Below the pieces are notes generated by a model, which saw only the letters and a program-made list of their open reading frames with translations, was not told the DNA's origin and searched no databases. From the NCBI GenBank assembly GCA_937902925.1, contig CALFNN010000006.1, positions 1-64,000 on the forward strand: a stretch of DNA of 64,000 bases. The letters are read 5' to 3'. Positions 1-64,000 of the stretch are shown here, piece by piece; position 1 is the stretch's first letter, and every line of letters begins with the position of its first letter. This DNA is from an uncultured Opitutaceae bacterium (lineage in GTDB: Bacteria > Verrucomicrobiota > Verrucomicrobiia > Opitutales > Opitutaceae). The translations under genes and the position numbers were made by a program.

Positions 1-63
1 GCTAGGGCCAACCCAGGTCGGCTCGGAGAGACGACCCTGCGGATGAGCGCCGTCGGCAAAGGC

Positions 64-80
64 GCCGGTCGGAGACCGGC
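64..80. repeat. Short perfect palindrome after the lyase stop codon
   Basis: GCCGGTC and GACCGGC (7 bp each) flank a 3-nt loop, directly beyond the stop codon of the lyase gene on the minus strand. No T-run follows, so it is not a classical terminator. Its sequence and the adjoining CACTAC resemble the palindrome at 1557-1581 (ending CGCTAC), which suggests a family of short interspersed palindromes. Confidence 0.5.
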
Positions 81-81
81 A

Positions 82-1455
82 CTACTTCGACTTCGCGATC
101 TCCACCGCGTAGACGTGCGTCGTCGCGCGCCGGCCGGGGCCGGGGTTGCTGTGAAAATTGCCGCTGAAGACGATCCACTTGCCGTCGGGCGTGAATGCGA
201 GGTTCGGCTCGACGCCGGTTTCCTTGCTGTAGTTGTGATTCGACATGTCGACGAGCCGCTCCGACTTGAAGTAGCCGACGTCGATCAGGTCCTTCTTGTC
301 GCGGAACGAGCTGCCGGAGGTCATCACGGGGCGGAAGAGATAAATCCACTGGCCCTGACCCTGGATGTCCTGCCGGTCCATCGTGCGGGCCGCGACGCTG
401 GTCGGGCCGCCGCCGTCGCCGCAGAAGAGTTTGCCGTCGAGCGAGACATTGTAGTGCACGGACCACTCGTCGCGTTGCAGGTTATACCACGTGCGGTGGC
501 CGGTCGCGAGGTCGACGCCCGCGAGCCAGAAGACTCCGCTCATCGGGGTCTGGAGGTCATACCACACGGTCTTGCCGTCCTGGCCGAAGAACTCGTGGCC
601 CGCGATTTCCATGTTCATGGTGCGCTCGTGGAGGAGGCGGGCGGGACTGCCGTCCGCGCGAATCGCCCAGCTGCGGTCGACATAGTGCCAGGGACCCTCG
701 TGGGCGAAGAGGAACTGGTCCGGATCGGTGGGCGAGCACTGGAGGTGGTTGGTCCAGTTGTTCTCGTGGCGGAGGACCTTGAACTCGCCGGTCTTCACGT
801 TGACGGTGAAGATGCGCACCGGATTACCGGCGGCCCAATTGGGTTCGAGCGTGCTGCCGGCGGGATTGCCCGGCGGCGGGGTGTGGGGCATGACCTTGCC
901 GTCGGGATCGGCGCCGATGCCGACGATGAGCGACTCGTCGCAATTGATGATGGCGGAGCCGCGGGCCTCGGCCGGCATCTTGACGACGGAGCGGATCGCC
1001 TTCGTGTCGACGTTCACGGCCATGAGCGTGCCGTCCCGCAGAAAATAAGCCTCGCGCGTGCGCCACGCCATCGCGATGGGATTCACGTCCGGGAGAACGA
1101 CCTCCGCCTTGGGCGGAGATTTGCCGAGAGTCGACAGGTCGACGACGGTGATGCCGCCGGCACCGCGGATGAGCATCTTGTCGCCCTCGGGCGTGAAGCG
1201 ATGATCGTGAAAATAAAGCGTGGAGCCTCCGGTATCGGGCGAGAGGCGGATGACGCGGTGGCCGGTTTTCGGATCGATCCAATCGGAGGCGGGCGCGGAC
1301 GAAACCTGGGCGCGGCCGCCGCCGCGTCCGCCCCGGCCGGCGCCGCGACCGGTGGCGGGAGGATTGGCGGGGGCGGTGGACTGGGCGGTGTCGGCGGCGA
1401 AAGCGTTGAAACCAAGCAACGCGAACAGCAGGGCAAGACGAGTGGGGTAACTCAT
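82..1455 (-). CDS. Secreted oligogalacturonate lyase-like beta-propeller (PL22)
   Basis: A 457-residue protein with a signal peptide (basic start, hydrophobic stretch, cleavage near AFAAD at about residue 20) and a Gly/Arg/Pro-rich linker to about residue 50. The rest is a beta-propeller. Segments such as DPKTGHRVIRLS, HEGPWHYVDRSWAI and FTPDGKWIVFSGNF match the oligogalacturonate lyase family, which cleaves short unsaturated pectin oligomers by beta-elimination with a metal held by His residues in the propeller. The start is the ATG at 1453-1455; no clear SD is visible. It probably acts in the periplasm or outside the cell. A pectate lyase fragment at the other end of the window supports pectin use, although 60 kb separate the two. 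Another WD40-like (TolB-type) propeller remains possible. Confidence 0.75.
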   Translation of the reverse strand: MSYPTRLALLFALLGFNAFAADTAQSTAPANPPATGRGAGRGGRGGGRAQVSSAPASDWIDPKTGHRVIRLSPDTGGSTLYFHDHRFTPEGDKMLIRGAGGITVVDLSTLGKSPPKAEVVLPDVNPIAMAWRTREAYFLRDGTLMAVNVDTKAIRSVVKMPAEARGSAIINCDESLIVGIGADPDGKVMPHTPPPGNPAGSTLEPNWAAGNPVRIFTVNVKTGEFKVLRHENNWTNHLQCSPTDPDQFLFAHEGPWHYVDRSWAIRADGSPARLLHERTMNMEIAGHEFFGQDGKTVWYDLQTPMSGVFWLAGVDLATGHRTWYNLQRDEWSVHYNVSLDGKLFCGDGGGPTSVAARTMDRQDIQGQGQWIYLFRPVMTSGSSFRDKKDLIDVGYFKSERLVDMSNHNYSKETGVEPNLAFTPDGKWIVFSGNFHSNPGPGRRATTHVYAVEIAKSK

Positions 1456-1535
1456 GGGGAGAAAAGCTAGCGGGCTCGACGCGGCGGACGAGCGCGCGAT
1501 GCGACGATTGGGGGCGGACAGTCCGAGGTGGCGGC

Positions 1536-1578
1536 GCCGGTTTCTGACCGGCTTCTGCGCCAGTCTAAAGGCTGGCGC
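1536..1578. repeat. Tandem pair of short palindromes (REP-like)
   Basis: Two hairpins lie in a row between the divergently placed lyase and HD-domain genes. The first is GCCGGT/ACCGGC (1536-1541 with 1547-1552). The second is GCGCCAG/CTGGCGC (1557-1563 with 1572-1578). The stop codon of the HD-domain gene (1565-1567) falls in the second loop. The second hairpin resembles the palindrome at 64-80 in layout. Confidence 0.5.
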
Positions 1579-2212
1579 TACTCTTGGGGGCGGGGGCGAG
1601 ATGGCCGGAGTCGACGAGTTCCTGGATCAGTTTCTCGGCGTGATGCCAGAGAGCGACAGAGCCGTCGGCGATGTGGCGGTTGCGGGCGACGACGCGGTCG
1701 TGGGTGATGCCGTGTTTTTTCCAACCGCCGCCCTGCACGCGGCAGTTGAGCAGCATCGGCTGGAAGCGGTCGCAGGCGGTGGCGAATTTGGCCTCGGGCG
1801 TTTCCTTCGCCTCGAATTCGTCCCACAGCCCGCGAAACTCGCGCGCCTGGTCGGCGGGCAGCAGGCCGAAGATGCGGTCGGCGGCGACCGCCTCGCGCTC
1901 GTGCTGGTGGACCATCGCGGCGTTGTCGTAGGCGAACGTGTCGCCGGCGTCGATTTCGACGAGATCGTGGACGATGAGCATTTTCAGGACGTGGAGGACG
2001 TCGAGGCCCGGCCAGTTGGCGTGCTCGGCGAGCACGATGACGCAGAGGCAGAGATGCCACGAATGCTCGGCGTCGTTCTCGGCGCGGCGGCTCTGGGTGT
2101 TGAGCGTCTGGCGGAAGATTTCCTTCAGCTTGTCGCACTCGGCGATGAACCCGACCTGGCGGACGAGGCGGGCGGCGGGGGATTCGGCGGGACTTTCGGA
2201 AGGAGGAGCCAC
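1565..2212 (-). CDS. HD-domain hydrolase, YfbR-like 5'-deoxynucleotidase family
   Basis: About 215 residues from a GTG start at 2210-2212, the nearest start codon upstream of the conserved region (RLVRQVGFIAECDKLKEIF). The family signature is clear: ENDAEHSWHL, then an HD pair in LIVHDLVEIDAGDTFAYD, as in YfbR-type phosphohydrolases that remove phosphate from dNMPs using a divalent metal bound by the H...HD...D residues. Length fits the family (about 200 aa). The frame stays open upstream to an ATG at 2512, but that part lies in an interspersed repeat and under the antitoxin gene, so I exclude it. The 5' end of the gene is contained in a 117-bp repeat that recurs at 2936-3052. Substrate is not predictable from sequence. 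Confidence 0.8.
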   Translation of the reverse strand: MAPPSESPAESPAARLVRQVGFIAECDKLKEIFRQTLNTQSRRAENDAEHSWHLCLCVIVLAEHANWPGLDVLHVLKMLIVHDLVEIDAGDTFAYDNAAMVHQHEREAVAADRIFGLLPADQAREFRGLWDEFEAKETPEAKFATACDRFQPMLLNCRVQGGGWKKHGITHDRVVARNRHIADGSVALWHHAEKLIQELVDSGHLAPAPKSSASL

Positions 2213-2258
2213 GAAACCCACGAAAGACACGAAAGGAAAACGGGCAACGCTGAAGCGG
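2142..2258. repeat. 117-bp direct repeat, copy 1
   Basis: This segment contains the 5' end of the HD-domain gene plus the motif CACGAAACCCACGAAAGAC. It recurs at 2936-3052 with 6 mismatches by my count (about 95% identity). The two copies bracket the toxin-antitoxin genes. Confidence 0.9.
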
Positions 2259-2335
2259 GGCGCATGGCGCACCGCGCGGCCCGACGTGGGCGTTCCAGCT
2301 TGAGAAAACGGCGGCGTGATGACACGGTTGGCGCC

Positions 2336-2572
2336 ATGGAAATCGCACTCACGAAGGAACTCGAGACGTTCATTGGCGAGAAAGTGCGCAGCGGTCGCTA
2401 TGTCGATGCGAGCGATGTGGTGCGCGATGCATTGCGCGAGTTGCAGGAACGTGAGGCGTTCGACTCGCCGGAGTTGGAGGGCGCGTTGCGGGAGGGCGTG
2501 CGCAGCCCGCACGAACCCTATGGGGCGGACACGCTGGAGCGGGTTCGGGCGATGGCGAAAGCCGGGCGATGA
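2336..2572 (+). CDS. ParD-like ribbon-helix-helix antitoxin
   Basis: A 78-residue protein starting at ATG 2336. The N-terminal half (LTKELETFIGEKVRSGRYVD, then ASDVVRDALRELQERE) matches the ParD/CopG ribbon-helix-helix antitoxins that dimerise on DNA and bind the toxin through a charged C-terminal tail. The stop overlaps the toxin start by ATGA (2569-2572), so the pair is translationally coupled. Such antitoxins normally repress their own promoter together with the toxin; no operator was identified. The pair sits between two 117-bp direct repeats, which suggests insertion as a cassette. Confidence 0.88.
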   Translation: MEIALTKELETFIGEKVRSGRYVDASDVVRDALRELQEREAFDSPELEGALREGVRSPHEPYGADTLERVRAMAKAGR

Positions 2573-2913
2573 GTTTTAAACCGGTCGTCTCCCGTCGGGC
2601 GGAGATCGATCTCGCACGCCAGTATCGCTGGTATTTGGATAACGCGGGTGGAGAAGTTGCGGAGCGTTATCTGGCCGCGTTTGACGCGAGTATGGCAGAA
2701 GTGGCAACTCATCCGGCGCTCGGCAAGGCATGCCGCTTTCGGTCGCCAGAGCTGGCCGGAATGCGCTGGCGGTCAGTCGCCGGAACGTTTTCCGCGCACT
2801 TGTTTTTTTACCGCATCGTGGACGGCGAGGTGAGTATTGAGCGCGTGATGCACGGCGCCCGTGACTTGCCGCGGCGCTTGATGGAACCGCCGGAAGGAGG
2901 CCGGGCTACCTGA
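2569..2913 (+). CDS. RelE/ParE-family toxin
   Basis: A 114-residue protein with the ParE/RelE layout: an N-terminal helix pair (RRAEIDLARQYRWYLDNAGG, then AERYLAAFDASMAEVATHP), a beta-sheet containing RWRSVAGTFSAHLFFYRIVD, and the ending VMHGARDLPRRL, which corresponds to the family's VxHxxRD motif. Together with the ParD-like partner this points to a ParE-type gyrase poison rather than a RelE-type mRNase, but sequence alone does not settle the target. It overlaps the antitoxin gene by 4 nt. The last residues run towards the second 117-bp repeat. Confidence 0.88.
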   Translation: MSFKPVVSRRAEIDLARQYRWYLDNAGGEVAERYLAAFDASMAEVATHPALGKACRFRSPELAGMRWRSVAGTFSAHLFFYRIVDGEVSIERVMHGARDLPRRLMEPPEGGRAT

Positions 2914-2935
2914 CCGAATCAGCCTGACGCGCCCA

Positions 2936-3052
2936 GCGATGAACCCGACCTGGCGGACGAGGCGGGCGGCGGGGGACTCGGCGGAAGTTTCGGAAGGAGT
3001 AACCACGAAACCCACGAAAGACACGAAAGGAAGACGGGCAACGCTGAAGCGG
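2936..3052. repeat. 117-bp direct repeat, copy 2 (fragment of the HD gene 5' end)
   Basis: Second copy of 2142-2258 in the same orientation. On the minus strand it could still encode the RLVRQVGFIA start of the HD protein, but the reading then diverges into unrelated sequence, so it is a dead gene fragment. It marks the right edge of the toxin-antitoxin cassette. The rest of 2914-3133 shows nothing else I can name. Confidence 0.9.
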
Positions 3053-3133
3053 CGTGCGGGTTCACTGCGCGGTAGCACACGGTCTGTTCGCTAACTCCTC
3101 GCTATGCGCGGATAATGTGTTGAGGCACGACAG

Positions 3134-3694
3134 CTAGGCCTTTCTTTTGAAGCCATGTGCAGCACGTAAATAGTCGAGATATGCCGTCGGATCGTGTGTT
3201 CCGCGATAGGCTGGCCGGACAAGGCGAACATACCATCCTTTCGGGTTCCAGTCGGGTGCGTAGCAAATGTCGCACATGAAATCGAACCACGAGATCATGC
3301 CCGCCTCGGCATCGAAAAAGAAAAGGTGCGGATAAATGTCGAAGCCTGATTCGGGCCAAAGGATTCTGGATGCCTTCGGAAAATCGATTCGCGGCACAAG
3401 CTTCACAATCCCGGCATACAACAAGCATCCGCCGTCGCGGCTGACACTAGGAGCAAAGAAGACGACATCGCCGCGCTTTGTGCGCTCAAATGGAACACGC
3501 GCTCCTACAGGCACACCCCAGACATTGAATTCCCCATCAGGAAAGGCATCGCGCAGCTCGGCGGACTCGAAATAGGAGCGCTCTGCACCACGAGAGAGTT
3601 TGCTGGCGACCTCGGAAATGGAGCGACGCTGGGCGAGCGTATAGTCGAGATCGATGGCATTGCGCTCACCAATGTGTGCCAGGAAAGAATTCAC
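3134..3694 (-). CDS. Hypothetical protein, possible PUA/EVE-like fold
   Basis: A 186-residue protein from a GTG start at 3692-3694 that overlaps the TGA of the upstream gene, implying coupled translation. I do not recognise a family with confidence. The central part (KRGDVVFFAPSVSRDGG, LLYAGIVKLV, RILWPESGFDIYPHLFFFD) has the order of segments seen in EVE/PUA-like domains, which bind modified bases or RNA: a Gly-Asp-hydrophobic strand, a Gly-Ile-Val strand, then Trp-Pro and Tyr-Pro-His. No signal peptide or membrane segment is visible. The gene and its partner are visibly less GC-rich than their neighbours, suggesting recent acquisition. A role in defence is conceivable but unsupported. Confidence 0.6.
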   Translation of the reverse strand: MNSFLAHIGERNAIDLDYTLAQRRSISEVASKLSRGAERSYFESAELRDAFPDGEFNVWGVPVGARVPFERTKRGDVVFFAPSVSRDGGCLLYAGIVKLVPRIDFPKASRILWPESGFDIYPHLFFFDAEAGMISWFDFMCDICYAPDWNPKGWYVRLVRPAYRGTHDPTAYLDYLRAAHGFKRKA

Positions 3695-3999
3695 GGCTTC
3701 TTGGCTAGCGCCTCGTCAGGACTTTCCTTCTTCCTGGACGCAAGATAGCAAGATGCTGAGCTAACGAGAAAAAGAACGCCGAGTGCGAGCTGGCTCCAGC
3801 CGGTCGTTGGGCCGGACCTATTCGCGCTGGTCCCTCGCAATTCGCTCATTGGCCGACTGGAAAAGAGCGGGCTGGCCACAGCAAACAGACCCAAGCACAG
3901 AAGACCCATGCTCCAACGACGGGCCGACCTGTTGCTTCTTCCTTTTGGTGGCTCCACATGTGCCGCAATCGACGGAGGCTTTGTGTGCGAACATTTCAT
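3691..3999 (-). CDS. Hypothetical small membrane protein
   Basis: A 102-residue protein with two hydrophobic stretches, about residues 31-47 (MGLLCLGLFAVASPLF) and 69-87 (SQLALGVLFLVSSASCYLA), and a basic N-terminus and C-terminus, consistent with a two-pass inner-membrane protein with both ends inside. The start is the ATG at 3997-3999; no good SD is seen. Its stop overlaps the GTG start of the next gene by 4 nt, so the two form an operon. Base composition is less GC-rich than the surroundings. Function unknown. Confidence 0.55.
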   Translation of the reverse strand: MKCSHTKPPSIAAHVEPPKGRSNRSARRWSMGLLCLGLFAVASPLFSSRPMSELRGTSANRSGPTTGWSQLALGVLFLVSSASCYLASRKKESPDEALAKKP

Positions 4000-4088
4000 C
4001 TTTGCAGAACAGCGTTATTCGCCGTGTCTGAGTGCGGTCGAATCCTTGCCGGCGAAAGACTCGTCCGCCCGGCGGCGTCCGGCGAGCT

Positions 4089-7000
4089 TTACTTCGCGGT
4101 GCCGGCGGAGCCGGCGAACTCCGGCAGCGACTCGGCGTCCGCGGGCACGGGGGCGGGCGTGACGTATTTCGTGAACCGCTCCATGTAGAGATAGAACACC
4201 GGCGTGATGTAGAGCGTGAGCAGTTGCGAAACCACCAGGCCGCCGACGACCGCGAGGCCGAGCGTGCGGCGGGCTTCGGCGCCGGCGCCCAGGCCGAGCG
4301 CGATGGGCAGCGTGCCGGCCAGCGCGGAGAGAGTTGTCATCATGATCGGGCGAAAGCGGACAATGCAGGCCTGGTAGATCGCCTCCTCCGCGGACCGGCC
4401 GCGTTCGCGGCGTTCGGCGAGCGCGAAGTCGATCATCATGATCGCGTTTTTCTTCACGATGCCGATGAGCATGATGAGGCCGACATAGCCGTAGATGTTC
4501 AGCTCCTGGCCGAAGATCAGGAGCGTGACGAGCGCGCCGAACGTCGCGGCGGGCAGGCCCGAGAGGATCGTGATCGGGTGGACGAAGTCCTCGTAGAGCA
4601 CGCCGAGCACGATGTAGATGACGAGCACGGCGACGATCAGCAGGATGCCGAGACCCTGCAGCGAACTGGTGAAGGCGGCGGCTGTGCCTTGAAAGGTCGA
4701 CTGGACGGTCGGCGGCAATTCGGTTTGGGCGAGCCGCTGGATGGCCGTGGTGGCATCGCTGAGCGAGACGCCGGGGGCGAGGTTGAAGGTGATCGTGACC
4801 GACGGGAGCTGGCCGAGATGCGTGACCGAGAGCGGGCCGACGTCGCGCCGGAGATGGGCGACCGCCTCGAGGGGGATCAGCTTGCCGCTGCTGTTGCGCA
4901 GGTAGAGCAAGGACAGCGCCTCGGGGTCGCGCTGGTAGCGGGGGTCGATCTCGAGGATGACGTAATACTGGTTGGTCGGCGTGTAGATGGTGGAGACTTG
5001 GCGCACCCCGAACGCGCTGTAGAGCGTGTCCTCGATTTGTTGCGCGGAGATGCCAAGCGCCGAGGCCTTGTCCCGGTCGATGTCGACGCGCAACTGCGGG
5101 CTGGTGACGAGCAGGTCCGAGGTCACGTCCGTCAAGCCGGGCAGTGCGCGGACCTTTTCCTCGAAGGCGGGTGTGACGCGGAAGAGCTCGTTGAGGTCGG
5201 TGCCGTAGAGTGTGAATTGATAGATCGACGAGGACTGGTGCCCGCCGATGCGGATCGACGGCGGCACCTGTGCGAGGACCCGCACGCCGGGGATGTCGCT
5301 GAGCTGGCGCCGGAGATCCTGGGCGATGGCGGCGGCGGGCGGACGTTGGTCGCGACCGATGAGGGCGATGTTGAAGCGGGCGCTGTTGCCGCCGCTGCCG
5401 AATCCACCGCCGGCCGAGGCGTTGAAACCCGCGATGTAGGGGTTGCGGCCGACGATCGGGGCGGCGGCCTGCACGTAGCGGGTCATCGCCTCGAACGAGG
5501 CGTCCTGCGCGGCTTCGAGCGTCAGGCCGATCCGGCCGGTGTCCTCGGTCGGGATGAAGCCCTTCGGCACGCGGACGATGAGCACGACGGTCAGCACGAG
5601 CGCCAGGGCGGCAATGCCCATGACGATCACCCGGTGGCGCAGCGAAATCCTGAGGGTGTGTTCGTAGCGGTCGACGATCCACTGGAAGGCGCGTTCCGTG
5701 GCCTGGTAGATGCGGCCGTGGTGCTGGCCGTGGGAAATCGGTTTCAGGAACCGGCTGCAAAGCATCGGGGTGAGCGTGAGCGAGACGAAGCCCGAAACGA
5801 GGATGGCCGCGCTGATCGTGACCGCGAATTCATGCAACAGCCGCCCCAGCACGCCGCTCATGAACAGCACCGGGATGAACACCGCCACGAGCGAGATCGT
5901 CATCGACAGGATGGTGAACCCGATCTCGCGCGAACCGCGCAGCGCCGCCGTCATGACCGGTTCGCCGTGCTCGATGTGCCGGATGATGTTTTCGAGCATC
6001 ACGATCGCGTCGTCCACGACGAAGCCCACCGAGAGCGTCAGGGCCAGGAGGGAAAGATTGTCGACGCTGAAGTCGCAGAAATACATCACCGCGAACGTGC
6101 CGATCACGGCGATCGGCATCGCGATGCTGGGGATGATCGTCGCGGGGACCGACCGGAGAAAAAGAAAGATGACGAGGACGACGAGGCAGATGGCGAGGAT
6201 CAGCGTCGTCTTCACATCGTGCACGGATTCGCTGATCGCGATCGACCGGTCGACGAGAATGTCGAGTTTCACCGCGGCGGGGAGCTGGGCGCGGAATTCC
6301 GGCAGGATGGCCTTGATGCCATCGACCACCTCGATCGTGTTCGTGCCGGGCTGGCGCTGGATGGAGAGGATGATCGAGCGCTCCTGGTTGAACCAGCCCG
6401 CGACCTTGTCGTTTTGCACGCTGTCGATGACCTTCGCGACGTCGCCGAGGCGGACGGGCGCGCCGTTCCGGTAGGTCACGATCACGCGGCGATAGGCATC
6501 GGCGCTCTGGAGCTGGCCGCTGGCCTGGACGGTGATCGAGCTGTGGCTGCCGCTGAGCGTGCCGGTGGGGAGATTGACGTTCGAGGAGGAGAGGGCGGTC
6601 TTGACCTCGTCCATCCCGATGCCGCGCGAGGCCAGCGCCTGCGGGCTGAGCTGCACGCGGACGGCGTATTTTTGCGACCCGTAAACCTGCACCTGGGCGA
6701 CGCCGTTGACGCTGGAAATCCGCTGCGCCAGGAGAGTCTCGGCATATTCGTCCACTTCGTCGAGCGGCAGCGTGGGCGAGCTGACCGCGAGGAGCAGGAT
6801 GGAATCGTCCGCGGGATTCTGTTTCCGGAAGGACGGCGGATTCGGCATGTCCTGCGGGAGGCGGCGCTGCACGGCGGAAATGGCGGACTGGACGTCCTGC
6901 GCAGCGCCATCGATCGTGCGGTCGAGGCTGAACTGCAGGGTGATGTTGGTGCTGCCGAGGGTGCTGGTCGACGTCATCGAGTCGATGCCCGCGATCGTGG

Positions 7001-7214
7001 AAAACTGTTGCTCGAGTGGCGTCGCGACCGAGGACGCCATGGTCTCGGGACTCGCGCCGGGGAGGTTGGCCGAAACGTTGATGGTCGGAAAATCGACGTT
7101 CGGCAGGTCGCTCACCGGCAGCGAGCGATAGGCGATCAAGCCGAAGATGGTCACCGCCGTGGTCACGAGCGTGGTCATGACCGGCCGGCGGATGAAGAGC
7201 TCGGGAATGTTCAC
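4089..7214 (-). CDS. RND multidrug efflux permease (HAE1, MdtB/MdtC/AcrB-like)
   Basis: A 1041-residue inner-membrane proton/drug antiporter of normal length for HAE1-class RND permeases. The N-terminus (IPELFIRRPVMTTLVT) is typical. A first transmembrane helix is followed by the porter domain, then TM2-6 from about residue 335. The proton-relay motif SVGFVVDDAIVMLENI, with the two adjacent Asp, lies near residue 400. The second half repeats the pattern and ends with TM helices around LVIYIVLGVLYEDFVHP and GIVKKNAIMMIDFA. GIVKKNAIMM is typical of the MdtBC branch. The start overlaps the adaptor stop by 4 nt. No outer-membrane channel or regulator lies alongside, so it presumably borrows a TolC-like channel encoded elsewhere. 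Confidence 0.93.
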   Translation of the reverse strand: MNIPELFIRRPVMTTLVTTAVTIFGLIAYRSLPVSDLPNVDFPTINVSANLPGASPETMASSVATPLEQQFSTIAGIDSMTSTSTLGSTNITLQFSLDRTIDGAAQDVQSAISAVQRRLPQDMPNPPSFRKQNPADDSILLLAVSSPTLPLDEVDEYAETLLAQRISSVNGVAQVQVYGSQKYAVRVQLSPQALASRGIGMDEVKTALSSSNVNLPTGTLSGSHSSITVQASGQLQSADAYRRVIVTYRNGAPVRLGDVAKVIDSVQNDKVAGWFNQERSIILSIQRQPGTNTIEVVDGIKAILPEFRAQLPAAVKLDILVDRSIAISESVHDVKTTLILAICLVVLVIFLFLRSVPATIIPSIAMPIAVIGTFAVMYFCDFSVDNLSLLALTLSVGFVVDDAIVMLENIIRHIEHGEPVMTAALRGSREIGFTILSMTISLVAVFIPVLFMSGVLGRLLHEFAVTISAAILVSGFVSLTLTPMLCSRFLKPISHGQHHGRIYQATERAFQWIVDRYEHTLRISLRHRVIVMGIAALALVLTVVLIVRVPKGFIPTEDTGRIGLTLEAAQDASFEAMTRYVQAAAPIVGRNPYIAGFNASAGGGFGSGGNSARFNIALIGRDQRPPAAAIAQDLRRQLSDIPGVRVLAQVPPSIRIGGHQSSSIYQFTLYGTDLNELFRVTPAFEEKVRALPGLTDVTSDLLVTSPQLRVDIDRDKASALGISAQQIEDTLYSAFGVRQVSTIYTPTNQYYVILEIDPRYQRDPEALSLLYLRNSSGKLIPLEAVAHLRRDVGPLSVTHLGQLPSVTITFNLAPGVSLSDATTAIQRLAQTELPPTVQSTFQGTAAAFTSSLQGLGILLIVAVLVIYIVLGVLYEDFVHPITILSGLPAATFGALVTLLIFGQELNIYGYVGLIMLIGIVKKNAIMMIDFALAERRERGRSAEEAIYQACIVRFRPIMMTTLSALAGTLPIALGLGAGAEARRTLGLAVVGGLVVSQLLTLYITPVFYLYMERFTKYVTPAPVPADAESLPEFAGSAGTAK

Positions 7215-8467
7215 GTTTCTTTGCCCTTCCCTTTGCCCTTGCCTTTTCCTTTGCCGCCGCCCTTTCCGCCGCCGGGCGAGGCGCCGGCGGGGCTGGTGCC
7301 GTCCGCCTGCTTGATCTCGACCGGACCGCCGGGCACGACGCGAAGCTGGCCGTCGGTCACGACGGTATCACCCTCGGTGAGGCCGCTGGCGATGACGGCG
7401 TCGTCGCTCGTGCTGCGTTCGACGACGACCTTGCGGAATTGCGCGGTGTTGTCGGCGTCGACGACGAAGACATGCTGGCCGTTCTGGTCGTTCTGGATCG
7501 CCGAGGCCGGGACGGTGAGCACCTCGGGCGAGGCGAGCAGGATGGTGATGTTCGCGAACTGACCCGGCCAGAGCCGGCGGTCGTCGTTGGGGAAAGTGGC
7601 CTTCAGCTTGATGGTGCCGGTGGTGGAATCGACGGTGTTGTCGATGAACGTGAGCTCGCCCTGCTCGCTGGCCGGGTCGGCCCCTGGAGGCGTGGCTTTC
7701 ACGGCGACCGTGCCCTCGCTGCGATAATGGTTCAACGGGCCGAGGTATTGTTGGGGCACGCCGAAGGTCACATAGATGGGATTGAGCTGGTTGATGGTGA
7801 CGAGCGTCGTGGTGGCGTCGCTGGCGCGCACGAGGTCGCCCTCGTGGACGCCGAGATTGCCGGTGCGGCCGGCAATGGGCGCGCGGATCGAGGAGTATTC
7901 GACCTGCAGCCGGGCGTTGGCGATGGCGGCCTGGCTCGCCTGGGCCTGGGCCTTCAGCGCGCGCTCGTTGTCCTGAATCGTCTGGAATTGCTCTTTCGAA
8001 ACCATCGAGTCGGCGCTCAGTGCCCGATAGCGCACGACTTGGGATTCGGCGTTTTCGAGTTGGACGGCGGTCTTCTGTGAATCGGCGATGGCGGACTGCA
8101 GGGCGTTTTGGAAGGGGCGCGAGTCGATCTCGAACAGCAGATCGCCCTGCTTCACATCCTGGCCCTCCTGGATCGCGATCTTCATGAGCGTGCCGGTCAC
8201 CTGCGAACGGAGTGCGGCCGTGCGGATTGGCTCGACCGCGCCGATGGCATCGAGGGTCAGCGGCACGATCTTGCGCACGGCGCGGCCGACGAGCACCGGG
8301 GCCGGCCCGCCGCCACCGCCGCGCCCCCCGCGACCGCCACCACCTCCGCCGGCGGCCGCCGGCGCTGCGTCGCGGGAGCAACCGCCAGCCAGCAGGCCGA
8401 GAATCAAGCCCAGGGTGGCGCATCCGGCCGGTGATTTCAGGGGGCGAAGGGAGATCGGAGACATCAT
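7211..8467 (-). CDS. RND periplasmic adaptor lipoprotein (MdtA/AcrA-like)
   Basis: A 418-residue membrane fusion protein. The start is set at the ATG at 8465-8467, with an adjacent ATG at 8462-8464, because it opens directly onto a lipoprotein signal (about 25 residues ending LLAGGC). The frame stays open for 49 further codons upstream without signal-like sequence. After a Gly/Arg-rich linker come the barrel-sandwich half (VTGTLMKIAIQEGQDVKQGD), a coiled-coil hairpin (SADSMVSKEQFQTIQDNERA), the second lipoyl half (SSIRAPIAGRTGNLGVHEGD) and the beta-barrel/membrane-proximal domains. The C-terminus is a Gly/Lys repeat. It bridges the permease encoded immediately downstream (4-nt overlap) to an outer-membrane channel. 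Confidence 0.92.
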   Translation of the reverse strand: MMSPISLRPLKSPAGCATLGLILGLLAGGCSRDAAPAAAGGGGGGRGGRGGGGGPAPVLVGRAVRKIVPLTLDAIGAVEPIRTAALRSQVTGTLMKIAIQEGQDVKQGDLLFEIDSRPFQNALQSAIADSQKTAVQLENAESQVVRYRALSADSMVSKEQFQTIQDNERALKAQAQASQAAIANARLQVEYSSIRAPIAGRTGNLGVHEGDLVRASDATTTLVTINQLNPIYVTFGVPQQYLGPLNHYRSEGTVAVKATPPGADPASEQGELTFIDNTVDSTTGTIKLKATFPNDDRRLWPGQFANITILLASPEVLTVPASAIQNDQNGQHVFVVDADNTAQFRKVVVERSTSDDAVIASGLTEGDTVVTDGQLRVVPGGPVEIKQADGTSPAGASPGGGKGGGKGKGKGKGKGKET

Positions 8468-8651
8468 GACAAGATTTTGGAAGCGGCAGAAGCTGTGCCG
8501 GATGCATCCTGCATCGGAGGAGATAGGTTGGGCATGACCGCCAATCGGGTTGGTTTCGACAGGCATGACGCAAGGAAAGAGAAAAGTGTGCGGGATAGGG
8601 CGATTCGCCGCCAAGTTTTTTCTCGCGGACGACGAGGATGGACGCCCCCGG

Positions 8652-8703
8652 GTGTCCGTTAAAAATGCCGCACGTTTTCCTTGCTAGCCGGGCGCACGGA
8701 CAC
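8652..8703. promoter_or_regulatory. Inverted repeat upstream of serA
   Basis: GTGTCCGT (8652-8659) and ACGGACAC (8696-8703) form a perfect 8-bp inverted repeat with a 36-nt interval, ending 25 nt before the serA start. It could be an operator dyad or the base of a leader hairpin. A GGAGG at 8711-8715 follows as the likely SD. The rest of the intergenic region 8468-8728 must carry divergent promoters, but I see no convincing -35/-10 pair. Confidence 0.35.
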
Positions 8704-8728
8704 TTCCCTCGGAGGCTATTTTGTCCAC

Positions 8729-10318
8729 ATGAAAGTCCTCGTCGCTGACAAGATCTCACCCAAGGGAGTAGCCTATCTGCGCCAGCAGCCGGGCTTCGAA
8801 GTCGTTGAGGCCTACGGCTCCTCGCCGGAGAAGGTGCTTGAGCTCGTCAAGGACGTGCATGCCATCGCGGTGCGCTCGGAGACGAAGATCACCGCGGCGG
8901 TCTTCGCGGCGGCGCCCCTGCTGAAGGTCGTGGGCCGGGCCGGCGTGGGCGTCGACAATGTCGACGTCGAGGCGGCGACCGAGCGGGGGGTGATCGTGAT
9001 GAACACACCCTCGGGCAACACGATCGCGACGGCGGAGCTGACCTTTACGCATCTCCTCTGCGGAGCACGCCCCGTGCCGCAGGCGGCGGCCTCGATGAAG
9101 GCCGGCCAGTGGGACCGCAAGAGCTTCTCGGGCATCGAACTTTTCCGCAAAACCCTCGGCATCGTCGGGCTCGGCCGCATCGGCGGCGAGGTCGCGAAGC
9201 GCGCCCAGGCGTTCGGCATGCGCGTGCTCGCCTACGATCCCTATCTCGCGCCCAGCCGGGCGAAGGCCATGCAGGTCGAGGGTGTGGCGCTCGACGAACT
9301 CCTGAAGCAGTCGGACTACATCACGGTCCACATGCCGCTGACCGACGATACGAAATACATGATCGACGAGGCGGCCTTCGAGAAGTGCAAGAAGGGCCTG
9401 CGCATCTTCAACTGCGCGCGCGGCGGCATCATCAAGGAAGCCGCGCTCATCGCCGCGATCAAGGCCGGCAAGGTCGCCGCCGCCGGCCTCGATGTTTACG
9501 AGGACGAGCCGCTGGCGAAGGACAGCGAGCTCCGCACGCTGCCCAATGTCGTCCTCACGCCGCACCTCGGCGCCTCGACTGCGGAGGCGCAGGAGTCGGT
9601 CGGCATCGAGATCGCCGAACAGATCGCCGACGTGCTCAACGGCGGCGTCATCCGCAACGCCGTCAACGTCCCCTCGATCGACGCCGCGGCGATCAAGATC
9701 CTCGGGCCGTATCTGGACCTCGGCGCGAAGCTCGGCACGCTCGTGCAGCAGATCGCCCCGGCGCAGATCGCGAGCCTCCGGATCACGTATTGGGGCAAGA
9801 TGGTCGACCTCGACGCCAACGCCGTGACCCGCTCGATCGAGCGCGGCTTCCTGCGCCGGATCAGCGGCGAGGAGGTCAATTTCGTCAACGCGCCCGTGCT
9901 GCTCGAGCGCCTCGGCATCCACGCCGAGGTGACCAAGTCGAACAGCAATTCCGATTACACCGAGTTGATGCAGGTCGAGGCCGTGGCGCCGGATGGCGCG
10001 GTGTTCTCGGCCGCCGGCACGCTCATCGGCAAGGGCAACCAGCCGCGCATCGTCATCATCAACGGCCGCGACGTCGAGGTGGCCGCCGAGGGCAAGCTCC
10101 TGGTGCTCGAGAATCTCGACCAGCCCGGCATGGTCGGCGAAGTCGGCACGATCCTCGGCAAGGACAAGGTCAACATCGCTGACATGTCGCTCAGCCGGCT
10201 TACGCCGGGCGGCACCGCCTACATGGTGGTGCGCGTCGACACGGAGCCGAGCGATGCCGCGCGGAAGGTCATCAAGGGCCATTCCGCGATCAAGCAGGCG
10301 AAGTTCGTCCAGTTGTAG
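8729..10318 (+). CDS. serA: D-3-phosphoglycerate dehydrogenase
   Basis: A 529-residue enzyme that oxidises 3-phosphoglycerate to 3-phosphohydroxypyruvate with NAD, the first step of serine synthesis. The nucleotide-binding GLGRIG is at residues 147-152. The substrate/catalytic motifs are VGRAGVGVDN, NCARGG and LTPHLGAST (catalytic His near 287). A long C-terminal part contains the extra substrate-binding domain and an ACT domain (LENLDQPGMVGEVGTIL), as in the long type I enzymes. I chose ATG 8729, preceded by GGAGG, over an upstream in-frame ATG at 8681 because family proteins start at KVLVADKIS. It leads the amino-acid gene block and is followed 9 nt later by plsY. Confidence 0.96.
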   Translation: MKVLVADKISPKGVAYLRQQPGFEVVEAYGSSPEKVLELVKDVHAIAVRSETKITAAVFAAAPLLKVVGRAGVGVDNVDVEAATERGVIVMNTPSGNTIATAELTFTHLLCGARPVPQAAASMKAGQWDRKSFSGIELFRKTLGIVGLGRIGGEVAKRAQAFGMRVLAYDPYLAPSRAKAMQVEGVALDELLKQSDYITVHMPLTDDTKYMIDEAAFEKCKKGLRIFNCARGGIIKEAALIAAIKAGKVAAAGLDVYEDEPLAKDSELRTLPNVVLTPHLGASTAEAQESVGIEIAEQIADVLNGGVIRNAVNVPSIDAAAIKILGPYLDLGAKLGTLVQQIAPAQIASLRITYWGKMVDLDANAVTRSIERGFLRRISGEEVNFVNAPVLLERLGIHAEVTKSNSNSDYTELMQVEAVAPDGAVFSAAGTLIGKGNQPRIVIINGRDVEVAAEGKLLVLENLDQPGMVGEVGTILGKDKVNIADMSLSRLTPGGTAYMVVRVDTEPSDAARKVIKGHSAIKQAKFVQL

Positions 10319-10327
10319 ACTGCGTCC

Positions 10328-10978
10328 ATGCTCACCCCGCTCCTCATCGCTGCGGTCGTCGGTTATCTGCTGGGCTCGCTGCCCTTCGGCTATCTCGTCG
10401 CGCGCGCGAAGGGCGTGAACATCTTCGAGGTTGGCAGCAAGAATCCCGGCGCGACCAACGTGGGCCGCGTGCTCGGCAAGGGCCTGGGTCGGCTGGTGCT
10501 CGTCCTTGATGCGCTCAAGGGAGCTGCGGCGACGTTCGCGCCATGGGGCTGGCGGCTGGTTTCCGGCCGCCCGTCCGGGGGATTTGACCAGCAGCAATAC
10601 GGCGAGTTTGCCGTCGCGGGTCTGGTCGGGGCGCTGCTGGGGCACAGCTTTTCGTGCTTCACCGGTTTTCGCGGCGGCAAGGGCGTGGCGACCGGTGCGG
10701 GAGGGTTCGCGGTATTGTTTCCGCCCGGCGCGCTCATCGCGATAGCCGTGTGGCTCGTGACGGTCGGCCTCTTTCGTTACGTCTCGCTCGCATCGATGCT
10801 CGCGGCGGCGTCCTTGCCAGTGTCGGCGTGGTTTCTCGGGCGCTCGCTGCTCCTGATCGTGGTCGCCGGCTGTGTCGCGCTGTTTGTCGTCATCCGCCAT
10901 CGTGCCAACATTTCCCGCCTGCTGGCCGGCACGGAAAGCAAGGTCGGCGGAAAAAAAGCTGACGCCTCCTCCCCATGA
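10328..10978 (+). CDS. plsY: Acyl-phosphate glycerol-3-phosphate acyltransferase
   Basis: A 216-residue integral membrane enzyme that moves an acyl group from acyl phosphate to glycerol 3-phosphate, the first step of phospholipid synthesis. The three family motifs are present: GSLPFGYLVAR, GSKNPGATNVGR and GHSFSCFTGFRGGKGVAT. Several hydrophobic helices fill the remainder. Length is normal. It sits between serA and hom; its stop overlaps the hom start by ATGA (10975-10978), so a lipid gene is embedded in an amino-acid operon. Confidence 0.95.
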   Translation: MLTPLLIAAVVGYLLGSLPFGYLVARAKGVNIFEVGSKNPGATNVGRVLGKGLGRLVLVLDALKGAAATFAPWGWRLVSGRPSGGFDQQQYGEFAVAGLVGALLGHSFSCFTGFRGGKGVATGAGGFAVLFPPGALIAIAVWLVTVGLFRYVSLASMLAAASLPVSAWFLGRSLLLIVVAGCVALFVVIRHRANISRLLAGTESKVGGKKADASSP

Positions 10979-12297
10979 GCGCACCCATGACCGTCAACAT
11001 CGGGCTTTGCGGCCTCGGCACCGTCGGCCAGGGCGTGTGGAAACACATTTCCGCGAATCGCGCGGACCTCGAGTCGCGCGTCGGCGTAAAACTCAACCTC
11101 GCCCGCGTCGCCGTGCGGAATCCTCGCAAGGCGCGCGCCGTCGCGATTCCGGCCACGAAGCTCACGACCGACCCGCTCGCGATCGCGAACGATCCGGACA
11201 TCCAGATCGTGTGCGAGCTGATGGGCGGCACCACGCTTGCGCGCCAGGTCACGCTCGCCGCGCTGCGTCGCGGCAAGATCGTCGTTTCCGCCAACAAGGC
11301 GCTGATCTGCAAGCACGGGGCGGAGATCTTCGCGGCGGCGCAAAAGCATGGCGGGCATTTCTTTTTCGAGGCGTCGGTCGCCGGCGGCATCCCGATCATC
11401 AAGGCGCTGCGCGAGGGCCTCGTGGCGAACCGTTTCCCGCGCATCTACGGAATCCTGAACGGCACCTGCAATTACATCCTTACGCAGATGGAGGATCGCG
11501 ACGCGCCCTACGCCAGCGTGCTGGCGGATGCGAAGCGCCTCGGCTACGCGGAGGCCGACGAGTCACTCGACGTCGACGGCTGGGACACCGCGCACAAGGC
11601 GTCGGTCCTCGCGTGGCTGGCGCACGGCGTCTGGGTGAAGACCGACGACATGATCGTCGAGGGCATCTCGCGCATCACGCCGGCGGATTTCAAGAATGCG
11701 GTCACCCTCGGCTTCGGCATCAAGCTGCTCGCGGTCATCACGCGCGACCTCGCCCGCAACGAGCTGTGCGTGCGCGTGCACCCGACGCTGCTGCCCGAGG
11801 GCAACGTCATCGCCAACGTCAGCGGCGTGTTCAACGCGATCTCCGTCACGGGCGACGTCGTCGGCACCACGCTCTATAGCGGTCGCGGCGCCGGCCAGGA
11901 CGCGACGGCGAGCGCCGTCATCGGCGACATCGCGGACGCGGCCGCGTTGCTCAAGCACGGCAAGGGCGCGCACCTGATTGGTGAGGCCACGGCACCGGCG
12001 CGCGACGAATCCCGCCTCGCGCCGCCGGAAAAGATTCACTGCCGGTATTATCTCCGGCTCACCGTGAAGGACCAGCCGGGCGTCCTCGCACGAGTGGCGT
12101 CGGTGATGGCGAAGCATCACGTCAGCATCGCGAGCGTCATCCAGAATCCCGCCGAGCGCCCGGGCGCGGCTTCGCTCGTGCTGACGACGCACGAGAGCAA
12201 CGAGCGGGCGATGGGCGCGACGCTGAAGCGACTGCGCGGGCTCGCCAGCGTGCTCGACGATCCGCTGCTGCTGCGCATCGGGGATTTCAATGACTAG
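10975..12297 (+). CDS. hom: Homoserine dehydrogenase
   Basis: A 440-residue enzyme that reduces aspartate semialdehyde to homoserine, feeding threonine and methionine synthesis. The Rossmann motif GLCGLGTVGQGV is at about residues 10-21. The catalytic-domain signatures GTCNYILTQM and AEADESLDVDGWDTAHKA follow. A C-terminal ACT domain starts near residue 350 (YLRLTVKDQPGVLARVASVM), suggesting feedback control by threonine. The start at 10975 gives a 4-nt overlap with plsY; a second in-frame ATG at 10987 is also possible. It is the monofunctional form, with aspartate kinase encoded separately downstream. Confidence 0.96.
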   Translation: MSAPMTVNIGLCGLGTVGQGVWKHISANRADLESRVGVKLNLARVAVRNPRKARAVAIPATKLTTDPLAIANDPDIQIVCELMGGTTLARQVTLAALRRGKIVVSANKALICKHGAEIFAAAQKHGGHFFFEASVAGGIPIIKALREGLVANRFPRIYGILNGTCNYILTQMEDRDAPYASVLADAKRLGYAEADESLDVDGWDTAHKASVLAWLAHGVWVKTDDMIVEGISRITPADFKNAVTLGFGIKLLAVITRDLARNELCVRVHPTLLPEGNVIANVSGVFNAISVTGDVVGTTLYSGRGAGQDATASAVIGDIADAAALLKHGKGAHLIGEATAPARDESRLAPPEKIHCRYYLRLTVKDQPGVLARVASVMAKHHVSIASVIQNPAERPGAASLVLTTHESNERAMGATLKRLRGLASVLDDPLLLRIGDFND

Positions 12298-12308
12298 TGT
12301 TTGTTGAA

Positions 12309-12378
12309 GGTTGAAAGGCGAAGGTTGAAAGACCCGAGCCGGACGACTTTCACCTCTTTTAAGTTTCATCTTTCAACC
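12309..12378. repeat. Two direct and one inverted GGTTGAAAG in the hom-lysC gap
   Basis: GGTTGAAAG occurs at 12309-12317 and 12323-12331, and its exact reverse complement CTTTCAACC is at 12370-12378, just before the lysC start. Either upstream copy could pair with the downstream copy, giving two mutually exclusive stems. The downstream arm also belongs to the CA-rich pre-start leaders seen elsewhere in the window. It may be an interspersed repeat or a leader element. Confidence 0.45.
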
Positions 12379-12391
12379 CTCAACCCAGGCA

Positions 12392-13609
12392 ATGGCTCGA
12401 ATCGTCCAGAAATACGGTGGCACCTCCGTCGGAGACCCCGCCCGCATCAAGAATGTCGCGGCACGCATCAAGGCGATCCGCGACGAGGGTAACGAACTCG
12501 TCGTGGTCGTCTCGGCCCGCGCCGGCGTGACGAACGAGCTCATCGCCCGCGCCAAGGAGGTTTGCGCCAACCCCAGCGAGCGGGAGATGGACCAGCTTCT
12601 CGCGGTGGGCGAACAGGAGACGATCGCGCTCACGGCGATGGCGCTTCACGGGCTCGGCGTGCAGGCGGTGAGCTACACCGGTGCGCAGGCGGGAATCTTC
12701 ACCGACAAGGTTCACACGAAGGCGAAAATCCGGACCATCGACGCCAAGCCGCTCGAGAAGGACCTGAACGCCGGCAAGGTGATCATCGTCGCGGGGTTTC
12801 AGGGCATCAACGACGAGGGCCAGACCACGACGCTCGGCCGCGGCGGCTCCGATCTCACCGCGATCGCCCTCGCCGCCGCGATCAAGGCCGACAAGTGCGA
12901 GATCTACACGGACGTCGACGGCGTCTACACGGCCGACCCGCGCGTCGTGAAGAACGCCCGCAAGCTCGACGAGATCAGCTACGACGAGATGCTCGAGCTC
13001 GCGTCGCTCGGCAGCAAGGTCATGCAGACCCGCTCGGTCGAGTTCGCGTCGAAATACAACGTCGTTTTCGAAGTCCGCTCCTCTTTCAATCACAACCCAG
13101 GAACCATCGTGAAACAAGAAGTCGCCTATATGGAGAAGGTCGTCGTGCGCGGCGTCGCCGTCGACAAGGACCAGGCCAAGGTCGTCGTGAGCAACATCCC
13201 GGACAAGCCCGGCACGGCGGCGAAGGTTTTCCGCGCGCTCGCGGACGCGAACATCAACGTCGACATGATCGTGCAGAACGTCGGCCGGCAGGGGGTGGCG
13301 AACCTCACGTTCACGGTGCCGCAGACCGAGACCGCCAAGGCCGAGCGCACGCTGGCCCCGGTGCTGAAGGAAATCGGCGGCGGCAACGTCTCGGTGGACG
13401 AGAAGATTGCCAAACTTTCGGTCGTCGGGGTGGGGATGCGGACGCACAGCGGCGTCGCCGCGACCCTGTTCACGTCGCTGGCCGACGCCGGCGTCAACCT
13501 CGAGCTGATCAGCACGTCCGAGATCAAGATTTCGGTGGTGATCGCGCGCGACCAGGCCGACGAGGCGGCGCGCGTCGCGCACGCGGCGTTTCACCTGGAC
13601 GAGATCTGA
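12392..13609 (+). CDS. lysC: Aspartate kinase
   Basis: A 405-residue aspartokinase that phosphorylates aspartate, the committed step to lysine, threonine and methionine. The amino-acid kinase domain opens with VQKYGGTSVGDPARIKN and contains GRGGSDLTAIALAAAI and EIYTDVDGVYTADPR. Two ACT domains from about residue 265 (VSNIPDKPGTAAKVFRALA and SVVGVGMRTHSGVAATLFTS) mark the feedback-regulated alpha/beta type. In that type an internal start can make a short regulatory subunit; an in-frame ATG near 13130 (MEKVVVRGVAV) is in the right place but has no evident SD. It is preceded by a 94-nt gap with repeated GGTTGAAAG. Confidence 0.96.
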   Translation: MARIVQKYGGTSVGDPARIKNVAARIKAIRDEGNELVVVVSARAGVTNELIARAKEVCANPSEREMDQLLAVGEQETIALTAMALHGLGVQAVSYTGAQAGIFTDKVHTKAKIRTIDAKPLEKDLNAGKVIIVAGFQGINDEGQTTTLGRGGSDLTAIALAAAIKADKCEIYTDVDGVYTADPRVVKNARKLDEISYDEMLELASLGSKVMQTRSVEFASKYNVVFEVRSSFNHNPGTIVKQEVAYMEKVVVRGVAVDKDQAKVVVSNIPDKPGTAAKVFRALADANINVDMIVQNVGRQGVANLTFTVPQTETAKAERTLAPVLKEIGGGNVSVDEKIAKLSVVGVGMRTHSGVAATLFTSLADAGVNLELISTSEIKISVVIARDQADEAARVAHAAFHLDEI

Positions 13610-13636
13610 TGTCGCGCCGGCTTCCCGGCGCCACCC

Positions 13637-14995
13637 ATGCGATTCATCTCCACGCGCGGCCAGACCCCGGCCCTCGGATTCTCCGATGCCGTCGCCACCG
13701 GCCTCGCGCCGGACGGCGGGTTGTTTCTGCCGGAGACGCTGCCGGATTTCAGCGGCGATCTCGCACGCTTCGAAAAACTCGGTTACGCGGAACTGTGTTT
13801 TGAATTCCTGCGCGTCTTCGCGACCGACATTCCGCCGGCCACATTGCGTGGCCTCGTCGACGCGAGCTACACCCGCTTCGCCGACCCGGCGATCGCGCCG
13901 CTGAAGCCGCTCGCGAAGAATCTCTACGTCCTCGAGCTCTTCCACGGACCGACGCTCGCGTTCAAGGACTTCGCGCTCCAGCTCCTCGGCAACCTCTACG
14001 AGCACCAGTGTGCCGTCCGCCGGCAGACGATCAACGTCCTCGGCGCCACCTCGGGCGACACCGGGGCGGCGGCGATCCACGGACTGCTCGGCAAGCCGGG
14101 CACCGCGATCTTCATCCTCTATCCGGACGGACGCGTGTCGCCGTTGCAGGAGCGGCAGATGGCGTGCACGGGCGCGACCAATGTTTTTGCCCTCGCGGTC
14201 GACGGCACGTTCGACGACGCGCAGAACGCGCTGAAGGAAATCCTCGGCGACCAGGCGTTTCGGACCCGGCACCGGCTGTCGGCGGTGAATTCGATCAATC
14301 TCGCGCGCGTGCTGGCGCAGTGCGTTTACTACTTTTACGCGTGGTTGCGACTGCCCGCGGCGGAGCGTGGGAACGTGGAGTTCGTCGTGCCGACGGGAAA
14401 TTTCGGCAATGTTCTTGCCGGCTGGATGCTGCAGAAAATGGGCGTGCCGATCCGGAGCTTCCGCGTTGCGACGAACCAGAACGACATTCTCTACCGGATG
14501 TTCACGACCGGCGAGTATCGCATGGGCGCCGTGTTGCCGAGTCTCGCGCCGTCGATGGATATCCAGGTGGCGTCGAACTTCGAGCGGTTCATCTACTTCG
14601 CCGTCGGCCGCGATCCGGCGAAAGTCCGCGAGGTCATGCAGACCTTCAAGGCGACCGGCGGCTACACGTTCGCGAATTTCAACCGCGACACGTTCACGGC
14701 GTCCCGCTGCACGGATGCGGAGATTCCCGGCATCATCGCGCGCGTTCATCGCGAACACGGCTACATCGCCGATCCGCACACCGCGTGCGGCTTCCAGAAA
14801 CTGGCGGCGGGCCGCGTCAACGTGGTTCTGGCCACGGCGAGCCCGGCGAAATTTCCGGACACCATCCGGACCGCGATCGGCATCGAGCCGACGCACCCGA
14901 GCCTCGAGGCGCTCAAGTCGCGTCCGGTCGTGAAGCACCGGCTCAGGGCGGAAGCGGCCGCCATCCGGGAGTTTGTCGAGCGGCGCGCGGTCTGA
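13637..14995 (+). CDS. thrC: Threonine synthase
   Basis: A 452-residue PLP enzyme converting O-phosphohomoserine to threonine. The PLP lysine is in FHGPTLAFKDFALQLLGNL (Lys about 110). GATSGDTGAAAIHGL and VPTGNFGNVLAG form the phosphate-binding and active-site loops, and the N-terminus (FISTRGQTPALGFSDAV, GLAPDGGLFLPE) is typical of the long bacterial/fungal form. It follows lysC by 27 nt and completes the aspartate-to-threonine route. Threonine is not the 2-oxobutanoate source for isoleucine if the following cimA gene is active. Confidence 0.96.
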   Translation: MRFISTRGQTPALGFSDAVATGLAPDGGLFLPETLPDFSGDLARFEKLGYAELCFEFLRVFATDIPPATLRGLVDASYTRFADPAIAPLKPLAKNLYVLELFHGPTLAFKDFALQLLGNLYEHQCAVRRQTINVLGATSGDTGAAAIHGLLGKPGTAIFILYPDGRVSPLQERQMACTGATNVFALAVDGTFDDAQNALKEILGDQAFRTRHRLSAVNSINLARVLAQCVYYFYAWLRLPAAERGNVEFVVPTGNFGNVLAGWMLQKMGVPIRSFRVATNQNDILYRMFTTGEYRMGAVLPSLAPSMDIQVASNFERFIYFAVGRDPAKVREVMQTFKATGGYTFANFNRDTFTASRCTDAEIPGIIARVHREHGYIADPHTACGFQKLAAGRVNVVLATASPAKFPDTIRTAIGIEPTHPSLEALKSRPVVKHRLRAEAAAIREFVERRAV

Positions 14996-15110
14996 CCGGC
15001 GTCGCGGCGGTGCCCGCCCGGCCGTCGCCGCCCTGGGTGGAGCCCTGGCGCCGGACGAAAAACGGGATGGACACGGACGGCGCGGGCGTTTTTCCTCGCC
15101 CTCCCTCAGC

Positions 15111-15191
15111 ATGAACTCCGCTCCCGCCATCGTTCGCGCGATCAGCACCATTATTATTGGTCGCTCGCCCGGGCGCGGAAAAATGGCGTGA
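15111..15191 (+). CDS. Isoleucine-rich leader peptide of cimA
   Basis: A 26-codon open frame (ATG 15111, TGA 15189-15191) with five Ile codons, three of them consecutive (codons 14-16, 15150-15158) within AISTIIIG. It lies in the gap before citramalate synthase and is followed 26 nt later by an intrinsic terminator. This is the arrangement of a transcription attenuator: scarcity of charged tRNA-Ile would stall the ribosome on the Ile run. It has no SD, like many starts here. Translation is inferred, not proven. Confidence 0.7.
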   Translation: MNSAPAIVRAISTIIIGRSPGRGKMA

Positions 15192-15217
15192 GTTCACCCT
15201 CAATCGTCGTTTCTCTC

Positions 15218-15251
15218 ACCCCGGGCTTTTCGCCCGGGGTTTTTTGTTTTT
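15218..15251 (+). terminator. Attenuator terminator before cimA
   Basis: A perfect 9-bp stem, ACCCCGGGC (15218-15226) with GCCCGGGGT (15232-15240), a TTTTC loop and a TTTTTGTTTTT tail. It ends 7 nt before the cimA start, so it can only act by deciding readthrough into cimA. The left arm (CCCGGGC, 15220-15226) can pair instead with GCCCGGG at 15167-15173 in the leader ORF, 8 nt beyond the Ile run, giving a plausible antiterminator. Confidence 0.85.
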
Positions 15252-15258
15252 AACACCC

Positions 15259-16824
15259 ATGAGCAACTCCAACGTCAAGATCTACGACACCACGCTCCGC
15301 GACGGCACGCAGGGCGAGGGCATCAGTTTCTCGGTCACCGACAAGCTCCTCATCGCGGAACGGCTCGACCAGTTCGGCGTCGATTACATCGAGGGCGGCT
15401 TTCCCGGCTCCAACCCGCGCGATATCTCGTTTTTCAAGGAGGCTAAAAATCTGCGGCTCAAGCATGCCCGGCTCGCCGCGTTCGGGGCGACACGCCGCGC
15501 CGGCACGAAGGCGGCCGACGATGCGCAGCTTCGCACGCTGCTCGACAGCGGGATGCCGGTCATGACGATCGTCGGCAAGACGTGGACGTTGCACGTCACG
15601 GAAATCCTGCGGACGACGCTCGAGGAAAACCTTGCGATGATCGAGGACTCGGCCCGCTACCTCGTCGCCCAGGGGCGCGAGGTGATCTACGATGCCGAGC
15701 ACTTTTTCGACGGCTACAAGGCCGACCCGGACTATGCGCTGAAGACGCTGGCGGCGGCGTTGCGCGGCGGGGCCAGCAACCTCACGCTGTGCGACACCAA
15801 CGGCGGGACGATGGTGGATGAGTTCAAGGCGATCGTCGGCCGGGCGGTGAAGGAGTTCGGCGGGGAGAAAGTCGGCGTCCATTGCCACAACGACAGCGGC
15901 GTGGGCGTGGCGCTGTCGCTGGCGGGAGTCGCGGCCGGCGCGACCCTCGTGCAGGGCACGATCAACGGCTACGGCGAGCGCGTCGGGAATGCGGACATCG
16001 TGACGATCATGCCGAACCTGTTTTTGAAGATGGGCCGCACGGCGCAGTGCGCGCCGAACCTGGCGCAGTTGCGCGACCTCTCGATGTTTTTCGACGAGCT
16101 CGCCAACCTCCGCCCCGACCCGAAGGCGCCGTTCGTCGGGCAGTCGGCCTTCGCCCACAAGGGCGGGTTGCACGCCAATGCGGCGAACAAGGTGGCGCGG
16201 AGCTACGAGCACATCGATCCCACGCTGGTCGGCAACCGCACGCGCGTGCTGGTTTCCGACATGGCGGGCCGGACGAGCCTCGCGCTCAAGGCGAAGGAGA
16301 TGGGACTCGAACTCGACGAGAAGCGCCCGGAGATGAAGGGTCTCATCGAGGAGCTGAAAGAGCGGGAATTTCGCGGCTACGAATACGAGGCGGCCGATGC
16401 GTCGTTCAAGCTGCTGGTCGCGAAGGCGCTGGGCCAGCGGAAGGTGTTTTTCGAGGTGGAGAGTTACCGGGTGATCATCGAGCGCCATGGCGAGGAGCTG
16501 TGGGCCGAGGCGACGGTGAAGCTCCACGTCAATGGCGAGGCGGTCCACACGGTGGCCGAGGAGACCGGCCCGATCGGCGCGCTCGACAAGGCGCTGCGGC
16601 TGGCCCTGGAGAAGACCTATCCGCAGATCCGCGACATGAAGCTGCGCGACTACAAGGTCCGCATCCTTGAGGGCAACAGCGGCGCGGGGTCGCGCACGCG
16701 GGTGCTGATCGAGAGCGGCGACGGCCAGGCGATCTGGGGCACGGTCGGCGTCAGCGACAACATCATCGACGCGAGCTGGGAAGCCCTGCGCGAATCGGTG
16801 GAGTTCAAGCTGTCGCTGGGCTGA
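15259..16824 (+). CDS. cimA: (R)-citramalate synthase
   Basis: A 521-residue enzyme of the LeuA/CimA family that condenses pyruvate with acetyl-CoA to citramalate, entering isoleucine synthesis without threonine deaminase. The start region IYDTTLRDGTQGEGISFSV and the metal-binding GVHCHNDSGVG (near residue 207) mark the TIM barrel. INGYGERVGNAD and AFAHKGGLHANA follow, and a C-terminal LeuA-type regulatory domain begins near residue 380. The length and the QGEGISFS form favour the 520-aa citramalate synthase group over isopropylmalate synthase. The ATG at 15259 sits immediately after the terminator tail; in-frame sequence upstream runs through the terminator and was excluded. Confidence 0.93.
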   Translation: MSNSNVKIYDTTLRDGTQGEGISFSVTDKLLIAERLDQFGVDYIEGGFPGSNPRDISFFKEAKNLRLKHARLAAFGATRRAGTKAADDAQLRTLLDSGMPVMTIVGKTWTLHVTEILRTTLEENLAMIEDSARYLVAQGREVIYDAEHFFDGYKADPDYALKTLAAALRGGASNLTLCDTNGGTMVDEFKAIVGRAVKEFGGEKVGVHCHNDSGVGVALSLAGVAAGATLVQGTINGYGERVGNADIVTIMPNLFLKMGRTAQCAPNLAQLRDLSMFFDELANLRPDPKAPFVGQSAFAHKGGLHANAANKVARSYEHIDPTLVGNRTRVLVSDMAGRTSLALKAKEMGLELDEKRPEMKGLIEELKEREFRGYEYEAADASFKLLVAKALGQRKVFFEVESYRVIIERHGEELWAEATVKLHVNGEAVHTVAEETGPIGALDKALRLALEKTYPQIRDMKLRDYKVRILEGNSGAGSRTRVLIESGDGQAIWGTVGVSDNIIDASWEALRESVEFKLSLG

Positions 16825-16839
16825 GCGGGCAGCGCGCGA

Positions 16840-17730
16840 TCAGTTCGAGCGCACCGCCATCGAGCCAATCAGCGCAATCAAAAACGAGGCGTGCCCCGGC
16901 AGTTCGGCGAGGGCGTCAAGGGCCGCGACGGTCTGCTGCCCGGCGATCCGGCGGGAGGCTTCGAGCCCGTGGAGCTTGACGAACGTCGTCTTGTTGGCCC
17001 GGGCATCCTTGCCGGCGGTCTTGCCGAGGCTCTTGGTGCTGCCGGTGGCGTCGAGGATGTCGTCGATGATTTGGAAGGCCAATCCGAGGTGGCGGCCGGC
17101 GCGGCGGAGCGTGGCGAGGTTGGCTTCACTCGCGCCGCCGACCAGACCGCCCATCACGAGGGCGGCCTCGATCATCGCGGCGGTTTTGTTGAGGTGGATG
17201 AATTCGAGCTCGTCGGGCGTCGCGTCGGATTTCTTCTCGGCCAGCAGGTCCTCCATCTGGCCGCCGATCAGACGGCGGCTGCCCGCGGCGGCGGCGAGTT
17301 CGCGGACGAGCGTGGCGGCGAGCAAGGGCTCGGCGGCGTAGTTTTCGGCGAGCACCGCGAAGGCGTGGGTGAGGAGCGCATCGCCGGCGAGCAGCGCGGT
17401 GGCCTCGTCGAACTGCTTGTGCGCGGTCGGCCGGCCGCGGCGGAGGTCGTCATTGTCCATGCACGGCAGGTCGTCGTGGATCAACGAGTAGGTGTGGACG
17501 CACTCGATGGCGACGGCGGCGGGGAGCGCGCGATCGTCCTCCGGTGGCATGCCAAACGACTCCGCGGCGGCGAGCACGAGGACGGGGCGGAGGCGTTTGC
17601 CGCCGGCCTCGAGCGAATAGCGCATCGCCGTATGCAGCCGGGCCGGCCGCATGCCGGCGGGTGGCACAAATCGGTCGAGGCCGCGTTCAACGCGGGCGGT
17701 GTGGCGCTTCATTTCGGCGGCGAAATCCAT
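16840..17730 (-). CDS. ispA: Short-chain polyprenyl diphosphate synthase (FPP/GGPP synthase)
   Basis: A 296-residue trans-prenyltransferase that joins isopentenyl diphosphate to allylic diphosphates, making the C15 or C20 precursor of quinones, carotenoids and undecaprenyl phosphate. The first Asp-rich motif is in SLIHDDLPCMDNDDLRRGRP, the second in FQIIDDILDATGS; GGKRLRPVLVL and GQMEDL are also present. The start is the ATG at 17728-17730 (MDFAAEM); the frame remains open upstream but reads into an interspersed repeat. It is convergent with cimA. Chain length cannot be fixed by eye; the symbol reflects the most common member. Confidence 0.92.
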   Translation of the reverse strand: MDFAAEMKRHTARVERGLDRFVPPAGMRPARLHTAMRYSLEAGGKRLRPVLVLAAAESFGMPPEDDRALPAAVAIECVHTYSLIHDDLPCMDNDDLRRGRPTAHKQFDEATALLAGDALLTHAFAVLAENYAAEPLLAATLVRELAAAAGSRRLIGGQMEDLLAEKKSDATPDELEFIHLNKTAAMIEAALVMGGLVGGASEANLATLRRAGRHLGLAFQIIDDILDATGSTKSLGKTAGKDARANKTTFVKLHGLEASRRIAGQQTVAALDALAELPGHASFLIALIGSMAVRSN

Positions 17731-17789
17731 GGGGGCGGGAGGCGGAGGTGAGTGGCGCAAACAAACTAAAGGCGGGCGGGGAAAGCTCC

Positions 17790-17876
17790 AAGCTCCAACA
17801 TCCAAGCACCAGAGAAACTCCCGCACCGGGGTTCGAGGTTGGGGTGCTTGAAGTTGAACGATTCATTGGAGCTTGG
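17790..17876. repeat. Interspersed imperfect palindrome (CTCCAAG/CTTGGAG type)
   Basis: The segment holds AGCTCCAAGCTCCAAC, then CAAGCACC (17803-17810), and about 35 nt later GGTGCTTG (17843-17850) and TTGGAGCTTGG (17867-17877), so nested arms can fold into a long hairpin. It fills most of the gap between ispA and the FmdB-type gene. Similar Leu-Glu-Leu/Trp-Ser-encoding repeats are something I associate with Verrucomicrobiota intergenic regions; that is recollection, not a search result. Confidence 0.5.
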
Positions 17877-17963
17877 CGGTTGGATCCCGGGGCTCGGGAT
17901 CGTCGCGCAGAAACACTCTCGCCAACGCGCGCGGGTCCGCCCATAACCGCGGACGTTCCTGCC

Positions 17964-18287
17964 ATGCCCACCTACGAGTATGCCTGCCCCAAGTGCGGCC
18001 ACACCTTCGAGTTGTTCCAGTCGATGCGCGACGAGCCGCTGAAGAAGTGCCCCAAGTGCAAGAAGACCGGTGTCAAACGACTCATCGGCGGCGGGGCCGG
18101 GCTGATCTTCAAGGGCACGGGATTCTACATCACGGACTACAAGAACAAGGACTCCGCGGCGAAGGAGAAACGCAAAACCGGCACCGATTCGAAGCCGGCC
18201 GAGTCGAAGCCCGCCGACGCCAAACCGGCGGCGCCCGTGGCGGCGGGCAAATCGACCGCGACCGCGCCGGCCCCGGCAAAGAAATAA
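17964..18287 (+). CDS. FmdB-family zinc-ribbon protein
   Basis: A 107-residue protein. The first 60 residues form a small zinc ribbon with paired cysteines in YACPKCGHTFE and KKCPKCKKTGVKRLIGGGAG, followed by LIFKGTGFYITDYK, the hallmark of the FmdB regulatory-protein family. The rest is a Lys/Ala/Pro-rich low-complexity tail. Function in this family is not established; it is often a small accessory protein. The next gene starts 8 nt downstream. Confidence 0.85.
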   Translation: MPTYEYACPKCGHTFELFQSMRDEPLKKCPKCKKTGVKRLIGGGAGLIFKGTGFYITDYKNKDSAAKEKRKTGTDSKPAESKPADAKPAAPVAAGKSTATAPAPAKK

Positions 18288-18295
18288 TTTTCCCC

Positions 18296-19018
18296 ATGAG
18301 CGCAAAACAACTTAGAGGAGCCCACGAACCCAGCTGGACCGAAGTAACCCTCGGGGCCGTCCTGAGCGTGGCGCTGGGCATCGTCCTCGGGGCGTTGCTG
18401 CTCGCGTTGCGGCCGGTGAACACGGTCAAGGAACTGCCGAAGGAGGCGGACCGCGTGCCGGGTGCCGTGTATTATGTGGAAGGGTCGCACGACAGCGGCA
18501 AGGCGCGGCAGGCCGCGGCCAAGCGGAAGCAGTTCGCGGGTGGCGCGACGGTCGCCGCCAACGAGGACGAAATCAATTCACTCGTGCCGGCCGCGGCGGC
18601 CCCGGCCCCGGCCGCCAAACCCAAGACTGCGGAGAAGGCCAAGGCCGGCGACAAGGAGGCTCCGGCTGCGTCCGCCCCTTCGGGCGATCTGATTTCGCCG
18701 GGAGCGCCGAATTTCCGGATTCGCGACGGTGTGGTGCAGATCGGCGTGCCGGTGACGATCAATCTTTTCGGGCTGATCGAGCAAAAAGTGATGGTCGTGG
18801 CGCGCGGTGGATTTGTGAAGAAGGGCGATGGGTTCGCCTTCGATCCCGACACGCTCTATCTGGGCTCCTGCCCGGTGCAGCGGCTGCCGTTTGCCGCCGG
18901 TTTCGTGGCGAAGAAAGTCCTTGGTTCGATTCCGATCCCGGAGGACATCGCCGCGGCGTGGCCGAAGCTCGCCGACGTGAAGGCCGAAGGCAACACGCTG
19001 ACGCTTGCCATGCCGTGA
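18296..19018 (+). CDS. Hypothetical membrane-anchored protein
   Basis: A 240-residue protein with one hydrophobic segment at about residues 18-38 (TLGAVLSVALGIVLGALLLAL), a possible small domain (PGAVYYVEGSHDSGKARQAAAKRKQF), an Ala/Pro/Lys linker near 95-130 and a C-terminal domain from about 135 to 240 (APNFRIRDGVVQIGVPVTIN, VMVVARGGFVK, LYLGSCPVQRLPF). The last part looks like a beta-rich periplasmic domain. I do not recognise a named family. The stop overlaps the GTG start of the next gene (19015-19018), so the two are coupled. Confidence 0.65.
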   Translation: MSAKQLRGAHEPSWTEVTLGAVLSVALGIVLGALLLALRPVNTVKELPKEADRVPGAVYYVEGSHDSGKARQAAAKRKQFAGGATVAANEDEINSLVPAAAAPAPAAKPKTAEKAKAGDKEAPAASAPSGDLISPGAPNFRIRDGVVQIGVPVTINLFGLIEQKVMVVARGGFVKKGDGFAFDPDTLYLGSCPVQRLPFAAGFVAKKVLGSIPIPEDIAAAWPKLADVKAEGNTLTLAMP

Positions 19019-20175
19019 GGCGGGCGCGGGCGCTGATCACCGGCCTGGTCGTCGCGCTCGTGGCCGCGCGAGTCCATGGCGCGGGTCCTGCGCCGGTCTT
19101 GTTCCAGAGCGGACCGGGGCGGTTCGAGGTGGCCGCGCTCGATGCGACGGCGGCGGGGATGGTTGCGTCGACGGCGGAGGACATGTGGCGACTGCTCGCC
19201 GCACCGCTTTCGCTGCCCGACGGGTTTTCCTCCCCCGTGCTCGTGCGCCTCGTGCCGGGGTCGGACTGGAGAGACGCGGAGGCGTTTCGCGCGATCGTGG
19301 AAACAGGCGGAGTGGTTTCAGTGCGGATCAGATGGGACGAGAAAGTAAAGGCGGCGGACGTGCGCCACGCCCTCGCGCGCGGGCTGCTGCTCCGGCTGGC
19401 GGCCGCCCGGCACGGCGCGGGGCCGCGATTGACGGCGCCGCGCTGGTTGGAGGAGGCCTGCGTCGGTTGGTGCGAGACCCGGAGCGACGCGGCGCAACTC
19501 GACGCGCTGAAGCAGGAGAGTGCGCGGCTTGAGCCTCCCGGGTTGGAGGACCTGCTCAGCTGGAGGCGGAAAAGCGAAAACACGCGGTCCCTTGCGACCG
19601 GGGCGGTGTGGCTGCTGGCGTTCCTGCAGGGGGAATCGGGCCGGGCGGGCGAGTGGCCGGCGTTGCTCAACCGGCTGGTGGCGGGCGACGAGGCGGGCAC
19701 CGCGCTCGCGGCGAGCTTTCCGGGACGTTTCGGCAACGAGGGCGAACGCGAACTCTGGTGGGAGACGGGCTGGCATCACGTGCGTCGGGCGCGCGCGCTG
19801 CCCGTGCTCGAAGCGACGGAATCGCGGCGCGAGATCGCGGCCCTCGCGCGGTTCGTGTTTGCCGGGGACGAGCACGATGTCGTGGTGCCATTGCGTGAGG
19901 TGCTGGCGCATCGGAGCGAACCGCCGGTGGCGGAGGATCTGGGCCGGCGGGCGGCGGAGCTGAACCGCCTGCTGCCGTCGTTGCATCCGTTTTATCGCAA
20001 TGCCGGCCTCTCGCTGGCGGAGGCGCTCGGGGCGCACCGGCCCGAGGCGGCGCCGACGGAGATGCAGTGCGCCGCTTTCGACCGGGACTGGCGGGACGCC
20101 AACGAACTCGCCGCATCAACCGATGACGCGCTCGATGCGCTGGAGCGCGAGAGCGGCGCGGCGGGCATCAAATGA
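19015..20175 (+). CDS. Secreted protein, possible degenerate gluzincin-type peptidase
   Basis: A 386-residue protein from a GTG start at 19015 that overlaps the upstream stop. Residues 1-22 are an arginine-led hydrophobic signal peptide ending near VHGAG. The stretch RHALARGLLLRL...PRWLEEACVGWCETR has the spacing of the gluzincin arrangement HExxH...P-W-L-x-E-G, but HExxH is not intact, so an active zinc site is unlikely. The C-terminal third is helical. It looks like a periplasmic pseudo-peptidase or scaffold conserved beside the preceding membrane protein. The peptidase resemblance is by eye and tentative. Confidence 0.6.
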   Translation: MRRARALITGLVVALVAARVHGAGPAPVLFQSGPGRFEVAALDATAAGMVASTAEDMWRLLAAPLSLPDGFSSPVLVRLVPGSDWRDAEAFRAIVETGGVVSVRIRWDEKVKAADVRHALARGLLLRLAAARHGAGPRLTAPRWLEEACVGWCETRSDAAQLDALKQESARLEPPGLEDLLSWRRKSENTRSLATGAVWLLAFLQGESGRAGEWPALLNRLVAGDEAGTALAASFPGRFGNEGERELWWETGWHHVRRARALPVLEATESRREIAALARFVFAGDEHDVVVPLREVLAHRSEPPVAEDLGRRAAELNRLLPSLHPFYRNAGLSLAEALGAHRPEAAPTEMQCAAFDRDWRDANELAASTDDALDALERESGAAGIK

Positions 20176-20263
20176 GCGACGACTCGGCGGGTCGGGAAAC
20201 AACCCGGCGGTCGCGCGGGTTAAGGTCTTGCCCACCGCCGCCGGCGACCCGATAGCTTCCCGC

Positions 20264-21823
20264 GTGTCGAAGAAGCTCCAGAATATCGGCGTCGTCTCCC
20301 TGTTCACCGTGATGTCGCGGGTGCTCGGGGTGATCCGCGATCAGCTGCAGGCGAGGGTGTTCGGCGAGAGCGTCTTCATCGATGCGTTCGTGACGGCGTT
20401 CACGCTGCCGAATCTTTTCCGGCGACTGCTCGGCGAGGGATCGCTTACGGCGGCGTTCATTCCGACGCTGCAGGAAGTGCTGCGCGACGAAGGCGAGCCG
20501 GGGGCGTTCCGGTTGCTCGATTTGGTGGCGACCTGGCTGGCGGTCGTGACGGGCGGTCTCGCGGCGGTGGCGATGGTCGTGTTCAGCCAGGCGCGCCGGT
20601 TTCCGGGACTGGACTCGAAGTGGTTTCTCGCGGCCGACCTCGCCGTGCTCATGTTTCCCTACCTCGCGCTCATCTGCGTGGCCGCCGCGTTCAATGCGAC
20701 GTTGAACGTGCTCGGGCGGTTTACCGAGCCGGCGCTGTCGCCGATCTGGCTCAACGTCGCGATGATCGTTTCGCTCGGGGGCGCGGGCCTGCACTACGCC
20801 GATTCGCCGCTGGGCGAGCTCCACTGGCTGTGCGCCGGCGTCCTGGTGGGTGGGTTTCTGCAGATGGGGGTGCCCGCGGTGGTGCTGATGCGCGCCGGCT
20901 GGCGGCCGCGCCCGGCGCTGGGGCTGACGCCGCAGGTCCGCCAGATTGCACGCCTGATGACCCCGGGGTTGTTCGGCACTGCGATTTACCAGATCAACGT
21001 CACCGTGTCCCGACTGCTGGCGTTTTCGCTGCCGACGGCGGCCGCGCTGATGTTTTACGCGAACCGGTTGATGGAGCTGCCGATCGGGGTGTTTGCGATC
21101 GCGGTGTCCACCGTGGTCTATCCGCTGCTCGCGCGTCACGCGACGGAGAAAAACATGGCGGGGATGGCCGAGGATTTTCGCAAGGGCGTGCGGTTGATCC
21201 TCGTGATCAATGTCCCGGCGGCGGTCGGGCTCGCGCTGCTCAGCGAGCGGATCGTGCGGTTGATCTACCAGCACGGCAAATTCACGGCCGGGGACGCGGA
21301 ATTGATGGCGTCGCTGTTGCGGTTGTTCGCGATCGGGCTCCCGTTTTTTTCCGTCGTGAACCTGACGGTGCGCGCGTTTTACGCCGTCAAGGACACGGCC
21401 ACGCCGGTCCGCGTCGCGGCGATCGATTTCGTCGTCAATCTTGTCCTGAGCCTGGTGCTGATGCGCCCGCTCGGCGTGGCCGGGCTCGTGATTGCCAGCA
21501 CCACGGCCATCATCCTGCAGGCGTTCCTGCTCCAGCGGGCCCTGGTGCGCAAGCTGCCGGGCATGACTTTCGCCGCCTTGTCGTCGAGTCTCGTCAAGGT
21601 GGTCGTGGGCGCTGCAATCATGGGCGTGGCGGTCGGGGCGGGCGATCGGCTCCTCGGGGCGCTCCTGCCGGGCCGGCGGCTGGCCGACTGGCTCGCCGTG
21701 GGTGCATTGGTGCCGCTGGGGGTCGGCGTGTATGGCGTCACGCTCTGGGCGTTGCGGATCGAGGGACGCGAGGATCTTGCCGCCGTCCTCGCGCGGATGC
21801 GGGGAAAGCGAAGCGGTGGGTAA
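20264..21823 (+). CDS. murJ: Lipid II flippase MurJ
   Basis: A 519-residue polytopic membrane protein of the MviN/MurJ family that flips lipid II to the periplasmic face for peptidoglycan synthesis. The family start SLFTVMSRVLGVIRDQLQAR, then FVTAFTLPNLFRRLLGEGSLTAAFIP and YANRLMELPIGVFAIAVSTVVYP, are diagnostic. About 13-14 hydrophobic helices can be followed to the end. I chose the GTG at 20264 (VSKKLQNIGVVSLFTV) because conserved sequence begins there; the next in-frame ATG at about 20312 would cut the first helix. It is separated from the upstream gene by 88 nt. Confidence 0.93.
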   Translation: MSKKLQNIGVVSLFTVMSRVLGVIRDQLQARVFGESVFIDAFVTAFTLPNLFRRLLGEGSLTAAFIPTLQEVLRDEGEPGAFRLLDLVATWLAVVTGGLAAVAMVVFSQARRFPGLDSKWFLAADLAVLMFPYLALICVAAAFNATLNVLGRFTEPALSPIWLNVAMIVSLGGAGLHYADSPLGELHWLCAGVLVGGFLQMGVPAVVLMRAGWRPRPALGLTPQVRQIARLMTPGLFGTAIYQINVTVSRLLAFSLPTAAALMFYANRLMELPIGVFAIAVSTVVYPLLARHATEKNMAGMAEDFRKGVRLILVINVPAAVGLALLSERIVRLIYQHGKFTAGDAELMASLLRLFAIGLPFFSVVNLTVRAFYAVKDTATPVRVAAIDFVVNLVLSLVLMRPLGVAGLVIASTTAIILQAFLLQRALVRKLPGMTFAALSSSLVKVVVGAAIMGVAVGAGDRLLGALLPGRRLADWLAVGALVPLGVGVYGVTLWALRIEGREDLAAVLARMRGKRSGG

Positions 21824-21832
21824 TTCGTCGCG

Positions 21833-22789
21833 ATGAAATTCAAACCCGACTGGTTCCTGCTCGGCATGGTGGCGGCCATGGCGCTGGCGTGGGCGTTTCC
21901 GGCGCCGGGTGCGGCGGGCGGCTGGATGCATCCGACGCTGGTCACGAAGATCGGCGTGGCGCTGATTTTTTTCCTGCACGGCGTCGCGTTGTCGTTCGGG
22001 GCGCTCAAGGCGGGCGCACTCCGCTGGCCGCTGCACGCGCTGGTGCAGAGCGCCACGTTTCTATTGTTTCCGTTGATCGGCCTCGCGCTTTACGCGGCGC
22101 TTGGCGCGAGCGTGTCGCCGGAGCTGAAGCTCGGATTGTTTTTCCTCTGTGCATTGCCGTCGACGGTATCGTCGTCGGTCGCGATGACGGCGGCCGCGCG
22201 GGGCAACGTCGCCGGCGCGGTCTTCAATGCCACGTTGTCGGGCTTGATCGGCGTGTTTTTCACGCCGCTATGGATCGCCTTCGTGTTGAAGACCAGCGGG
22301 CAGACTCAGCCGCTCGGCCCGGTGATCCTCGACTTGCTGCGCTGGCTCGTGCTGCCCCTGGCGGTCGGCCAGCTGTTGCATCCGTGGCTGGGGGCCTTCG
22401 CCGGCCGGCACAAGGCGGGCATCAACGTCGTCGACCGCGGGACGATCCTGCTGCTCGTCTACACGTCGTTCTGCGACTCGTTCAAGCAGGGCATCTGGTC
22501 GGGTCACGCCGGTCAGCTCTGGCTGGTGCTCGCGATCGCGGTGGTGCTGTTCACGACGGTGATGTGGCTGTTGTCGCTCGTGGCGGAGGCGCTGCGATTT
22601 TCCCGCGAGGACAAAATTGCCGCGATGTTCTGCGGCACGAAGAAGACCCTGGCCTCGGGCGTGCCGATGGCGAAATTGATCTTCGGCGCGCATCCGGCGC
22701 TCGGGATGATTTTGCTCCCGATCATGATCTACCATCCGCTCCAACTGGTGATCTGCGGCGTGCTGGCCGAGCGTTGGCGCAAGCAATGA
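21833..22789 (+). CDS. Bile acid:sodium symporter-family transporter (YfeH-like)
   Basis: A 318-residue membrane protein with about ten hydrophobic helices. The features FLHGVALSFGALKAG, FLLFPLIGLALY, LPSTVSSSVAMTAAARGNVAGA and KKTLASGVPMAKLIFG match the SBF-like subfamily represented by YfeH and eukaryotic SLC10A7. Substrate is unknown and need not be a bile acid. It starts 9 nt after the murJ stop. Confidence 0.88.
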   Translation: MKFKPDWFLLGMVAAMALAWAFPAPGAAGGWMHPTLVTKIGVALIFFLHGVALSFGALKAGALRWPLHALVQSATFLLFPLIGLALYAALGASVSPELKLGLFFLCALPSTVSSSVAMTAAARGNVAGAVFNATLSGLIGVFFTPLWIAFVLKTSGQTQPLGPVILDLLRWLVLPLAVGQLLHPWLGAFAGRHKAGINVVDRGTILLLVYTSFCDSFKQGIWSGHAGQLWLVLAIAVVLFTTVMWLLSLVAEALRFSREDKIAAMFCGTKKTLASGVPMAKLIFGAHPALGMILLPIMIYHPLQLVICGVLAERWRKQ

Positions 22790-22852
22790 CGGATTCCGAC
22801 GCGTGCCGCCGGCCTCGTGAGACGGATGGCGGGCGCGACTGTCCGCGATCGA

Positions 22853-23605
22853 TCAGCCCGGCGATCCGGTCAACGTGCCGGCGGCCGGCGTCGTGTGGCG
22901 GACGCGGTCACGCAGCACCGCCAGGACAAGCTGCGCGGTCGCGACGGGGGTGAAGTGCGTGGTGTTGATGACGAGGTCGTAGAGGCGGGGATCGTCGATG
23001 TCCTGGTCGAAATGCGTGCGGACGTAACGCCGGCGGGCGAGGTCGGTCCGCTCGAGGTGCGCGAAGGCGGCGGTGTGACTGCAGCCGAGCAGGGCCGCGA
23101 GTCGTTCCGCCCTCACCTCGGGCGGCGCGACGAGCCGGAGATGCAGTCCGCCCGGCAGGCGCCGGGTGATCAGGTTGGCGGCGCGGCCGGCAAAAATGAC
23201 ATGGCCGACATGGGCGAGCTGCAGGATGGCTTCCGCAATTTTCTGCTCGAGGGTCCAGAGCGAGGGGTGCAGGCCGACGAGTTCACCGATCGCCGCCTTC
23301 GTCTCGGAAATGCGGTCTTCGGGAAGAAACGCGGCGAGCCGTTCCGGCAGATGATGGTGGGTCAGCGCCTGCGCGAGGAGGTCCCGGTCGAGGAGCAGCC
23401 ATTCGTGGCCCTCGCGGCCGAGTTCGCGATCCAGTAGCGGCAGCAGCAACTGGCCGAGCGTCGTGGCGCCGGCGCCGGTTTCGCGCGACAGGGTGATGAA
23501 CGGGTGGGCTTCCACATGGGGTCCGGTCGGGGCTGGCAGGACGGGAGACTGGAGCCGCGTATGAAGAATCGACAGGCCGTGCTCCAAATAAGTGTGCGGA
23601 ATCAT
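22853..23605 (-). CDS. Cytidylate kinase-like family protein
   Basis: A 250-residue protein of the cytidylate-kinase-like group. The P-loop is degenerate (ITLSRETGAGATTLGQLL), as usual in this group. RDLLAQALTHHHLPERL, GHVIFAGRAANLITRRLPGGLHLRLVAP and DLVINTTHF follow in family order. The physiological substrate is unknown. The start is the ATG at 23603-23605, with AGAGG just upstream on the minus strand, one of the few good SDs here. It is convergent with the SBF transporter gene. Confidence 0.82.
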   Translation of the reverse strand: MIPHTYLEHGLSILHTRLQSPVLPAPTGPHVEAHPFITLSRETGAGATTLGQLLLPLLDRELGREGHEWLLLDRDLLAQALTHHHLPERLAAFLPEDRISETKAAIGELVGLHPSLWTLEQKIAEAILQLAHVGHVIFAGRAANLITRRLPGGLHLRLVAPPEVRAERLAALLGCSHTAAFAHLERTDLARRRYVRTHFDQDIDDPRLYDLVINTTHFTPVATAQLVLAVLRDRVRHTTPAAGTLTGSPG

Positions 23606-23805
23606 GTGGCACCTCTTGAGTGGCTCGGGAGAGGAGCGTCGCTCCCCGGCGGGGTTTTGTTTTTTTGGGGACGGGCACGACGCCTGCCCTTGAAGGTAGT
23701 TTAGACCGCACGGGCGCGGTGGCGAGTCCCGGCGACACGGTTCGCATTTCTCTTCTAACCCGAATCAACTTTTCTTCGTGCAGCCGGCGGGTCAGAACGA
23801 GGGCG

Positions 23806-24102
23806 ATGAGCCAGCCCGGGACGAAGCCCTTCGATGTGCAGCACAATCCGGCGGAGAGCCGGTTCGAACTCGTCGTCGACGGACACCTGGCGATGGCGGA
23901 ATACCGGCGGGAAGGCGGGCAGGTCGTTTTCACGCACACGTTCGTGCCGCCGGAACTGCGCGGGCGCGGCCTCGCAGAGAAGCTCGTGCGTGCGGCGCTG
24001 GCGTGGGCGCGCGCGGAGAGGCTGCAGATTCGACCGGCGTGCTCTTATGTGGCGGCGTTCATCGAGCGCCACCCGGAGTATCGGACGCTGCTCGGCGACT
24101 GA
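23806..24102 (+). CDS. GNAT-type N-acetyltransferase (YjdJ-like, short form)
   Basis: A 98-residue minimal acetyltransferase. GQVVFTHTFVPPELRGRGLAEKLVRAALAWA contains the acetyl-CoA-binding R/Q-x-x-G-x-G/A loop (RGRGLA), and the ending LQIRPACSYVAAFIERHPEY is typical of the COG2388-type small GNATs. The start at 23806 gives the normal family N-terminus (FDVQHNPAESRFELVVDGHLA). Substrate unknown. It is followed 88 nt later by the tetR gene and its operator. Confidence 0.85.
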   Translation: MSQPGTKPFDVQHNPAESRFELVVDGHLAMAEYRREGGQVVFTHTFVPPELRGRGLAEKLVRAALAWARAERLQIRPACSYVAAFIERHPEYRTLLGD

Positions 24103-24154
24103 TTGGGAGCACGACAGCAACCGAACCCCTCCAAAAGATTTTCGAAGAAAGGGC

Positions 24155-24182
24155 TTGCACTAGACAAACAGTCAACTATCTG
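24155..24182 (+). promoter_or_regulatory. tetR promoter with overlapping operator (copy 1)
   Basis: TTGCAC (24155-24160) and TATCTG (24177-24182), 16 nt apart, form a usable promoter 8 nt before the tetR start. Between them lies the motif at 24159-24180 (ACTAG, 2 nt, AAACAGTCAACTATC). The same motif recurs at 24885-24906 before the efflux cluster with 20 of 22 positions identical. AAACAG...CTGTTT gives copy 1 partial dyad symmetry. It is most simply the TetR operator. Confidence 0.7.
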
Positions 24183-24190
24183 TTTCGCCC

Positions 24191-24820
24191 ATGGGAAGAA
24201 CCTCAGATGCCAACGAGCGGTTGATGGACGCCGCGCTCGACCTCATGTGGGAGGAGAGCTATGGGGCCGTGAGCATCGACGACATCTGCAAGCGGGCTGA
24301 GGTGAAGAAGGGGAGTTTCTATTATTTTTTTGCGTCGAAGGCCGAGCTGGCCGTCGCAGCCTTGGAGAAGATGTGGCGCAACGACTGGAAGCCGTCGCTT
24401 GACGCGCGGTTCTCTTCCTCCGTGCCGCCGCTTGAGCGGTTGACGGGCTATCTCGACGGGATTTACACCAAACACCTCGAAAACTTTAAGAAGAAGGGCA
24501 AGGTCTTGGGCTGCCCGGTCTGCTCGGTCGGATCCGAAATCAGCACGCAGGAGGTCGACGTCAACGGCAAGGTCCGCGAGATCATGTCGCGGAAGCGGCG
24601 CTATTACGAGTCGGCGATCCGCGATGCCGTTGCCGAGGGGGCGATCGAGCCCTGCGATCCGACCGAAAAAGCGATGGCGCTGCTGTGCTTGATCGAGGGT
24701 GCCATCAGCCAGGCGCGAATCATGAACGATCCGGAGCCGTTGCGGAACCTCGGCACGGCTGGGCATGATCTGCTGCGAATGAAACCAGGCGCGGCGGTCT
24801 CTGCGGCGGCGGCCCACTGA
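24191..24820 (+). CDS. TetR-family transcriptional repressor
   Basis: A 209-residue regulator. The N-terminal helix-turn-helix spans about residues 8-52 (RLMDAALDLMWEESYGAVSI, DDICKRAEVKKGSFYYFFAS). The C-terminal ligand domain includes LGCPVCSVGSEIS with a Cys-x-x-Cys pair at about 108 and 111. The E. coli electrophile sensor NemR uses a cysteine in the same region (Cys106), so redox or electrophile sensing is possible here. The gene is preceded by a 22-bp motif repeated before the downstream efflux cluster, so it probably represses both. The downstream OYE (a NemA relative) fits a NemR-like role; this is inference. Confidence 0.9.
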   Translation: MGRTSDANERLMDAALDLMWEESYGAVSIDDICKRAEVKKGSFYYFFASKAELAVAALEKMWRNDWKPSLDARFSSSVPPLERLTGYLDGIYTKHLENFKKKGKVLGCPVCSVGSEISTQEVDVNGKVREIMSRKRRYYESAIRDAVAEGAIEPCDPTEKAMALLCLIEGAISQARIMNDPEPLRNLGTAGHDLLRMKPGAAVSAAAAH

Positions 24821-24884
24821 TCTCGAATTAACGGACTCCCTGCGTTTTCCCACGCGCTCTCGAGCGCAATTTTTTTGGCCTCAA

Positions 24885-24908
24885 ACTAGCTAAACAGTCA
24901 ACTATCAA
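24885..24908 (+). promoter_or_regulatory. Efflux-cluster promoter/operator (copy 2)
   Basis: The 22-bp motif at 24885-24906 matches copy 1 at 24159-24180 at 20 positions, sharing AAACAGTCAACTATC. TATCAA at 24903-24908 aligns with the copy 1 -10 element; the -35 is poor. It sits 20 nt upstream of the first ORF of the cluster and probably makes the whole set TetR-controlled. Confidence 0.65.
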
Positions 24909-24928
24909 CGGCATTTCGCCACTTTGCC

Positions 24929-25165
24929 ATGAATACTCAACTCTCCGTCTTCGCACCTTCCGCCGGTCGACTCTCACGGCCGCAGTTCTCCCCCGTGGGC
25001 CATCAGGGCATTCGCGGCTCGGTCGCGCACGGCGCGACCCGCGCCCGTTCCTTCGCGGCGACGCTCACTGGGGTCGCATACACTCCACGTCTGGACCACG
25101 TGCCGGCGTGGCACCGCAGCTTCCTCGACCGATTGCAGCCGACGGTGACGCGCTACCACGAATAG
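24929..25165 (+). CDS. Small ORF of unknown function leading the efflux cluster
   Basis: A 78-codon frame directly downstream of operator copy 2. Its codons end mostly in G or C, as in neighbouring real genes. The product is Ser/Arg/His-rich, without a signal peptide or membrane segment. I recognise no family. It may be a short cytosolic protein or a translated leader; it could also be chance. The adaptor gene starts 60 nt further on. Confidence 0.42.
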   Translation: MNTQLSVFAPSAGRLSRPQFSPVGHQGIRGSVAHGATRARSFAATLTGVAYTPRLDHVPAWHRSFLDRLQPTVTRYHE

Positions 25166-25225
25166 TCCGGCACCTCTCTGGGCCGTCTTCGCCTGATTTA
25201 TTTCAACACCGACAATATTATTCCC

Positions 25226-26416
25226 ATGACCAAGTTTGTCTCCTCCTCCGTCCGTTTTCTCGCGCCGCGCCGCCGCGTCGCTTTTGCGGCTGCGAGCCTT
25301 GTGCTTGCCGCCGTCGCCGTCCTCCATTTTACGAGCCGCGTCAACGCTGCCGGCTCTCCCGCCGCCCCGGTCGCGCCACCGGCGCCGGCGGTCACCGTCG
25401 CTCCAGTCGAGGAGAGGCTCATCACCGAATACGAAGACCTGACCGGGCATGTCGACGCGACCGAGACCGTCGAGCTGCGTGCCCGGGTCTCCGGGCACCT
25501 CGAGGCCGTCAGTTTCCAGGCGGGCCAGCTCGTGCAGAAGGGCGACGTCTTGTTCACGGTCGATCCGCGCTGGTATCAGGCGCAGTTCGATCTCGCCCGC
25601 GCCCGCGCCGATGTCGCCGGGCGCGAGGCCAAACGTGCCGACAACCTGCTCGCCGCGAAGGCGATCTCCGCAGAGGAAGCCGATGCCCGGCGCGCCCGCG
25701 CGGCCGAGGCGCGCGCCGAACTCGCGACGGCGCAGCTCGACCTCGAGCATACCGCCGTGCGGGCGCCGATCGCCGGCCGGGTGGGGCGGGCGCTCGTGAC
25801 GACGGGCAATCTCGTTTCCGGTTCGCCGGGCAACGCCACGCTCCTCACGACCATCGTGTCGACGGGCGAAGCCTACGTTTACGCCGATCTCGATGAGGGC
25901 GCGTTGCTACGATTCAACCGCCTCGTCCGTGAACACCGCCTCGCGACGAACCACGGTCGCGTGCTCGTCGACATGCAACTGGCCGACGAGTCGGACTATC
26001 CGCACCACGGCTACATCGAGTCGGCCGACAACCGCCTCGATCCCGCCACCGGGTCGCTGATGCTGCGGATGATCTTCCCGGACGCCGATCAGTCGCTCGT
26101 GCCCGGCTTGTTCGCCCGCGTGCGCGTGCCGATCAGCGCGCCGGAGCGGGCCTTGCTCGTCAGCGAGCGCGCGATCGGCACGGACCAGAGTCAAAAATTT
26201 GTCCTCGCGCTCGGCGTGAACAACACCGTCGTCTACCGCACGGTGAAGCTCGGCGGCGTGATCGAGGGCAAGCGCATCGTCCGTGACGGTCTCCACGCCG
26301 GCGACCAGATCGTTGTCAATGGCCTCCAACGCGTCCGACCCGGCATGACGGTCGCACCCGAACTCGCTGTTGCCACGCCCTCCGTCGAGCACACGGCGCA
26401 ACTCGCCAGCCGCTAA
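25226..26416 (+). CDS. RND periplasmic adaptor (MexE/AcrA-like)
   Basis: A 396-residue membrane fusion protein anchored by an N-terminal hydrophobic segment at about residues 17-35, without a lipobox cysteine. The lipoyl halves (LRARVSGHLEAVSFQAGQLV and HTAVRAPIAGRVGRALVTTG) flank a coiled-coil hairpin (about residues 110-165). YVYADLDEGALLRFNRL begins the beta-barrel domain, a MexE-like feature. It links the downstream permease to the outer-membrane channel at 31818. The leader before ATG 25226 is TTTCAACACC...CCC with no SD. Confidence 0.92.
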   Translation: MTKFVSSSVRFLAPRRRVAFAAASLVLAAVAVLHFTSRVNAAGSPAAPVAPPAPAVTVAPVEERLITEYEDLTGHVDATETVELRARVSGHLEAVSFQAGQLVQKGDVLFTVDPRWYQAQFDLARARADVAGREAKRADNLLAAKAISAEEADARRARAAEARAELATAQLDLEHTAVRAPIAGRVGRALVTTGNLVSGSPGNATLLTTIVSTGEAYVYADLDEGALLRFNRLVREHRLATNHGRVLVDMQLADESDYPHHGYIESADNRLDPATGSLMLRMIFPDADQSLVPGLFARVRVPISAPERALLVSERAIGTDQSQKFVLALGVNNTVVYRTVKLGGVIEGKRIVRDGLHAGDQIVVNGLQRVRPGMTVAPELAVATPSVEHTAQLASR

Positions 26417-26527
26417 GTCTGCCTTCGCCTGTCGCCGGCCGCCACGGCCGGTTTCGTTCCCACTCCCACGTCGCCTCCCTTCGCCCGGCCGCGCCCAGAT
26501 CCGCGGCTTCCGGCCACTGCCTTGCCC

Positions 26528-29500
26528 ATGAACTTCTCCGATTTCTTCATCAAGCGCCCGATTTTCGCAGGCGTGCTTTCGATCATCATTTTCCTGGTCG
26601 GTGCGATCGCGCTCACGCGCCTGCCGATCAGCGAATATCCCGAGGTCGTTCCGCCGACCGTCGTCGTCCGCGCCGTTTACCCTGGCGCCAATCCGAAAAC
26701 CATCTCCGAGACCGTCGCCGCGCCGCTCGAGCAGGCGATCAACGGCGTCGAGAACTCGCTCTACATGTTCTCGCAGGCGACGAGCGACGGCGTGATGACG
26801 CTCACCATCACGTTCAAGATCGGCACCAATCTCGATAACGCACAGGTGCAGGTCCAAAACCGCGTTTCGCAGGCGGAGCCCAAGCTGCCCGAGGAAGTCC
26901 GCCGCCTCGGCGTCACGACGACGAAGACCTCGCCCGACCTCCTGATGGTCGTCCACCTCTTCTCGCCCGACAATCGCTACGACGACATTTACGTCCGCAA
27001 TTACGCGACGCTGCAGGTGAAGGATGTCCTCGCCCGCCTCAACGGTGTCGGCCAGGTGCGGGTCTTCGGCTCCGGCGATTACGCGATGCGCGTCTGGCTC
27101 GATCCCAACAAGATTGCAGCCAAGGGACTGACCGCCTCGGACGTGGTCGCCGCCATCCGCGAACAAAACGTCCAGGTCGCCGCCGGCGGCGTCGGCCAGC
27201 AGCCGACGTCGCGTCCCGTCGACACCGAATACCTGATCAACACGAAGGGCCGGCTCACGAGCGAGGAGGAGTTCGGCGCCATCGTCGTGAAAACCGGGCC
27301 GCGCGGCGAGCGCGTGCAGTTGCGCGACGTCGCGCGGATCGAGCTCGGCGCCTCCGAATACGCGCTCCGCTCGCTGCTCAACAACAAGCCCGCCGTCGCC
27401 CTGCCGATCGCGCAGCTGCCCGGCTCGAACGCCATCGCAACCTCCGACGCCGTGCGCGCCACGATGAAGGAGCTGAAGAAGAATTTCCCCGACGGCCTCG
27501 ACTACAACATCGTCTACGACCCGACGATCTTCGTCCGCGAGTCCATCCGCGCCGTCGTGCACACGCTCCTCGAGGCGATCGTGCTGGTCGTGCTCGTGGT
27601 CATCCTGTTCCTCCAGACCTGGCGCGCGTCGATCATCCCGCTCGTCGCGGTCCCGGTGTCGCTCGTCGGCACGTTTGCCGTGATGCACGCGCTCGGGTTC
27701 TCAATCAACGCCCTCTCGCTGTTCGGCCTCGTGCTCGCGATCGGCATCGTCGTGGACGACGCGATCGTCGTCGTCGAAAACGTCGAGCGCAACATCGCCC
27801 TCGGCCGCACGCCGTTCGAGGCGACGCGGCAGGCGATGCGCGAGGTGACGGGCCCGATCGTCGCGACCGCGCTCGTGCTCTCCGCGGTGTTCATCCCGAC
27901 CGCGTTCATCACCGGGCTCACCGGCCAGTTCTACAAGCAGTTCGCGATCACCATCGCGATCTCGACCGTCATCTCCGCGTTCAACTCACTCACGCTTTCG
28001 CCGGCACTCAGCGCGCTGCTCCTCCGCGATCACCGCGCGCCGAAGGATGCGCTCACCCGGGGAATGGATTTCGCATTCGGCTGGTTCTTCCGGCCGTTCA
28101 ACCGCTTCTTCGACTGGGCATCGCGCAAGTATTCCGGTGGCGTCGCGCGCCTGCTGCGGCTTTCCGCCATCGCGTTGGTCGTCTATGCAGGATTGCTCGC
28201 GTTCACCGGGTTCTCGTTCAAGAAAATCCCGACGGGCTTCGTGCCGACGCAGGACAAGCAATACCTCGTGGCGTTCGCGCAGCTCCCGGCCGCCGCGTCG
28301 CTCGAACGCACCGACGCCGTGATCCGCCGGATGAGCGAGATCGCGCTGAAGCATCCCGGCGTCGCCAACGCCATCGCGTTTCCCGGGCTCTCGATCAATG
28401 GCTTCACCAACTCGGCCAACAGCGGCATCGTGTTCGTCGGCCTGAAGCCGTTCGAGGAACGCAAGGCGAAGGAACTCGGCGGCCAGGCGATCGCGGAGGC
28501 GTTGCAGGCGGAATTCGCGCAGGTGCAGGACGCCTACATCGCGATCTTCCCGCCGCCGCCCGTGCAGGGTCTCGGGACCATCGGCGGCTTCAAGCTCTAC
28601 GTCGAGGATCGCGGCGACAACGGCCTCGATGCGCTGTTCGGCGCCACCCAGTCGCTCATCGGCAAGGCGGCACAGACTCCCGGGCTCGCAGGCGTGTTCT
28701 CGAGCTTCACGATCAACACGCCGCAGCTCGACGCCGAGGTCGACCGCGTGAAGGCAAAGACGCAGGGCGTGCCGCTCCAGAACGTTTTCGAGACGATGCA
28801 GATCAACCTCGGCTCGCTCTACGTGAACGATTTCAACCGTTTCGGCCGCACCTATCAGGTCGTGGCGCAGGCGGACGCGCAGTTCCGGGAAAAGCCCGAG
28901 GACATCCTCCGCCTCAAGACCCGCAACGCCGCCGGCCAGCTCGTTCCGCTCGGCTCGCTGGTCAGCGTCCACGAAGCCTACGGCCCGGACCGCGTGATGC
29001 GCTACAACGGCTATCCCGCCGCCGAGATCAACGGCGCGCCCGCGCCCGGCTACAGTTCCGGCCAGGCCGAGGCGATCATCCAGAAACTCGCTGACGAGAA
29101 TCTTCCGCGCGGCATGGCGCTGGAGTGGACGGAGCTCACGTTCCAAAAAATCCTCGCGGGCAACGCCGGCCTCTGGGTCTACCCGCTGAGCATGCTGCTC
29201 GTCTTCCTCGTGCTTGCGGCGCAATACGAGAGCTTCCGGCTGCCGTTCGCGGTGATCCTCATCGTGCCGATGGCGTTGTTCTCCGCGATGCTCGGCCTCT
29301 GGCTGACGCACGGCGAAAACAACGTCTTCACGCAGATCGGCCTGATCGTGCTCATCGGTCTCGCGGCCAAGAACGCGATCCTGATCGTCGAGTTCGCGCT
29401 CAAGCGCCGGGAAGAGGGCGAGAGCATCGTCGACGCCGCCCTCGACGCCGCCCGCCTCCGGCTGCGGCCGATCCTGATGACGTCGATCGCGTTCATCGCG

Positions 29501-29701
29501 GGCGTGTTTCCGCTCGTGGTGAGCACCGGCGCCGGTGCCGAGATGCGCCGGGCGATGGGCGTCGCGGTCTTCGCCGGGATGATCGGGGTGACGTTCTTCG
29601 GCCTCTTCCTGACGCCGGTCTTCTACGTCGTCCTCGAAAAACTCGGCGTCCGCAAACCCGCAGCCGCCGCGCTGCCCACAGCCGCGCCACAGTCCGTCTG
29701 A
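26528..29701 (+). CDS. RND multidrug efflux permease (HAE1, MexF/AcrB-like)
   Basis: A 1057-residue proton-driven exporter. The start MNFSDFFIKRPIFAGVLSI is typical of the AcrB/MexF branch. The proton relay is in LAIGIVVDDAIVVVENVERN near residue 400. The loop EVVPPTVVVRAVYPGANPKT and the C-terminal helices (LIGLAAKNAILIVEFALKRR) match. I chose ATG 26528; a TTG two codons earlier is also in frame. It lies 111 nt after the adaptor and 43 nt before the SDR gene, in the TetR cluster. Confidence 0.95.
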   Translation: MNFSDFFIKRPIFAGVLSIIIFLVGAIALTRLPISEYPEVVPPTVVVRAVYPGANPKTISETVAAPLEQAINGVENSLYMFSQATSDGVMTLTITFKIGTNLDNAQVQVQNRVSQAEPKLPEEVRRLGVTTTKTSPDLLMVVHLFSPDNRYDDIYVRNYATLQVKDVLARLNGVGQVRVFGSGDYAMRVWLDPNKIAAKGLTASDVVAAIREQNVQVAAGGVGQQPTSRPVDTEYLINTKGRLTSEEEFGAIVVKTGPRGERVQLRDVARIELGASEYALRSLLNNKPAVALPIAQLPGSNAIATSDAVRATMKELKKNFPDGLDYNIVYDPTIFVRESIRAVVHTLLEAIVLVVLVVILFLQTWRASIIPLVAVPVSLVGTFAVMHALGFSINALSLFGLVLAIGIVVDDAIVVVENVERNIALGRTPFEATRQAMREVTGPIVATALVLSAVFIPTAFITGLTGQFYKQFAITIAISTVISAFNSLTLSPALSALLLRDHRAPKDALTRGMDFAFGWFFRPFNRFFDWASRKYSGGVARLLRLSAIALVVYAGLLAFTGFSFKKIPTGFVPTQDKQYLVAFAQLPAAASLERTDAVIRRMSEIALKHPGVANAIAFPGLSINGFTNSANSGIVFVGLKPFEERKAKELGGQAIAEALQAEFAQVQDAYIAIFPPPPVQGLGTIGGFKLYVEDRGDNGLDALFGATQSLIGKAAQTPGLAGVFSSFTINTPQLDAEVDRVKAKTQGVPLQNVFETMQINLGSLYVNDFNRFGRTYQVVAQADAQFREKPEDILRLKTRNAAGQLVPLGSLVSVHEAYGPDRVMRYNGYPAAEINGAPAPGYSSGQAEAIIQKLADENLPRGMALEWTELTFQKILAGNAGLWVYPLSMLLVFLVLAAQYESFRLPFAVILIVPMALFSAMLGLWLTHGENNVFTQIGLIVLIGLAAKNAILIVEFALKRREEGESIVDAALDAARLRLRPILMTSIAFIAGVFPLVVSTGAGAEMRRAMGVAVFAGMIGVTFFGLFLTPVFYVVLEKLGVRKPAAAALPTAAPQSV

Positions 29702-29744
29702 CCCGCTCCTTCACTCCCACCGTAACTCAAAACTCAAAACCAAC

Positions 29745-30506
29745 ATGTCCACGATCACACCAAAACTTTCAGGAAAAGTTGCTCTCGTCACCGGCGCCTC
29801 CAAGGGCATCGGCGCTTCCATCGCCAAGCACCTCGCCGCCGCGGGTGCGTCCGTCGTCGTCAATTATGCCTCGAGCAAATCCGGCGCCGACAAAGTTGTC
29901 GCCGAAATCACCGCCGCGGGCGGCAAGGCCGTCGCCATCCGGGGCGATGTCGCCCAGCCGGCCGACATCGTGCGACTCATCAGCGAGACGAAGGCCGCTT
30001 TCGGCAAGCTCGACATCCTCGTGAACAACGCCGGCGTCTACGAGTTCGCGCCGCTCGAAGCCATCACGCCCGAGCATTTTCACCGCCAGTTCAATATCAA
30101 CGTCCTCGGCCTGCTCCTGACCACGCGGGAGGCGGTGAAGCTTTTCCCGGCGACGGGCGGCAGCGTGATCAACATCGGTTCGGTCGTCAGCGCTGTCACT
30201 CCGCCGGCGAGCGCCGTCTATACCGCCACGAAGGGCGCGGTCGACGCGATCACGGGCGTGCTCTCCAAGGAACTCGGTCCGAAGGGCATCCGCGTCAACG
30301 CGCTCAACCCGGGCATCGTCGAGACCGAGGGCGCGCATGCGGCCGGCTTCATCGGCTCGGACTTCGAGAAGAACGCGCACACGCAGACGCCGCTCGGCCG
30401 CACCGGCCAGCCGCAGGACATCGCCCGGATCGCCGTCTTCCTCGCGTCCGACGATTCCGGCTGGCTGACCGGCGAGAAACTCCGGGCCGGCGGTGGCATG
30501 CACTGA
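29745..30506 (+). CDS. SDR-family oxidoreductase
   Basis: A 253-residue classical short-chain dehydrogenase/reductase. The cofactor motif TGASKGIGASIAKHL is at about residues 17-31, with NNAG near 90. The catalytic Ser is in INIGSVVS, and Tyr/Lys in YTATKGA. The ending DDSGWLTGEKLRAGGGMH is the normal family tail. It resembles FabG-like and glucose-dehydrogenase-like enzymes, and probably uses NADP on a carbonyl compound. Its place between the pump and the MFS exporter suggests it modifies the exported or toxic compound. The leader AACTCAAAACTCAAAACCAA lacks an SD. Confidence 0.9.
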   Translation: MSTITPKLSGKVALVTGASKGIGASIAKHLAAAGASVVVNYASSKSGADKVVAEITAAGGKAVAIRGDVAQPADIVRLISETKAAFGKLDILVNNAGVYEFAPLEAITPEHFHRQFNINVLGLLLTTREAVKLFPATGGSVINIGSVVSAVTPPASAVYTATKGAVDAITGVLSKELGPKGIRVNALNPGIVETEGAHAAGFIGSDFEKNAHTQTPLGRTGQPQDIARIAVFLASDDSGWLTGEKLRAGGGMH

Positions 30507-30576
30507 CCGCCCCACCGGGCTCCCTGCGGTCGCCACAACCGCGGGCCAAAGATCGTCTCCCTCAATTCTCGTTCCC

Positions 30577-31791
30577 ATGAATTTCTGGACCAAACTTTTC
30601 TATCTCGCGCTCGGCGCGTTCGCCATCGGCACTGAAAGTTATGTGGTCGCCGGCGTGTTGCCGACGATCGCCGCGGACCTCGGGGTGACGGTGCCCATCG
30701 CCGGGCAGCTCATCACGGCCTTCGCGCTCACCTATGCGCTCGGCTCGCCGCTGATCGCAGTCGCCACCGGCGACATGGACCGCCGCCGGCTCCTGATCCT
30801 TTCGCTGACGACGTTCGGCGCGTTCAATCTCGTCGCCGCTCTCTCGCATTCCTACGCGCTCCTGTTTGTCGCGCGCATTGGGATGGGTTTGTCGGCGGGG
30901 ACATTCATGCCGGCCGCCAGCGCTTATGCCGTGGCCGCGACCCACGCGGATCATCGCGGCCGCGCGCTTTCGATCATCTATGGCGGTCTCACGGTCGCGA
31001 TGGTGATCGGTGCGCCCATCGGCGTGCTGCTCGGCGAACATTTCGGGTGGCGCGTCATCTTCGTCGGCGTGGCGGCGCTGACCGGCGTGGCGCTGACCGG
31101 ACTCGGGTTCACACTGCAACCGATCCGGCACGCCGCGTCCGCGACACTCGCAGAACGCATCGCGATCGCCCGCCGGCCCGACGTGCTGGGCACGCTGGCG
31201 GTGACGGTGATCACGATTTCCGGTGCCTACACCGTTTATTCGTATCTCGCCCCGTTTTTGCAGCAGACCTCGCATCTCACCGGCGACGCCGTGGCGTTGG
31301 TGATGTTTCTCTTCGGGTTGGGCAGCACCGCGGGTAACTTTCTCTCGGGCGCGGCCGTCGACCGGATCGGACCGCGCCGCGTGATCGGCACGATCTTGAC
31401 CGGGTTGATCGGACTCTTTGCCGCGCTTTCGCTGGCCGGCACGCTTTTTCCGCCGGGCGTCGCCCGATGGATCATCGTGCCGCTCATCGCGCTGTGGGGT
31501 TTCGTCGGCTTCTCCTTTCCGTCCGCGCAGCAGGCCTACATCGTGACGCTCGCGCCGCGCCTCGCGCCCATCACGCTTTCGCTTAACGCGTCCGCGATCT
31601 ATCTTGGCGCCTCGCTTGGCGCGGTGCTCGGTTCCCTTGTCGTGGCCCATCGCGAAGTCGTCGCGCTCGGCTGGGCTGCCGCGGGGTGCGAGATCGTGGC
31701 CGTGCTCGCTCTGCAATTCACGCGCCGGCGTCGCGCCGTCGCTGCGCCCGCCGCCGAGCCGGCGGAGGAACCGCTCTCAAAGGCCGCGTGA
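30577..31791 (+). CDS. MFS exporter, DHA1 (AraJ/PbuE-like) family
   Basis: A 404-residue transporter with 12 hydrophobic helices. GTESYVVAGVLPTIAADLGV in helix 1 and GSPLIAVATGDMDRRRLLI, the DHA1 motif A region, are typical of drug and sugar-efflux exporters such as AraJ, YdhP and PbuE. Substrate unknown. I chose ATG 30577; an upstream in-frame ATG at 30493 lies inside the SDR gene. It overlaps nothing and is followed 26 nt later by the outer-membrane channel. Confidence 0.9.
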   Translation: MNFWTKLFYLALGAFAIGTESYVVAGVLPTIAADLGVTVPIAGQLITAFALTYALGSPLIAVATGDMDRRRLLILSLTTFGAFNLVAALSHSYALLFVARIGMGLSAGTFMPAASAYAVAATHADHRGRALSIIYGGLTVAMVIGAPIGVLLGEHFGWRVIFVGVAALTGVALTGLGFTLQPIRHAASATLAERIAIARRPDVLGTLAVTVITISGAYTVYSYLAPFLQQTSHLTGDAVALVMFLFGLGSTAGNFLSGAAVDRIGPRRVIGTILTGLIGLFAALSLAGTLFPPGVARWIIVPLIALWGFVGFSFPSAQQAYIVTLAPRLAPITLSLNASAIYLGASLGAVLGSLVVAHREVVALGWAAAGCEIVAVLALQFTRRRRAVAAPAAEPAEEPLSKAA

Positions 31792-31817
31792 TTGGGTTGG
31801 ATTCGAATCTCAAAACC

Positions 31818-33260
31818 ATGAAATACGCACTTTATCTTGTCGCTTCCGCCGTCTCCGCCGTCGCGGCGCTTCCGACCGTCGGCCCTGACTACACGCGTCC
31901 GGCGGTCACCGCGCCCGCCGCGTATCGTGACGCCGATAGTCCCAACACGTGGAAGACCGCCGAGCCCGCCGATGCATTGGCCCGCGGCGAGTGGTGGAAA
32001 CTCTTCGGCGATTCCACGCTCAACGCCCTCGAGTCGCGTGCGCTTGCCGGCAGCCAGGATCTGCGCGCCTCGGCCGCCCGGGTCGAGCAGGCGCGGGCCG
32101 CCGCCGGCGCCGTCCGCGGCGCCTACTGGCCGCAGGTGGCCGTCGGCGGATCGGTCACGCGCGAACAGACGTCGTCCACGACCGCCAACGTGTTTCCCGC
32201 TCCGTTGACCACGACCTACCGCACTCCGCTTGCTGCGGCGTGGGAGCTCGATCTTTTTGGCCGGGTGCGCCGTCAGACGGAAAGCGCCCGCGACGACGCC
32301 GAGGCGAGTGCCGCGACGTTTGAGTCCGTGCGACTCGTGCTCACGGCGGACGTCGCCGCGAATTATTTCACGCTGCGGGCGCTGGACCGTGAGGTGGCCT
32401 TGCTGCAGGACACGGTGGCGCTGCGACGCCACGCGCTCGAGTTGGTTGACGCCCGCGTTCAGAACGGTGCCGGCGCCGAGCTCGACACGGCGCGAGCCGA
32501 GACCGAGGTCGCGGCGGCCGAAGCCGAGGCGGCGGCGGTTGCAAACCGGCGGGCGACGGTGCAGGACGCGCTGGCCGTGCTGGTCGGCGAACCGGCGCCG
32601 AGCTTTGCGCTCGCGGCGACCGACGGTCAGCTCGCCGTGCCGCCGGCAGTCCCGGCCGGACTGCCGTCCGATCTGCTCGAACGCCGTCCGGACGTCGCCG
32701 CCGCGGAGCGCGAGCTGGCTGCGGCGAATGCCCGGATCGGCGTGGCGAAGGCGGCCTTCTTTCCGGCGATCTCGCTGACCGGCACCGCTGGATTTGCCAG
32801 CGGCGACCTCGACCGCCTGACCAACGCGGATTCACGCATCTGGTCGATCGGGCCGAGCCTCTATCTCCCGATTTTTCAAGGCGGACGCAATCGCGCGAAC
32901 CTCGCGCGTAGTCGCGCCGCCTACGACGAGGCGGTGGCCGCTTACCGGCAGCACGTGCTCGTCGCGCTGCGCGAGGTGCAGGACGCGCTCACGGCGGGCA
33001 AGCTGCTCGCGGAGCAATCGGCGGCGCAGGATCGCGCGCTCGCCTCCGCCCGGCGCGCCGCGGCGCTCGTGCAGACGCGCTACGATGCCGGCTACGTGGC
33101 CTACTTCGAGGTCATCGATGCGCAACGCACCTCGCTCGCGACGGAACGCGCGTCCGTCGAGCTGGCCGCGCTGCGGCTCAACACGGACGTCGCCTTGATC
33201 AAGGCCCTGGGCGGCGGCTGGGAGAATCCGTTTCGCGCGGCCGCTGTGGCCCAAAAGTAA
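31818..33260 (+). CDS. OprM-type outer-membrane efflux channel lacking the lipid-anchor cysteine
   Basis: A 480-residue TolC/OprM-superfamily protein. The N-terminus VGPDYTRPAV and LARGEWWKLFGDSTLNALES, two helical repeats, LPSDLLERRPDVAAAERELA and the C-terminal SIGPSLYLPIFQGGRNRANL are all NodT/OprM hallmarks. These proteins normally have a lipobox Cys just before VGPDY; here the sequence is VSAVAALPTVGPDY with no Cys, so it is probably not lipidated and cleaved instead by signal peptidase I. It completes the tripartite pump with the adaptor and permease upstream. The preceding leader CTCAAAACC has no SD. Confidence 0.92.
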   Translation: MKYALYLVASAVSAVAALPTVGPDYTRPAVTAPAAYRDADSPNTWKTAEPADALARGEWWKLFGDSTLNALESRALAGSQDLRASAARVEQARAAAGAVRGAYWPQVAVGGSVTREQTSSTTANVFPAPLTTTYRTPLAAAWELDLFGRVRRQTESARDDAEASAATFESVRLVLTADVAANYFTLRALDREVALLQDTVALRRHALELVDARVQNGAGAELDTARAETEVAAAEAEAAAVANRRATVQDALAVLVGEPAPSFALAATDGQLAVPPAVPAGLPSDLLERRPDVAAAERELAAANARIGVAKAAFFPAISLTGTAGFASGDLDRLTNADSRIWSIGPSLYLPIFQGGRNRANLARSRAAYDEAVAAYRQHVLVALREVQDALTAGKLLAEQSAAQDRALASARRAAALVQTRYDAGYVAYFEVIDAQRTSLATERASVELAALRLNTDVALIKALGGGWENPFRAAAVAQK

Positions 33261-33288
33261 CCTACCCTCCGGTGATGCCGCCGTCGTC

Positions 33289-33366
33289 ATGATCCCCGTT
33301 ATATTGGTGCTCGTTGCACTCGTGGCCTTCACCGCCTGGGACGCGGGCGAAAAGGACCGTTTCTAA
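33289..33366 (+). CDS. Possible 25-residue single-span membrane peptide
   Basis: ATG 33289 to TAA 33366 encodes a 25-residue peptide: a 16-residue hydrophobic stretch (IPVILVLVALVAFTAW) followed by DAGEKDRF. That is a complete transmembrane helix with a charged tail, comparable in architecture to tiny accessory subunits such as KdpF or AcrZ. It lies 28 nt after the outer-membrane channel gene and before osmC. No clear SD. Whether it is translated is unknown. Confidence 0.4.
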   Translation: MIPVILVLVALVAFTAWDAGEKDRF

Positions 33367-33470
33367 GACCGGCGCCGATTTTTCCGCGACGGCTGGCACT
33401 CGGCGACGGAGTGTGTTTACTCCGGCGTCGTTCGTTTCCCTCAACCCTCAATCATCAACCCATCGATCCC

Positions 33471-34975
<1,505 letters not shown>

Positions 34976-35048
34976 CGTAGCGCCCGTCGACGACCGCGCG
35001 ATTTTTTGCGTAACGTTTCGCGGCGCGCGCGGTTCTTCCCGTGCCGCC

Positions 35049-37448
35049 ATGCTGTCCGATCTGCGCCACGCCGTCCGCACGCTGCTGAAAGCCCGAGGGT
35101 TTGCGTTCATCGCAATTTTGACTCTCGCGGTCGGCATCGGCGCGACGACTGCGATTTTCAGCACCTTGCGGGCGCTGGTGATTTCGCCCTTCCACTATCC
35201 GGCGGCCGACCGCTTGGTGCACGTTTGGTCCGGTGATGGCTGGCCGCTGTCGGCGGCAGACTATCAGGATTTGCGTGCGCAGATGACGAGTTTCACGGCG
35301 TTCGGCGCCTATCAGCGCACGGCGGTCAACGTCGGCCGCGAAAACGCGCAGGCGGTCAACGCGGTCAACTGCACCGCGGACGTGTTGCGGGCGTTTGGCG
35401 TGGCACCGATGCTTGGGCAGTTTTTCGAAGCGGCTGACGAGGTGCCGGGCGCGCCACCGCGCGTCATTCTGAGCTACGCTTTGTGGCAGCAGCTGCTGGC
35501 GGGCGATCGCGAGGCCCTCGGCCGCAAGGTGCGGTTGAACGGCGATGATTTTACCGTGATCGGCGTGATGCCGCGGGACTTCGAGTTTGTAAGCCCGTGG
35601 GGCCGGACCTCGGAGCCGCAGCTCTGGATGCCGCAGACCTTTCGACCGGCCCAACTGACCGAGCGGGGCAGCCATTATCTGCTCGGCATTGCGCGGCTGC
35701 GCGACGGGGCGACGATCGCGACGGCGGATGCTGAAGTGAAAACGCTCGGGCGCACGCTTACGAAACTCTATCCCGACTCGAACACGGGGAAGGCCTTCCT
35801 CGTGCGCTCGCTGCATTTCGAGGTCACCCGAAACGTCAGCCAGCAAGTCTGGCTGCTCTCGGGCGCGGTTGCGCTCGTCCTGCTCGTCGCGTGCGGCAAC
35901 GTCGCCAGCATGCTGCTCGCGCGCGGCGCCCGGCGGCAGGGGGAGTTTGGTGTGCGCGTCGCGCTGGGCGCGACGCGCGGGGCGCTGGTGAAACTGGCGC
36001 TGGCGGAAAGTGGGTTGCTCGCGCTCATCGGCGCCGCCTTGGGAATTCTTTTGGCTTTCGGCGGCGTCGAGGTGCTCAGAGCGATCGCGCCCGTAACGCC
36101 GGCGCGGAAAGCGGCCATCGTGTTGGATGGATCCGCCCTCGCATTTGCCCTCGGCGCCGCCGGTTTCACCGCAATGCTGGCGGGGCTGCCGTCGGCGCTG
36201 GCCGCGATGCGCACGTCGCTGTCCGGGGTGATGCGCGCCGATGCGCGCGGTGCGGTCGGTTCGCGGTCGCGCCACCAGATGCTGCGCGCGCTGATCATCG
36301 CGCAGGTCGCGGTGGCGTTTGTGCTCGCGAACGGCGCGGTGCTTTTCTCGACGAGCTACCTGAAAATCCTCGAGGAGAACCGACTGCTGGACACCGACGC
36401 GGTGCTCTCGGCCCGGGTCGTGTTGCGCGGACCGCGTTACAAGGAGGACTCCGACCGCGTGCGCTTCTGGTATGCGTTTACCGAGCGGCTGCAGGCGCTG
36501 CCCGGCGTGACGAAGGCGGGCCTCACGTCGAAGCTGCCACTCGACGGCGGCAACAACACCAGCGTGCTCGTGAACGATGAGAAATATGATCCGACGCAAC
36601 GGCGGCTCAGTATCGAGCGCTCGTCGGTGACGGAGAGTTATTTCGACGCGATGGGGATGCGTTTGCTGAAGGGCCGCAACCTGCAACCGGAGGATCGCAC
36701 CGGTGACGTGCGCGGTTACCTCGTAAACCAGGCGTTTGTCGCCAAGGCCTGGCCGAATAAGGATCCCATCGGCGAAATCATCCGCAACAATTCGAACAAG
36801 CCGGATTGGACCGCGCGAGTGGTCGGTGTCGTCGAAGATGTGCGGCAGTGGGGAGCCGCCGCCGCCGTGCAACCGGAAATGTATACGACGCCTGAGGGCC
36901 ACTGGGGCAATACGATCAATCTGCTCCTCCGCACTCCGGTGGCCGCGGCCCAACTCGTGCCGTTGGTGCGGCGTGAGCTGGCGGCCCTCGACGGTGAACT
37001 GGCGTTGAAGGACGTCCGCACGATGCACGAAGTCGTGAGCGACTCCACCCAGAGCCAGCGCGCCGTCGCCGGCCTCGTGAATTTTTTCATGGCGACGGCG
37101 CTCGGCCTGGTCGCGGTCGGCCTCTACGGCACGCTCTCCTATCACGTGCAGCAGCGCACGCGGGAGATCGGCGTGCGCGTCGCGCTCGGCGCGTTGAAAG
37201 GCGACATCGTGCGACTGGTGTTCGCGCAGGGCAGCCGCTGGGTAGCGGCCGGCCTGGTGCTGGGCCTCGGGGCCAGCATCGCCGTCACCTCCGTGCTGAA
37301 ATCGCTCGTCTACCAGATGACCGGGCTGACGGTGCTGCCGCTGCTGCTCGCGATGGTGGCCGTCGGCGTCGCGGCGGTCGTGGCGTGCTGGCTGCCCGCC
37401 CGGCGCGCGGCGCGACTGGACCCGCTCGAGGCGTTGCGGGCGGACTAG
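35049..37448 (+). CDS. Orphan MacB-like ABC permease (ADOP type)
   Basis: A 799-residue protein with the duplicated FtsX/MacB layout: TM1 near residues 17-40 (GFAFIAILTLAVGIGATTAI), a large periplasmic MacB-type domain (to about 270), three TMs, a second periplasmic domain (about 410-680), and three final TMs starting at LGLVAVGLYGTLSYHVQQR. LARGARRQGEFGVRVALGAT and REIGVRVALGALKGDIVRLV are the cytoplasmic coupling loops. No ATPase gene is adjacent, as in the ADOP permeases common in Acidobacteria and Verrucomicrobia. The DLRHAVRTLLKARGF start is typical of that group. Substrate unknown. Confidence 0.9.
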   Translation: MLSDLRHAVRTLLKARGFAFIAILTLAVGIGATTAIFSTLRALVISPFHYPAADRLVHVWSGDGWPLSAADYQDLRAQMTSFTAFGAYQRTAVNVGRENAQAVNAVNCTADVLRAFGVAPMLGQFFEAADEVPGAPPRVILSYALWQQLLAGDREALGRKVRLNGDDFTVIGVMPRDFEFVSPWGRTSEPQLWMPQTFRPAQLTERGSHYLLGIARLRDGATIATADAEVKTLGRTLTKLYPDSNTGKAFLVRSLHFEVTRNVSQQVWLLSGAVALVLLVACGNVASMLLARGARRQGEFGVRVALGATRGALVKLALAESGLLALIGAALGILLAFGGVEVLRAIAPVTPARKAAIVLDGSALAFALGAAGFTAMLAGLPSALAAMRTSLSGVMRADARGAVGSRSRHQMLRALIIAQVAVAFVLANGAVLFSTSYLKILEENRLLDTDAVLSARVVLRGPRYKEDSDRVRFWYAFTERLQALPGVTKAGLTSKLPLDGGNNTSVLVNDEKYDPTQRRLSIERSSVTESYFDAMGMRLLKGRNLQPEDRTGDVRGYLVNQAFVAKAWPNKDPIGEIIRNNSNKPDWTARVVGVVEDVRQWGAAAAVQPEMYTTPEGHWGNTINLLLRTPVAAAQLVPLVRRELAALDGELALKDVRTMHEVVSDSTQSQRAVAGLVNFFMATALGLVAVGLYGTLSYHVQQRTREIGVRVALGALKGDIVRLVFAQGSRWVAAGLVLGLGASIAVTSVLKSLVYQMTGLTVLPLLLAMVAVGVAAVVACWLPARRAARLDPLEALRAD

Positions 37449-38092
37449 GCGAGGATTTCCGCGCGTTCGTCCGCGGTGAGTCCGCGCCATGAGCCGGTCG
37501 CAAGGCCGCCGAGGGAAAAGTTGCCGATCCGCACCCGGATCAATCGCAGGGTCGGGTGACCGACGGCCGCGGTCATCCGGCGGACCTGGCGGTTCTTGCC
37601 CTCGGTCAATTCGAGCGACAGCCAGCAGTCGGGCACATTTTTCCGGACACGGATCGGGGGATCGCGCGGCAGAGGGACGGGTGCGGGGTCGAGGAGCCGG
37701 GCGCCACAGGGCAGGGTGCGATCTTTCCCGAGTTCAATGCCGCCGTGCTCGAGGCGGGCGAGCGAGGCGGACGAGGGGATGCGTTCGACTTGCGCCCAAT
37801 ACTCGCGGCGGTGGCCGTGTTGCGGATCGAGCAGACGGGTGTTGAGCGCGGGTTCGTCGCTCAGCAGGAGCAGACCCTCGGAGTCGGCGTCGAGCCGGCC
37901 GAGCGAATAGACGCCTTCCGGCAGGCCGAACTCGGCGAGCGTCCGCCAGCGTGACCCGGGTTCGGGCGTGAATTGCGAGAGCACGCCGTAGGGCTTGTTG
38001 AAGGCAAGAAGCACGGGACATGTGTTCGGCGGCGGCGACGCGGTGACAAGGTGAAAGACCGGGAAACTTGCGGCGCGGCGTTCTCTCATCAC
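37445..38092 (-). CDS. 23S rRNA pseudouridine synthase, RluE/RsuA family
   Basis: A 215-residue pseudouridine synthase without an S4 domain, like RluE. The catalytic Asp is in YSLGRLDADSEGLLLLSDE, and ELTEGKNRQVRRMTAAVGHPTLRLIRV is the second conserved block. LLAFNKPYGVLSQFTPE marks the real N-terminal fold, so about 27 residues precede the family start; a GTG at 38012-38014 would give 189 aa and may be the true start. The gene is convergent with the ADOP permease and shares the last bases of its stop region. RluE modifies U2457 of E. coli 23S rRNA; the exact target here is inferred. Confidence 0.88.
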   Translation of the reverse strand: MMRERRAASFPVFHLVTASPPPNTCPVLLAFNKPYGVLSQFTPEPGSRWRTLAEFGLPEGVYSLGRLDADSEGLLLLSDEPALNTRLLDPQHGHRREYWAQVERIPSSASLARLEHGGIELGKDRTLPCGARLLDPAPVPLPRDPPIRVRKNVPDCWLSLELTEGKNRQVRRMTAAVGHPTLRLIRVRIGNFSLGGLATGSWRGLTADERAEILA

Positions 38093-38121
38093 AGTCAGGC
38101 GTCATACTTCATTCGTTCGCC

Positions 38122-39117
38122 ATGCGCGCCCTCCAGTTTTCCGCCGTCAATCAACTCGCGATCGTCGATCTCCCCGAACCCCACGCCGGGCCCGGCGAGG
38201 CACTGGTCGCCCTCCGGGCCGCCGCACTCAATCACCGCGACGTCTGGATCAAGGCCGGGCAATACGCGGGGCTGAAGTGGCCGTGCGTCCCGGGCTCTGA
38301 TGGCGCGGGCACGGTCACGGCGATCGGCCGGGGCGTCGACAGCGAGTGGACCGGGCGCGAGGTCATGATCAATCCGAGTTTTAACTGGGGCGGGAGCGAG
38401 CGCGCGCAGGGCGAAAAGTTCGCCATCCTCGGTTTGCCGCGCGACGGGACGATGGCCGAGAAAATTGCCGTGCCCCTTTCCCAGCTCAGCGTGAAGCCGG
38501 ATCACCTTTCCTGGGAGGAAGCGGCGGCGCTGCCGCTCGCCGGGTTGACGGCGTATCGCGCGCTGTTTTCACGGGCCGCGTTGAAGCCGAGCGATCGCGT
38601 GCTGGTCAGCGGAATCGGCGGGGGTGTGGCGCTCTTTGTTTTGCAGTTCGCCGTCGCGGCGGGGGCGGACGTCTGGGTGACGTCGAGCTCGGCGGAAAAA
38701 ATCGCGCGGGCGGTCGCGCTCGGCGCGGCGGGCGGGTTCGACTACACCCGGGCGGGGTGGGCAACCCAGGCGGCGAAATCCCTGGGGCCGTTCGATGTGA
38801 TCATCGACGGCGCCGGTGGCGAGGGATTCGGCGACCTGATCGACGTGGCCGCGCCGGGCGGGCGCATCGTTTCCTACGGGGCCACCCGGGGCGCCGGTCC
38901 GGCGTTGGCGATGCGGAAAATATTCTGGCGGCAGCTTTCGTTGCTCGGCACGACGATGGGCTCGCCGGCGGACTGGAGTGCGTTGATGGAATTCGTGGCG
39001 CTGCACCGCCTCCGGCCGGTCGTGAGCGGCGTGTTTCCGCTGGCGCAGGCCGGGGAGGCGCTGGCGCTGATGGAGCGGGGCGGGCAATTCGGAAAGATTG
39101 TGGTCCGAATCGCGTGA
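38122..39117 (+). CDS. Zinc-type alcohol dehydrogenase-like / quinone oxidoreductase (MDR family)
   Basis: A 331-residue medium-chain reductase. The GroES-like half runs from ALVALRAAALNHRDVWIKAGQ to about residue 125, and the cofactor domain contains VLVSGIGGGVALFVLQFAVA (a GxGxxV-type loop that binds NADPH). Zinc ligands of classical alcohol dehydrogenases are absent, so it is closer to QOR/YhdH-like enzymes. GAGGEGFGDLIDVAAPGGRI and QFGKIVVRIA complete the family pattern. It is divergent from the pseudouridine synthase gene with only 29 nt between starts. Substrate unknown. Confidence 0.88.
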   Translation: MRALQFSAVNQLAIVDLPEPHAGPGEALVALRAAALNHRDVWIKAGQYAGLKWPCVPGSDGAGTVTAIGRGVDSEWTGREVMINPSFNWGGSERAQGEKFAILGLPRDGTMAEKIAVPLSQLSVKPDHLSWEEAAALPLAGLTAYRALFSRAALKPSDRVLVSGIGGGVALFVLQFAVAAGADVWVTSSSAEKIARAVALGAAGGFDYTRAGWATQAAKSLGPFDVIIDGAGGEGFGDLIDVAAPGGRIVSYGATRGAGPALAMRKIFWRQLSLLGTTMGSPADWSALMEFVALHRLRPVVSGVFPLAQAGEALALMERGGQFGKIVVRIA

Positions 39118-39170
39118 CACGGACGTTCGAGCTTGGCGCGGGCGCGCGCTTGGCGGAAACTTCCCGGCGG

Positions 39171-40241
39171 ATGACGAAGAATTCTCACTTCTATGCCTGC
39201 ATCATGGCGGGCGGCAGCGGCGAACGATTCTGGCCGATGAGCCGGGCCCGGACGCCCAAGCAACTCATCAAGCTTTTCGGGGAGGCGACGCTCCTGGAAC
39301 AGACGGTGCACCGGCTCGATGGCGTCGTGCCACGGAAAAACATCTTTGTCCTGACCAACGAGGCACAGTTGCGGGCCGCGCGCGCGGCGCTGCCGATGCT
39401 GCCCGCCGCCCAGATCGTCGCGGAGCCGGCCAAGCGCGACACGGCGCCCGCGGCGGCGCTGGCGACCGCGCTGGTGCGGGCCCGCGATCCGCAAGGCGTG
39501 ATGGCGCTCCTGTCCTCGGATGCGATGATCCATGACGGCAAGCGCTGTGGCGCCCAGATCGGGGCGGCGCTGGCGCGGGCGGCGGACACGCCGGCGTTGC
39601 TGACGATCGGCATTCCGCCGGCGCATCCGGCCAGGGGTTTCGGCTATCTCGAGCTGGGCCGCGAACTGGCGCGTGGCCCGGAGGGCAGCGTCATCCGGCA
39701 GGTGAAGCGGTTCGTCGAAAAACCGGATCTGGCGACGGCGAAACGTTACGTGAAGAGCGGAAAATACCTGTGGAATGCCGGCATGTTCGCGTGGAGTGTG
39801 GAATCATTCCTGGCGGAAGCCGCCCGGCACGCGCCGACGCTCGCGGCGTTCATCGGGAAGTTTCCCCGAAAAAATCCCCGCGGCTATATCGCGAAGACTT
39901 TTCCGACCCTGGGGCCCAGGACGTCGCTCGATTTTGCCATCATGGAGAAGGCGGGCGCGGTCGAGACCGTCGTGGCCGAGTTCGACTGGGACGATGTGGG
40001 CCTTTGGACCGCGCTGCCCAAGCACATCGCGATGGACGCAACGGGAAACACCGCGAAAGGTCCGGTGGTGGTCGCGGGTGCCTCGAACAACATCGTCATC
40101 AGCAACGGCCGCACGATCGCATTGTGCGGCGTGAAGGATCTCGTGGTGGTGGAGACGGCGGACGCCGTGCTCGTGTGTCACCGCGATTCGGCGCAGGACA
40201 TCAAGTCGCTGACGAAAATGCTGCCGAAGGAATTACTCTAA
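39171..40241 (+). CDS. manC: Mannose-1-phosphate guanylyltransferase
   Basis: A 356-residue nucleotidyltransferase that makes GDP-mannose from GTP and mannose 1-phosphate for surface polysaccharides. The pyrophosphorylase motif IMAGGSGERFWPMSRARTPKQ is at about residues 11-31. EPAKRDTAPA, VKRFVEKPD, LWNAGMFAW and FDWDDVGLW are all family markers. It lacks the C-terminal isomerase domain, so it is the single-function form. I chose ATG 39171; the frame is open upstream inside the oxidoreductase gene. Confidence 0.93.
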   Translation: MTKNSHFYACIMAGGSGERFWPMSRARTPKQLIKLFGEATLLEQTVHRLDGVVPRKNIFVLTNEAQLRAARAALPMLPAAQIVAEPAKRDTAPAAALATALVRARDPQGVMALLSSDAMIHDGKRCGAQIGAALARAADTPALLTIGIPPAHPARGFGYLELGRELARGPEGSVIRQVKRFVEKPDLATAKRYVKSGKYLWNAGMFAWSVESFLAEAARHAPTLAAFIGKFPRKNPRGYIAKTFPTLGPRTSLDFAIMEKAGAVETVVAEFDWDDVGLWTALPKHIAMDATGNTAKGPVVVAGASNNIVISNGRTIALCGVKDLVVVETADAVLVCHRDSAQDIKSLTKMLPKELL

Positions 40242-40265
40242 GGATGCCGCCGCCGGCGCAGCCGG

Positions 40266-41069
40266 CTAGCGGCAGTGGTAGGCGAATGCGGGTGGCAGGT
40301 TGGCCCAGACGATCGGAGTCGGGGTGACCTGGCCAAAGTTGCGTTCGAGCTTGCGCTTGAATTCGCGCGACGAAGGAAAGCCGCCGGCGTGCACATAGGC
40401 CATGGCGCTGAAGAGGCCGCCGGGCTTCAACGACCCGAGCACGGCATCCAGGATCCGGTCTTGCAGCGGACCCGACATGCTGCCCCAAGGCAGCCCCGAG
40501 ACGATGCAATCGGCAACGCGACAGCCGAGGCGGTCAAGGTGGTGGCGCAGATTCTCGGCGGAATCGCTGATGACCTGAAGATCGCGAAACCGCTGCCGCA
40601 GCCTTTGCGCCGACCCACCCTGGAGCTCGACCGCGATCAGGCGGGTGCGGGGACCGACGCGCTGGCGGAGGGTTTGGGTGATGGCGCCGGTGCCGGCGCC
40701 AAGTTCGACGACCGTCCCGGCGGACTCCAAGTCGATCGCCGGAATCATGGCCTCGGCCAGCCGGCGCGAACTGGGCGCGATGGCTCCGACGATCAGAGGG
40801 CGACGCAAGAACCCGGAAACAAAATGCCAGTAGTCCCCGGCCCGCGAATGCGGGGAACGGGTTCGTGGCGCCGCGACCTTGGCCGGCGCCCCGGCTTCCT
40901 GGCGTAACAATACCCGGGGCGGGGCCGATTCCGGCCAGTGTCCTTGCACGCCCGCGCCTCCCTGGCACGGCGCGTAGTCTGAGATCAATTCGGCGGGGTC
41001 GTCGCGATGCGCGGGGGGCACGGCACGATGAAAATTGGTCAACTCATCCGTGGCGATGGAATTGTTCAT
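40266..41069 (-). CDS. SAM-dependent methyltransferase, phospholipid N-methyltransferase (PmtA)-like
   Basis: A 267-residue protein with an unconserved N-terminal tail of about 75 residues and then a class I methyltransferase domain. HFVSGFLRRPLIVGAIAPSSRRLAEAM and the SAM-binding VVELGAGTGAITQTLRQRV are the signature of the PmtA/rRNA-dimethylase-like group, followed by DCIVSGLPWGSM. PmtA methylates phosphatidylethanolamine, but related proteins modify other substrates, so the assignment is family-level. The start is the ATG at 41067-41069; an earlier in-frame ATG at 41096 is possible. Confidence 0.82.
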   Translation of the reverse strand: MNNSIATDELTNFHRAVPPAHRDDPAELISDYAPCQGGAGVQGHWPESAPPRVLLRQEAGAPAKVAAPRTRSPHSRAGDYWHFVSGFLRRPLIVGAIAPSSRRLAEAMIPAIDLESAGTVVELGAGTGAITQTLRQRVGPRTRLIAVELQGGSAQRLRQRFRDLQVISDSAENLRHHLDRLGCRVADCIVSGLPWGSMSGPLQDRILDAVLGSLKPGGLFSAMAYVHAGGFPSSREFKRKLERNFGQVTPTPIVWANLPPAFAYHCR

Positions 41070-41165
41070 GGGATGATTTCGACGGCGGCGGGCCACCGCC
41101 AGTCGGGTCCCGCGGCAAACCTGGACGAACGGGAATCGGCGGGCCGGACAACATTTCGCAGTTAA

Positions 41166-44100
41166 CTACGAAATGACCGGATGGCCAGCGCCACCAAACC
41201 GGCCAAAGCGCAGTGCGAGGGTGGGCAGGACGAGCAGGTTCAAGGTGGCCGAGGTCGCGAGCCCGCCGAGGATGACGAGCGCCATCGGTCCCTCGATCTC
41301 GCGCCCCGCCTCGCCACTGCCGAGGGCGAGGGGCAGGAGGCCGAGCGCGGTGACCGTGGCGGTCATCAGGATCGGCACGAGGCGTTCGGAGGCGCCACGG
41401 ATCGCGGTCGCGATGTTCCATTCGAGTCCGTCCAGCGTGACGAGATGTTCGTAGTGGGACAGTAGCATGATGGCGTTGCGCGTGGTGATGCCGAAGAGCG
41501 TCACGAAGCCGATGAGGGAGCCCATGGTCAGGGCGCTGGCGCCGGGTTCGCCAAACACGCTCGTAAAATAAACGGCGAGCACGCCACCGGTCAGTGCGAG
41601 TGGCAGGTTGACGAGCACGAGCAGCAGGTTGTGCCAGTTGCCCAGCACCACCGACAACAGCAGCAGGATTCCGACGGCGGCGATCCCGGCGTGCAGCAGG
41701 AGTTGCTGGGTGGCTTCGCGCGTGGCCTCGGCGGCGCCGGCGTATTCGACATACATGCCGGCCGGCAGGCTCACTTTTTTCGCGATGGCATCGCGCGCCT
41801 CGGCAACGAACGACTCGACGTCGCGACCCGCGGGCGGGCTGCACGTCACCGTTTGCCGCCGCCGTGCGCCCTCGTGCAGAATGGACGAGCGACCGCTGGT
41901 CAGGTAGACATCGGCGATCTCGCGGAGCGGCACGCGCAGGCCGGTGGCACCGATGAGTGGAAGGTTGCCGACATTCTCCGGGTCCTGACGACTGGCGGCG
42001 TCGAGAATCACCGCGACGTCGGTGGTCTGGCTGTCCCGATAAACCTGGGTCACGACCTCGCCCTCGTAGGCGATCTGCACCGCCTCGAGCACCTCGACGG
42101 GTCGGAAGCCGAGCTCGGTGAGTCGTTCGGGGCGGAGTCTCACGCCGATGCGCGGTGCGCCCGGCGGGGCCTTGACCTGGACGTCCTCGGCCTTGAGGTC
42201 GGAAAGCGCCTGCTTCACGTCGTTCGCCTTGGCGTCGAGGGCGTCGAGGTCCTCGCCGAAAAGGTTGACCACGATGGGAGCGGTCTCGCCCCCGATGGTC
42301 TCGCCGATGCGGTCGCCCAGGAACGTGAGCACCTCGAACTGGATGCCGGGAACGTCCTTCAAGACGTCGCGGATTTCGTCCTCGACCTGCGCCTGCACGC
42401 GGCCGGGCAGGTCGGGTTTGAGTTCGACATGGAATTCGCTGCGATTCGGCGGCCAGGTGTCCTCGCCCTGCTCGGCGCGGCCCACCTGCTGCTCGACGGT
42501 GGCGATCTGGTCGATCTTCAGCAGCTCGGCGGAAATCTGCCGCCCGATGCGCAGCGTCTCGGTCAGCGAGCTGCCCGGTGCGGTCGAGACGCCGAGCACG
42601 AAATGGCCTTCGCGAAACTCCGGCAGGAATTCGCCGCCGAGAAACGGCAATCGCGACAGCGTCAGCAGACAGATCACGGCTACCGTGCCGACGACCGAGA
42701 CCGGATGCCGCGCGACCCACGCCAGAATGCGCTCGTAACCGTGGCGGAGGACGCGTTGCAACCGCGGGGCTTCGGCCTCACCGGCGCCGCGGGAAAAAAA
42801 CAACAGGGTGAGGGCCGGAGTGACCGTGAGGGCGACAAGCAGCGAAGTCAGGATCGCGAGAATGTAGCTCCGGGCGAGCGGGGCGAAAAAGCTGCCCTGC
42901 AATCCGGTGAGCGTGAGCACGGGCAGAAACACGAGGGCGACGATGAACGTGGCGTAGACGATGGCCTTCCGGACCTCGAGGGAAGCGGCGAGAATCACGA
43001 CGAGCGCCGGCCGCGGGGTGGCGAGGAGCTGGTTTTCCCGGAGGCGGCGGAGGATGTTTTCGACGTCGATGATCGCATCGTCGACGACCTCGCCGATCGC
43101 AATGGCCAGGCCCCCGAGCGTGATTGTGTTGAGCGTCACCCCCAGACGGTCGAGCACGATGATGGCGCCGAGGAGCGACAGCGGAATCGCCGTCAGCGAG
43201 ATGAAGGCCGTGCGGAAATGGCCGAGAAAAAGAAACAGCACGAGCGCGACCAGCGCGGCGCCGAGGAGCAGCGAGTGGCGGATGTTGCGGAGCGACGCCT
43301 CGATGAAGGTCGCGGGACGGTGCAGGGCGGGATAGAGCGTGATGCCCTCGCGGGCGAAAACCGGCGTCAGGTCGGCCAGGGCCTTTTCGAGTGCGACGGT
43401 GACCTCCATCGTGTTGGCGCCGTATTGGCTGGCCATCGTCATGAGCACGCCGGGACGCCCCATCACCAAGGCATCGCCGAATTTCGGGGCCGACCCCTCG
43501 GCGACGGTGGAGACATCGCGGAGCCGGACGGGCACGCCGTTCGCGCTGGTCGTGACGACAATGTTGCCGAGGGCGGCGGCCGTGAGCGTCTGGCCCTCGG
43601 ATTGCAGGACGATGCGCTGGTTGGGTGTCTCGATGAACCCGGCTCCGCGCACGCCGCTGGCCAGCCGGCTGGCGGCGAGGACGTCCGAGAGAGTCACGTC
43701 ATGCGCGGCGAGGAGATCCGGATGCACCTGAATCTGCCATTGGCGGACCTCGCCGCCAAACATGTTGCAGTGGGCGACGCCCGGCACGGCCAGCAGCCGG
43801 GGCTTGAGCGTCCAGTCGGCGAAGGTGCGCAGGTCCATCGGCGACAACCGGTCGCTGACGAGGCCGATCTTCAGCAGGTCCATCGTGGCCGAGGTGAGCG
43901 GCGACATCTTCGGGGCACTGACGCCCGCAGGCAACGCGCCGGCGGTTTCACCGAGCTTTTCCGCGAGGAGCTGCCGCGCCTCGAGGACGTTGGTGCCCTC
44001 CTTGAAAACGATGGTGATGACGGAAAGGCCCTGGATCGATTCGGAACGGAGCGACTCCTGGTTGCCGAGGCCGTTGATGGCGGTCTCGACCGGGCGGGTG

Positions 44101-44294
44101 ACAAGCTGCTCCACCTGCTCCGGCGCGAGACCGGGGGCCTCGGTTTGGACCGTGACCTCGGGCGGCACGAAATCGGGAAACACGTCGAGCTTGGCGTGCA
44201 TCGCCACGAACACGCCGTAGGCGAGCGCGAGACAACCGAGCGACACCACGATGCCGCGAAATCGCAGCGAAAAGTGAACGATGGCCTGCAGCAT
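41166..44294 (-). CDS. czcA: Heavy-metal RND efflux permease (CzcA/CusA family)
   Basis: A 1042-residue inner-membrane metal exporter. The start LQAIVHFSLRFRGIVVSLGC, the N-terminal porter DVFPDFVPPEVTVQTEAPGL, the relay helix IAIGEVVDDAIIDVENILRRL (near residue 405) and the C-terminal MLLSHYEHLVTLDG match the CzcA/CusA class. The DD pair in the relay is as in one CzcA subfamily. Metal specificity cannot be read from sequence. It ends an operon whose order on the minus strand is outer-membrane factor, adaptor, permease. Confidence 0.92.
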   Translation of the reverse strand: MLQAIVHFSLRFRGIVVSLGCLALAYGVFVAMHAKLDVFPDFVPPEVTVQTEAPGLAPEQVEQLVTRPVETAINGLGNQESLRSESIQGLSVITIVFKEGTNVLEARQLLAEKLGETAGALPAGVSAPKMSPLTSATMDLLKIGLVSDRLSPMDLRTFADWTLKPRLLAVPGVAHCNMFGGEVRQWQIQVHPDLLAAHDVTLSDVLAASRLASGVRGAGFIETPNQRIVLQSEGQTLTAAALGNIVVTTSANGVPVRLRDVSTVAEGSAPKFGDALVMGRPGVLMTMASQYGANTMEVTVALEKALADLTPVFAREGITLYPALHRPATFIEASLRNIRHSLLLGAALVALVLFLFLGHFRTAFISLTAIPLSLLGAIIVLDRLGVTLNTITLGGLAIAIGEVVDDAIIDVENILRRLRENQLLATPRPALVVILAASLEVRKAIVYATFIVALVFLPVLTLTGLQGSFFAPLARSYILAILTSLLVALTVTPALTLLFFSRGAGEAEAPRLQRVLRHGYERILAWVARHPVSVVGTVAVICLLTLSRLPFLGGEFLPEFREGHFVLGVSTAPGSSLTETLRIGRQISAELLKIDQIATVEQQVGRAEQGEDTWPPNRSEFHVELKPDLPGRVQAQVEDEIRDVLKDVPGIQFEVLTFLGDRIGETIGGETAPIVVNLFGEDLDALDAKANDVKQALSDLKAEDVQVKAPPGAPRIGVRLRPERLTELGFRPVEVLEAVQIAYEGEVVTQVYRDSQTTDVAVILDAASRQDPENVGNLPLIGATGLRVPLREIADVYLTSGRSSILHEGARRRQTVTCSPPAGRDVESFVAEARDAIAKKVSLPAGMYVEYAGAAEATREATQQLLLHAGIAAVGILLLLSVVLGNWHNLLLVLVNLPLALTGGVLAVYFTSVFGEPGASALTMGSLIGFVTLFGITTRNAIMLLSHYEHLVTLDGLEWNIATAIRGASERLVPILMTATVTALGLLPLALGSGEAGREIEGPMALVILGGLATSATLNLLVLPTLALRFGRFGGAGHPVIS

Positions 44295-44298
44295 GCGA

Positions 44299-45267
44299 TT
44301 AGTCCGGTTCGCCGCCGCCAGTCGCGGCCAGCAATTCGGTGGAGAGCAGTTGCTGTGCGCCGGTCACGACGACCTTGTCCTTTTGCTCGACGCCGTCGGA
44401 GACAACGACTCCGCCGGCCAGGGGCGGACCGAGCGTGACGACGCGGCGTTCATAGCCGCCCTGGTCGGTCTGCACGTAGACGAACACGCCGCCTTCGTGG
44501 CGCACGAACGCACCGCGCGGCAGCACGAGAACTTGTCTGGCTTCGCCCGGACCCGGCACCGTGGCGCGCAAGGCGGCCCCGACCGGGAGGGCGTGCTCGC
44601 CGAGCAACGCGAGAAAGCCGGTGCCCTGAACCTGGGCGTCGGCGGTCGGCGCGGGCCCGAGGATCGTGGCATCGAACAGGTCGCCGCCGGCGAGCAGGCC
44701 GACCCGGGCGGTCTTCGGAGCGGCGGCGGCCGGCTCATCCGCGGGAACGTCGATCCGGGCGAGAGCGTGGCCGTCGGCGAGCGCGGCGATGAGACGGGAA
44801 AAATCCGCCGGGGCGGCGAGATCGCGGCCCACGGTGGCGACGACGCGCGCGCGGGCGGAGTCGACGGTGGCGCGGTCGCGTTGGACGGCGGCCTCGGCGG
44901 CTTCGACGGCTTGGGCGGAGGCGTTGGCGTTGTCGGCGTGAAGTTTCTCCACGCGGCTGAACTCCTTCTCGGACGCGGTCAACGTGGCCTGCGCGGTGGC
45001 GAGATCGGCGTTGAGCGCGAGCAGCGGGGTGGGATCGAGCACGCGGCCATAGGCGGTGACCTCGGGGGTGAGGGAGGCGGCTTCCGGCGACGCGACGGCG
45101 AGGCCCATCGCCGCGAGTTGTTTGGTCACCGCGGCGCTGCCCGGGGTGATTTCGGGGCCGGGCGCTTTTTCTTCCGGCTTGTCCGCGGGTGGCTGGCGCA
45201 GCACCAGCCGGGTCACGGCGCCGCCGAGGACGAGACCGAGGAGGATTCCGGCGAGGATTTTTTTCAT
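44299..45267 (-). CDS. czcB: Metal-RND periplasmic adaptor (CzcB/CusB-like)
   Basis: A 322-residue membrane fusion protein, shorter than many. An N-terminal hydrophobic anchor (residues 4-22, ILAGILLGLVLGGAVTRLV) precedes a linker. VTAYGRVLDPTPLLALNADL begins the lipoyl part, and a coiled coil covers about residues 80-145. The domains after it are compact. It shares a 4-nt overlap (45264-45267) with the outer-membrane factor gene and lies 4 nt from the permease. I see no Met- or His-rich metal-binding N-terminal segment like that of CusB. Confidence 0.86.
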   Translation of the reverse strand: MKKILAGILLGLVLGGAVTRLVLRQPPADKPEEKAPGPEITPGSAAVTKQLAAMGLAVASPEAASLTPEVTAYGRVLDPTPLLALNADLATAQATLTASEKEFSRVEKLHADNANASAQAVEAAEAAVQRDRATVDSARARVVATVGRDLAAPADFSRLIAALADGHALARIDVPADEPAAAAPKTARVGLLAGGDLFDATILGPAPTADAQVQGTGFLALLGEHALPVGAALRATVPGPGEARQVLVLPRGAFVRHEGGVFVYVQTDQGGYERRVVTLGPPLAGGVVVSDGVEQKDKVVVTGAQQLLSTELLAATGGGEPD

Positions 45268-46700
45268 GGTGTGCGGGGTTGAGCCGCTTCGCGGGAGAGA
45301 TTGGCGATGGCGTTCAGGTTGGAAAACGGCACCTGCAGGGCGTCCTCGAGTTCGCCGGCGGCGAGTCGGCTGGCGGCGTCAGCATCGGCGACGGCAAGTT
45401 CGGCGGTGCGAGATTCGAGCTGGGCGGACTGGGCCTCGAACTGGTCGGCGCCGCCGGCGGCGAGGAGCGCTTGCACCCGGGCGGCCTGCTTGTCCAATTC
45501 GGCGCGAACCTGGCGGGCGTGATCGAGCTGGGCGAGCGCGGCGGTTTGCGCCGCGACGGCGTTGTCGATCGCCACGATCACCTGCGCCTGGGTGGCGTTG
45601 AGCTGGGCGGCGGCTTCGGCGCGGCGGGCCGCCGCCTCGGCGATCGGCCCCTCGTTGCGATTGAACAGTGGAAGCTCGATCGTGAGGCCGAGCGACCATT
45701 TGTTCTGGCCCTGATCCCACTGATAGCCCGGGCCGAGATGGATGTCGGGGTAACGTTTCGCCGTCTCGAGTTGGAGGGCGGCCTGCGCGGATTCGTAGCG
45801 GGCGAGGGCGCCGAGCACATCGGCCCGGGACTGGAGCGATTCACGTCGCGCGGCCGCCAGCGCCGTTTCGTCGAGTGGCGCCGCGCCGGGCACGAGGGAA
45901 TCGTCGAGCGCAAGGTCCGTGATTCCGGCGACCGGAATGCCGAGCGCCGCGGCGATGTGACCGCGAGCGATCGTGAGCTGTCCGCGGGCCTCGACCATCG
46001 ACGCGTCGGCGCGAACGAGCGCGATGCGCGCCGCCGAAACCTCGCCGGCGGCGATGGAACCGGCGGCGACGCGCTGCTCCAACAAATGAACGAGTGTGCG
46101 CTGGGCTTCGGCGACGGCCTGCAGCAGCGGCAGGTGGTGCGAGGCGTTCACCGCTTCGAGGAGGGCGCGGCGGAGATCGCCGCGCACCTGCCACGCCGCC
46201 GAGAGCACGGCGAGCCGGGCGGCCTCGGCGGAGAATTTTTCGGCGGCCGTGCGCTGCTCACGCTTGCCGGCGGTCTCGAGCGGAAAATCGAGCGAGAGCG
46301 CGGGAAACCATGGCGAGGTCCCGCTGGGAGCGTTGGTGCTGTATCCGGGGACGATGCCGACGGTGGGATTCGGCCGGGCACTGGCGGTGGCCTGCGCGGC
46401 GCGGGCGACCGCCCATTGGGCGCGTGCGACCTCGAGCGACGGGTGATAGTAGAACGCGACCCAGGAAAGATTCTCGAAATCCCAAGTCGCCGGCTCGCGC
46501 CCGAGATTTTCGACCAGGAAGCGATGCAACCCCGGGTCATGAAGGTTCCGGTCGGAAAACGCGGTGGCTGTGTCCGCGAGCGAAAGCGGCGAGGAAGCCG
46601 GGCCAGGGTGGAGGCATCCCGCGACACCGATCGCGATCCCAATCAAGGCGAGGACGCCGCGGCGCCAGGCGATGGACGGGTGAGACGATGAAGGGAGCAT
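45264..46700 (-). CDS. czcC: Metal-RND outer-membrane factor (CzcC/TolC-like lipoprotein)
   Basis: A 478-residue outer-membrane efflux protein. The start is the ATG at 46698-46700; it gives a lipoprotein signal ending in GIAIGVAGC. LSWVAFYYHPSLEVARAQW, the two helical repeats (WQVRGDLRRALLEAV and SLQSRADVLGALARYESAQA) and YQWDQGQNKWSLGLTIELPL are typical of the CzcC branch. It is the first gene of the operon. A TATAAT is only 7 nt before its start on the minus strand, with no SD, which suggests a leaderless mRNA. Confidence 0.9.
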   Translation of the reverse strand: MLPSSSHPSIAWRRGVLALIGIAIGVAGCLHPGPASSPLSLADTATAFSDRNLHDPGLHRFLVENLGREPATWDFENLSWVAFYYHPSLEVARAQWAVARAAQATASARPNPTVGIVPGYSTNAPSGTSPWFPALSLDFPLETAGKREQRTAAEKFSAEAARLAVLSAAWQVRGDLRRALLEAVNASHHLPLLQAVAEAQRTLVHLLEQRVAAGSIAAGEVSAARIALVRADASMVEARGQLTIARGHIAAALGIPVAGITDLALDDSLVPGAAPLDETALAAARRESLQSRADVLGALARYESAQAALQLETAKRYPDIHLGPGYQWDQGQNKWSLGLTIELPLFNRNEGPIAEAAARRAEAAAQLNATQAQVIVAIDNAVAAQTAALAQLDHARQVRAELDKQAARVQALLAAGGADQFEAQSAQLESRTAELAVADADAASRLAAGELEDALQVPFSNLNAIANLSREAAQPRTP

Positions 46701-46864
46701 GCCGCGGATTATAAATTGTAGGAGGGGAGCCGCCGGTGGCCGGCGAACGAGCGAAGTCGTGCAGGCTAGCTTTCGGAGATTACCCGGCGATGCCAAGATA
46801 GATGACAATACCGTAATTCGCCGGCGGCGGATGCGGTCATGTTGGTTGAATAGCCTGACACGTG

Positions 46865-46885
46865 TTTCCCGCGTTTCGCGGGAAA
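46865..46885. repeat. Perfect 9-bp stem palindrome in the divergent czc/receptor promoter region
   Basis: TTTCCCGCG (46865-46873), TTT loop, CGCGGGAAA (46877-46885). It lies 28 nt before the small secreted-protein gene. No T-run follows. It could be an operator dyad or a leader hairpin controlling the receptor operon. Elsewhere in 46701-46913 I see TATAAT (minus strand, 46708-46713) and ATTAC/GTAAT half-sites near 46778 and 46813. Confidence 0.5.
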
Positions 46886-46913
46886 ATTCACCGACCCGAA
46901 TCGCTCACTTATC

Positions 46914-47099
46914 ATGAAAAAGCTGCTTCATTCCCCGCTTGCCGCCGCCGCATTCGCGTTCGTCGCGTGCCTGGCCACCGCGGCCGACGACGAGAAAGAA
47001 ATGGCAGCCCCGAAGGGCACAATCCATCCCAAGGGAGACTTGAAGCCGGCCGAGCTCGTTGTCCTGGCGAAGGTCGCACCCAAAAAATACATTGCATGA
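46914..47099 (+). CDS. Small secreted protein coupled to the TonB receptor
   Basis: A 61-residue protein with a clear signal peptide (MKKLLHSPLAAAAFAFVACL, cleavage after ATAAD near residue 24) and a charged mature part of about 37 residues (DDEKEMAAPKGTIHPKGD). Its stop overlaps the receptor start by ATGA (47096-47099), so the two are co-translated. I know no family. The mature peptide contains one His and no Cys, so classical metal chelation is unlikely. It could be a chaperone or plug partner of the receptor. Confidence 0.6.
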   Translation: MKKLLHSPLAAAAFAFVACLATAADDEKEMAAPKGTIHPKGDLKPAELVVLAKVAPKKYIA

Positions 47100-49516
47100 A
47101 GCTGAACCGGAATTTCCTCGTCCCACTGTTTTGGGCCGCAACGCCATTGCTGGCGCAAAAGCCCGACCCGGGCACGGTGTCCGGCACCGTCTTCGACCAG
47201 GGCGCCGCGCACCCGGTGGAATATGTCGCACTGGCGTTGAAGACCGCGGACGGGGCGACAACGGTGCGCACCGCCGTGACGGATCCCCAGGGCGCGTTCA
47301 CTTTGGAAAAAGTTCCGTTCGGGGACTACCGGGTCGCTTATGGACTGGTCGGATCCGACCCGCAGGCGACGCCCGTCTTTACGGTCGATGCGCAGCACCC
47401 GTCGCACGACCTCGGGCGGCTGATCCTCGGCGATGCCACGGTGAAAATGGACAAGGTCCAGGTTACGGCGCGCCAGGAGGCGTTCTACAATTCGATTGAC
47501 CGGAAGGTCTATAATGTTGGCAAGGACATCCAGAGCACGACCGGTTCCGCGAGCGGCCTGCTGCAGAATATCCCGTCCGTGCAGGTCGACATCGAGGGCA
47601 ACGTCAGCCTGCGCGGAAATTCGAATGTCCTGATCCTCATCAACGGCAAAACCTCCACCCTCATGAGCGCCGCCAACCGCCCGGATGTGCTCGAGCAGAT
47701 GCCGGCCGACTCGATCGAAAAAATCGAGGTGATCACCAACCCCTCGGCGAAATACAAGCCCGATGGCACGGCGGGCATCATCAACATCGCGCTCAAGCGC
47801 AAGCAGGAGCCCGGCTATTCCGGGGTGTTGCGTGCGAGCATCGGGAACGACAGCCGCTACAACCTTGGGCTGACGGCGAACTACCATCCGGCCAAATACA
47901 ACCTCTTCGGCTCGGTCAGCCTGCGGCAGGACGATCGCCTGCGCTTCAGCCAGGATAACCGCAGCCATCTTGACGCGGCCACGAACACCTTTCTCACGAC
48001 CGAACAGAAGACCGTCGAGCACATGCGTCCGCTCTCGCGGCTGGTGCAGACGGGGGTGGATTACAACGCGGACGACAACACGAAGATCGGGGCGACGGCG
48101 AACTACAATTTCCGCATGTTCTTTCGCGACGCGACGGTCAGCAACCTTTCACGCGATGCCGCCGGCGTTGTCACGGGCGACTACGACCGGCGGCGCACCG
48201 ACCCCGAATGGCAAAAGACGGTGGAGTTGGCGGCCACCTACCAGCACAGCTTTGCGAAGGAAGGGCAGGACTTGAATATCGAGCTGAAGCGCGACCGGCA
48301 TTGGGAACAGGAGGACAATCACTATTCCAATGTCTACCGCACGCCGGTGACGCCGACGTCGTTGGACTACACCCTGATCAAACCGACCGAAACGGGCAGC
48401 GAGTTGACGGCCGACTACACCGATCCCTTGAGCGGCGACGCGAAGCTCGAGGCGGGTTTTTCCCACGAGGACAACAAGGACGACATGGATTTTCGCGGCG
48501 GCTACTTCGACCCGGCGGGCAACACCTGGATCGTCGACACGACGCGGACCAACCGTTTCATCTACCAAGACACGATCCACGCGCTCTACGCGACCTACGG
48601 CCGCCCGGTCGGCAAATTTGGCTTGCTCGCGGGCGCGCGCATGGAACAGACCGACGTTCACACGAATCAGGTGACCGCCCGGCTCACCGGCAAGAACGAC
48701 TACTTCCGCGTCTATCCCAGCCTGCACCTCAGCTATAACCTGACGACCGCGGGGCAGCTGCAGTTGAACTACAGCCATCGAGTCCACCGGCCGGAAAGCG
48801 ACGATCTGAACCCGTTTCCGGAATATCAGGACCCCTACAATCTCCGCGCCGGCAATCCCAATCTCCGCCCCGAGGACACGCACTCGATCGAGGCGGGTTA
48901 CCAGTATCACCAGGACGACACCACCTACCTCGCGACCCTTTATTATCGCGACACGTATCACGGCTTCACGACCGTCACCCGCTACATTGACGCCACGACG
49001 CTGCTCACGACGCACGAAAATCTCGCGTCGAGTCGCTCGGGTGGGGTGGAACTGGCGGCGACCACGAATCTCGGTCCGGCGTCGTTGAATTTCAGCTCGA
49101 ACATCTATCGCAACGACATCGACGCCGCGAATCTCGGCTACGGCTCGCGCACCTCGGCCGTCGCGTGGGATGCCAAGTTGAACCTGAACTACCGGCTCGG
49201 AAAAGCCACTCTGCTCCAGCTCAACACGAACTACACTGCCGCCCGCCTGACGCCGCAGGGCGAGCGCCGGCCGACCTACGTGGCCAACATCGGTTTGCGC
49301 CGCGACCTGGCGGACAAGAAGACCTCGCTGGTGCTCACGGTCTCGGATCTCTTCGATTCGCTGAAAGAGCGTTCGGTCATCGACACGCCGATCCTGCACG
49401 AGGATGTCACGCGGCGGCGCAGTGCGCGGATCGTCTACGTCGGGCTGATCTATAACTTCGGCAAACCGGTCAAAAAGAAGAAGGACGATTCGCTGCAGTT
49501 CGACAACTCGCTCTGA
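47096..49516 (+). CDS. TonB-dependent outer-membrane receptor (outer-membrane beta-barrel family)
   Basis: An 806-residue receptor. Residues 1-20 are a signal peptide. Residues 25-115 form a carboxypeptidase-regulatory-like beta-sandwich (DPGTVSGTVFDQGAAHPVEY). The plug follows from about 125 to 240 (GKDIQSTTGSASGLLQNIPS; GNVSLRGNSNVLILINGK; IEKIEVITNPSAKYKPDG), then a 22-strand-type barrel. This matches the OMP_b-brl_3 group widespread in Bacteroidota and Verrucomicrobiota. The ligand is unknown; the neighbouring metal pump and two-component system suggest a metal complex. It overlaps the small secreted-protein gene by 4 nt. Confidence 0.88.
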   Translation: MKLNRNFLVPLFWAATPLLAQKPDPGTVSGTVFDQGAAHPVEYVALALKTADGATTVRTAVTDPQGAFTLEKVPFGDYRVAYGLVGSDPQATPVFTVDAQHPSHDLGRLILGDATVKMDKVQVTARQEAFYNSIDRKVYNVGKDIQSTTGSASGLLQNIPSVQVDIEGNVSLRGNSNVLILINGKTSTLMSAANRPDVLEQMPADSIEKIEVITNPSAKYKPDGTAGIINIALKRKQEPGYSGVLRASIGNDSRYNLGLTANYHPAKYNLFGSVSLRQDDRLRFSQDNRSHLDAATNTFLTTEQKTVEHMRPLSRLVQTGVDYNADDNTKIGATANYNFRMFFRDATVSNLSRDAAGVVTGDYDRRRTDPEWQKTVELAATYQHSFAKEGQDLNIELKRDRHWEQEDNHYSNVYRTPVTPTSLDYTLIKPTETGSELTADYTDPLSGDAKLEAGFSHEDNKDDMDFRGGYFDPAGNTWIVDTTRTNRFIYQDTIHALYATYGRPVGKFGLLAGARMEQTDVHTNQVTARLTGKNDYFRVYPSLHLSYNLTTAGQLQLNYSHRVHRPESDDLNPFPEYQDPYNLRAGNPNLRPEDTHSIEAGYQYHQDDTTYLATLYYRDTYHGFTTVTRYIDATTLLTTHENLASSRSGGVELAATTNLGPASLNFSSNIYRNDIDAANLGYGSRTSAVAWDAKLNLNYRLGKATLLQLNTNYTAARLTPQGERRPTYVANIGLRRDLADKKTSLVLTVSDLFDSLKERSVIDTPILHEDVTRRRSARIVYVGLIYNFGKPVKKKKDDSLQFDNSL

Positions 49517-49595
49517 CCCCCGCGGCGAAAGACGCCGGGCCGGGCGGGTGTTTTCGCCTCGTCGCAGATTCCACTTCGCGTAAAATCTTTCCCCG

Positions 49596-50270
49596 ATGCG
49601 CCTGCTCCTCGTCGAAGACGAAAAGAAAATCGCCGCGTTTGCCCGCAAGGGACTCGTCGAGGCGGGCTTCAATGTGCTGGTGTGCCATCGCGGCGACGAT
49701 GCGCTCCAGCTCGCCACGACCGAGCGGTTCGATGCGCTCGTGCTCGACATCATGCTGCCGGGCCGGGACGGGCTGAGCGTGCTGCGCCAGCTGCGCGAGC
49801 AGCGCAACAACGTGCCGGTGATCCTGCTCACCGCGCGCGGCGGGCTGTCGGAGCGGGTGGAGGGACTCAACCTCGGGGCCGACGACTACCTCACGAAACC
49901 GTTTTCCGTCGAGGAATTGATCGCGCGATTGCGGGCGGTCTGGCGCCGGCTGACTGGCGAGGGATTGAGCCTGCTCCAGTTCGAGGACCTCACGCTCAGC
50001 GTGACGACGCGGGAGGTGCGCCGCGGGAGCCGGAAGATCGAGCTGACCGCGCGGGAGTTTGCGCTGCTGGAATTTCTCATGCGGTCGCCGGGTCGCGTCT
50101 ACACGCGCACGCAACTTTGCGAGCATGTCTGGGACTATCACTTCGATCCCGGCACCAATCTCGTCGACGTCGGGATCCAGCGGCTGCGGCGGAAAGTCGA
50201 CGACGGTCACGCCATCCCCCTGGTCCAGACGGTGCGCGGCGTGGGCTACACCCTGAAGGCGGGCGCATGA
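49596..50270 (+). CDS. OmpR/PhoB-family response regulator
   Basis: A 224-residue regulator. The receiver has the acidic pair in LLVEDEKKIAAFARKG, the phospho-acceptor Asp in LVLDIMLPGRDG (about residue 51) and Lys in DDYLTKPFSVEEL. The winged-helix domain contains LTAREFALLEFLMRSPGRVYT and RRKVDDGHAIPLVQTVRGVG. It resembles CusR/QseB-type regulators. The stop overlaps the kinase start by ATGA (50267-50270). It lies 79 nt after the receptor gene and probably controls the receptor and the czc operon. Confidence 0.94.
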   Translation: MRLLLVEDEKKIAAFARKGLVEAGFNVLVCHRGDDALQLATTERFDALVLDIMLPGRDGLSVLRQLREQRNNVPVILLTARGGLSERVEGLNLGADDYLTKPFSVEELIARLRAVWRRLTGEGLSLLQFEDLTLSVTTREVRRGSRKIELTAREFALLEFLMRSPGRVYTRTQLCEHVWDYHFDPGTNLVDVGIQRLRRKVDDGHAIPLVQTVRGVGYTLKAGA

Positions 50271-51679
50271 AAGCGCGATCGTTGCGCACGCGACTGACGC
50301 TGTGGTCGGCGCTGGTCACCGGGCTGGCGCTGCTGACCCTCGCGGCGGTGACGACAGTGAGCCTGTATTTTGCGCAACTGGAAAGCGTGGACGATCATCT
50401 CGCGGCCGAGGCGGAGTTGTTTTTCGCCGCGATGCCGTCCGGAACGGGCGAAGCCGGCGGCCCGGCCGGGCCGGAGTTGCTGCGCAAGCACAACGAGGTG
50501 CTGCATGGCTTCGCCATCGGTCCAACGCTGGGGCGTCCCGCCCGCCTCTACCCGGCGGACGTGAAACCGCTCGCCGAGAGGTGGCCGCCCGCACCCGGAA
50601 TCCGGATGGCGAGGCTCGGGCGGAAATATGTGCGCCTGGGCGTCTTCACCCAGGATGGCCGCACGCTGCTGCTGGTCGCCGATCTCGAGTCGTTGCGGGA
50701 AGTGCTGGCCGGTTTGCTCGGGGCCTACGGCGTGGCGCTGCCCCTCGTGCTCGTGGTCGTGGCGGCCGGCAGCAGTTGGATCGCGCGGCGGGCTCTCCGG
50801 CCGATCGTCGAAATCACCACGGCGGCCGGCACCATCACGGCCGAACGGCTCGACGCGCGGCTGCCTTTGCCGCCGGCCGACGACGAAATTGGCCGGCACA
50901 TCCGGGTGCTCAACGACATGTTCGACCGCCTGCAGCGAAGTTTCGAGCAAGCGACGAGATTTGCCGCCGATGCCTCGCACGAACTGCGCACCCCGCTTAC
51001 GATCCTGCGGGGGGAGATCGAAGAGGCGCTGCGCTTGAGCCCGGGCGAGGGCGAGCAGGAGCGGCTCCTCGTCAGCCTGCTCGAGCAGACGAGCGGCCTG
51101 CAAAAGATCGCCGACAACCTGCTGCTCCTCGCGCGCTTCGATGCGGGGAAGGCGCCGCTCGATCGCGCTCCGGTGGACCTGAGCACGTTGGTGACCGAGG
51201 CGGTGGACGATGCAGAGATGCTCGCGACGCCGAACTCGATCACGGTCCAAGCCGCGATCACGCCCGGTTTGGCGGTGAGCGGCGACGAAGTCCTGCTGCG
51301 CCGGGTCCTGCTCAACCTGATCGACAACGCTGTGCGCTACAACCGGCCTGGCGGCGAGGTTCGCTTCGCGCTCGAGGCCATCGGGACCGACGCAACACTG
51401 AGACTCTCGAACACCGGGCCGGGCATCCCCGCCGAAAAACGGCCGGAGCTGTTTCAGCGTTTCTTCCGTCTCAACGGCGACCGCAATCGCGGCACCGGCG
51501 GCAGCGGATTGGGGCTGAGCCTTTGTCGCGAAATCGTCACGGCTCACGGCGGCTGGATCGAACTGGAGGACGGCGGCGACCGCCGCGTCGAATTCGTGGT
51601 GCGGCTGCCGCAGCTGCCAGCCGGGATCACTGGCCGGCTCAATCCGACGACCGCTCAAGCCGAGGGTTCGGTGCCGTAG
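50267..51679 (+). CDS. Sensor histidine kinase (CusS/QseC-like)
   Basis: A 470-residue membrane kinase. TM1 lies at about residues 12-35 and TM2 near 150-170, with a periplasmic sensor of about 110 residues between them. A HAMP domain (ALRPIVEITTAAGTITAERL), the phospho-His in ADASHELRTPLTILRGEIEE and ATPase boxes (NLIDNAVRYNRPGG; LRLSNTGPGIP; GTGGSGLGLSLCREIV) follow. It partners the regulator it overlaps. Its 3' end overlaps the convergent beta-propeller gene by 25 nt. Confidence 0.94.
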   Translation: MKARSLRTRLTLWSALVTGLALLTLAAVTTVSLYFAQLESVDDHLAAEAELFFAAMPSGTGEAGGPAGPELLRKHNEVLHGFAIGPTLGRPARLYPADVKPLAERWPPAPGIRMARLGRKYVRLGVFTQDGRTLLLVADLESLREVLAGLLGAYGVALPLVLVVVAAGSSWIARRALRPIVEITTAAGTITAERLDARLPLPPADDEIGRHIRVLNDMFDRLQRSFEQATRFAADASHELRTPLTILRGEIEEALRLSPGEGEQERLLVSLLEQTSGLQKIADNLLLLARFDAGKAPLDRAPVDLSTLVTEAVDDAEMLATPNSITVQAAITPGLAVSGDEVLLRRVLLNLIDNAVRYNRPGGEVRFALEAIGTDATLRLSNTGPGIPAEKRPELFQRFFRLNGDRNRGTGGSGLGLSLCREIVTAHGGWIELEDGGDRRVEFVVRLPQLPAGITGRLNPTTAQAEGSVP

Positions 51680-52686
51680 ACGAGAATCTTGAAACTGCCG
51701 GGGACCATCTGCGGCCGGCCGGACTTGGCGCCGGCGGCGGGGGCAAGGTAGCTGGCGGCTCCGAGGTAGATCCGGTGCGTCTTCGGATCGATGGTCATGG
51801 TCCTCGCGCCGCGCGTCGTCTGGAGGACCTGCACGACGGTGAGTTTGTCGGGCGAATCCTCGTGCGCAATCGTCACCGTGCCGTCGCCGCCGCAGGATGC
51901 GAAGGCGAGCTGGCTGGCGGGATCGAAGGCGTTGGCGTCGACGCCGTCGCCGATCGGCACGCTGGCGACGACTTTGCCGCTGGTGCTGTCCATCATCACC
52001 ATGAGCTTGTTCCCGCACCCGAGGAAGAGGCGGTGGTGCGCAGCGTCGAACGCCATGCCCGAGGCCTCCTCGCCCGGGGCGATCGGCCAGCGGCTCACGA
52101 CCGTGTGGGTCTTCGTGTCGATCGCGACGACTTCGCTCTTGTCCTCGAGATTGTCGTAGACGCGGCCCGCCTTCGAATCGGCGGCGGCGAATTCCGGTTT
52201 GCCGGCCAGTGCGACGGTTGCGACGACGGTGCCGGCCCTGGCGTCGATCACGGTGGCGGACTGGCCGCGGCCGTTGAAGGCGTAGACCTCCTGCGCGGCC
52301 GGCTCGTAAAGCATGCCGTCGGGATTCGCCCCGGTGTCGACCTTCGACAAGGTTTTCAGCGTCTCGAGGTCGACGACACTCACCTTGTTTTCCCGGCCGT
52401 TGGTGGAAAACCCGCGTTTCAAATCCGACGCGACGGCCAACCCGTGAACACCCGGCGTATCGGCGATCTCGCCGACCACGGCATTTTTATCGAGGTCGAT
52501 GACGATCACCTTGGTCGCGTGGCTGACGTAAAGGCGGCGGGCGCCGGAATCGACCGAGAGATAATCCCAGCCGCCGTCGCCGCCGACGGGGATCTCCTTG
52601 AGGAAGTAATACGAGTCGGCGCCGAAGAGCGGGGCGCAACCGAGGAGCAAGGCGACGAGGGTGGCAAGAGGACGAGGAGATTTCAT
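51655..52686 (-). CDS. Secreted YVTN/YncE-like beta-propeller protein
   Basis: A 343-residue protein with a signal peptide (ATLVALLLGCAPLFGAD) and about seven repeats of the form RRLYVSHATKVIVIDLDKN, EVYAFNGRGQSATVIDARAG, HRLFLGCGNKLMVMMDSTSG: the beta-propeller repeat of YncE-like proteins. The role of such periplasmic propellers is often unclear; the neighbourhood suggests a metal-handling accessory. The gene is convergent with the histidine kinase and their coding ends overlap by 25 nt (51655-51679). Confidence 0.85.
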   Translation of the reverse strand: MKSPRPLATLVALLLGCAPLFGADSYYFLKEIPVGGDGGWDYLSVDSGARRLYVSHATKVIVIDLDKNAVVGEIADTPGVHGLAVASDLKRGFSTNGRENKVSVVDLETLKTLSKVDTGANPDGMLYEPAAQEVYAFNGRGQSATVIDARAGTVVATVALAGKPEFAAADSKAGRVYDNLEDKSEVVAIDTKTHTVVSRWPIAPGEEASGMAFDAAHHRLFLGCGNKLMVMMDSTSGKVVASVPIGDGVDANAFDPASQLAFASCGGDGTVTIAHEDSPDKLTVVQVLQTTRGARTMTIDPKTHRIYLGAASYLAPAAGAKSGRPQMVPGSFKILVYGTEPSA

Positions 52687-52863
52687 ATCGGAGGTGGACG
52701 TTTTTTTTCGGACAAACGCGATGACGCGCCCAGACAGCGAGCAGACGCGGGCGGCGCGGGCGAGTGTGAAGGTGGGCTGTAATCGAAATGTAATCCCTCG
52801 GAGAGCCGGTCGTTTCCTGATTCACGGAGTTGCCGGCAATCCAAGTGGAACGAAAAAGGCGGG

Positions 52864-52971
52864 GTGAAAAAAAAAGGGAGACGGGGTCGCTGTAAGTGCA
52901 AGGTATGCCGTAAGGTGTGCAAAAAATGCGGAGCGGCTTTAAGCAGATGTAAAAGAACGCGGATTTGCTAA
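52864..52971 (+). CDS. Possible 35-residue Cys/Lys/Arg-rich mini-protein
   Basis: GTG 52864 to TAA 52969-52971 encodes a 35-residue, strongly basic peptide with seven cysteines (core RCKCKVCRKVCKKCG, spacing C-x-C-x2-C-x3-C-x2-C, then two more including the last residue). An AAAAAGG lies a few nt upstream. The stretch is much less GC-rich than its surroundings. The C-x2-C pairs recall a zinc knuckle. The S26-type protease gene follows 36 nt later. It may be chance; the rest of 52687-53007 shows no other gene. Confidence 0.35.
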   Translation: MKKKGRRGRCKCKVCRKVCKKCGAALSRCKRTRIC

Positions 52972-53007
52972 AGATGTGCTCCGGAAGGTCGCTGGGATGA
53001 GAGTATC

Positions 53008-53568
53008 ATGAAGATCATCCGCTCAGTTGCCTTACTGCTCACGACGGTCGCCACGACGGCGCCGGCCGTGCGCGCCGATTCGCTCGCCCCCGAGAGCGCC
53101 GCCCTTGCCGGGGCGATCACGGCAGCGATCAAGCCGCGGCCAACCCGGCGCGGTCAGGATCTGACGCCATCGTCGCAGCTGACGCGTGACCAGGCGCAAA
53201 TGCTCGCCGGCGCGCTGTCGCGCGTGAACGGGCGGGATATCATCGTCTGCTCGGTTGCGCCGACCGGCAGCATGCGTCCGTATTTCGACGAGAATGCGCT
53301 TCTCCTGTTGGAGGCAGCGCCGTTCAGCGAATTGAAGCTTGGTGACGTCGTCACATTTCTTCACCCGCGACTCCACAAGCTGGTTGTCCACCGCTTGGTG
53401 GAAAAACGCGGAAACGTGTTCTGGTCGAAAGGGGATCACAACGGGTCGATGGACGACGTTTACGTGACGCCCGAAAACTACCAGCGGCGGCTGGCCGGAG
53501 TGGTCTACATGCAGCCCGGTCCCAACGCGGTTTTACGCGCGCCCGTGGCCGCAGCCGAGCCCAACTAG
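53008..53568 (+). CDS. Secreted S26 signal-peptidase-like serine protease
   Basis: A 186-residue protein. Residues 1-23 form a cleavable signal peptide (ending VRADS). The S26 core is APTGSMRPYFDENALLLLE with Ser88, then LGDVVTFLHPRLHKLVVHRL with His128, and FWSKGDHNGSMDD with Asp143. Ser-His-Asp instead of Ser-Lys is the pattern of archaeal/ER-type and SipW-like signal peptidases. Unlike normal signal peptidases it has no retained transmembrane anchor, so it may act as a soluble periplasmic enzyme or an inactive homologue. Confidence 0.72.
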   Translation: MKIIRSVALLLTTVATTAPAVRADSLAPESAALAGAITAAIKPRPTRRGQDLTPSSQLTRDQAQMLAGALSRVNGRDIIVCSVAPTGSMRPYFDENALLLLEAAPFSELKLGDVVTFLHPRLHKLVVHRLVEKRGNVFWSKGDHNGSMDDVYVTPENYQRRLAGVVYMQPGPNAVLRAPVAAAEPN

Positions 53569-53594
53569 CACGATGCGCGCGGCGGCGCGGAGCA

Positions 53595-55415
53595 CTAGGC
53601 GCTCTTGCCGGAACGTTCGAACTTCCGGCGCTCGGTCGCGCTGAGGATCCGTTTGCGGAGGCGCAGGTTCTTGGGCGTGACCTCGACGAACTCGTCGGCG
53701 GCGATGTATTCGATCGACCGTTCGAGCGACAGCTTGGTCGCGGGAGTGAGCCCGGCGGCGACGCCCTCGCCCTGGGAGCGGAAATTGGTGAGCTTCTTTT
53801 CGCGCACGGCGTTGACGGAGATGTCCTCATTGCGGGGATTCTCCCCGACGATCATGCCCTCGTAAACCTGCTCGCCCGGGCCGACAAAGAGCTTGCCGCG
53901 CTCCTGGCACATCACGAGGGCGTAGGCGGTGGTCTCGCCGGCCTCGGTCGCGATGAGCGTGCCGGTGATCCGCGTGAGCACCTCGCCGGCGTAGGGGCCG
54001 TATTCCTTGAACAAGTGGCTGAGCACGCCGCGACCGCTGGTGGCATTGACGACATCGATCTCCATGCCAATGAGACCGCGCGTCGTGATGGTCGCCTCGA
54101 TCATCGTGGAGTGGGACAACTTCTCCATGTTCGTGAGGAGGCCCTTGCGGTTGGCGAGATTCGACATGATGGCGCCGACGCACTCGTCGGGCACCTCGAT
54201 CCAGACCGTTTCGAAGGGCTCGTGGCGGGCGCCATCGACGGTCTTTTCGATCACGGTCGGGCGTGAGACAAGGAGCTCGAACCCCTCGCGGCGCATTGTC
54301 TCGACGAGCACGGCGATTTGCATCGCGCCGCGCGCCTTGACGTTGAAGACGCCGGCCTTGTCGCTGTCGTCGATGTAAATCGAGACGTTGGTCTTGAGTT
54401 CGCGGAAGAGCCGCTCCCGGAGCTGGCGCGAGGTGACGAGTTTGCCTTCCTTGCCGACGAGCGGACCGTCGTTGACGCAGAACTGCATCTCGAGCGTCGG
54501 CGGATCGATCTGGGTGAAGGGCAGGGCGTGCTGCTCGTCGCTGACCGCGATGGTGTCGCCGATGTCGATGTCCTCGAAGCCCGAGACGCCAACGATGTTG
54601 CCGGCGACGCCGGCGGCGGATTCCTGCGTGCCGAGGCCGGAGTATTCGAAGACCTTGGTGATCTTGGCGCGGATGCGTTTGCCGTCGGCATGCCGGATGG
54701 CGAAGACGGGATCGCCAACCGCGACCCGGCCACCGAGAATCTTGCCGATCGCGATGCGGCCCACGTAGTCGCTCCAGTCGATGTTGGAGACGAGCATGTG
54801 GAAGGGCTCGTTGGGCTTGGCGAACGGCGGCGGGATGTGATCGAGGATGGTCTCGAAGAGCGGCGTCATGTCCTTCCGCTCGTCGCCCAGATGATACATC
54901 ATGTAGCCGTCGCGGCCGGAGCCGTAGACGACCGGGGCGTCGAATTGCTCCTCGGTGGCGTTGAGCTCCATGAGAAGCTCGAGCACCTTGTCATACATCT
55001 TGGTGGGTTCGGCGTTCTCCCGATCGATCTTGTTGATGACGATGATGACCTTGAGGCCGTGGGCAAGGGCCTTGCGGAGCACAAAGCGGGTCTGGGCTTG
55101 GGGCCCGTCATAGGCATCGACGACCAGCAACACGCCATCGACCATGCGGAGGGCGCGTTCGACTTCGCCGCCGAAATCGGCGTGGCCGGGGGTGTCGACG
55201 ATGTTGACGATCTTGTCCTTCCAGTGAACGGACGTGTTCTTCGCCTTGATGGTGATGCCTTTTTCCTTCTCGAGGTCCATCGAGTCCATGGCGCGCTCCT
55301 CGACCTGCTGATTGGCGCGGAAGACGCCGCCCTCCTTGAGGAGTTTGTCGACAAGGGTGGTTTTGCCGTGGTCGACGTGGGCGATGATGGCGATATTGCG
55401 GATGCTCTGGTTCAT
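53595..55415 (-). CDS. typA: Ribosome-associated GTPase TypA/BipA
   Basis: A 606-residue translational GTPase. The G1 motif [15 protein letters not shown], the switch [21 protein letters not shown] and NKIDRENA are in the first 140 residues. EF-G-like domains follow, then the BipA-specific C-terminal domain ([18 protein letters not shown]...[11 protein letters not shown]). It supports 50S assembly and stress adaptation. The start is the ATG at 55413-55415 ([17 protein letters not shown]); a longer open frame upstream is not conserved. Confidence 0.96.
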
Positions 55416-55574
55416 TGGCGGACGCGGTCGTGTGTTGGAAAAAGAGGCCCAACGTGCGGACGCGTCTGCCCGAAAGCAAGGCCGAAGGGCGGGAGAGACG
55501 CAACTCATGGCTGGCTCGGGAGCGGATGGCCGGCGGAATTCGGTCCGGCTGGCCGGCGGACGTCCGGTCGCGTG

Positions 55575-57059
55575 CTACGCGGCGACGGACTTCATGACGG
55601 CCAGCGCAGGCAGGTAACAGGTGAAACGCGTGCCCTCGCCGACCTCGGTCTCGACGGCGATGAAGCCATGGTGGCGGCGGATCACGCGCAGAACCGTGGC
55701 GAGTCCGAGGCCGGTCGACACTTCGCGCGGCTTCGTGGTGAAAAATGGATCGAACAGTCGCTCCCGGACCTCCGGAGACATACCCGTGCCGCTATCGCCG
55801 ACGCTCACCGTCACAAAATCCCCTGCCTTTGCGTCCGGGGCGATGGTCCGCGCGTCGTTCGCACTGAGCGTGACGACGCCGGACTCGAACTGCATCCGGC
55901 CGCCGTCCGGCATCGCGTCACGGGCGTTGACGCAAAGATTCATCATCACCTGATGAAGCTGGCTCGCGTCGCCCATGACCGCGGGGAGATCGGCGGGCGT
56001 CACGACATCCAGTTCGATCTTCCCTCCGAGGAGTTTGCCGACGATTTCCACGGTCTCGTGCATGACCGCGGCCACGCTGACCGGTTTGAGCGCCTGGTCG
56101 GCGCCGCGGGCGAACATCAGGATGCCCCGGAGCAACGTGGCGCCGCGCTCGGCGCTCTGCTGGATGAGGCGGGTGCGATGACGCACTTCGGCGGGTGCGT
56201 TTCTCTCCAGGACCTCGGCGTTGCCGATGACCGACATGAGCAGGTTATTCACGTCGTGCACGACGCCGCCCGCAATCTGTCCCAGCAGTTCGATGCGCTG
56301 CAGGCGGAGGATTTGTGTCTCGAGCTGCTTGCGTTCGGTGATGTCGCGCAGGATGAATTCAAAAATCGCGCCGTCGGAATGGGGCAGGCGGACCACGGTG
56401 ACGTCGGCATTCGCGCCGGGCGCGGCACAGAGCGCCAGCGGCGTCTCGAACGATTCGACGCGCCGGCCGGTCGGGTCCCGCGCGGAAAGCCGGGCCTTCA
56501 GAACCTCGGCGGTGGCGCCCGGAAAGCAGTCGAAGATTCGGGCCGGCACCTGCCCGACGAGCCGCACGAGCGCGCCGTTGGCGTGGAGCAGCCGGCCGTC
56601 GGCGTCGGTCAGACCGATCGCGTCGGGCGAATGCGCGACCGCGGCCTCGAAGCGTTCGCGCTCTTCGCCGATCTGGCGGAAACGATTGAGGTCGGTGATC
56701 GTGCGGACGCGGGTGCGCAGCTCGATCGGGTCGACCGGTTTGGTGAGAAACTCATCGGCACCGGCTGCGAGTCCGCGCAACCGTGACGAGCGTCCTTCGA
56801 GAGCGGTCAGGAGAATGATGGGAATCTGGCGGAGTGCCGGGTCCGCGCGAAGCTTCCGACAGACCTCGAATCCATCCAAATCCGGCATCACGATGTCGAG
56901 CAGCACGACGTCAGGCAAAATGCGCTTGGCGAGTTCTAGCGCCTGAAATCCACTCTTGGCGAAGAGCACCGCGTAACCTTCGGACGCCAGCAAGCTCTGG
57001 AGCAGCTCGCGGCTGACCTGGTCGTCGTCGACGACGAGCACGGTGCTGGCTTTCGGCAT
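55575..57059 (-). CDS. Hybrid REC-PAS-histidine kinase
   Basis: A 494-residue soluble signalling protein. The N-terminal receiver (STVLVVDDDQVSRELLQSLL; Asp in VVLLDIVMPDLDG; Lys in LTKPVDP) is followed by a PAS domain (about 145-260), a dimerisation domain with phospho-His in GQIAGGVVHDVNNLLMSVIG and an ATPase domain (MNLCVNARDAMPDGG; VSVGDSGTGMSPEVRERLFD; TGLGLATVLRVIRRHHG). No membrane segment, so it senses a cytosolic cue or takes phosphate from another kinase. The start is the ATG at 57057-57059; further in-frame sequence upstream is not conserved. No regulator gene is adjacent. Confidence 0.9.
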   Translation of the reverse strand: MPKASTVLVVDDDQVSRELLQSLLASEGYAVLFAKSGFQALELAKRILPDVVLLDIVMPDLDGFEVCRKLRADPALRQIPIILLTALEGRSSRLRGLAAGADEFLTKPVDPIELRTRVRTITDLNRFRQIGEERERFEAAVAHSPDAIGLTDADGRLLHANGALVRLVGQVPARIFDCFPGATAEVLKARLSARDPTGRRVESFETPLALCAAPGANADVTVVRLPHSDGAIFEFILRDITERKQLETQILRLQRIELLGQIAGGVVHDVNNLLMSVIGNAEVLERNAPAEVRHRTRLIQQSAERGATLLRGILMFARGADQALKPVSVAAVMHETVEIVGKLLGGKIELDVVTPADLPAVMGDASQLHQVMMNLCVNARDAMPDGGRMQFESGVVTLSANDARTIAPDAKAGDFVTVSVGDSGTGMSPEVRERLFDPFFTTKPREVSTGLGLATVLRVIRRHHGFIAVETEVGEGTRFTCYLPALAVMKSVAA

Positions 57060-57179
57060 GACCGGCAGACTGCATCCGCGGCGGACGAAAGCCGACGCCT
57101 TTTGCTGGTCATTTCTTGCCATTCGTTGCGCTGAATATGACCGGAAGCACGGAGCAGCCGGATCGGGCATAGATTTTTT

Positions 57180-57208
57180 GCCGGCCCCGCCCCGACAAGC
57201 CGGCCGGC
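57180..57208. repeat. GC-rich inverted repeat after the esterase gene
   Basis: GCCGGCC (57180-57186) and GGCCGGC (57202-57208) flank 15 nt, just beyond the esterase stop. T residues lie on the wrong side for a minus-strand terminator. It may still stall polymerase or protect the 3' end. Confidence 0.3.
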
Positions 57209-57213
57209 GGAGA

Positions 57214-58134
57214 TCACCTGAGGAAATCCCGTTCTTTCAGCCAGTAGAGGCACTCGTCGGCCCACGGCGGAGCGGGATGCCCCGGGCTACCCAACCCGAG
57301 GCCGTGAGAACCTTTTTCGTAAACGTGCAGCGAAAACGGAACGCCGGCCTTCCGGAGGGCGGAGGCGAAGAGCAGGGTGTTTTCGACGGGGACGGTCTTG
57401 TCCTCGAACGTAGCCCAGAGAAAGCACGGTGGCGTCTGCGGGGTGACCTGCAGCTCATCCGACATATCCTTGACCAATTCCGACGAAGGATTGTCGCCGA
57501 GCAGGTTCTTTTTCGAACCGGCGTGCGTGAATTCCCCCATCGTGATCACCGCGTAGCAGAGGACGCCCAAGTCGGGGCGCGAACTTTCGCGGTCGATTGG
57601 ATCGACCGCAGCGGGGTCACCCGCGTCGAAATGCGTGAGCAGGGTGGCGGCGAGATGGCCACCGGCGGACGAGCCGATGATCCCGACCCGCGCGGGATCG
57701 AGGCCGTCGCGCCTCGCAAAGGAACGCACCATGCGCAATCCGCGCGCGGCATCCTGCAGCATGGCGGGATGGTGATAACCGCTGGTGCCGAGCCGGTATT
57801 TCAGCACGTAGGCGGCAACACCGTGGGCGGCCAGCCACCTGGCGTAACCGGCGCCTTCGTGGGTCGCGAGATTGGCGTAGCCGCCGCCCGGCAGGACGAG
57901 CATCGAGGTGCCATTTCGCTTGGCGGGGTCGGGAAGAAAGGCGGTGAGCGTCGGCATGTCCTGCGGGCGTTCGCCCAGGCTGCCGGGCGCGTGGCCGGTC
58001 CAGAGGGGAATCGCCGCTTCCGCTTGGACCGGCTCGGGCGCGGGAGTCGGGTCGGCGGCTTCGATGGCGACCGGCAAAGCGAGCAGCGCGACGACGGTGA
58101 ACAGCAATTGAGGTTGGCGCAGGGGCGTTTTCAT
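57214..58134 (-). CDS. Secreted alpha/beta-hydrolase, carbohydrate-esterase-like
   Basis: A 306-residue hydrolase with a signal peptide (LLFTVVALLALPVAIEA). LVLPGGGYANLATHEGAGYA is the oxyanion-hole region, the nucleophile Ser is in VGIIGSSAGGHLAATLL, and the catalytic His is probably in YEKGSHGLGLG. The pattern matches the acetyl-xylan-esterase-like (BD-FAE type) hydrolases that remove acyl groups from plant polysaccharides, consistent with the pectin enzymes in the window. Start ATG 58132-58134; five more codons upstream are also open. It is downstream of a strong terminator for the minus-strand RNA region. Confidence 0.85.
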   Translation of the reverse strand: MKTPLRQPQLLFTVVALLALPVAIEAADPTPAPEPVQAEAAIPLWTGHAPGSLGERPQDMPTLTAFLPDPAKRNGTSMLVLPGGGYANLATHEGAGYARWLAAHGVAAYVLKYRLGTSGYHHPAMLQDAARGLRMVRSFARRDGLDPARVGIIGSSAGGHLAATLLTHFDAGDPAAVDPIDRESSRPDLGVLCYAVITMGEFTHAGSKKNLLGDNPSSELVKDMSDELQVTPQTPPCFLWATFEDKTVPVENTLLFASALRKAGVPFSLHVYEKGSHGLGLGSPGHPAPPWADECLYWLKERDFLR

Positions 58135-58186
58135 CGCGGGCCAGCACAAGGAATTCCGCCGGCGGAGGCGAGGGGAGTTTGCGGAG

Positions 58187-58223
58187 AAAAAATAAGGCCC
58201 CGGGACCTTGCGGTCCCGGGGCC
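58187..58223 (-). terminator. Strong intrinsic terminator of the minus-strand RNA
   Basis: A perfect 12-bp stem, GGCCCCGGGACC (58196-58207) with GGTCCCGGGGCC (58212-58223). On the minus strand the loop is GCAA and the tail reads TTATTTTTTC. It stops transcription about 50 nt before the esterase start, so the esterase has its own promoter or depends on readthrough. It is the main evidence that 58224-59100 is transcribed leftwards. Confidence 0.88.
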
Positions 58224-59100
58224 AAATTTTGGGGGTGGGCGTTCGTCACACGCTCTTTCCCGGCGGCACACGCTTGGACGCGCTCGCTTTCGCGGGCGGT
58301 GTGCTTCCCGACGCCACTCTCCGCGGCATGCGGATGTCTCGGTCTCATGGCGGGACCGTCCTGACCGTTGCCGGTCGGGATCTATCGAGTGAGGCCTCTG
58401 CGCCCGGTTCGGTCGCTCCCTGCCGGGAGCGGCGCGCCGGACGTGGTGCTGACACGCCTGCAATACCACTGTCTCGCGTCGGCACCGTTGCCACGGGGAC
58501 TGCACCAGCTTGTGGCTGGCCGTTGGCCCCGCGTTACGGGTCTGACCTCTTAACTCTCAGGTTGCTTTCGCTTTTGCAGCGGGGTGACGTGCTTTTTCAC
58601 GCCGCCCCAGTGAGGAGGTTGGCGGACTTTGCCAGGTCCGTTCGCTCCCCGCCGCCGCGCCGTCCTTGCGCGCCTTGCTCGTGCGAACGAGCGAGGCCTT
58701 TTGGCGGGGTGGGCCCGCCGGACAACGCGACTGCGTTCTGGTCTGCGCAGTAGCAACCTAAACCCTCTGGGGTAACTGCGTCGGCGCACGGGTCGAAACG
58801 CCCCGTGGGCCTGACTCGGTTCGCGCGCGGTTTCTAATCGCGCCTTACCGCTCAGCTCCTGATTCGTGAAGACTGACCGGACACGACTCCGGCCAGAGGA
58901 ACTGGTGATATGTGCCTGCCAAACCACTGACGTGGTTTGAAGGGGAAGGCGGCACCAGCTGCCACCAACCTTTCCCCGGTCGCCCGGGATTATCCCAGTC
59001 GTGCTCTCGGCGGCTTTTTTCAGGCCGCCGCGCTGCGACTGTTCTATCAAGGAACGTGGCAGACGCTGCGCGCAGAATTGAAAAAATGAAGCCTTTGTTC
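58187..59100 (-). ncRNA. Candidate large structured non-coding RNA, class unknown
   Basis: About 0.9 kb with no recognisable protein on either strand. Perfect hairpins include 58920-58939 (8 bp), 59008-59030 (7 bp), 58677-58692 (6 bp) and 58787-58807 (6 bp). On the minus strand several loops are GNRA: GCAA in ACCGGCAACGGT (near 58370) and in the terminator, GAAA in CGCGAAAGCG (near 58289) and in GCGAAAGC (near 58568). The region ends at a strong minus-strand terminator. I looked for RNase P (GAGGAAAGTCC), tmRNA (T-loop plus CCA end), SRP RNA and group II domain V signatures and did not find them. The 5' end is a guess; it may be more than one RNA. Confidence 0.5.
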
Positions 59101-59197
59101 TCCACAATTTTTTCACCGGCCAAAGCGGTGAATAACTTGGGAGCAATCTGATTCACCGGTTATTCACGGGCTTGCCACCGCCCGAAACGCCCGGACG

Positions 59198-59221
59198 CTC
59201 TCTCTCTCTCTCTCTCTCTCT
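59198..59221 (+). repeat. (CT)12 dinucleotide microsatellite in the hrpB leader
   Basis: Twelve CT units end 9 nt before the hrpB ATG. A dinucleotide run of this length is unusual in a high-GC chromosome and can change length by slippage. No start codon lies upstream in frame, so the tract is in the 5' untranslated region, where it could alter spacing or initiation efficiency. Confidence 0.9.
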
Positions 59222-59230
59222 TCCCCGAGC

Positions 59231-61777
59231 ATGGCCCCCCGCGAACTGCCCATCTACGAACTCGAAGACGCTGTCGTCGCATCGCAGCGGGCGCAGGGCC
59301 GGTTGATTGTGCAGGCGCCGACCGGTTCGGGGAAATCGACGCAGATCCCGCAGATGCTGCTCAAGCACGGGCTGTTGGGTGCGAAAGGCGAGGTTGTGGT
59401 GCTGCAACCCCGGCGGCTGGCGGCGCGCCTGCTCGCGAAACGCGTGGCGGAGGAGATGGGTGTGACGCTGGGAGAGGAAGTCGGCTACCAGATCCGGCTC
59501 GAGTCGCGAGTCAGCGAGCGGACACGGATCCGGTTCGTCACCGAGGGCATTTTGCTGCGGCAGATGTCCTTCGACGCGGGGTTGCGCGGAATGGCCGCGA
59601 TCGTCTTCGACGAATTCCACGAGCGCCACCTCTATGGCGACATTTCGCTGGCGCGTGCCGTGCAGATCCAGCGGACGACGCGACCCGATCTGAAGTTGAT
59701 CGTGATGTCGGCGACCCTCGATGCAGGCGCCCTCAAGGCTTACCTCGCCCCGTGTGAGGTGCTGGTGTCCCAAGGCCGGAGTTTCCCCGTGCGGATTCAA
59801 TACCTGCCGAAGCCGGTGAACTTCGAGAACGATCCGGTGTGGGACGTGGCCGCCCGCGAATGCGAGCGGGTGGCGATGGCCTCGCACGGAGACATGCTGG
59901 TCTTCATGCCGGGGGCGTATGAGATCGGCCGGACCGTGCAAGCGATCCAGAGTGCGCGGGCGCTGCGGGATTTCGTCTGTTTCCCGCTGCACGGCGAGCT
60001 GCCGCCGGAGCAGCAGGACCGGGCGGTCGCACGCTACGACGCACGCAAGATCATCGTGGCGACGAACGTGGCCGAAACCTCGCTCACGATCGATGGCGTG
60101 ACCACGGTGATCGACGGCGGGCTGGCGCGCATGGCGCGGTTCGATCCCCACCGCGGCATCAACACGCTGCTGATCGAGAAGATTTCCGTGGCGAGCGCCG
60201 ATCAGCGGGCGGGTCGGGCCGGCCGCACGGCGCCGGGCGTGTGCGTGCGGTTGTGGGCGGAGCGCGAACACGCGAACCGCGCGCCCCAGGAGCTGCCCGA
60301 GGTGAAGCGGCTGGACTTGTCGGAGATCGTGCTGACGTTGAAGGCGGGCGGGATCGACGATGTGGCGAACTTCCCGTGGCTCGAGAAGCCCGATGCGGTC
60401 GGGTTGGGGCGGGCGGAAAACCTCCTGGCGGACCTGGGCGCGCTGGCGGGCGAAAAAAAATCGATCACGGAAACCGGCCGGAAGATGCTGCGGTTTCCGG
60501 TTCATCCGCGCTATGCCCGGATGCTGCTCGCGGCCGAGGACCGGGGATGCGTGCGTCCGGTGGCGCTGATGGCGGCCCTGACGCAGGGGCGGAATTTTCT
60601 GCTGCGCGGCGTGCCGCGCGAAGTCGAGAAGGCGCGGGAGGACGCGCTGGGCGAGGAGCACGAGAGCGATTTTTTCCTGCTGATGCGGGCGTGGCGTTAC
60701 GCGGACCAGGCCAGCTATGCGATCGAGGCGTGCCGGCGACTGGGCATCCACGCCCAGGGCGCCCGGCAGGTCGGGCCGTTGTTCGAGCAGTTCCTCGCGA
60801 TCGCGAAAAAGGAGGGCCTCGACACCGCGGAGCGCCGGACCGACGGGACGGCCGTGCGGAAATGCGTCCTCGCCGGGTTCTCCGACCAGCTGGCGCGGCG
60901 GCTCGACGCGGGGACGCTGCGTTGCGAGCTGGTCCACAACCGTCGCGGCGTGCTCGCGCGGGAGAGCGGGATCCAGCAGGCGAAGTTGCTCGTCGCCGCC
61001 GAAATCAGCGAGATCGGCCGGGGCGACGGCGAGGTAAGCACGTTGCTCACGCTCGCGACCGCGATCGAGGAAGCGTGGCTGAGGGAAATCTTTCCCGACG
61101 ACTATCGCGAAGTGCGCGGGGCGACCTACGACGAGGCGATCAAGCGAGTGGTGTCGCGACGCGAGCGGCGTTTCCGCGACCTCGTGCTGGAGGCAAAAGT
61201 GAGCAGCGACGAAGCGCCGCTCAACGAAGCGGCGGCGTTGCTGACCCGCGAAGTCGTGGCGGGACGATTGAAACTCGAAACCTGGGATGACGCGGTCGAG
61301 CAATGGATTCTGCGCGTGAACCGGATGGCCGAATGGTTTCCCGAGTTGGAGGTCAACCCGATCACGGACGCGGACCGTGCGACGCTCATCGAGCAGATCT
61401 GCTATGGCGAACTCGGCTACCGCGCCATCAAGGACAAACCCGTGATGCCGGTCCTGCGCGACTGGTTGACGGCGGAGCAACTGGCGGTGATCGACGACTA
61501 CCTGCCTGAGCGCCTGGTCATGGACAACGGACGAAAAGCGCGGTTGACTTACAACAAAGAAGGCCCGCCCGTCTTGAGCGCCCGTATCCAGGAGCTCTTC
61601 GGCATCGGGGGAAGATTCTCCATCGGCCACGGGCGCGTGCCCGTAAAAATCGAGGTGCTCGCGCCCAATCACCGGCCGATCCAAGTGACCGACGATCTGA
61701 CGAATTTCTGGCGCGAGCAATATCCGAGAATCAAGCCCGAGCTGGCGCGGCGCTATCCCAGGCACGAGTGGCGGTAA
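59231..61777 (+). CDS. hrpB: ATP-dependent helicase HrpB
   Basis: An 848-residue DEAH-box helicase. Motif I is LIVQAPTGSGKSTQIPQML (about residues 25-43), motif II is FDEFHERH (the DEFH variant seen in HrpB), motif III SAT, and motif VI ADQRAGRAGRTAPGVCVRLW. The C-terminal HrpB domain is present (GRFSIGHGRVPVKIEVLAPN; QVTDDLTNFWREQYPRIKPE). RNA or nucleic-acid substrate and cellular role are poorly known in this family. The ATG at 59231 follows a (CT)12 tract instead of an SD. Confidence 0.93.
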   Translation: MAPRELPIYELEDAVVASQRAQGRLIVQAPTGSGKSTQIPQMLLKHGLLGAKGEVVVLQPRRLAARLLAKRVAEEMGVTLGEEVGYQIRLESRVSERTRIRFVTEGILLRQMSFDAGLRGMAAIVFDEFHERHLYGDISLARAVQIQRTTRPDLKLIVMSATLDAGALKAYLAPCEVLVSQGRSFPVRIQYLPKPVNFENDPVWDVAARECERVAMASHGDMLVFMPGAYEIGRTVQAIQSARALRDFVCFPLHGELPPEQQDRAVARYDARKIIVATNVAETSLTIDGVTTVIDGGLARMARFDPHRGINTLLIEKISVASADQRAGRAGRTAPGVCVRLWAEREHANRAPQELPEVKRLDLSEIVLTLKAGGIDDVANFPWLEKPDAVGLGRAENLLADLGALAGEKKSITETGRKMLRFPVHPRYARMLLAAEDRGCVRPVALMAALTQGRNFLLRGVPREVEKAREDALGEEHESDFFLLMRAWRYADQASYAIEACRRLGIHAQGARQVGPLFEQFLAIAKKEGLDTAERRTDGTAVRKCVLAGFSDQLARRLDAGTLRCELVHNRRGVLARESGIQQAKLLVAAEISEIGRGDGEVSTLLTLATAIEEAWLREIFPDDYREVRGATYDEAIKRVVSRRERRFRDLVLEAKVSSDEAPLNEAAALLTREVVAGRLKLETWDDAVEQWILRVNRMAEWFPELEVNPITDADRATLIEQICYGELGYRAIKDKPVMPVLRDWLTAEQLAVIDDYLPERLVMDNGRKARLTYNKEGPPVLSARIQELFGIGGRFSIGHGRVPVKIEVLAPNHRPIQVTDDLTNFWREQYPRIKPELARRYPRHEWR

Positions 61778-61821
61778 GCCCGACGGACCGGCGGGTGGTA
61801 GCGGCCCGCACGCCGGCCGGG

Positions 61822-63426
61822 TCACTGCGCCGCCGGTTGCGCGGCGCCGGTTATCCGCCGGAACACACGGAATTCCGAATCGTGCTCGAGCCAGGCGCGG
61901 CCCGGCAGGAACGCGATGGCATCGAGCCGGGGGCGTGCATTCCAGGTGCGGACGAGACGGTAACTTCGAAGCGCGGCGTTTTCGGGAAGGCGGGGGTCGG
62001 CGATTTCAAACGGGCGGAGCACGAGCCAGGTCGGGTGCAAGCGTTCGATCAGGCTGGCGAACCGCACCGCGCCGCCGCGCATGGCGGCGACCACTTCCGG
62101 CGAACTCAGTCCCGGCACGTCGAATGTTTTTAGCCCGGAATAGTAGCCGATATAACCGAGCGGCTCCAGGAACACGGTGTCCCCGGGCGCGGCGGTGGCG
62201 TGGAGCCACCGGCCGATCTCGCGCCGGCCGTCGTTTTCGACAAGCCGCTGTTGAATGCGCATCTGCCAGGCGGCCGCCAGCAGGACGGCGACCTGCACGC
62301 CAACGGCGAGCGAACCCACGACGCGAGTGACGGACGCGAAGGAGGGATGGGACAACCGCCGGGCGCGGGCGAGGAGGTCGTCGAAGGTGAACGCCAGCGC
62401 CAGTGCGGCGAGCGCCGTCCAGGGCGGCAGATACCACGGAAACGGAATGATCGCGCAGACATAGAACATCCCGCAAAACACCGACAGCGACGCGCGGCGC
62501 GCGGGCCCCGGCAAGGCGGGGCAGAACCAGGCGAACGCGGCCGCGACACTCAGCACGTGGCCAAACAAATGCAGCAGCGACGGCCAGCCACCGTAATACC
62601 AGTAGGTCGGTAGAAACAAATCCGTGAGGAACGAATCCCCAATCAGCGTTCGCCACGGCAGGAGCAGAAACTCGTGGAGTTGAAAGCGCGGGGTGATGAC
62701 GGACTTGGCGACGATGGTGTGCGGGATCGGTGAACCGTAATACCACCAGGCGAAGACAAACCACGGCAGATAGAGCGCAGCGCCGAGGAGCACGCCGCGC
62801 AGCAGCGGCCGCCACGGGCGCGGACGGACCGTGGTTCCCCGGCGGCGGAGAAAAAAATGGGGCGCCATGAGTGCGGCGCCGAGGATGAAGGCGTCGGGAC
62901 GGGTCCACATCAGCCCGGCGCAGGCGATGGCAATCGGGAGGGCCCGCGGAGCGACCGGGGCCTCGAGTTCACTCCACAGGAGCAGGACAAAAAAAACCAG
63001 GATGCCGGTTTCCATGCCGTTACTCGCAAAGTCGGCCAGCTTCGCATCGGCCGCCAGCAGGCCAAAGAAAACGAAGCGACCGAACCGGCCGAGACCGAGA
63101 GTTTCGCTCCGACGGCAAACAAACAGGGCGGCGACCGCCAGCAAACCGGCGTTGATGAAGCGAAAAAACCACAGCGCGAGTGATTCATGCGAAGCGCCGG
63201 CGAGCCAGCTGCAGAGGGCGGGCAGGAGCACCCCCAGCGGCGAGGTGAAGGTGTGCACCCGTTCGCCGGAGTTGAAGACCAGGCCGTTTCCCTCGACGAG
63301 ATTCCGGCTCGTGCGCAACGTGATGAAATAGTCCTCCCACGCGTGGCCGGTGAACCACGCAAATGCGAGCGGCACCGCGAGCATCAGCAGGATAACCGGC
63401 CAATACCGGCGCAGGTGAGGAGTCAT
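61822..63426 (-). CDS. GT-C-like integral membrane glycosyltransferase
   Basis: A 534-residue protein with about ten hydrophobic helices starting at residues 9-27 (YWPVILLMLAVPLAFAWFTG). EDYFITLRTSRNLVEGNGLVF and NSGERVHTFTSPLG match the first periplasmic loop of prenyl-phosphate-sugar-dependent GT-C enzymes, with the acidic ED pair there. A C-terminal soluble part from about residue 425 (GDTVFLEPLGYIGYYSGLKT, DVPGLSSPEVV) is typical of this group. It probably transfers a sugar from a polyprenyl-phosphate donor to an envelope glycan. The start is the ATG at 63424-63426; upstream open sequence is unconserved. Confidence 0.8.
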   Translation of the reverse strand: MTPHLRRYWPVILLMLAVPLAFAWFTGHAWEDYFITLRTSRNLVEGNGLVFNSGERVHTFTSPLGVLLPALCSWLAGASHESLALWFFRFINAGLLAVAALFVCRRSETLGLGRFGRFVFFGLLAADAKLADFASNGMETGILVFFVLLLWSELEAPVAPRALPIAIACAGLMWTRPDAFILGAALMAPHFFLRRRGTTVRPRPWRPLLRGVLLGAALYLPWFVFAWWYYGSPIPHTIVAKSVITPRFQLHEFLLLPWRTLIGDSFLTDLFLPTYWYYGGWPSLLHLFGHVLSVAAAFAWFCPALPGPARRASLSVFCGMFYVCAIIPFPWYLPPWTALAALALAFTFDDLLARARRLSHPSFASVTRVVGSLAVGVQVAVLLAAAWQMRIQQRLVENDGRREIGRWLHATAAPGDTVFLEPLGYIGYYSGLKTFDVPGLSSPEVVAAMRGGAVRFASLIERLHPTWLVLRPFEIADPRLPENAALRSYRLVRTWNARPRLDAIAFLPGRAWLEHDSEFRVFRRITGAAQPAAQ

Positions 63427-63570
63427 GTTCGCGCGAGCGTGCAATTCGACCCCGGCCAGACAATCACGGATTTTGCCTCCCGTCGGCCGGCGTTGCCGGA
63501 GCGGGTGAGGCGGGAAAGTTTCACGAGCCGACCCGAGATCGACGGCGGCGGGGTGTGCCGATGGCACGGG

Positions 63571-64000
63571 TTAGTTTCCGGCAGCCCGCACGCCGGCGCC
63601 GTGGCGCACAAGTTCGGCCACGGCGCCGACCGGATCGGCGGTATAGGCGTAGGGCAGGGCGCTGCGGTCAGGCCAAGTCCAGTCGGCGGGCGGATTGAAC
63701 CGGAGGTGCGGGCGTTCCACGCTGCCCTTGAAATTGTGATCGATCTCGAACTGGACGTTGGCGCTTTCCGGCGGGCTTTGGGCTGCGCGCGGCTCTTGAT
63801 TCAGGCTGTCGACGATCGCGATCGTGCCGCCGTGTCCCTTCGCGATGGTGTCAGCGGCGTGCGAGTAGGTCGTGGCAATCCGGGTATCGCGATAGACGCA
63901 ACGCTCGACGAGAGTGACCGCGTCGGTCACGGAGATCGTGGCATTTTGGGCGCCCTCGATGAGGTTGTTGAAGGCATGGATGTTGCCGAAGCGGGCGCGT
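63571..64000 (-). CDS. Pectate lyase (PL1-like), C-terminal part, cut by the window edge
   Basis: The last 142 residues of a minus-strand gene whose 5' end lies beyond 64000. RFGNIHAFNNLIEGAQNATISV corresponds to the W/F-G-x-x-H-x-x-NN block after the catalytic strands of PL1/PL9-type parallel beta-helices. The final segment PYAYTADPVGAVAELVRHGAGV is the usual pectate-lyase ending (Y-x-Y...V...AG). It would cleave polygalacturonate outside the cell and complements the oligogalacturonate lyase at 82-1455. Catalytic residues lie outside the visible part. Confidence 0.78.
   Translation of the reverse strand, partial: RARFGNIHAFNNLIEGAQNATISVTDAVTLVERCVYRDTRIATTYSHAADTIAKGHGGTIAIVDSLNQEPRAAQSPPESANVQFEIDHNFKGSVERPHLRFNPPADWTWPDRSALPYAYTADPVGAVAELVRHGAGVRAAGN

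Follow-up and report, generated by a model that had tools for sequence, protein, structure and literature searches.

The citramalate synthase gene cimA is located in a stretch of 64,000 nucleotides from an uncultured Opitutaceae bacterium (Verrucomicrobiota), which is called the window. It is preceded by a short open reading frame (ORF) with a run of isoleucine codons and by a GC-rich hairpin, and this arrangement raises the question whether transcription of cimA is coupled to the isoleucine supply. The analysis indicates that the element is very probably a classical ribosome-mediated transcription attenuator, which senses charged tRNA-Ile and controls cimA.

The leader region of cimA and its competing hairpins

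Table 1. Features of the leader region and of cimA; positions are those of the window.
Feature	Position	Strand	Remarks
Promoter-like box TGGACA	15068..15073	+	43 nt 5' of the leader ATG
Leader ORF MNSAPAIVRAISTIIIGRSPGRGKMA, then stop	15111..15191	+	26 codons plus stop; translation read
Other Ile codons of the leader	15129 and 15141	+	read from sequence
Putative regulatory codons ATT ATT ATT (Ile-Ile-Ile)	15150..15158	+	read from sequence
Antiterminator 5' arm (end of leader ORF)	15167..15192	+	GCCCGGG 15167-15173, with the inner stem reaching 15192; folded with the terminator 3' arm left out
Antiterminator 3' arm	15199..15226	+	last part is the terminator 5' arm, CCCGGGC 15220-15226; fold
Intrinsic terminator hairpin	15218..15240	+	terminator scan; -19.7 kcal/mol
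T-rich terminator tail TTTTTTGTTTTT	15240..15251	+	read from sequence
cimA, citramalate synthase, 521 aa, LeuA_dimer domain	15259..16824	+	TIGR00977, Pfam

A sequence-only reading had assigned the gene to cimA, and the assignment was supported by the equivalog model TIGR00977 (697.7 bits vs a cut-off of 450); the Pfam domains HMGL-like, HCS_D2 and LeuA_dimer were detected in the product. The same reading had described a 26-codon leader ORF with an Ile-Ile-Ile run, the segments GCCCGGG and CCCGGGC, and a perfect terminator with a T-tract that ends 7 nt before cimA. The coordinates of the ORF hold, both segments are at the claimed positions, and the terminator between the leader ORF and cimA was borne out by the sequence as well as by the terminator scan. 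Eight of its nine base pairs are G-C. The scan expects 0.9 terminators by chance in this region of the window, and thus the terminator by itself is weak evidence.

The genes lysC and thrC are located 5' of the leader, and another upstream gene may encode homoserine dehydrogenase, judging from its translation, so that the leader comes after threonine genes. No obvious ribosome-binding site was seen for the window leader, and an E. coli-type promoter scan of the leader region found no promoter. All 11 close leaders have a box of the type [TAG][GCT]GACA at positions -36 to -44 relative to their ATG; within -50 to -40 it was found in seven of the 11, and 2.5% of mononucleotide shuffles have one there. 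The TGGACA box of the window could thus be a -35 element.

The attenuator would work as follows. Transcription would start just 5' of the leader ORF, and a ribosome would translate the leader. With ample Ile-tRNA the ribosome would reach the stop codon (15189-15191) inside the antiterminator stem and mask the 5' arm, the terminator hairpin would form, and transcription would stop before cimA. With scarce Ile-tRNA the ribosome would stall at the Ile run and leave the RNA from 15167 onward free, the end of the leader would pair with the 5' arm of the terminator, and RNA polymerase would continue into cimA, which would thus respond to isoleucine.

The window leader region folded better than all 200 shuffles (z -4.0). 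When the 3' arm of the terminator was withheld, with the ribosome at the Ile run, an antiterminator hairpin of -30.2 kcal/mol was obtained (shuffle mean -17.8, z -4.3). The sequence-only reading had proposed that GCCCGGG and CCCGGGC pair in competition with the terminator, and it is exactly this pairing, 15167-15173 with 15220-15226, that closes the hairpin as its outer stem; the stop codon of the leader is within the inner stem. For the freed segment, the terminator state (-34.7) is more stable than the antiterminator state (-30.2), and therefore the switch would have to be kinetic. The minimum-energy fold of the window also contained a 1:2 protector (pause) hairpin, for which RNAalifold detected two compensatory pairs in 11 sequences.

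Two candidates from the region and the genome were rejected. None of the nine Rfam matches at E values up to 1 between 14900 and 15400 belonged to a T-box family, arguing against a T-box riboswitch, and a DNA match on another contig of the same genome (C31) turned out to be a look-alike terminator sequence with no Ile leader beside it.

Conservation in front of cimA in the family

A check of relatives for an Ile-rich mini-ORF plus terminator, which the sequence-only reading had proposed, was run on genomes of the same family. Of 200 genomes, 164 had a cimA gene in a protein search; 123 upstream regions were taken and the other 41 were left out. The scan required a mini-ORF of 10-45 codons with at least three Ile in 10 codons, and a GC-rich hairpin with a T-run 10-75 nt further on. 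The mechanical scan detected the element in 45 of the 123 regions, which is not a clean frequency, because 13 of the loci had entered through matches of a leader model, next to two other sets of 30 and 80 loci. The expectation from the sequence-only reading was thus confirmed for 45 regions, and two more (G037 and G110) have an element that is visible by eye with hairpins that the scan missed. The same rule gave no hit in 20 dinucleotide shuffles of all 123 regions and none on the reverse strand of the 123. Conservation of the mini-ORF together with the terminator is not by chance.

No such element was found in 76 of the 123 regions, with the two cases seen by eye already subtracted; these negatives include four regions with only 60-260 nt upstream (G099, G113, G076, G156). 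A leader-like ORF with only two Ile (G150) was left uncounted. In attenuator-negative genomes, e.g., at L004, L014 and L017, a AAAAGCTCCCTTGCCAG box is conserved about 40-55 nt 5' of the cimA start codon, in some of them together with an AAATCT-like box near the ATG, which suggests mRNAs that are promoter-proximal and possibly leaderless. Many of the negative regions have a TTGCC-type box shortly 5' of the ATG, which suggests an unattenuated promoter.

These results bear on the view that the hairpin is a plain terminator, either of upstream (thrC) transcripts or of a small RNA, with a mini-ORF that is there by chance. The Rfam scan of the leader is in line with it insofar as the matches, all below the gathering scores, were mostly to sRNA families that overlap the terminator, and the family has many weak matches to that end of the leader model which covers the terminator. 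This view is extremely unlikely, as the combination of mini-ORF and terminator is absent from all of the shuffles, and antiterminator complementarity and codons matched to the product of the downstream enzyme (see below) also speak against it.

The competing pairing that is predicted for an attenuator was also found beyond the window. Single sequences were folded against shuffles, because the inner stem varies between subgroups; for the same reason RNAalifold, applied to an end-of-leader alignment of 44 leaders (G014, in which the stop lies further on, was omitted), gave the CCCGGG pairing as the sole one. A pairing of 5 nt or more between the terminator 5' arm and the leader was possible in 41 of the 45 cimA leaders. 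Fewer than 5 nt were paired in G020, G049, G063 and G127, and in G049 the chosen stall point had removed part of the arm. The antiterminator had a mean z of -3.4 over the 45 leaders and a z below -1 in 43 of them. The 1:2 protector hairpin was weak in this set (mean z -1.4, 27 of 45 below -1).

Codon content and a second target gene

Isoleucine was the commonest residue of the cimA leaders. Their last 24 codons include 242 Ile, 33 Leu and 29 Val codons in the 45 leaders, and Met was counted 26 times. ATT accounts for 168 and ATC for 74 of the 242 Ile codons; the 160 Ile codons of seven window genes comprise 13 ATT, 146 ATC and one ATA. As an internal control, ilvB, encoding acetolactate synthase, was analysed in the family. 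At the threshold used this ilvB was present in only 30 of 100 genomes searched, and after three partial matches had been dropped, 27 regions were left. Val-rich leaders (at least five Ile, Leu or Val in 10 codons) were found in 25 of the 27, with 201 Val, 82 Leu and 11 Ile in the last 25 residues of the 25 leaders. The genome of the window is among the positive ones, with an ilvB copy (L333, G000:C105:249543-251195) that has a terminator and a Val-rich leader ending in LALVVVSVVVVTHAPRGA before the stop. The leader codons therefore appear to be matched to the product of the downstream enzyme, which supports isoleucine sensing in the case of cimA.

Further biosynthetic genes were inspected. In the genome of the window, the scan detected no attenuator in front of hisG, ilvB copy 1 and the long ilvA. 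A probable His attenuator, a His-rich short frame plus terminator, precedes hisG in genus g40 (L257 of G039, L261 of G073, L267 of G095); the frame of G039 ends with MVLNHHHHHSS. A leuA-like gene on contig C80 of the genome of the window (L330) is preceded by a short ORF, MRVSLQALRLIIAHDL, which ends within a GC-rich inverted repeat; no terminator was found in this upstream region, and a different type of uORF control is possible.

Eleven cimA leaders were used to build a covariance model whose sole structure was the terminator, and 252 genomes of the family were searched with it. Matches of about 24-28 bits, among those listed, were taken as mostly terminators and were not counted. Among 25 inspected matches away from the sampled cimA starts, seven were in front of cimA in genomes outside the 123, 14 in front of a short threonine dehydratase gene (ilvA), one in front of a 526-aa IlvA, and three (G072, G160, G149) were unrelated to any such gene on inspection and were rejected. 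The short enzyme of G004 has a PALP domain only and lacks an ACT domain. The IlvA of the window's own genome (404 aa) passes the cut-off of ilvA_1Cterm, and its end matches ACT weakly, below the threshold; for the remaining IlvA proteins, length, open frame and identity were the sole criteria of classification.

When the G004 enzyme was used as the query of a protein search, 30 loci were obtained, 22 short and eight long, with G185 (odd C-terminal extension) and G128 (in-frame TAG) classed as short by identity rather than length. An Ile leader plus terminator was present in front of all 21 testable short genes; the 22nd (G116) is at a contig edge. None of the eight long genes of this search had the element. 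Twenty further genes were taken as long, and only G122 (354 aa, no C-terminal domain seen) was positive; it was reclassed as short after its positive result, so that none of 27 long genes (8 + 19) has the element under this classification. Two more short genes with a leader, G048 and G021, were found as leader-model matches, and the G021 gene seems to be broken or frameshifted. This gives 24 positive short ilvA genes, 21 of them free of selection by leader or of reclassing. The Ile leaders in front of the short ilvA genes are a further argument for isoleucine sensing. The idea of an Ile leader as a control of cimA was supported but was too narrow in one respect, because the same attenuator family is found before ilvA and a Val version before ilvB.

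Two IlvA-like loci were different. One short gene (L071, G114:C42), which was not counted, has a degenerate motif, GSSRERG where the others have GSFKERG, and a Leu/Val-rich leader; it is possibly a repurposed or decaying paralog. The 526-aa IlvA (L079, G232:C47) follows a Thr-Thr-Thr-Ile-Ile-Ile mini-ORF and a terminator-like hairpin, which resembles a leader of the thr-operon type.

The ilvA leaders are rich in Met among the Ile codons (e.g., L063, L066, L067); the terminal 25 residues of 21 leaders contain 55 Met when start codons are counted. This would fit a true attenuator that senses something besides isoleucine, e.g., methionine or the overall translation rate. Such sensing is unlikely in view of the 242 Ile vs 26 Met in the 45 cimA leaders and of the window leader, in which five Ile codons but no run of Met codons occur.

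The Ile-rich leaders of the two genes were also compared with one another. With a model of all 45 cimA leaders, the ilvA leaders of G004, G033 and G040 scored 106.5, 105.3 and 97.4 bits, those of G048, G003, G006 and G021 46 to 62 bits, and matches without Ile leader about 30 bits. The probable His leader of G039 reached 39 bits, and thus moderate scores alone are no proof of kinship. The ilvA leader of G033 and the cimA leader of G085 were identical at 48 of 57 positions, with a score of 39 (codon-shuffled, best-of-45 null: mean 13.8, maximum 22). Leaders of the CTGAG type were less close (G064 29, G003 21, G208 24; null maxima 21, 18 and 18, respectively).

The arms of the two types were exchanged in duplex calculations, in which all arms lacking CTGAG, one unusual cimA arm among them, were assigned to the CCGGG class. 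For cimA leaders the mean energy was -14.3 when they were paired with their own terminator arm, and -10.0 when they were paired with CTGAG-type arms. The values of CTGAG-type ilvA leaders were -15.4 (own arm), -8.1 (cimA arms) and -11.6 (CCGGG-type ilvA arms), and those of CCGGG-type ilvA leaders were -15.5 (own arm) and -10.8 (CTGAG arms). The leader arm and the terminator arm have thus changed together between attenuator types, and no other result supports the pairing as well.

This co-change also bears on the idea that the leader peptide itself acts, with its C-terminal tail as an arrest sequence or in trans and with incidental Ile codons. The tail, PGxGxxA followed by the stop, is strikingly conserved in many cimA leaders. 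Where the terminator arm is GCCCTGAGC, however, the tail becomes SGRRRV.., encoded by the DNA TCAGGGCGG that is complementary to this arm, and a tail that changes with the complementary arm fits conservation for base pairing over conservation for the peptide. In addition, the leader codons follow the downstream enzyme, and an action of the peptide is very unlikely.

In 16 genomes a short ilvA was present and cimA had been sampled, and the scan found the cimA attenuator in none of them but in 45 of the remaining 107 (p 0.0005, not corrected for kinship); one of the 16 is G116, whose ilvA at the contig edge was not scorable for the attenuator. This either/or placement is a lead and not a proof. 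The product of cimA and threonine dehydratase are unrelated enzymes that lead to the same intermediate, 2-oxobutyrate. It is conceivable, with about as much doubt as confidence and a slight excess of doubt, that one Ile-sensing attenuator is a portable cassette that moved between cimA and the ACT-less threonine dehydratase gene, never being present at both, and that it substitutes for the missing feedback domain on IlvA. Of all parts of the analysis, the either/or cassette is the least proven and also the most interesting. Regulation would then seem to be tied to the metabolic step and not to the gene, i.e., one attenuator family serves two unrelated enzymes and one intermediate.

Distribution and comparison with known systems

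Outside the family, no full-length match above 35 bits was found in 273 genomes of the order (family included). Among the matches listed, those in other families were partial, or, in G302, a full-length match of 29 bits without Ile leader. Two of 80 named cimA loci were positive, both of which are also in the family set; the 71 loci with an identity of at most 65% were all negative. As the models are sequence-specific, unlike attenuators elsewhere could be missed. The sequence-only reading had held that an Ile leader on cimA in Verrucomicrobiota is undescribed, and this was upheld in the open-licence full-text literature, which yielded no report of an Ile leader on cimA or of one in Verrucomicrobiota. 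The mechanism is known; what looks new in the literature covered is the lineage, the choice of cimA and the ACT-less ilvA as targets, and the either/or placement. A natural control pair would be provided by the Ile leaders of cimA or ilvA and the Val leaders of ilvB, and it makes the sensing rule directly testable.

As judged from its sequence, the element works like classical leader-peptide attenuation and has its testable core features. The ilvL leader of E. coli has mixed Ile, Val and Leu codons and controls a whole operon. The cimA element shares with ilvL-ilvGMEDA a short leader ORF with regulatory codons and an antiterminator that competes with an intrinsic terminator; in contrast to ilvL, Ile dominates in the cimA leader, which is placed before the gene that commits pyruvate to isoleucine. 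The E. coli ivbL-ilvBN system has a Val/Leu leader before acetolactate synthase, and the ilvB attenuators of the family look alike, while the cimA element has other sensing codons and another target. T-boxes differ from the cimA element in that they work without a leader ORF, by direct binding of tRNA.

The two E. coli operons, ilvGMEDA and ilvBN, are named in PMC1183508. For Bacillota, PMC12452182 lists T-box control of leuA (COG0119, isopropylmalate/homocitrate/citramalate synthases), which is likewise RNA-based control within the same protein group as cimA. Leader-peptide attenuation of branched-chain amino acid genes outside Proteobacteria is described for Actinobacteria in PMC1262725 and PMC11857589, in that case in another lineage and, in PMC11857589, with the ilvBNC operon as target. 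A statement in a survey of 2010 (PMC2965389) reads that, to its authors' knowledge, before their Firmicutes case no leader-peptide system had been shown outside Proteobacteria and Actinobacteria, except for the atypical ermC leader. The element described here would extend classical leader-peptide attenuation to a family of Verrucomicrobiota and to the citramalate route of isoleucine synthesis.
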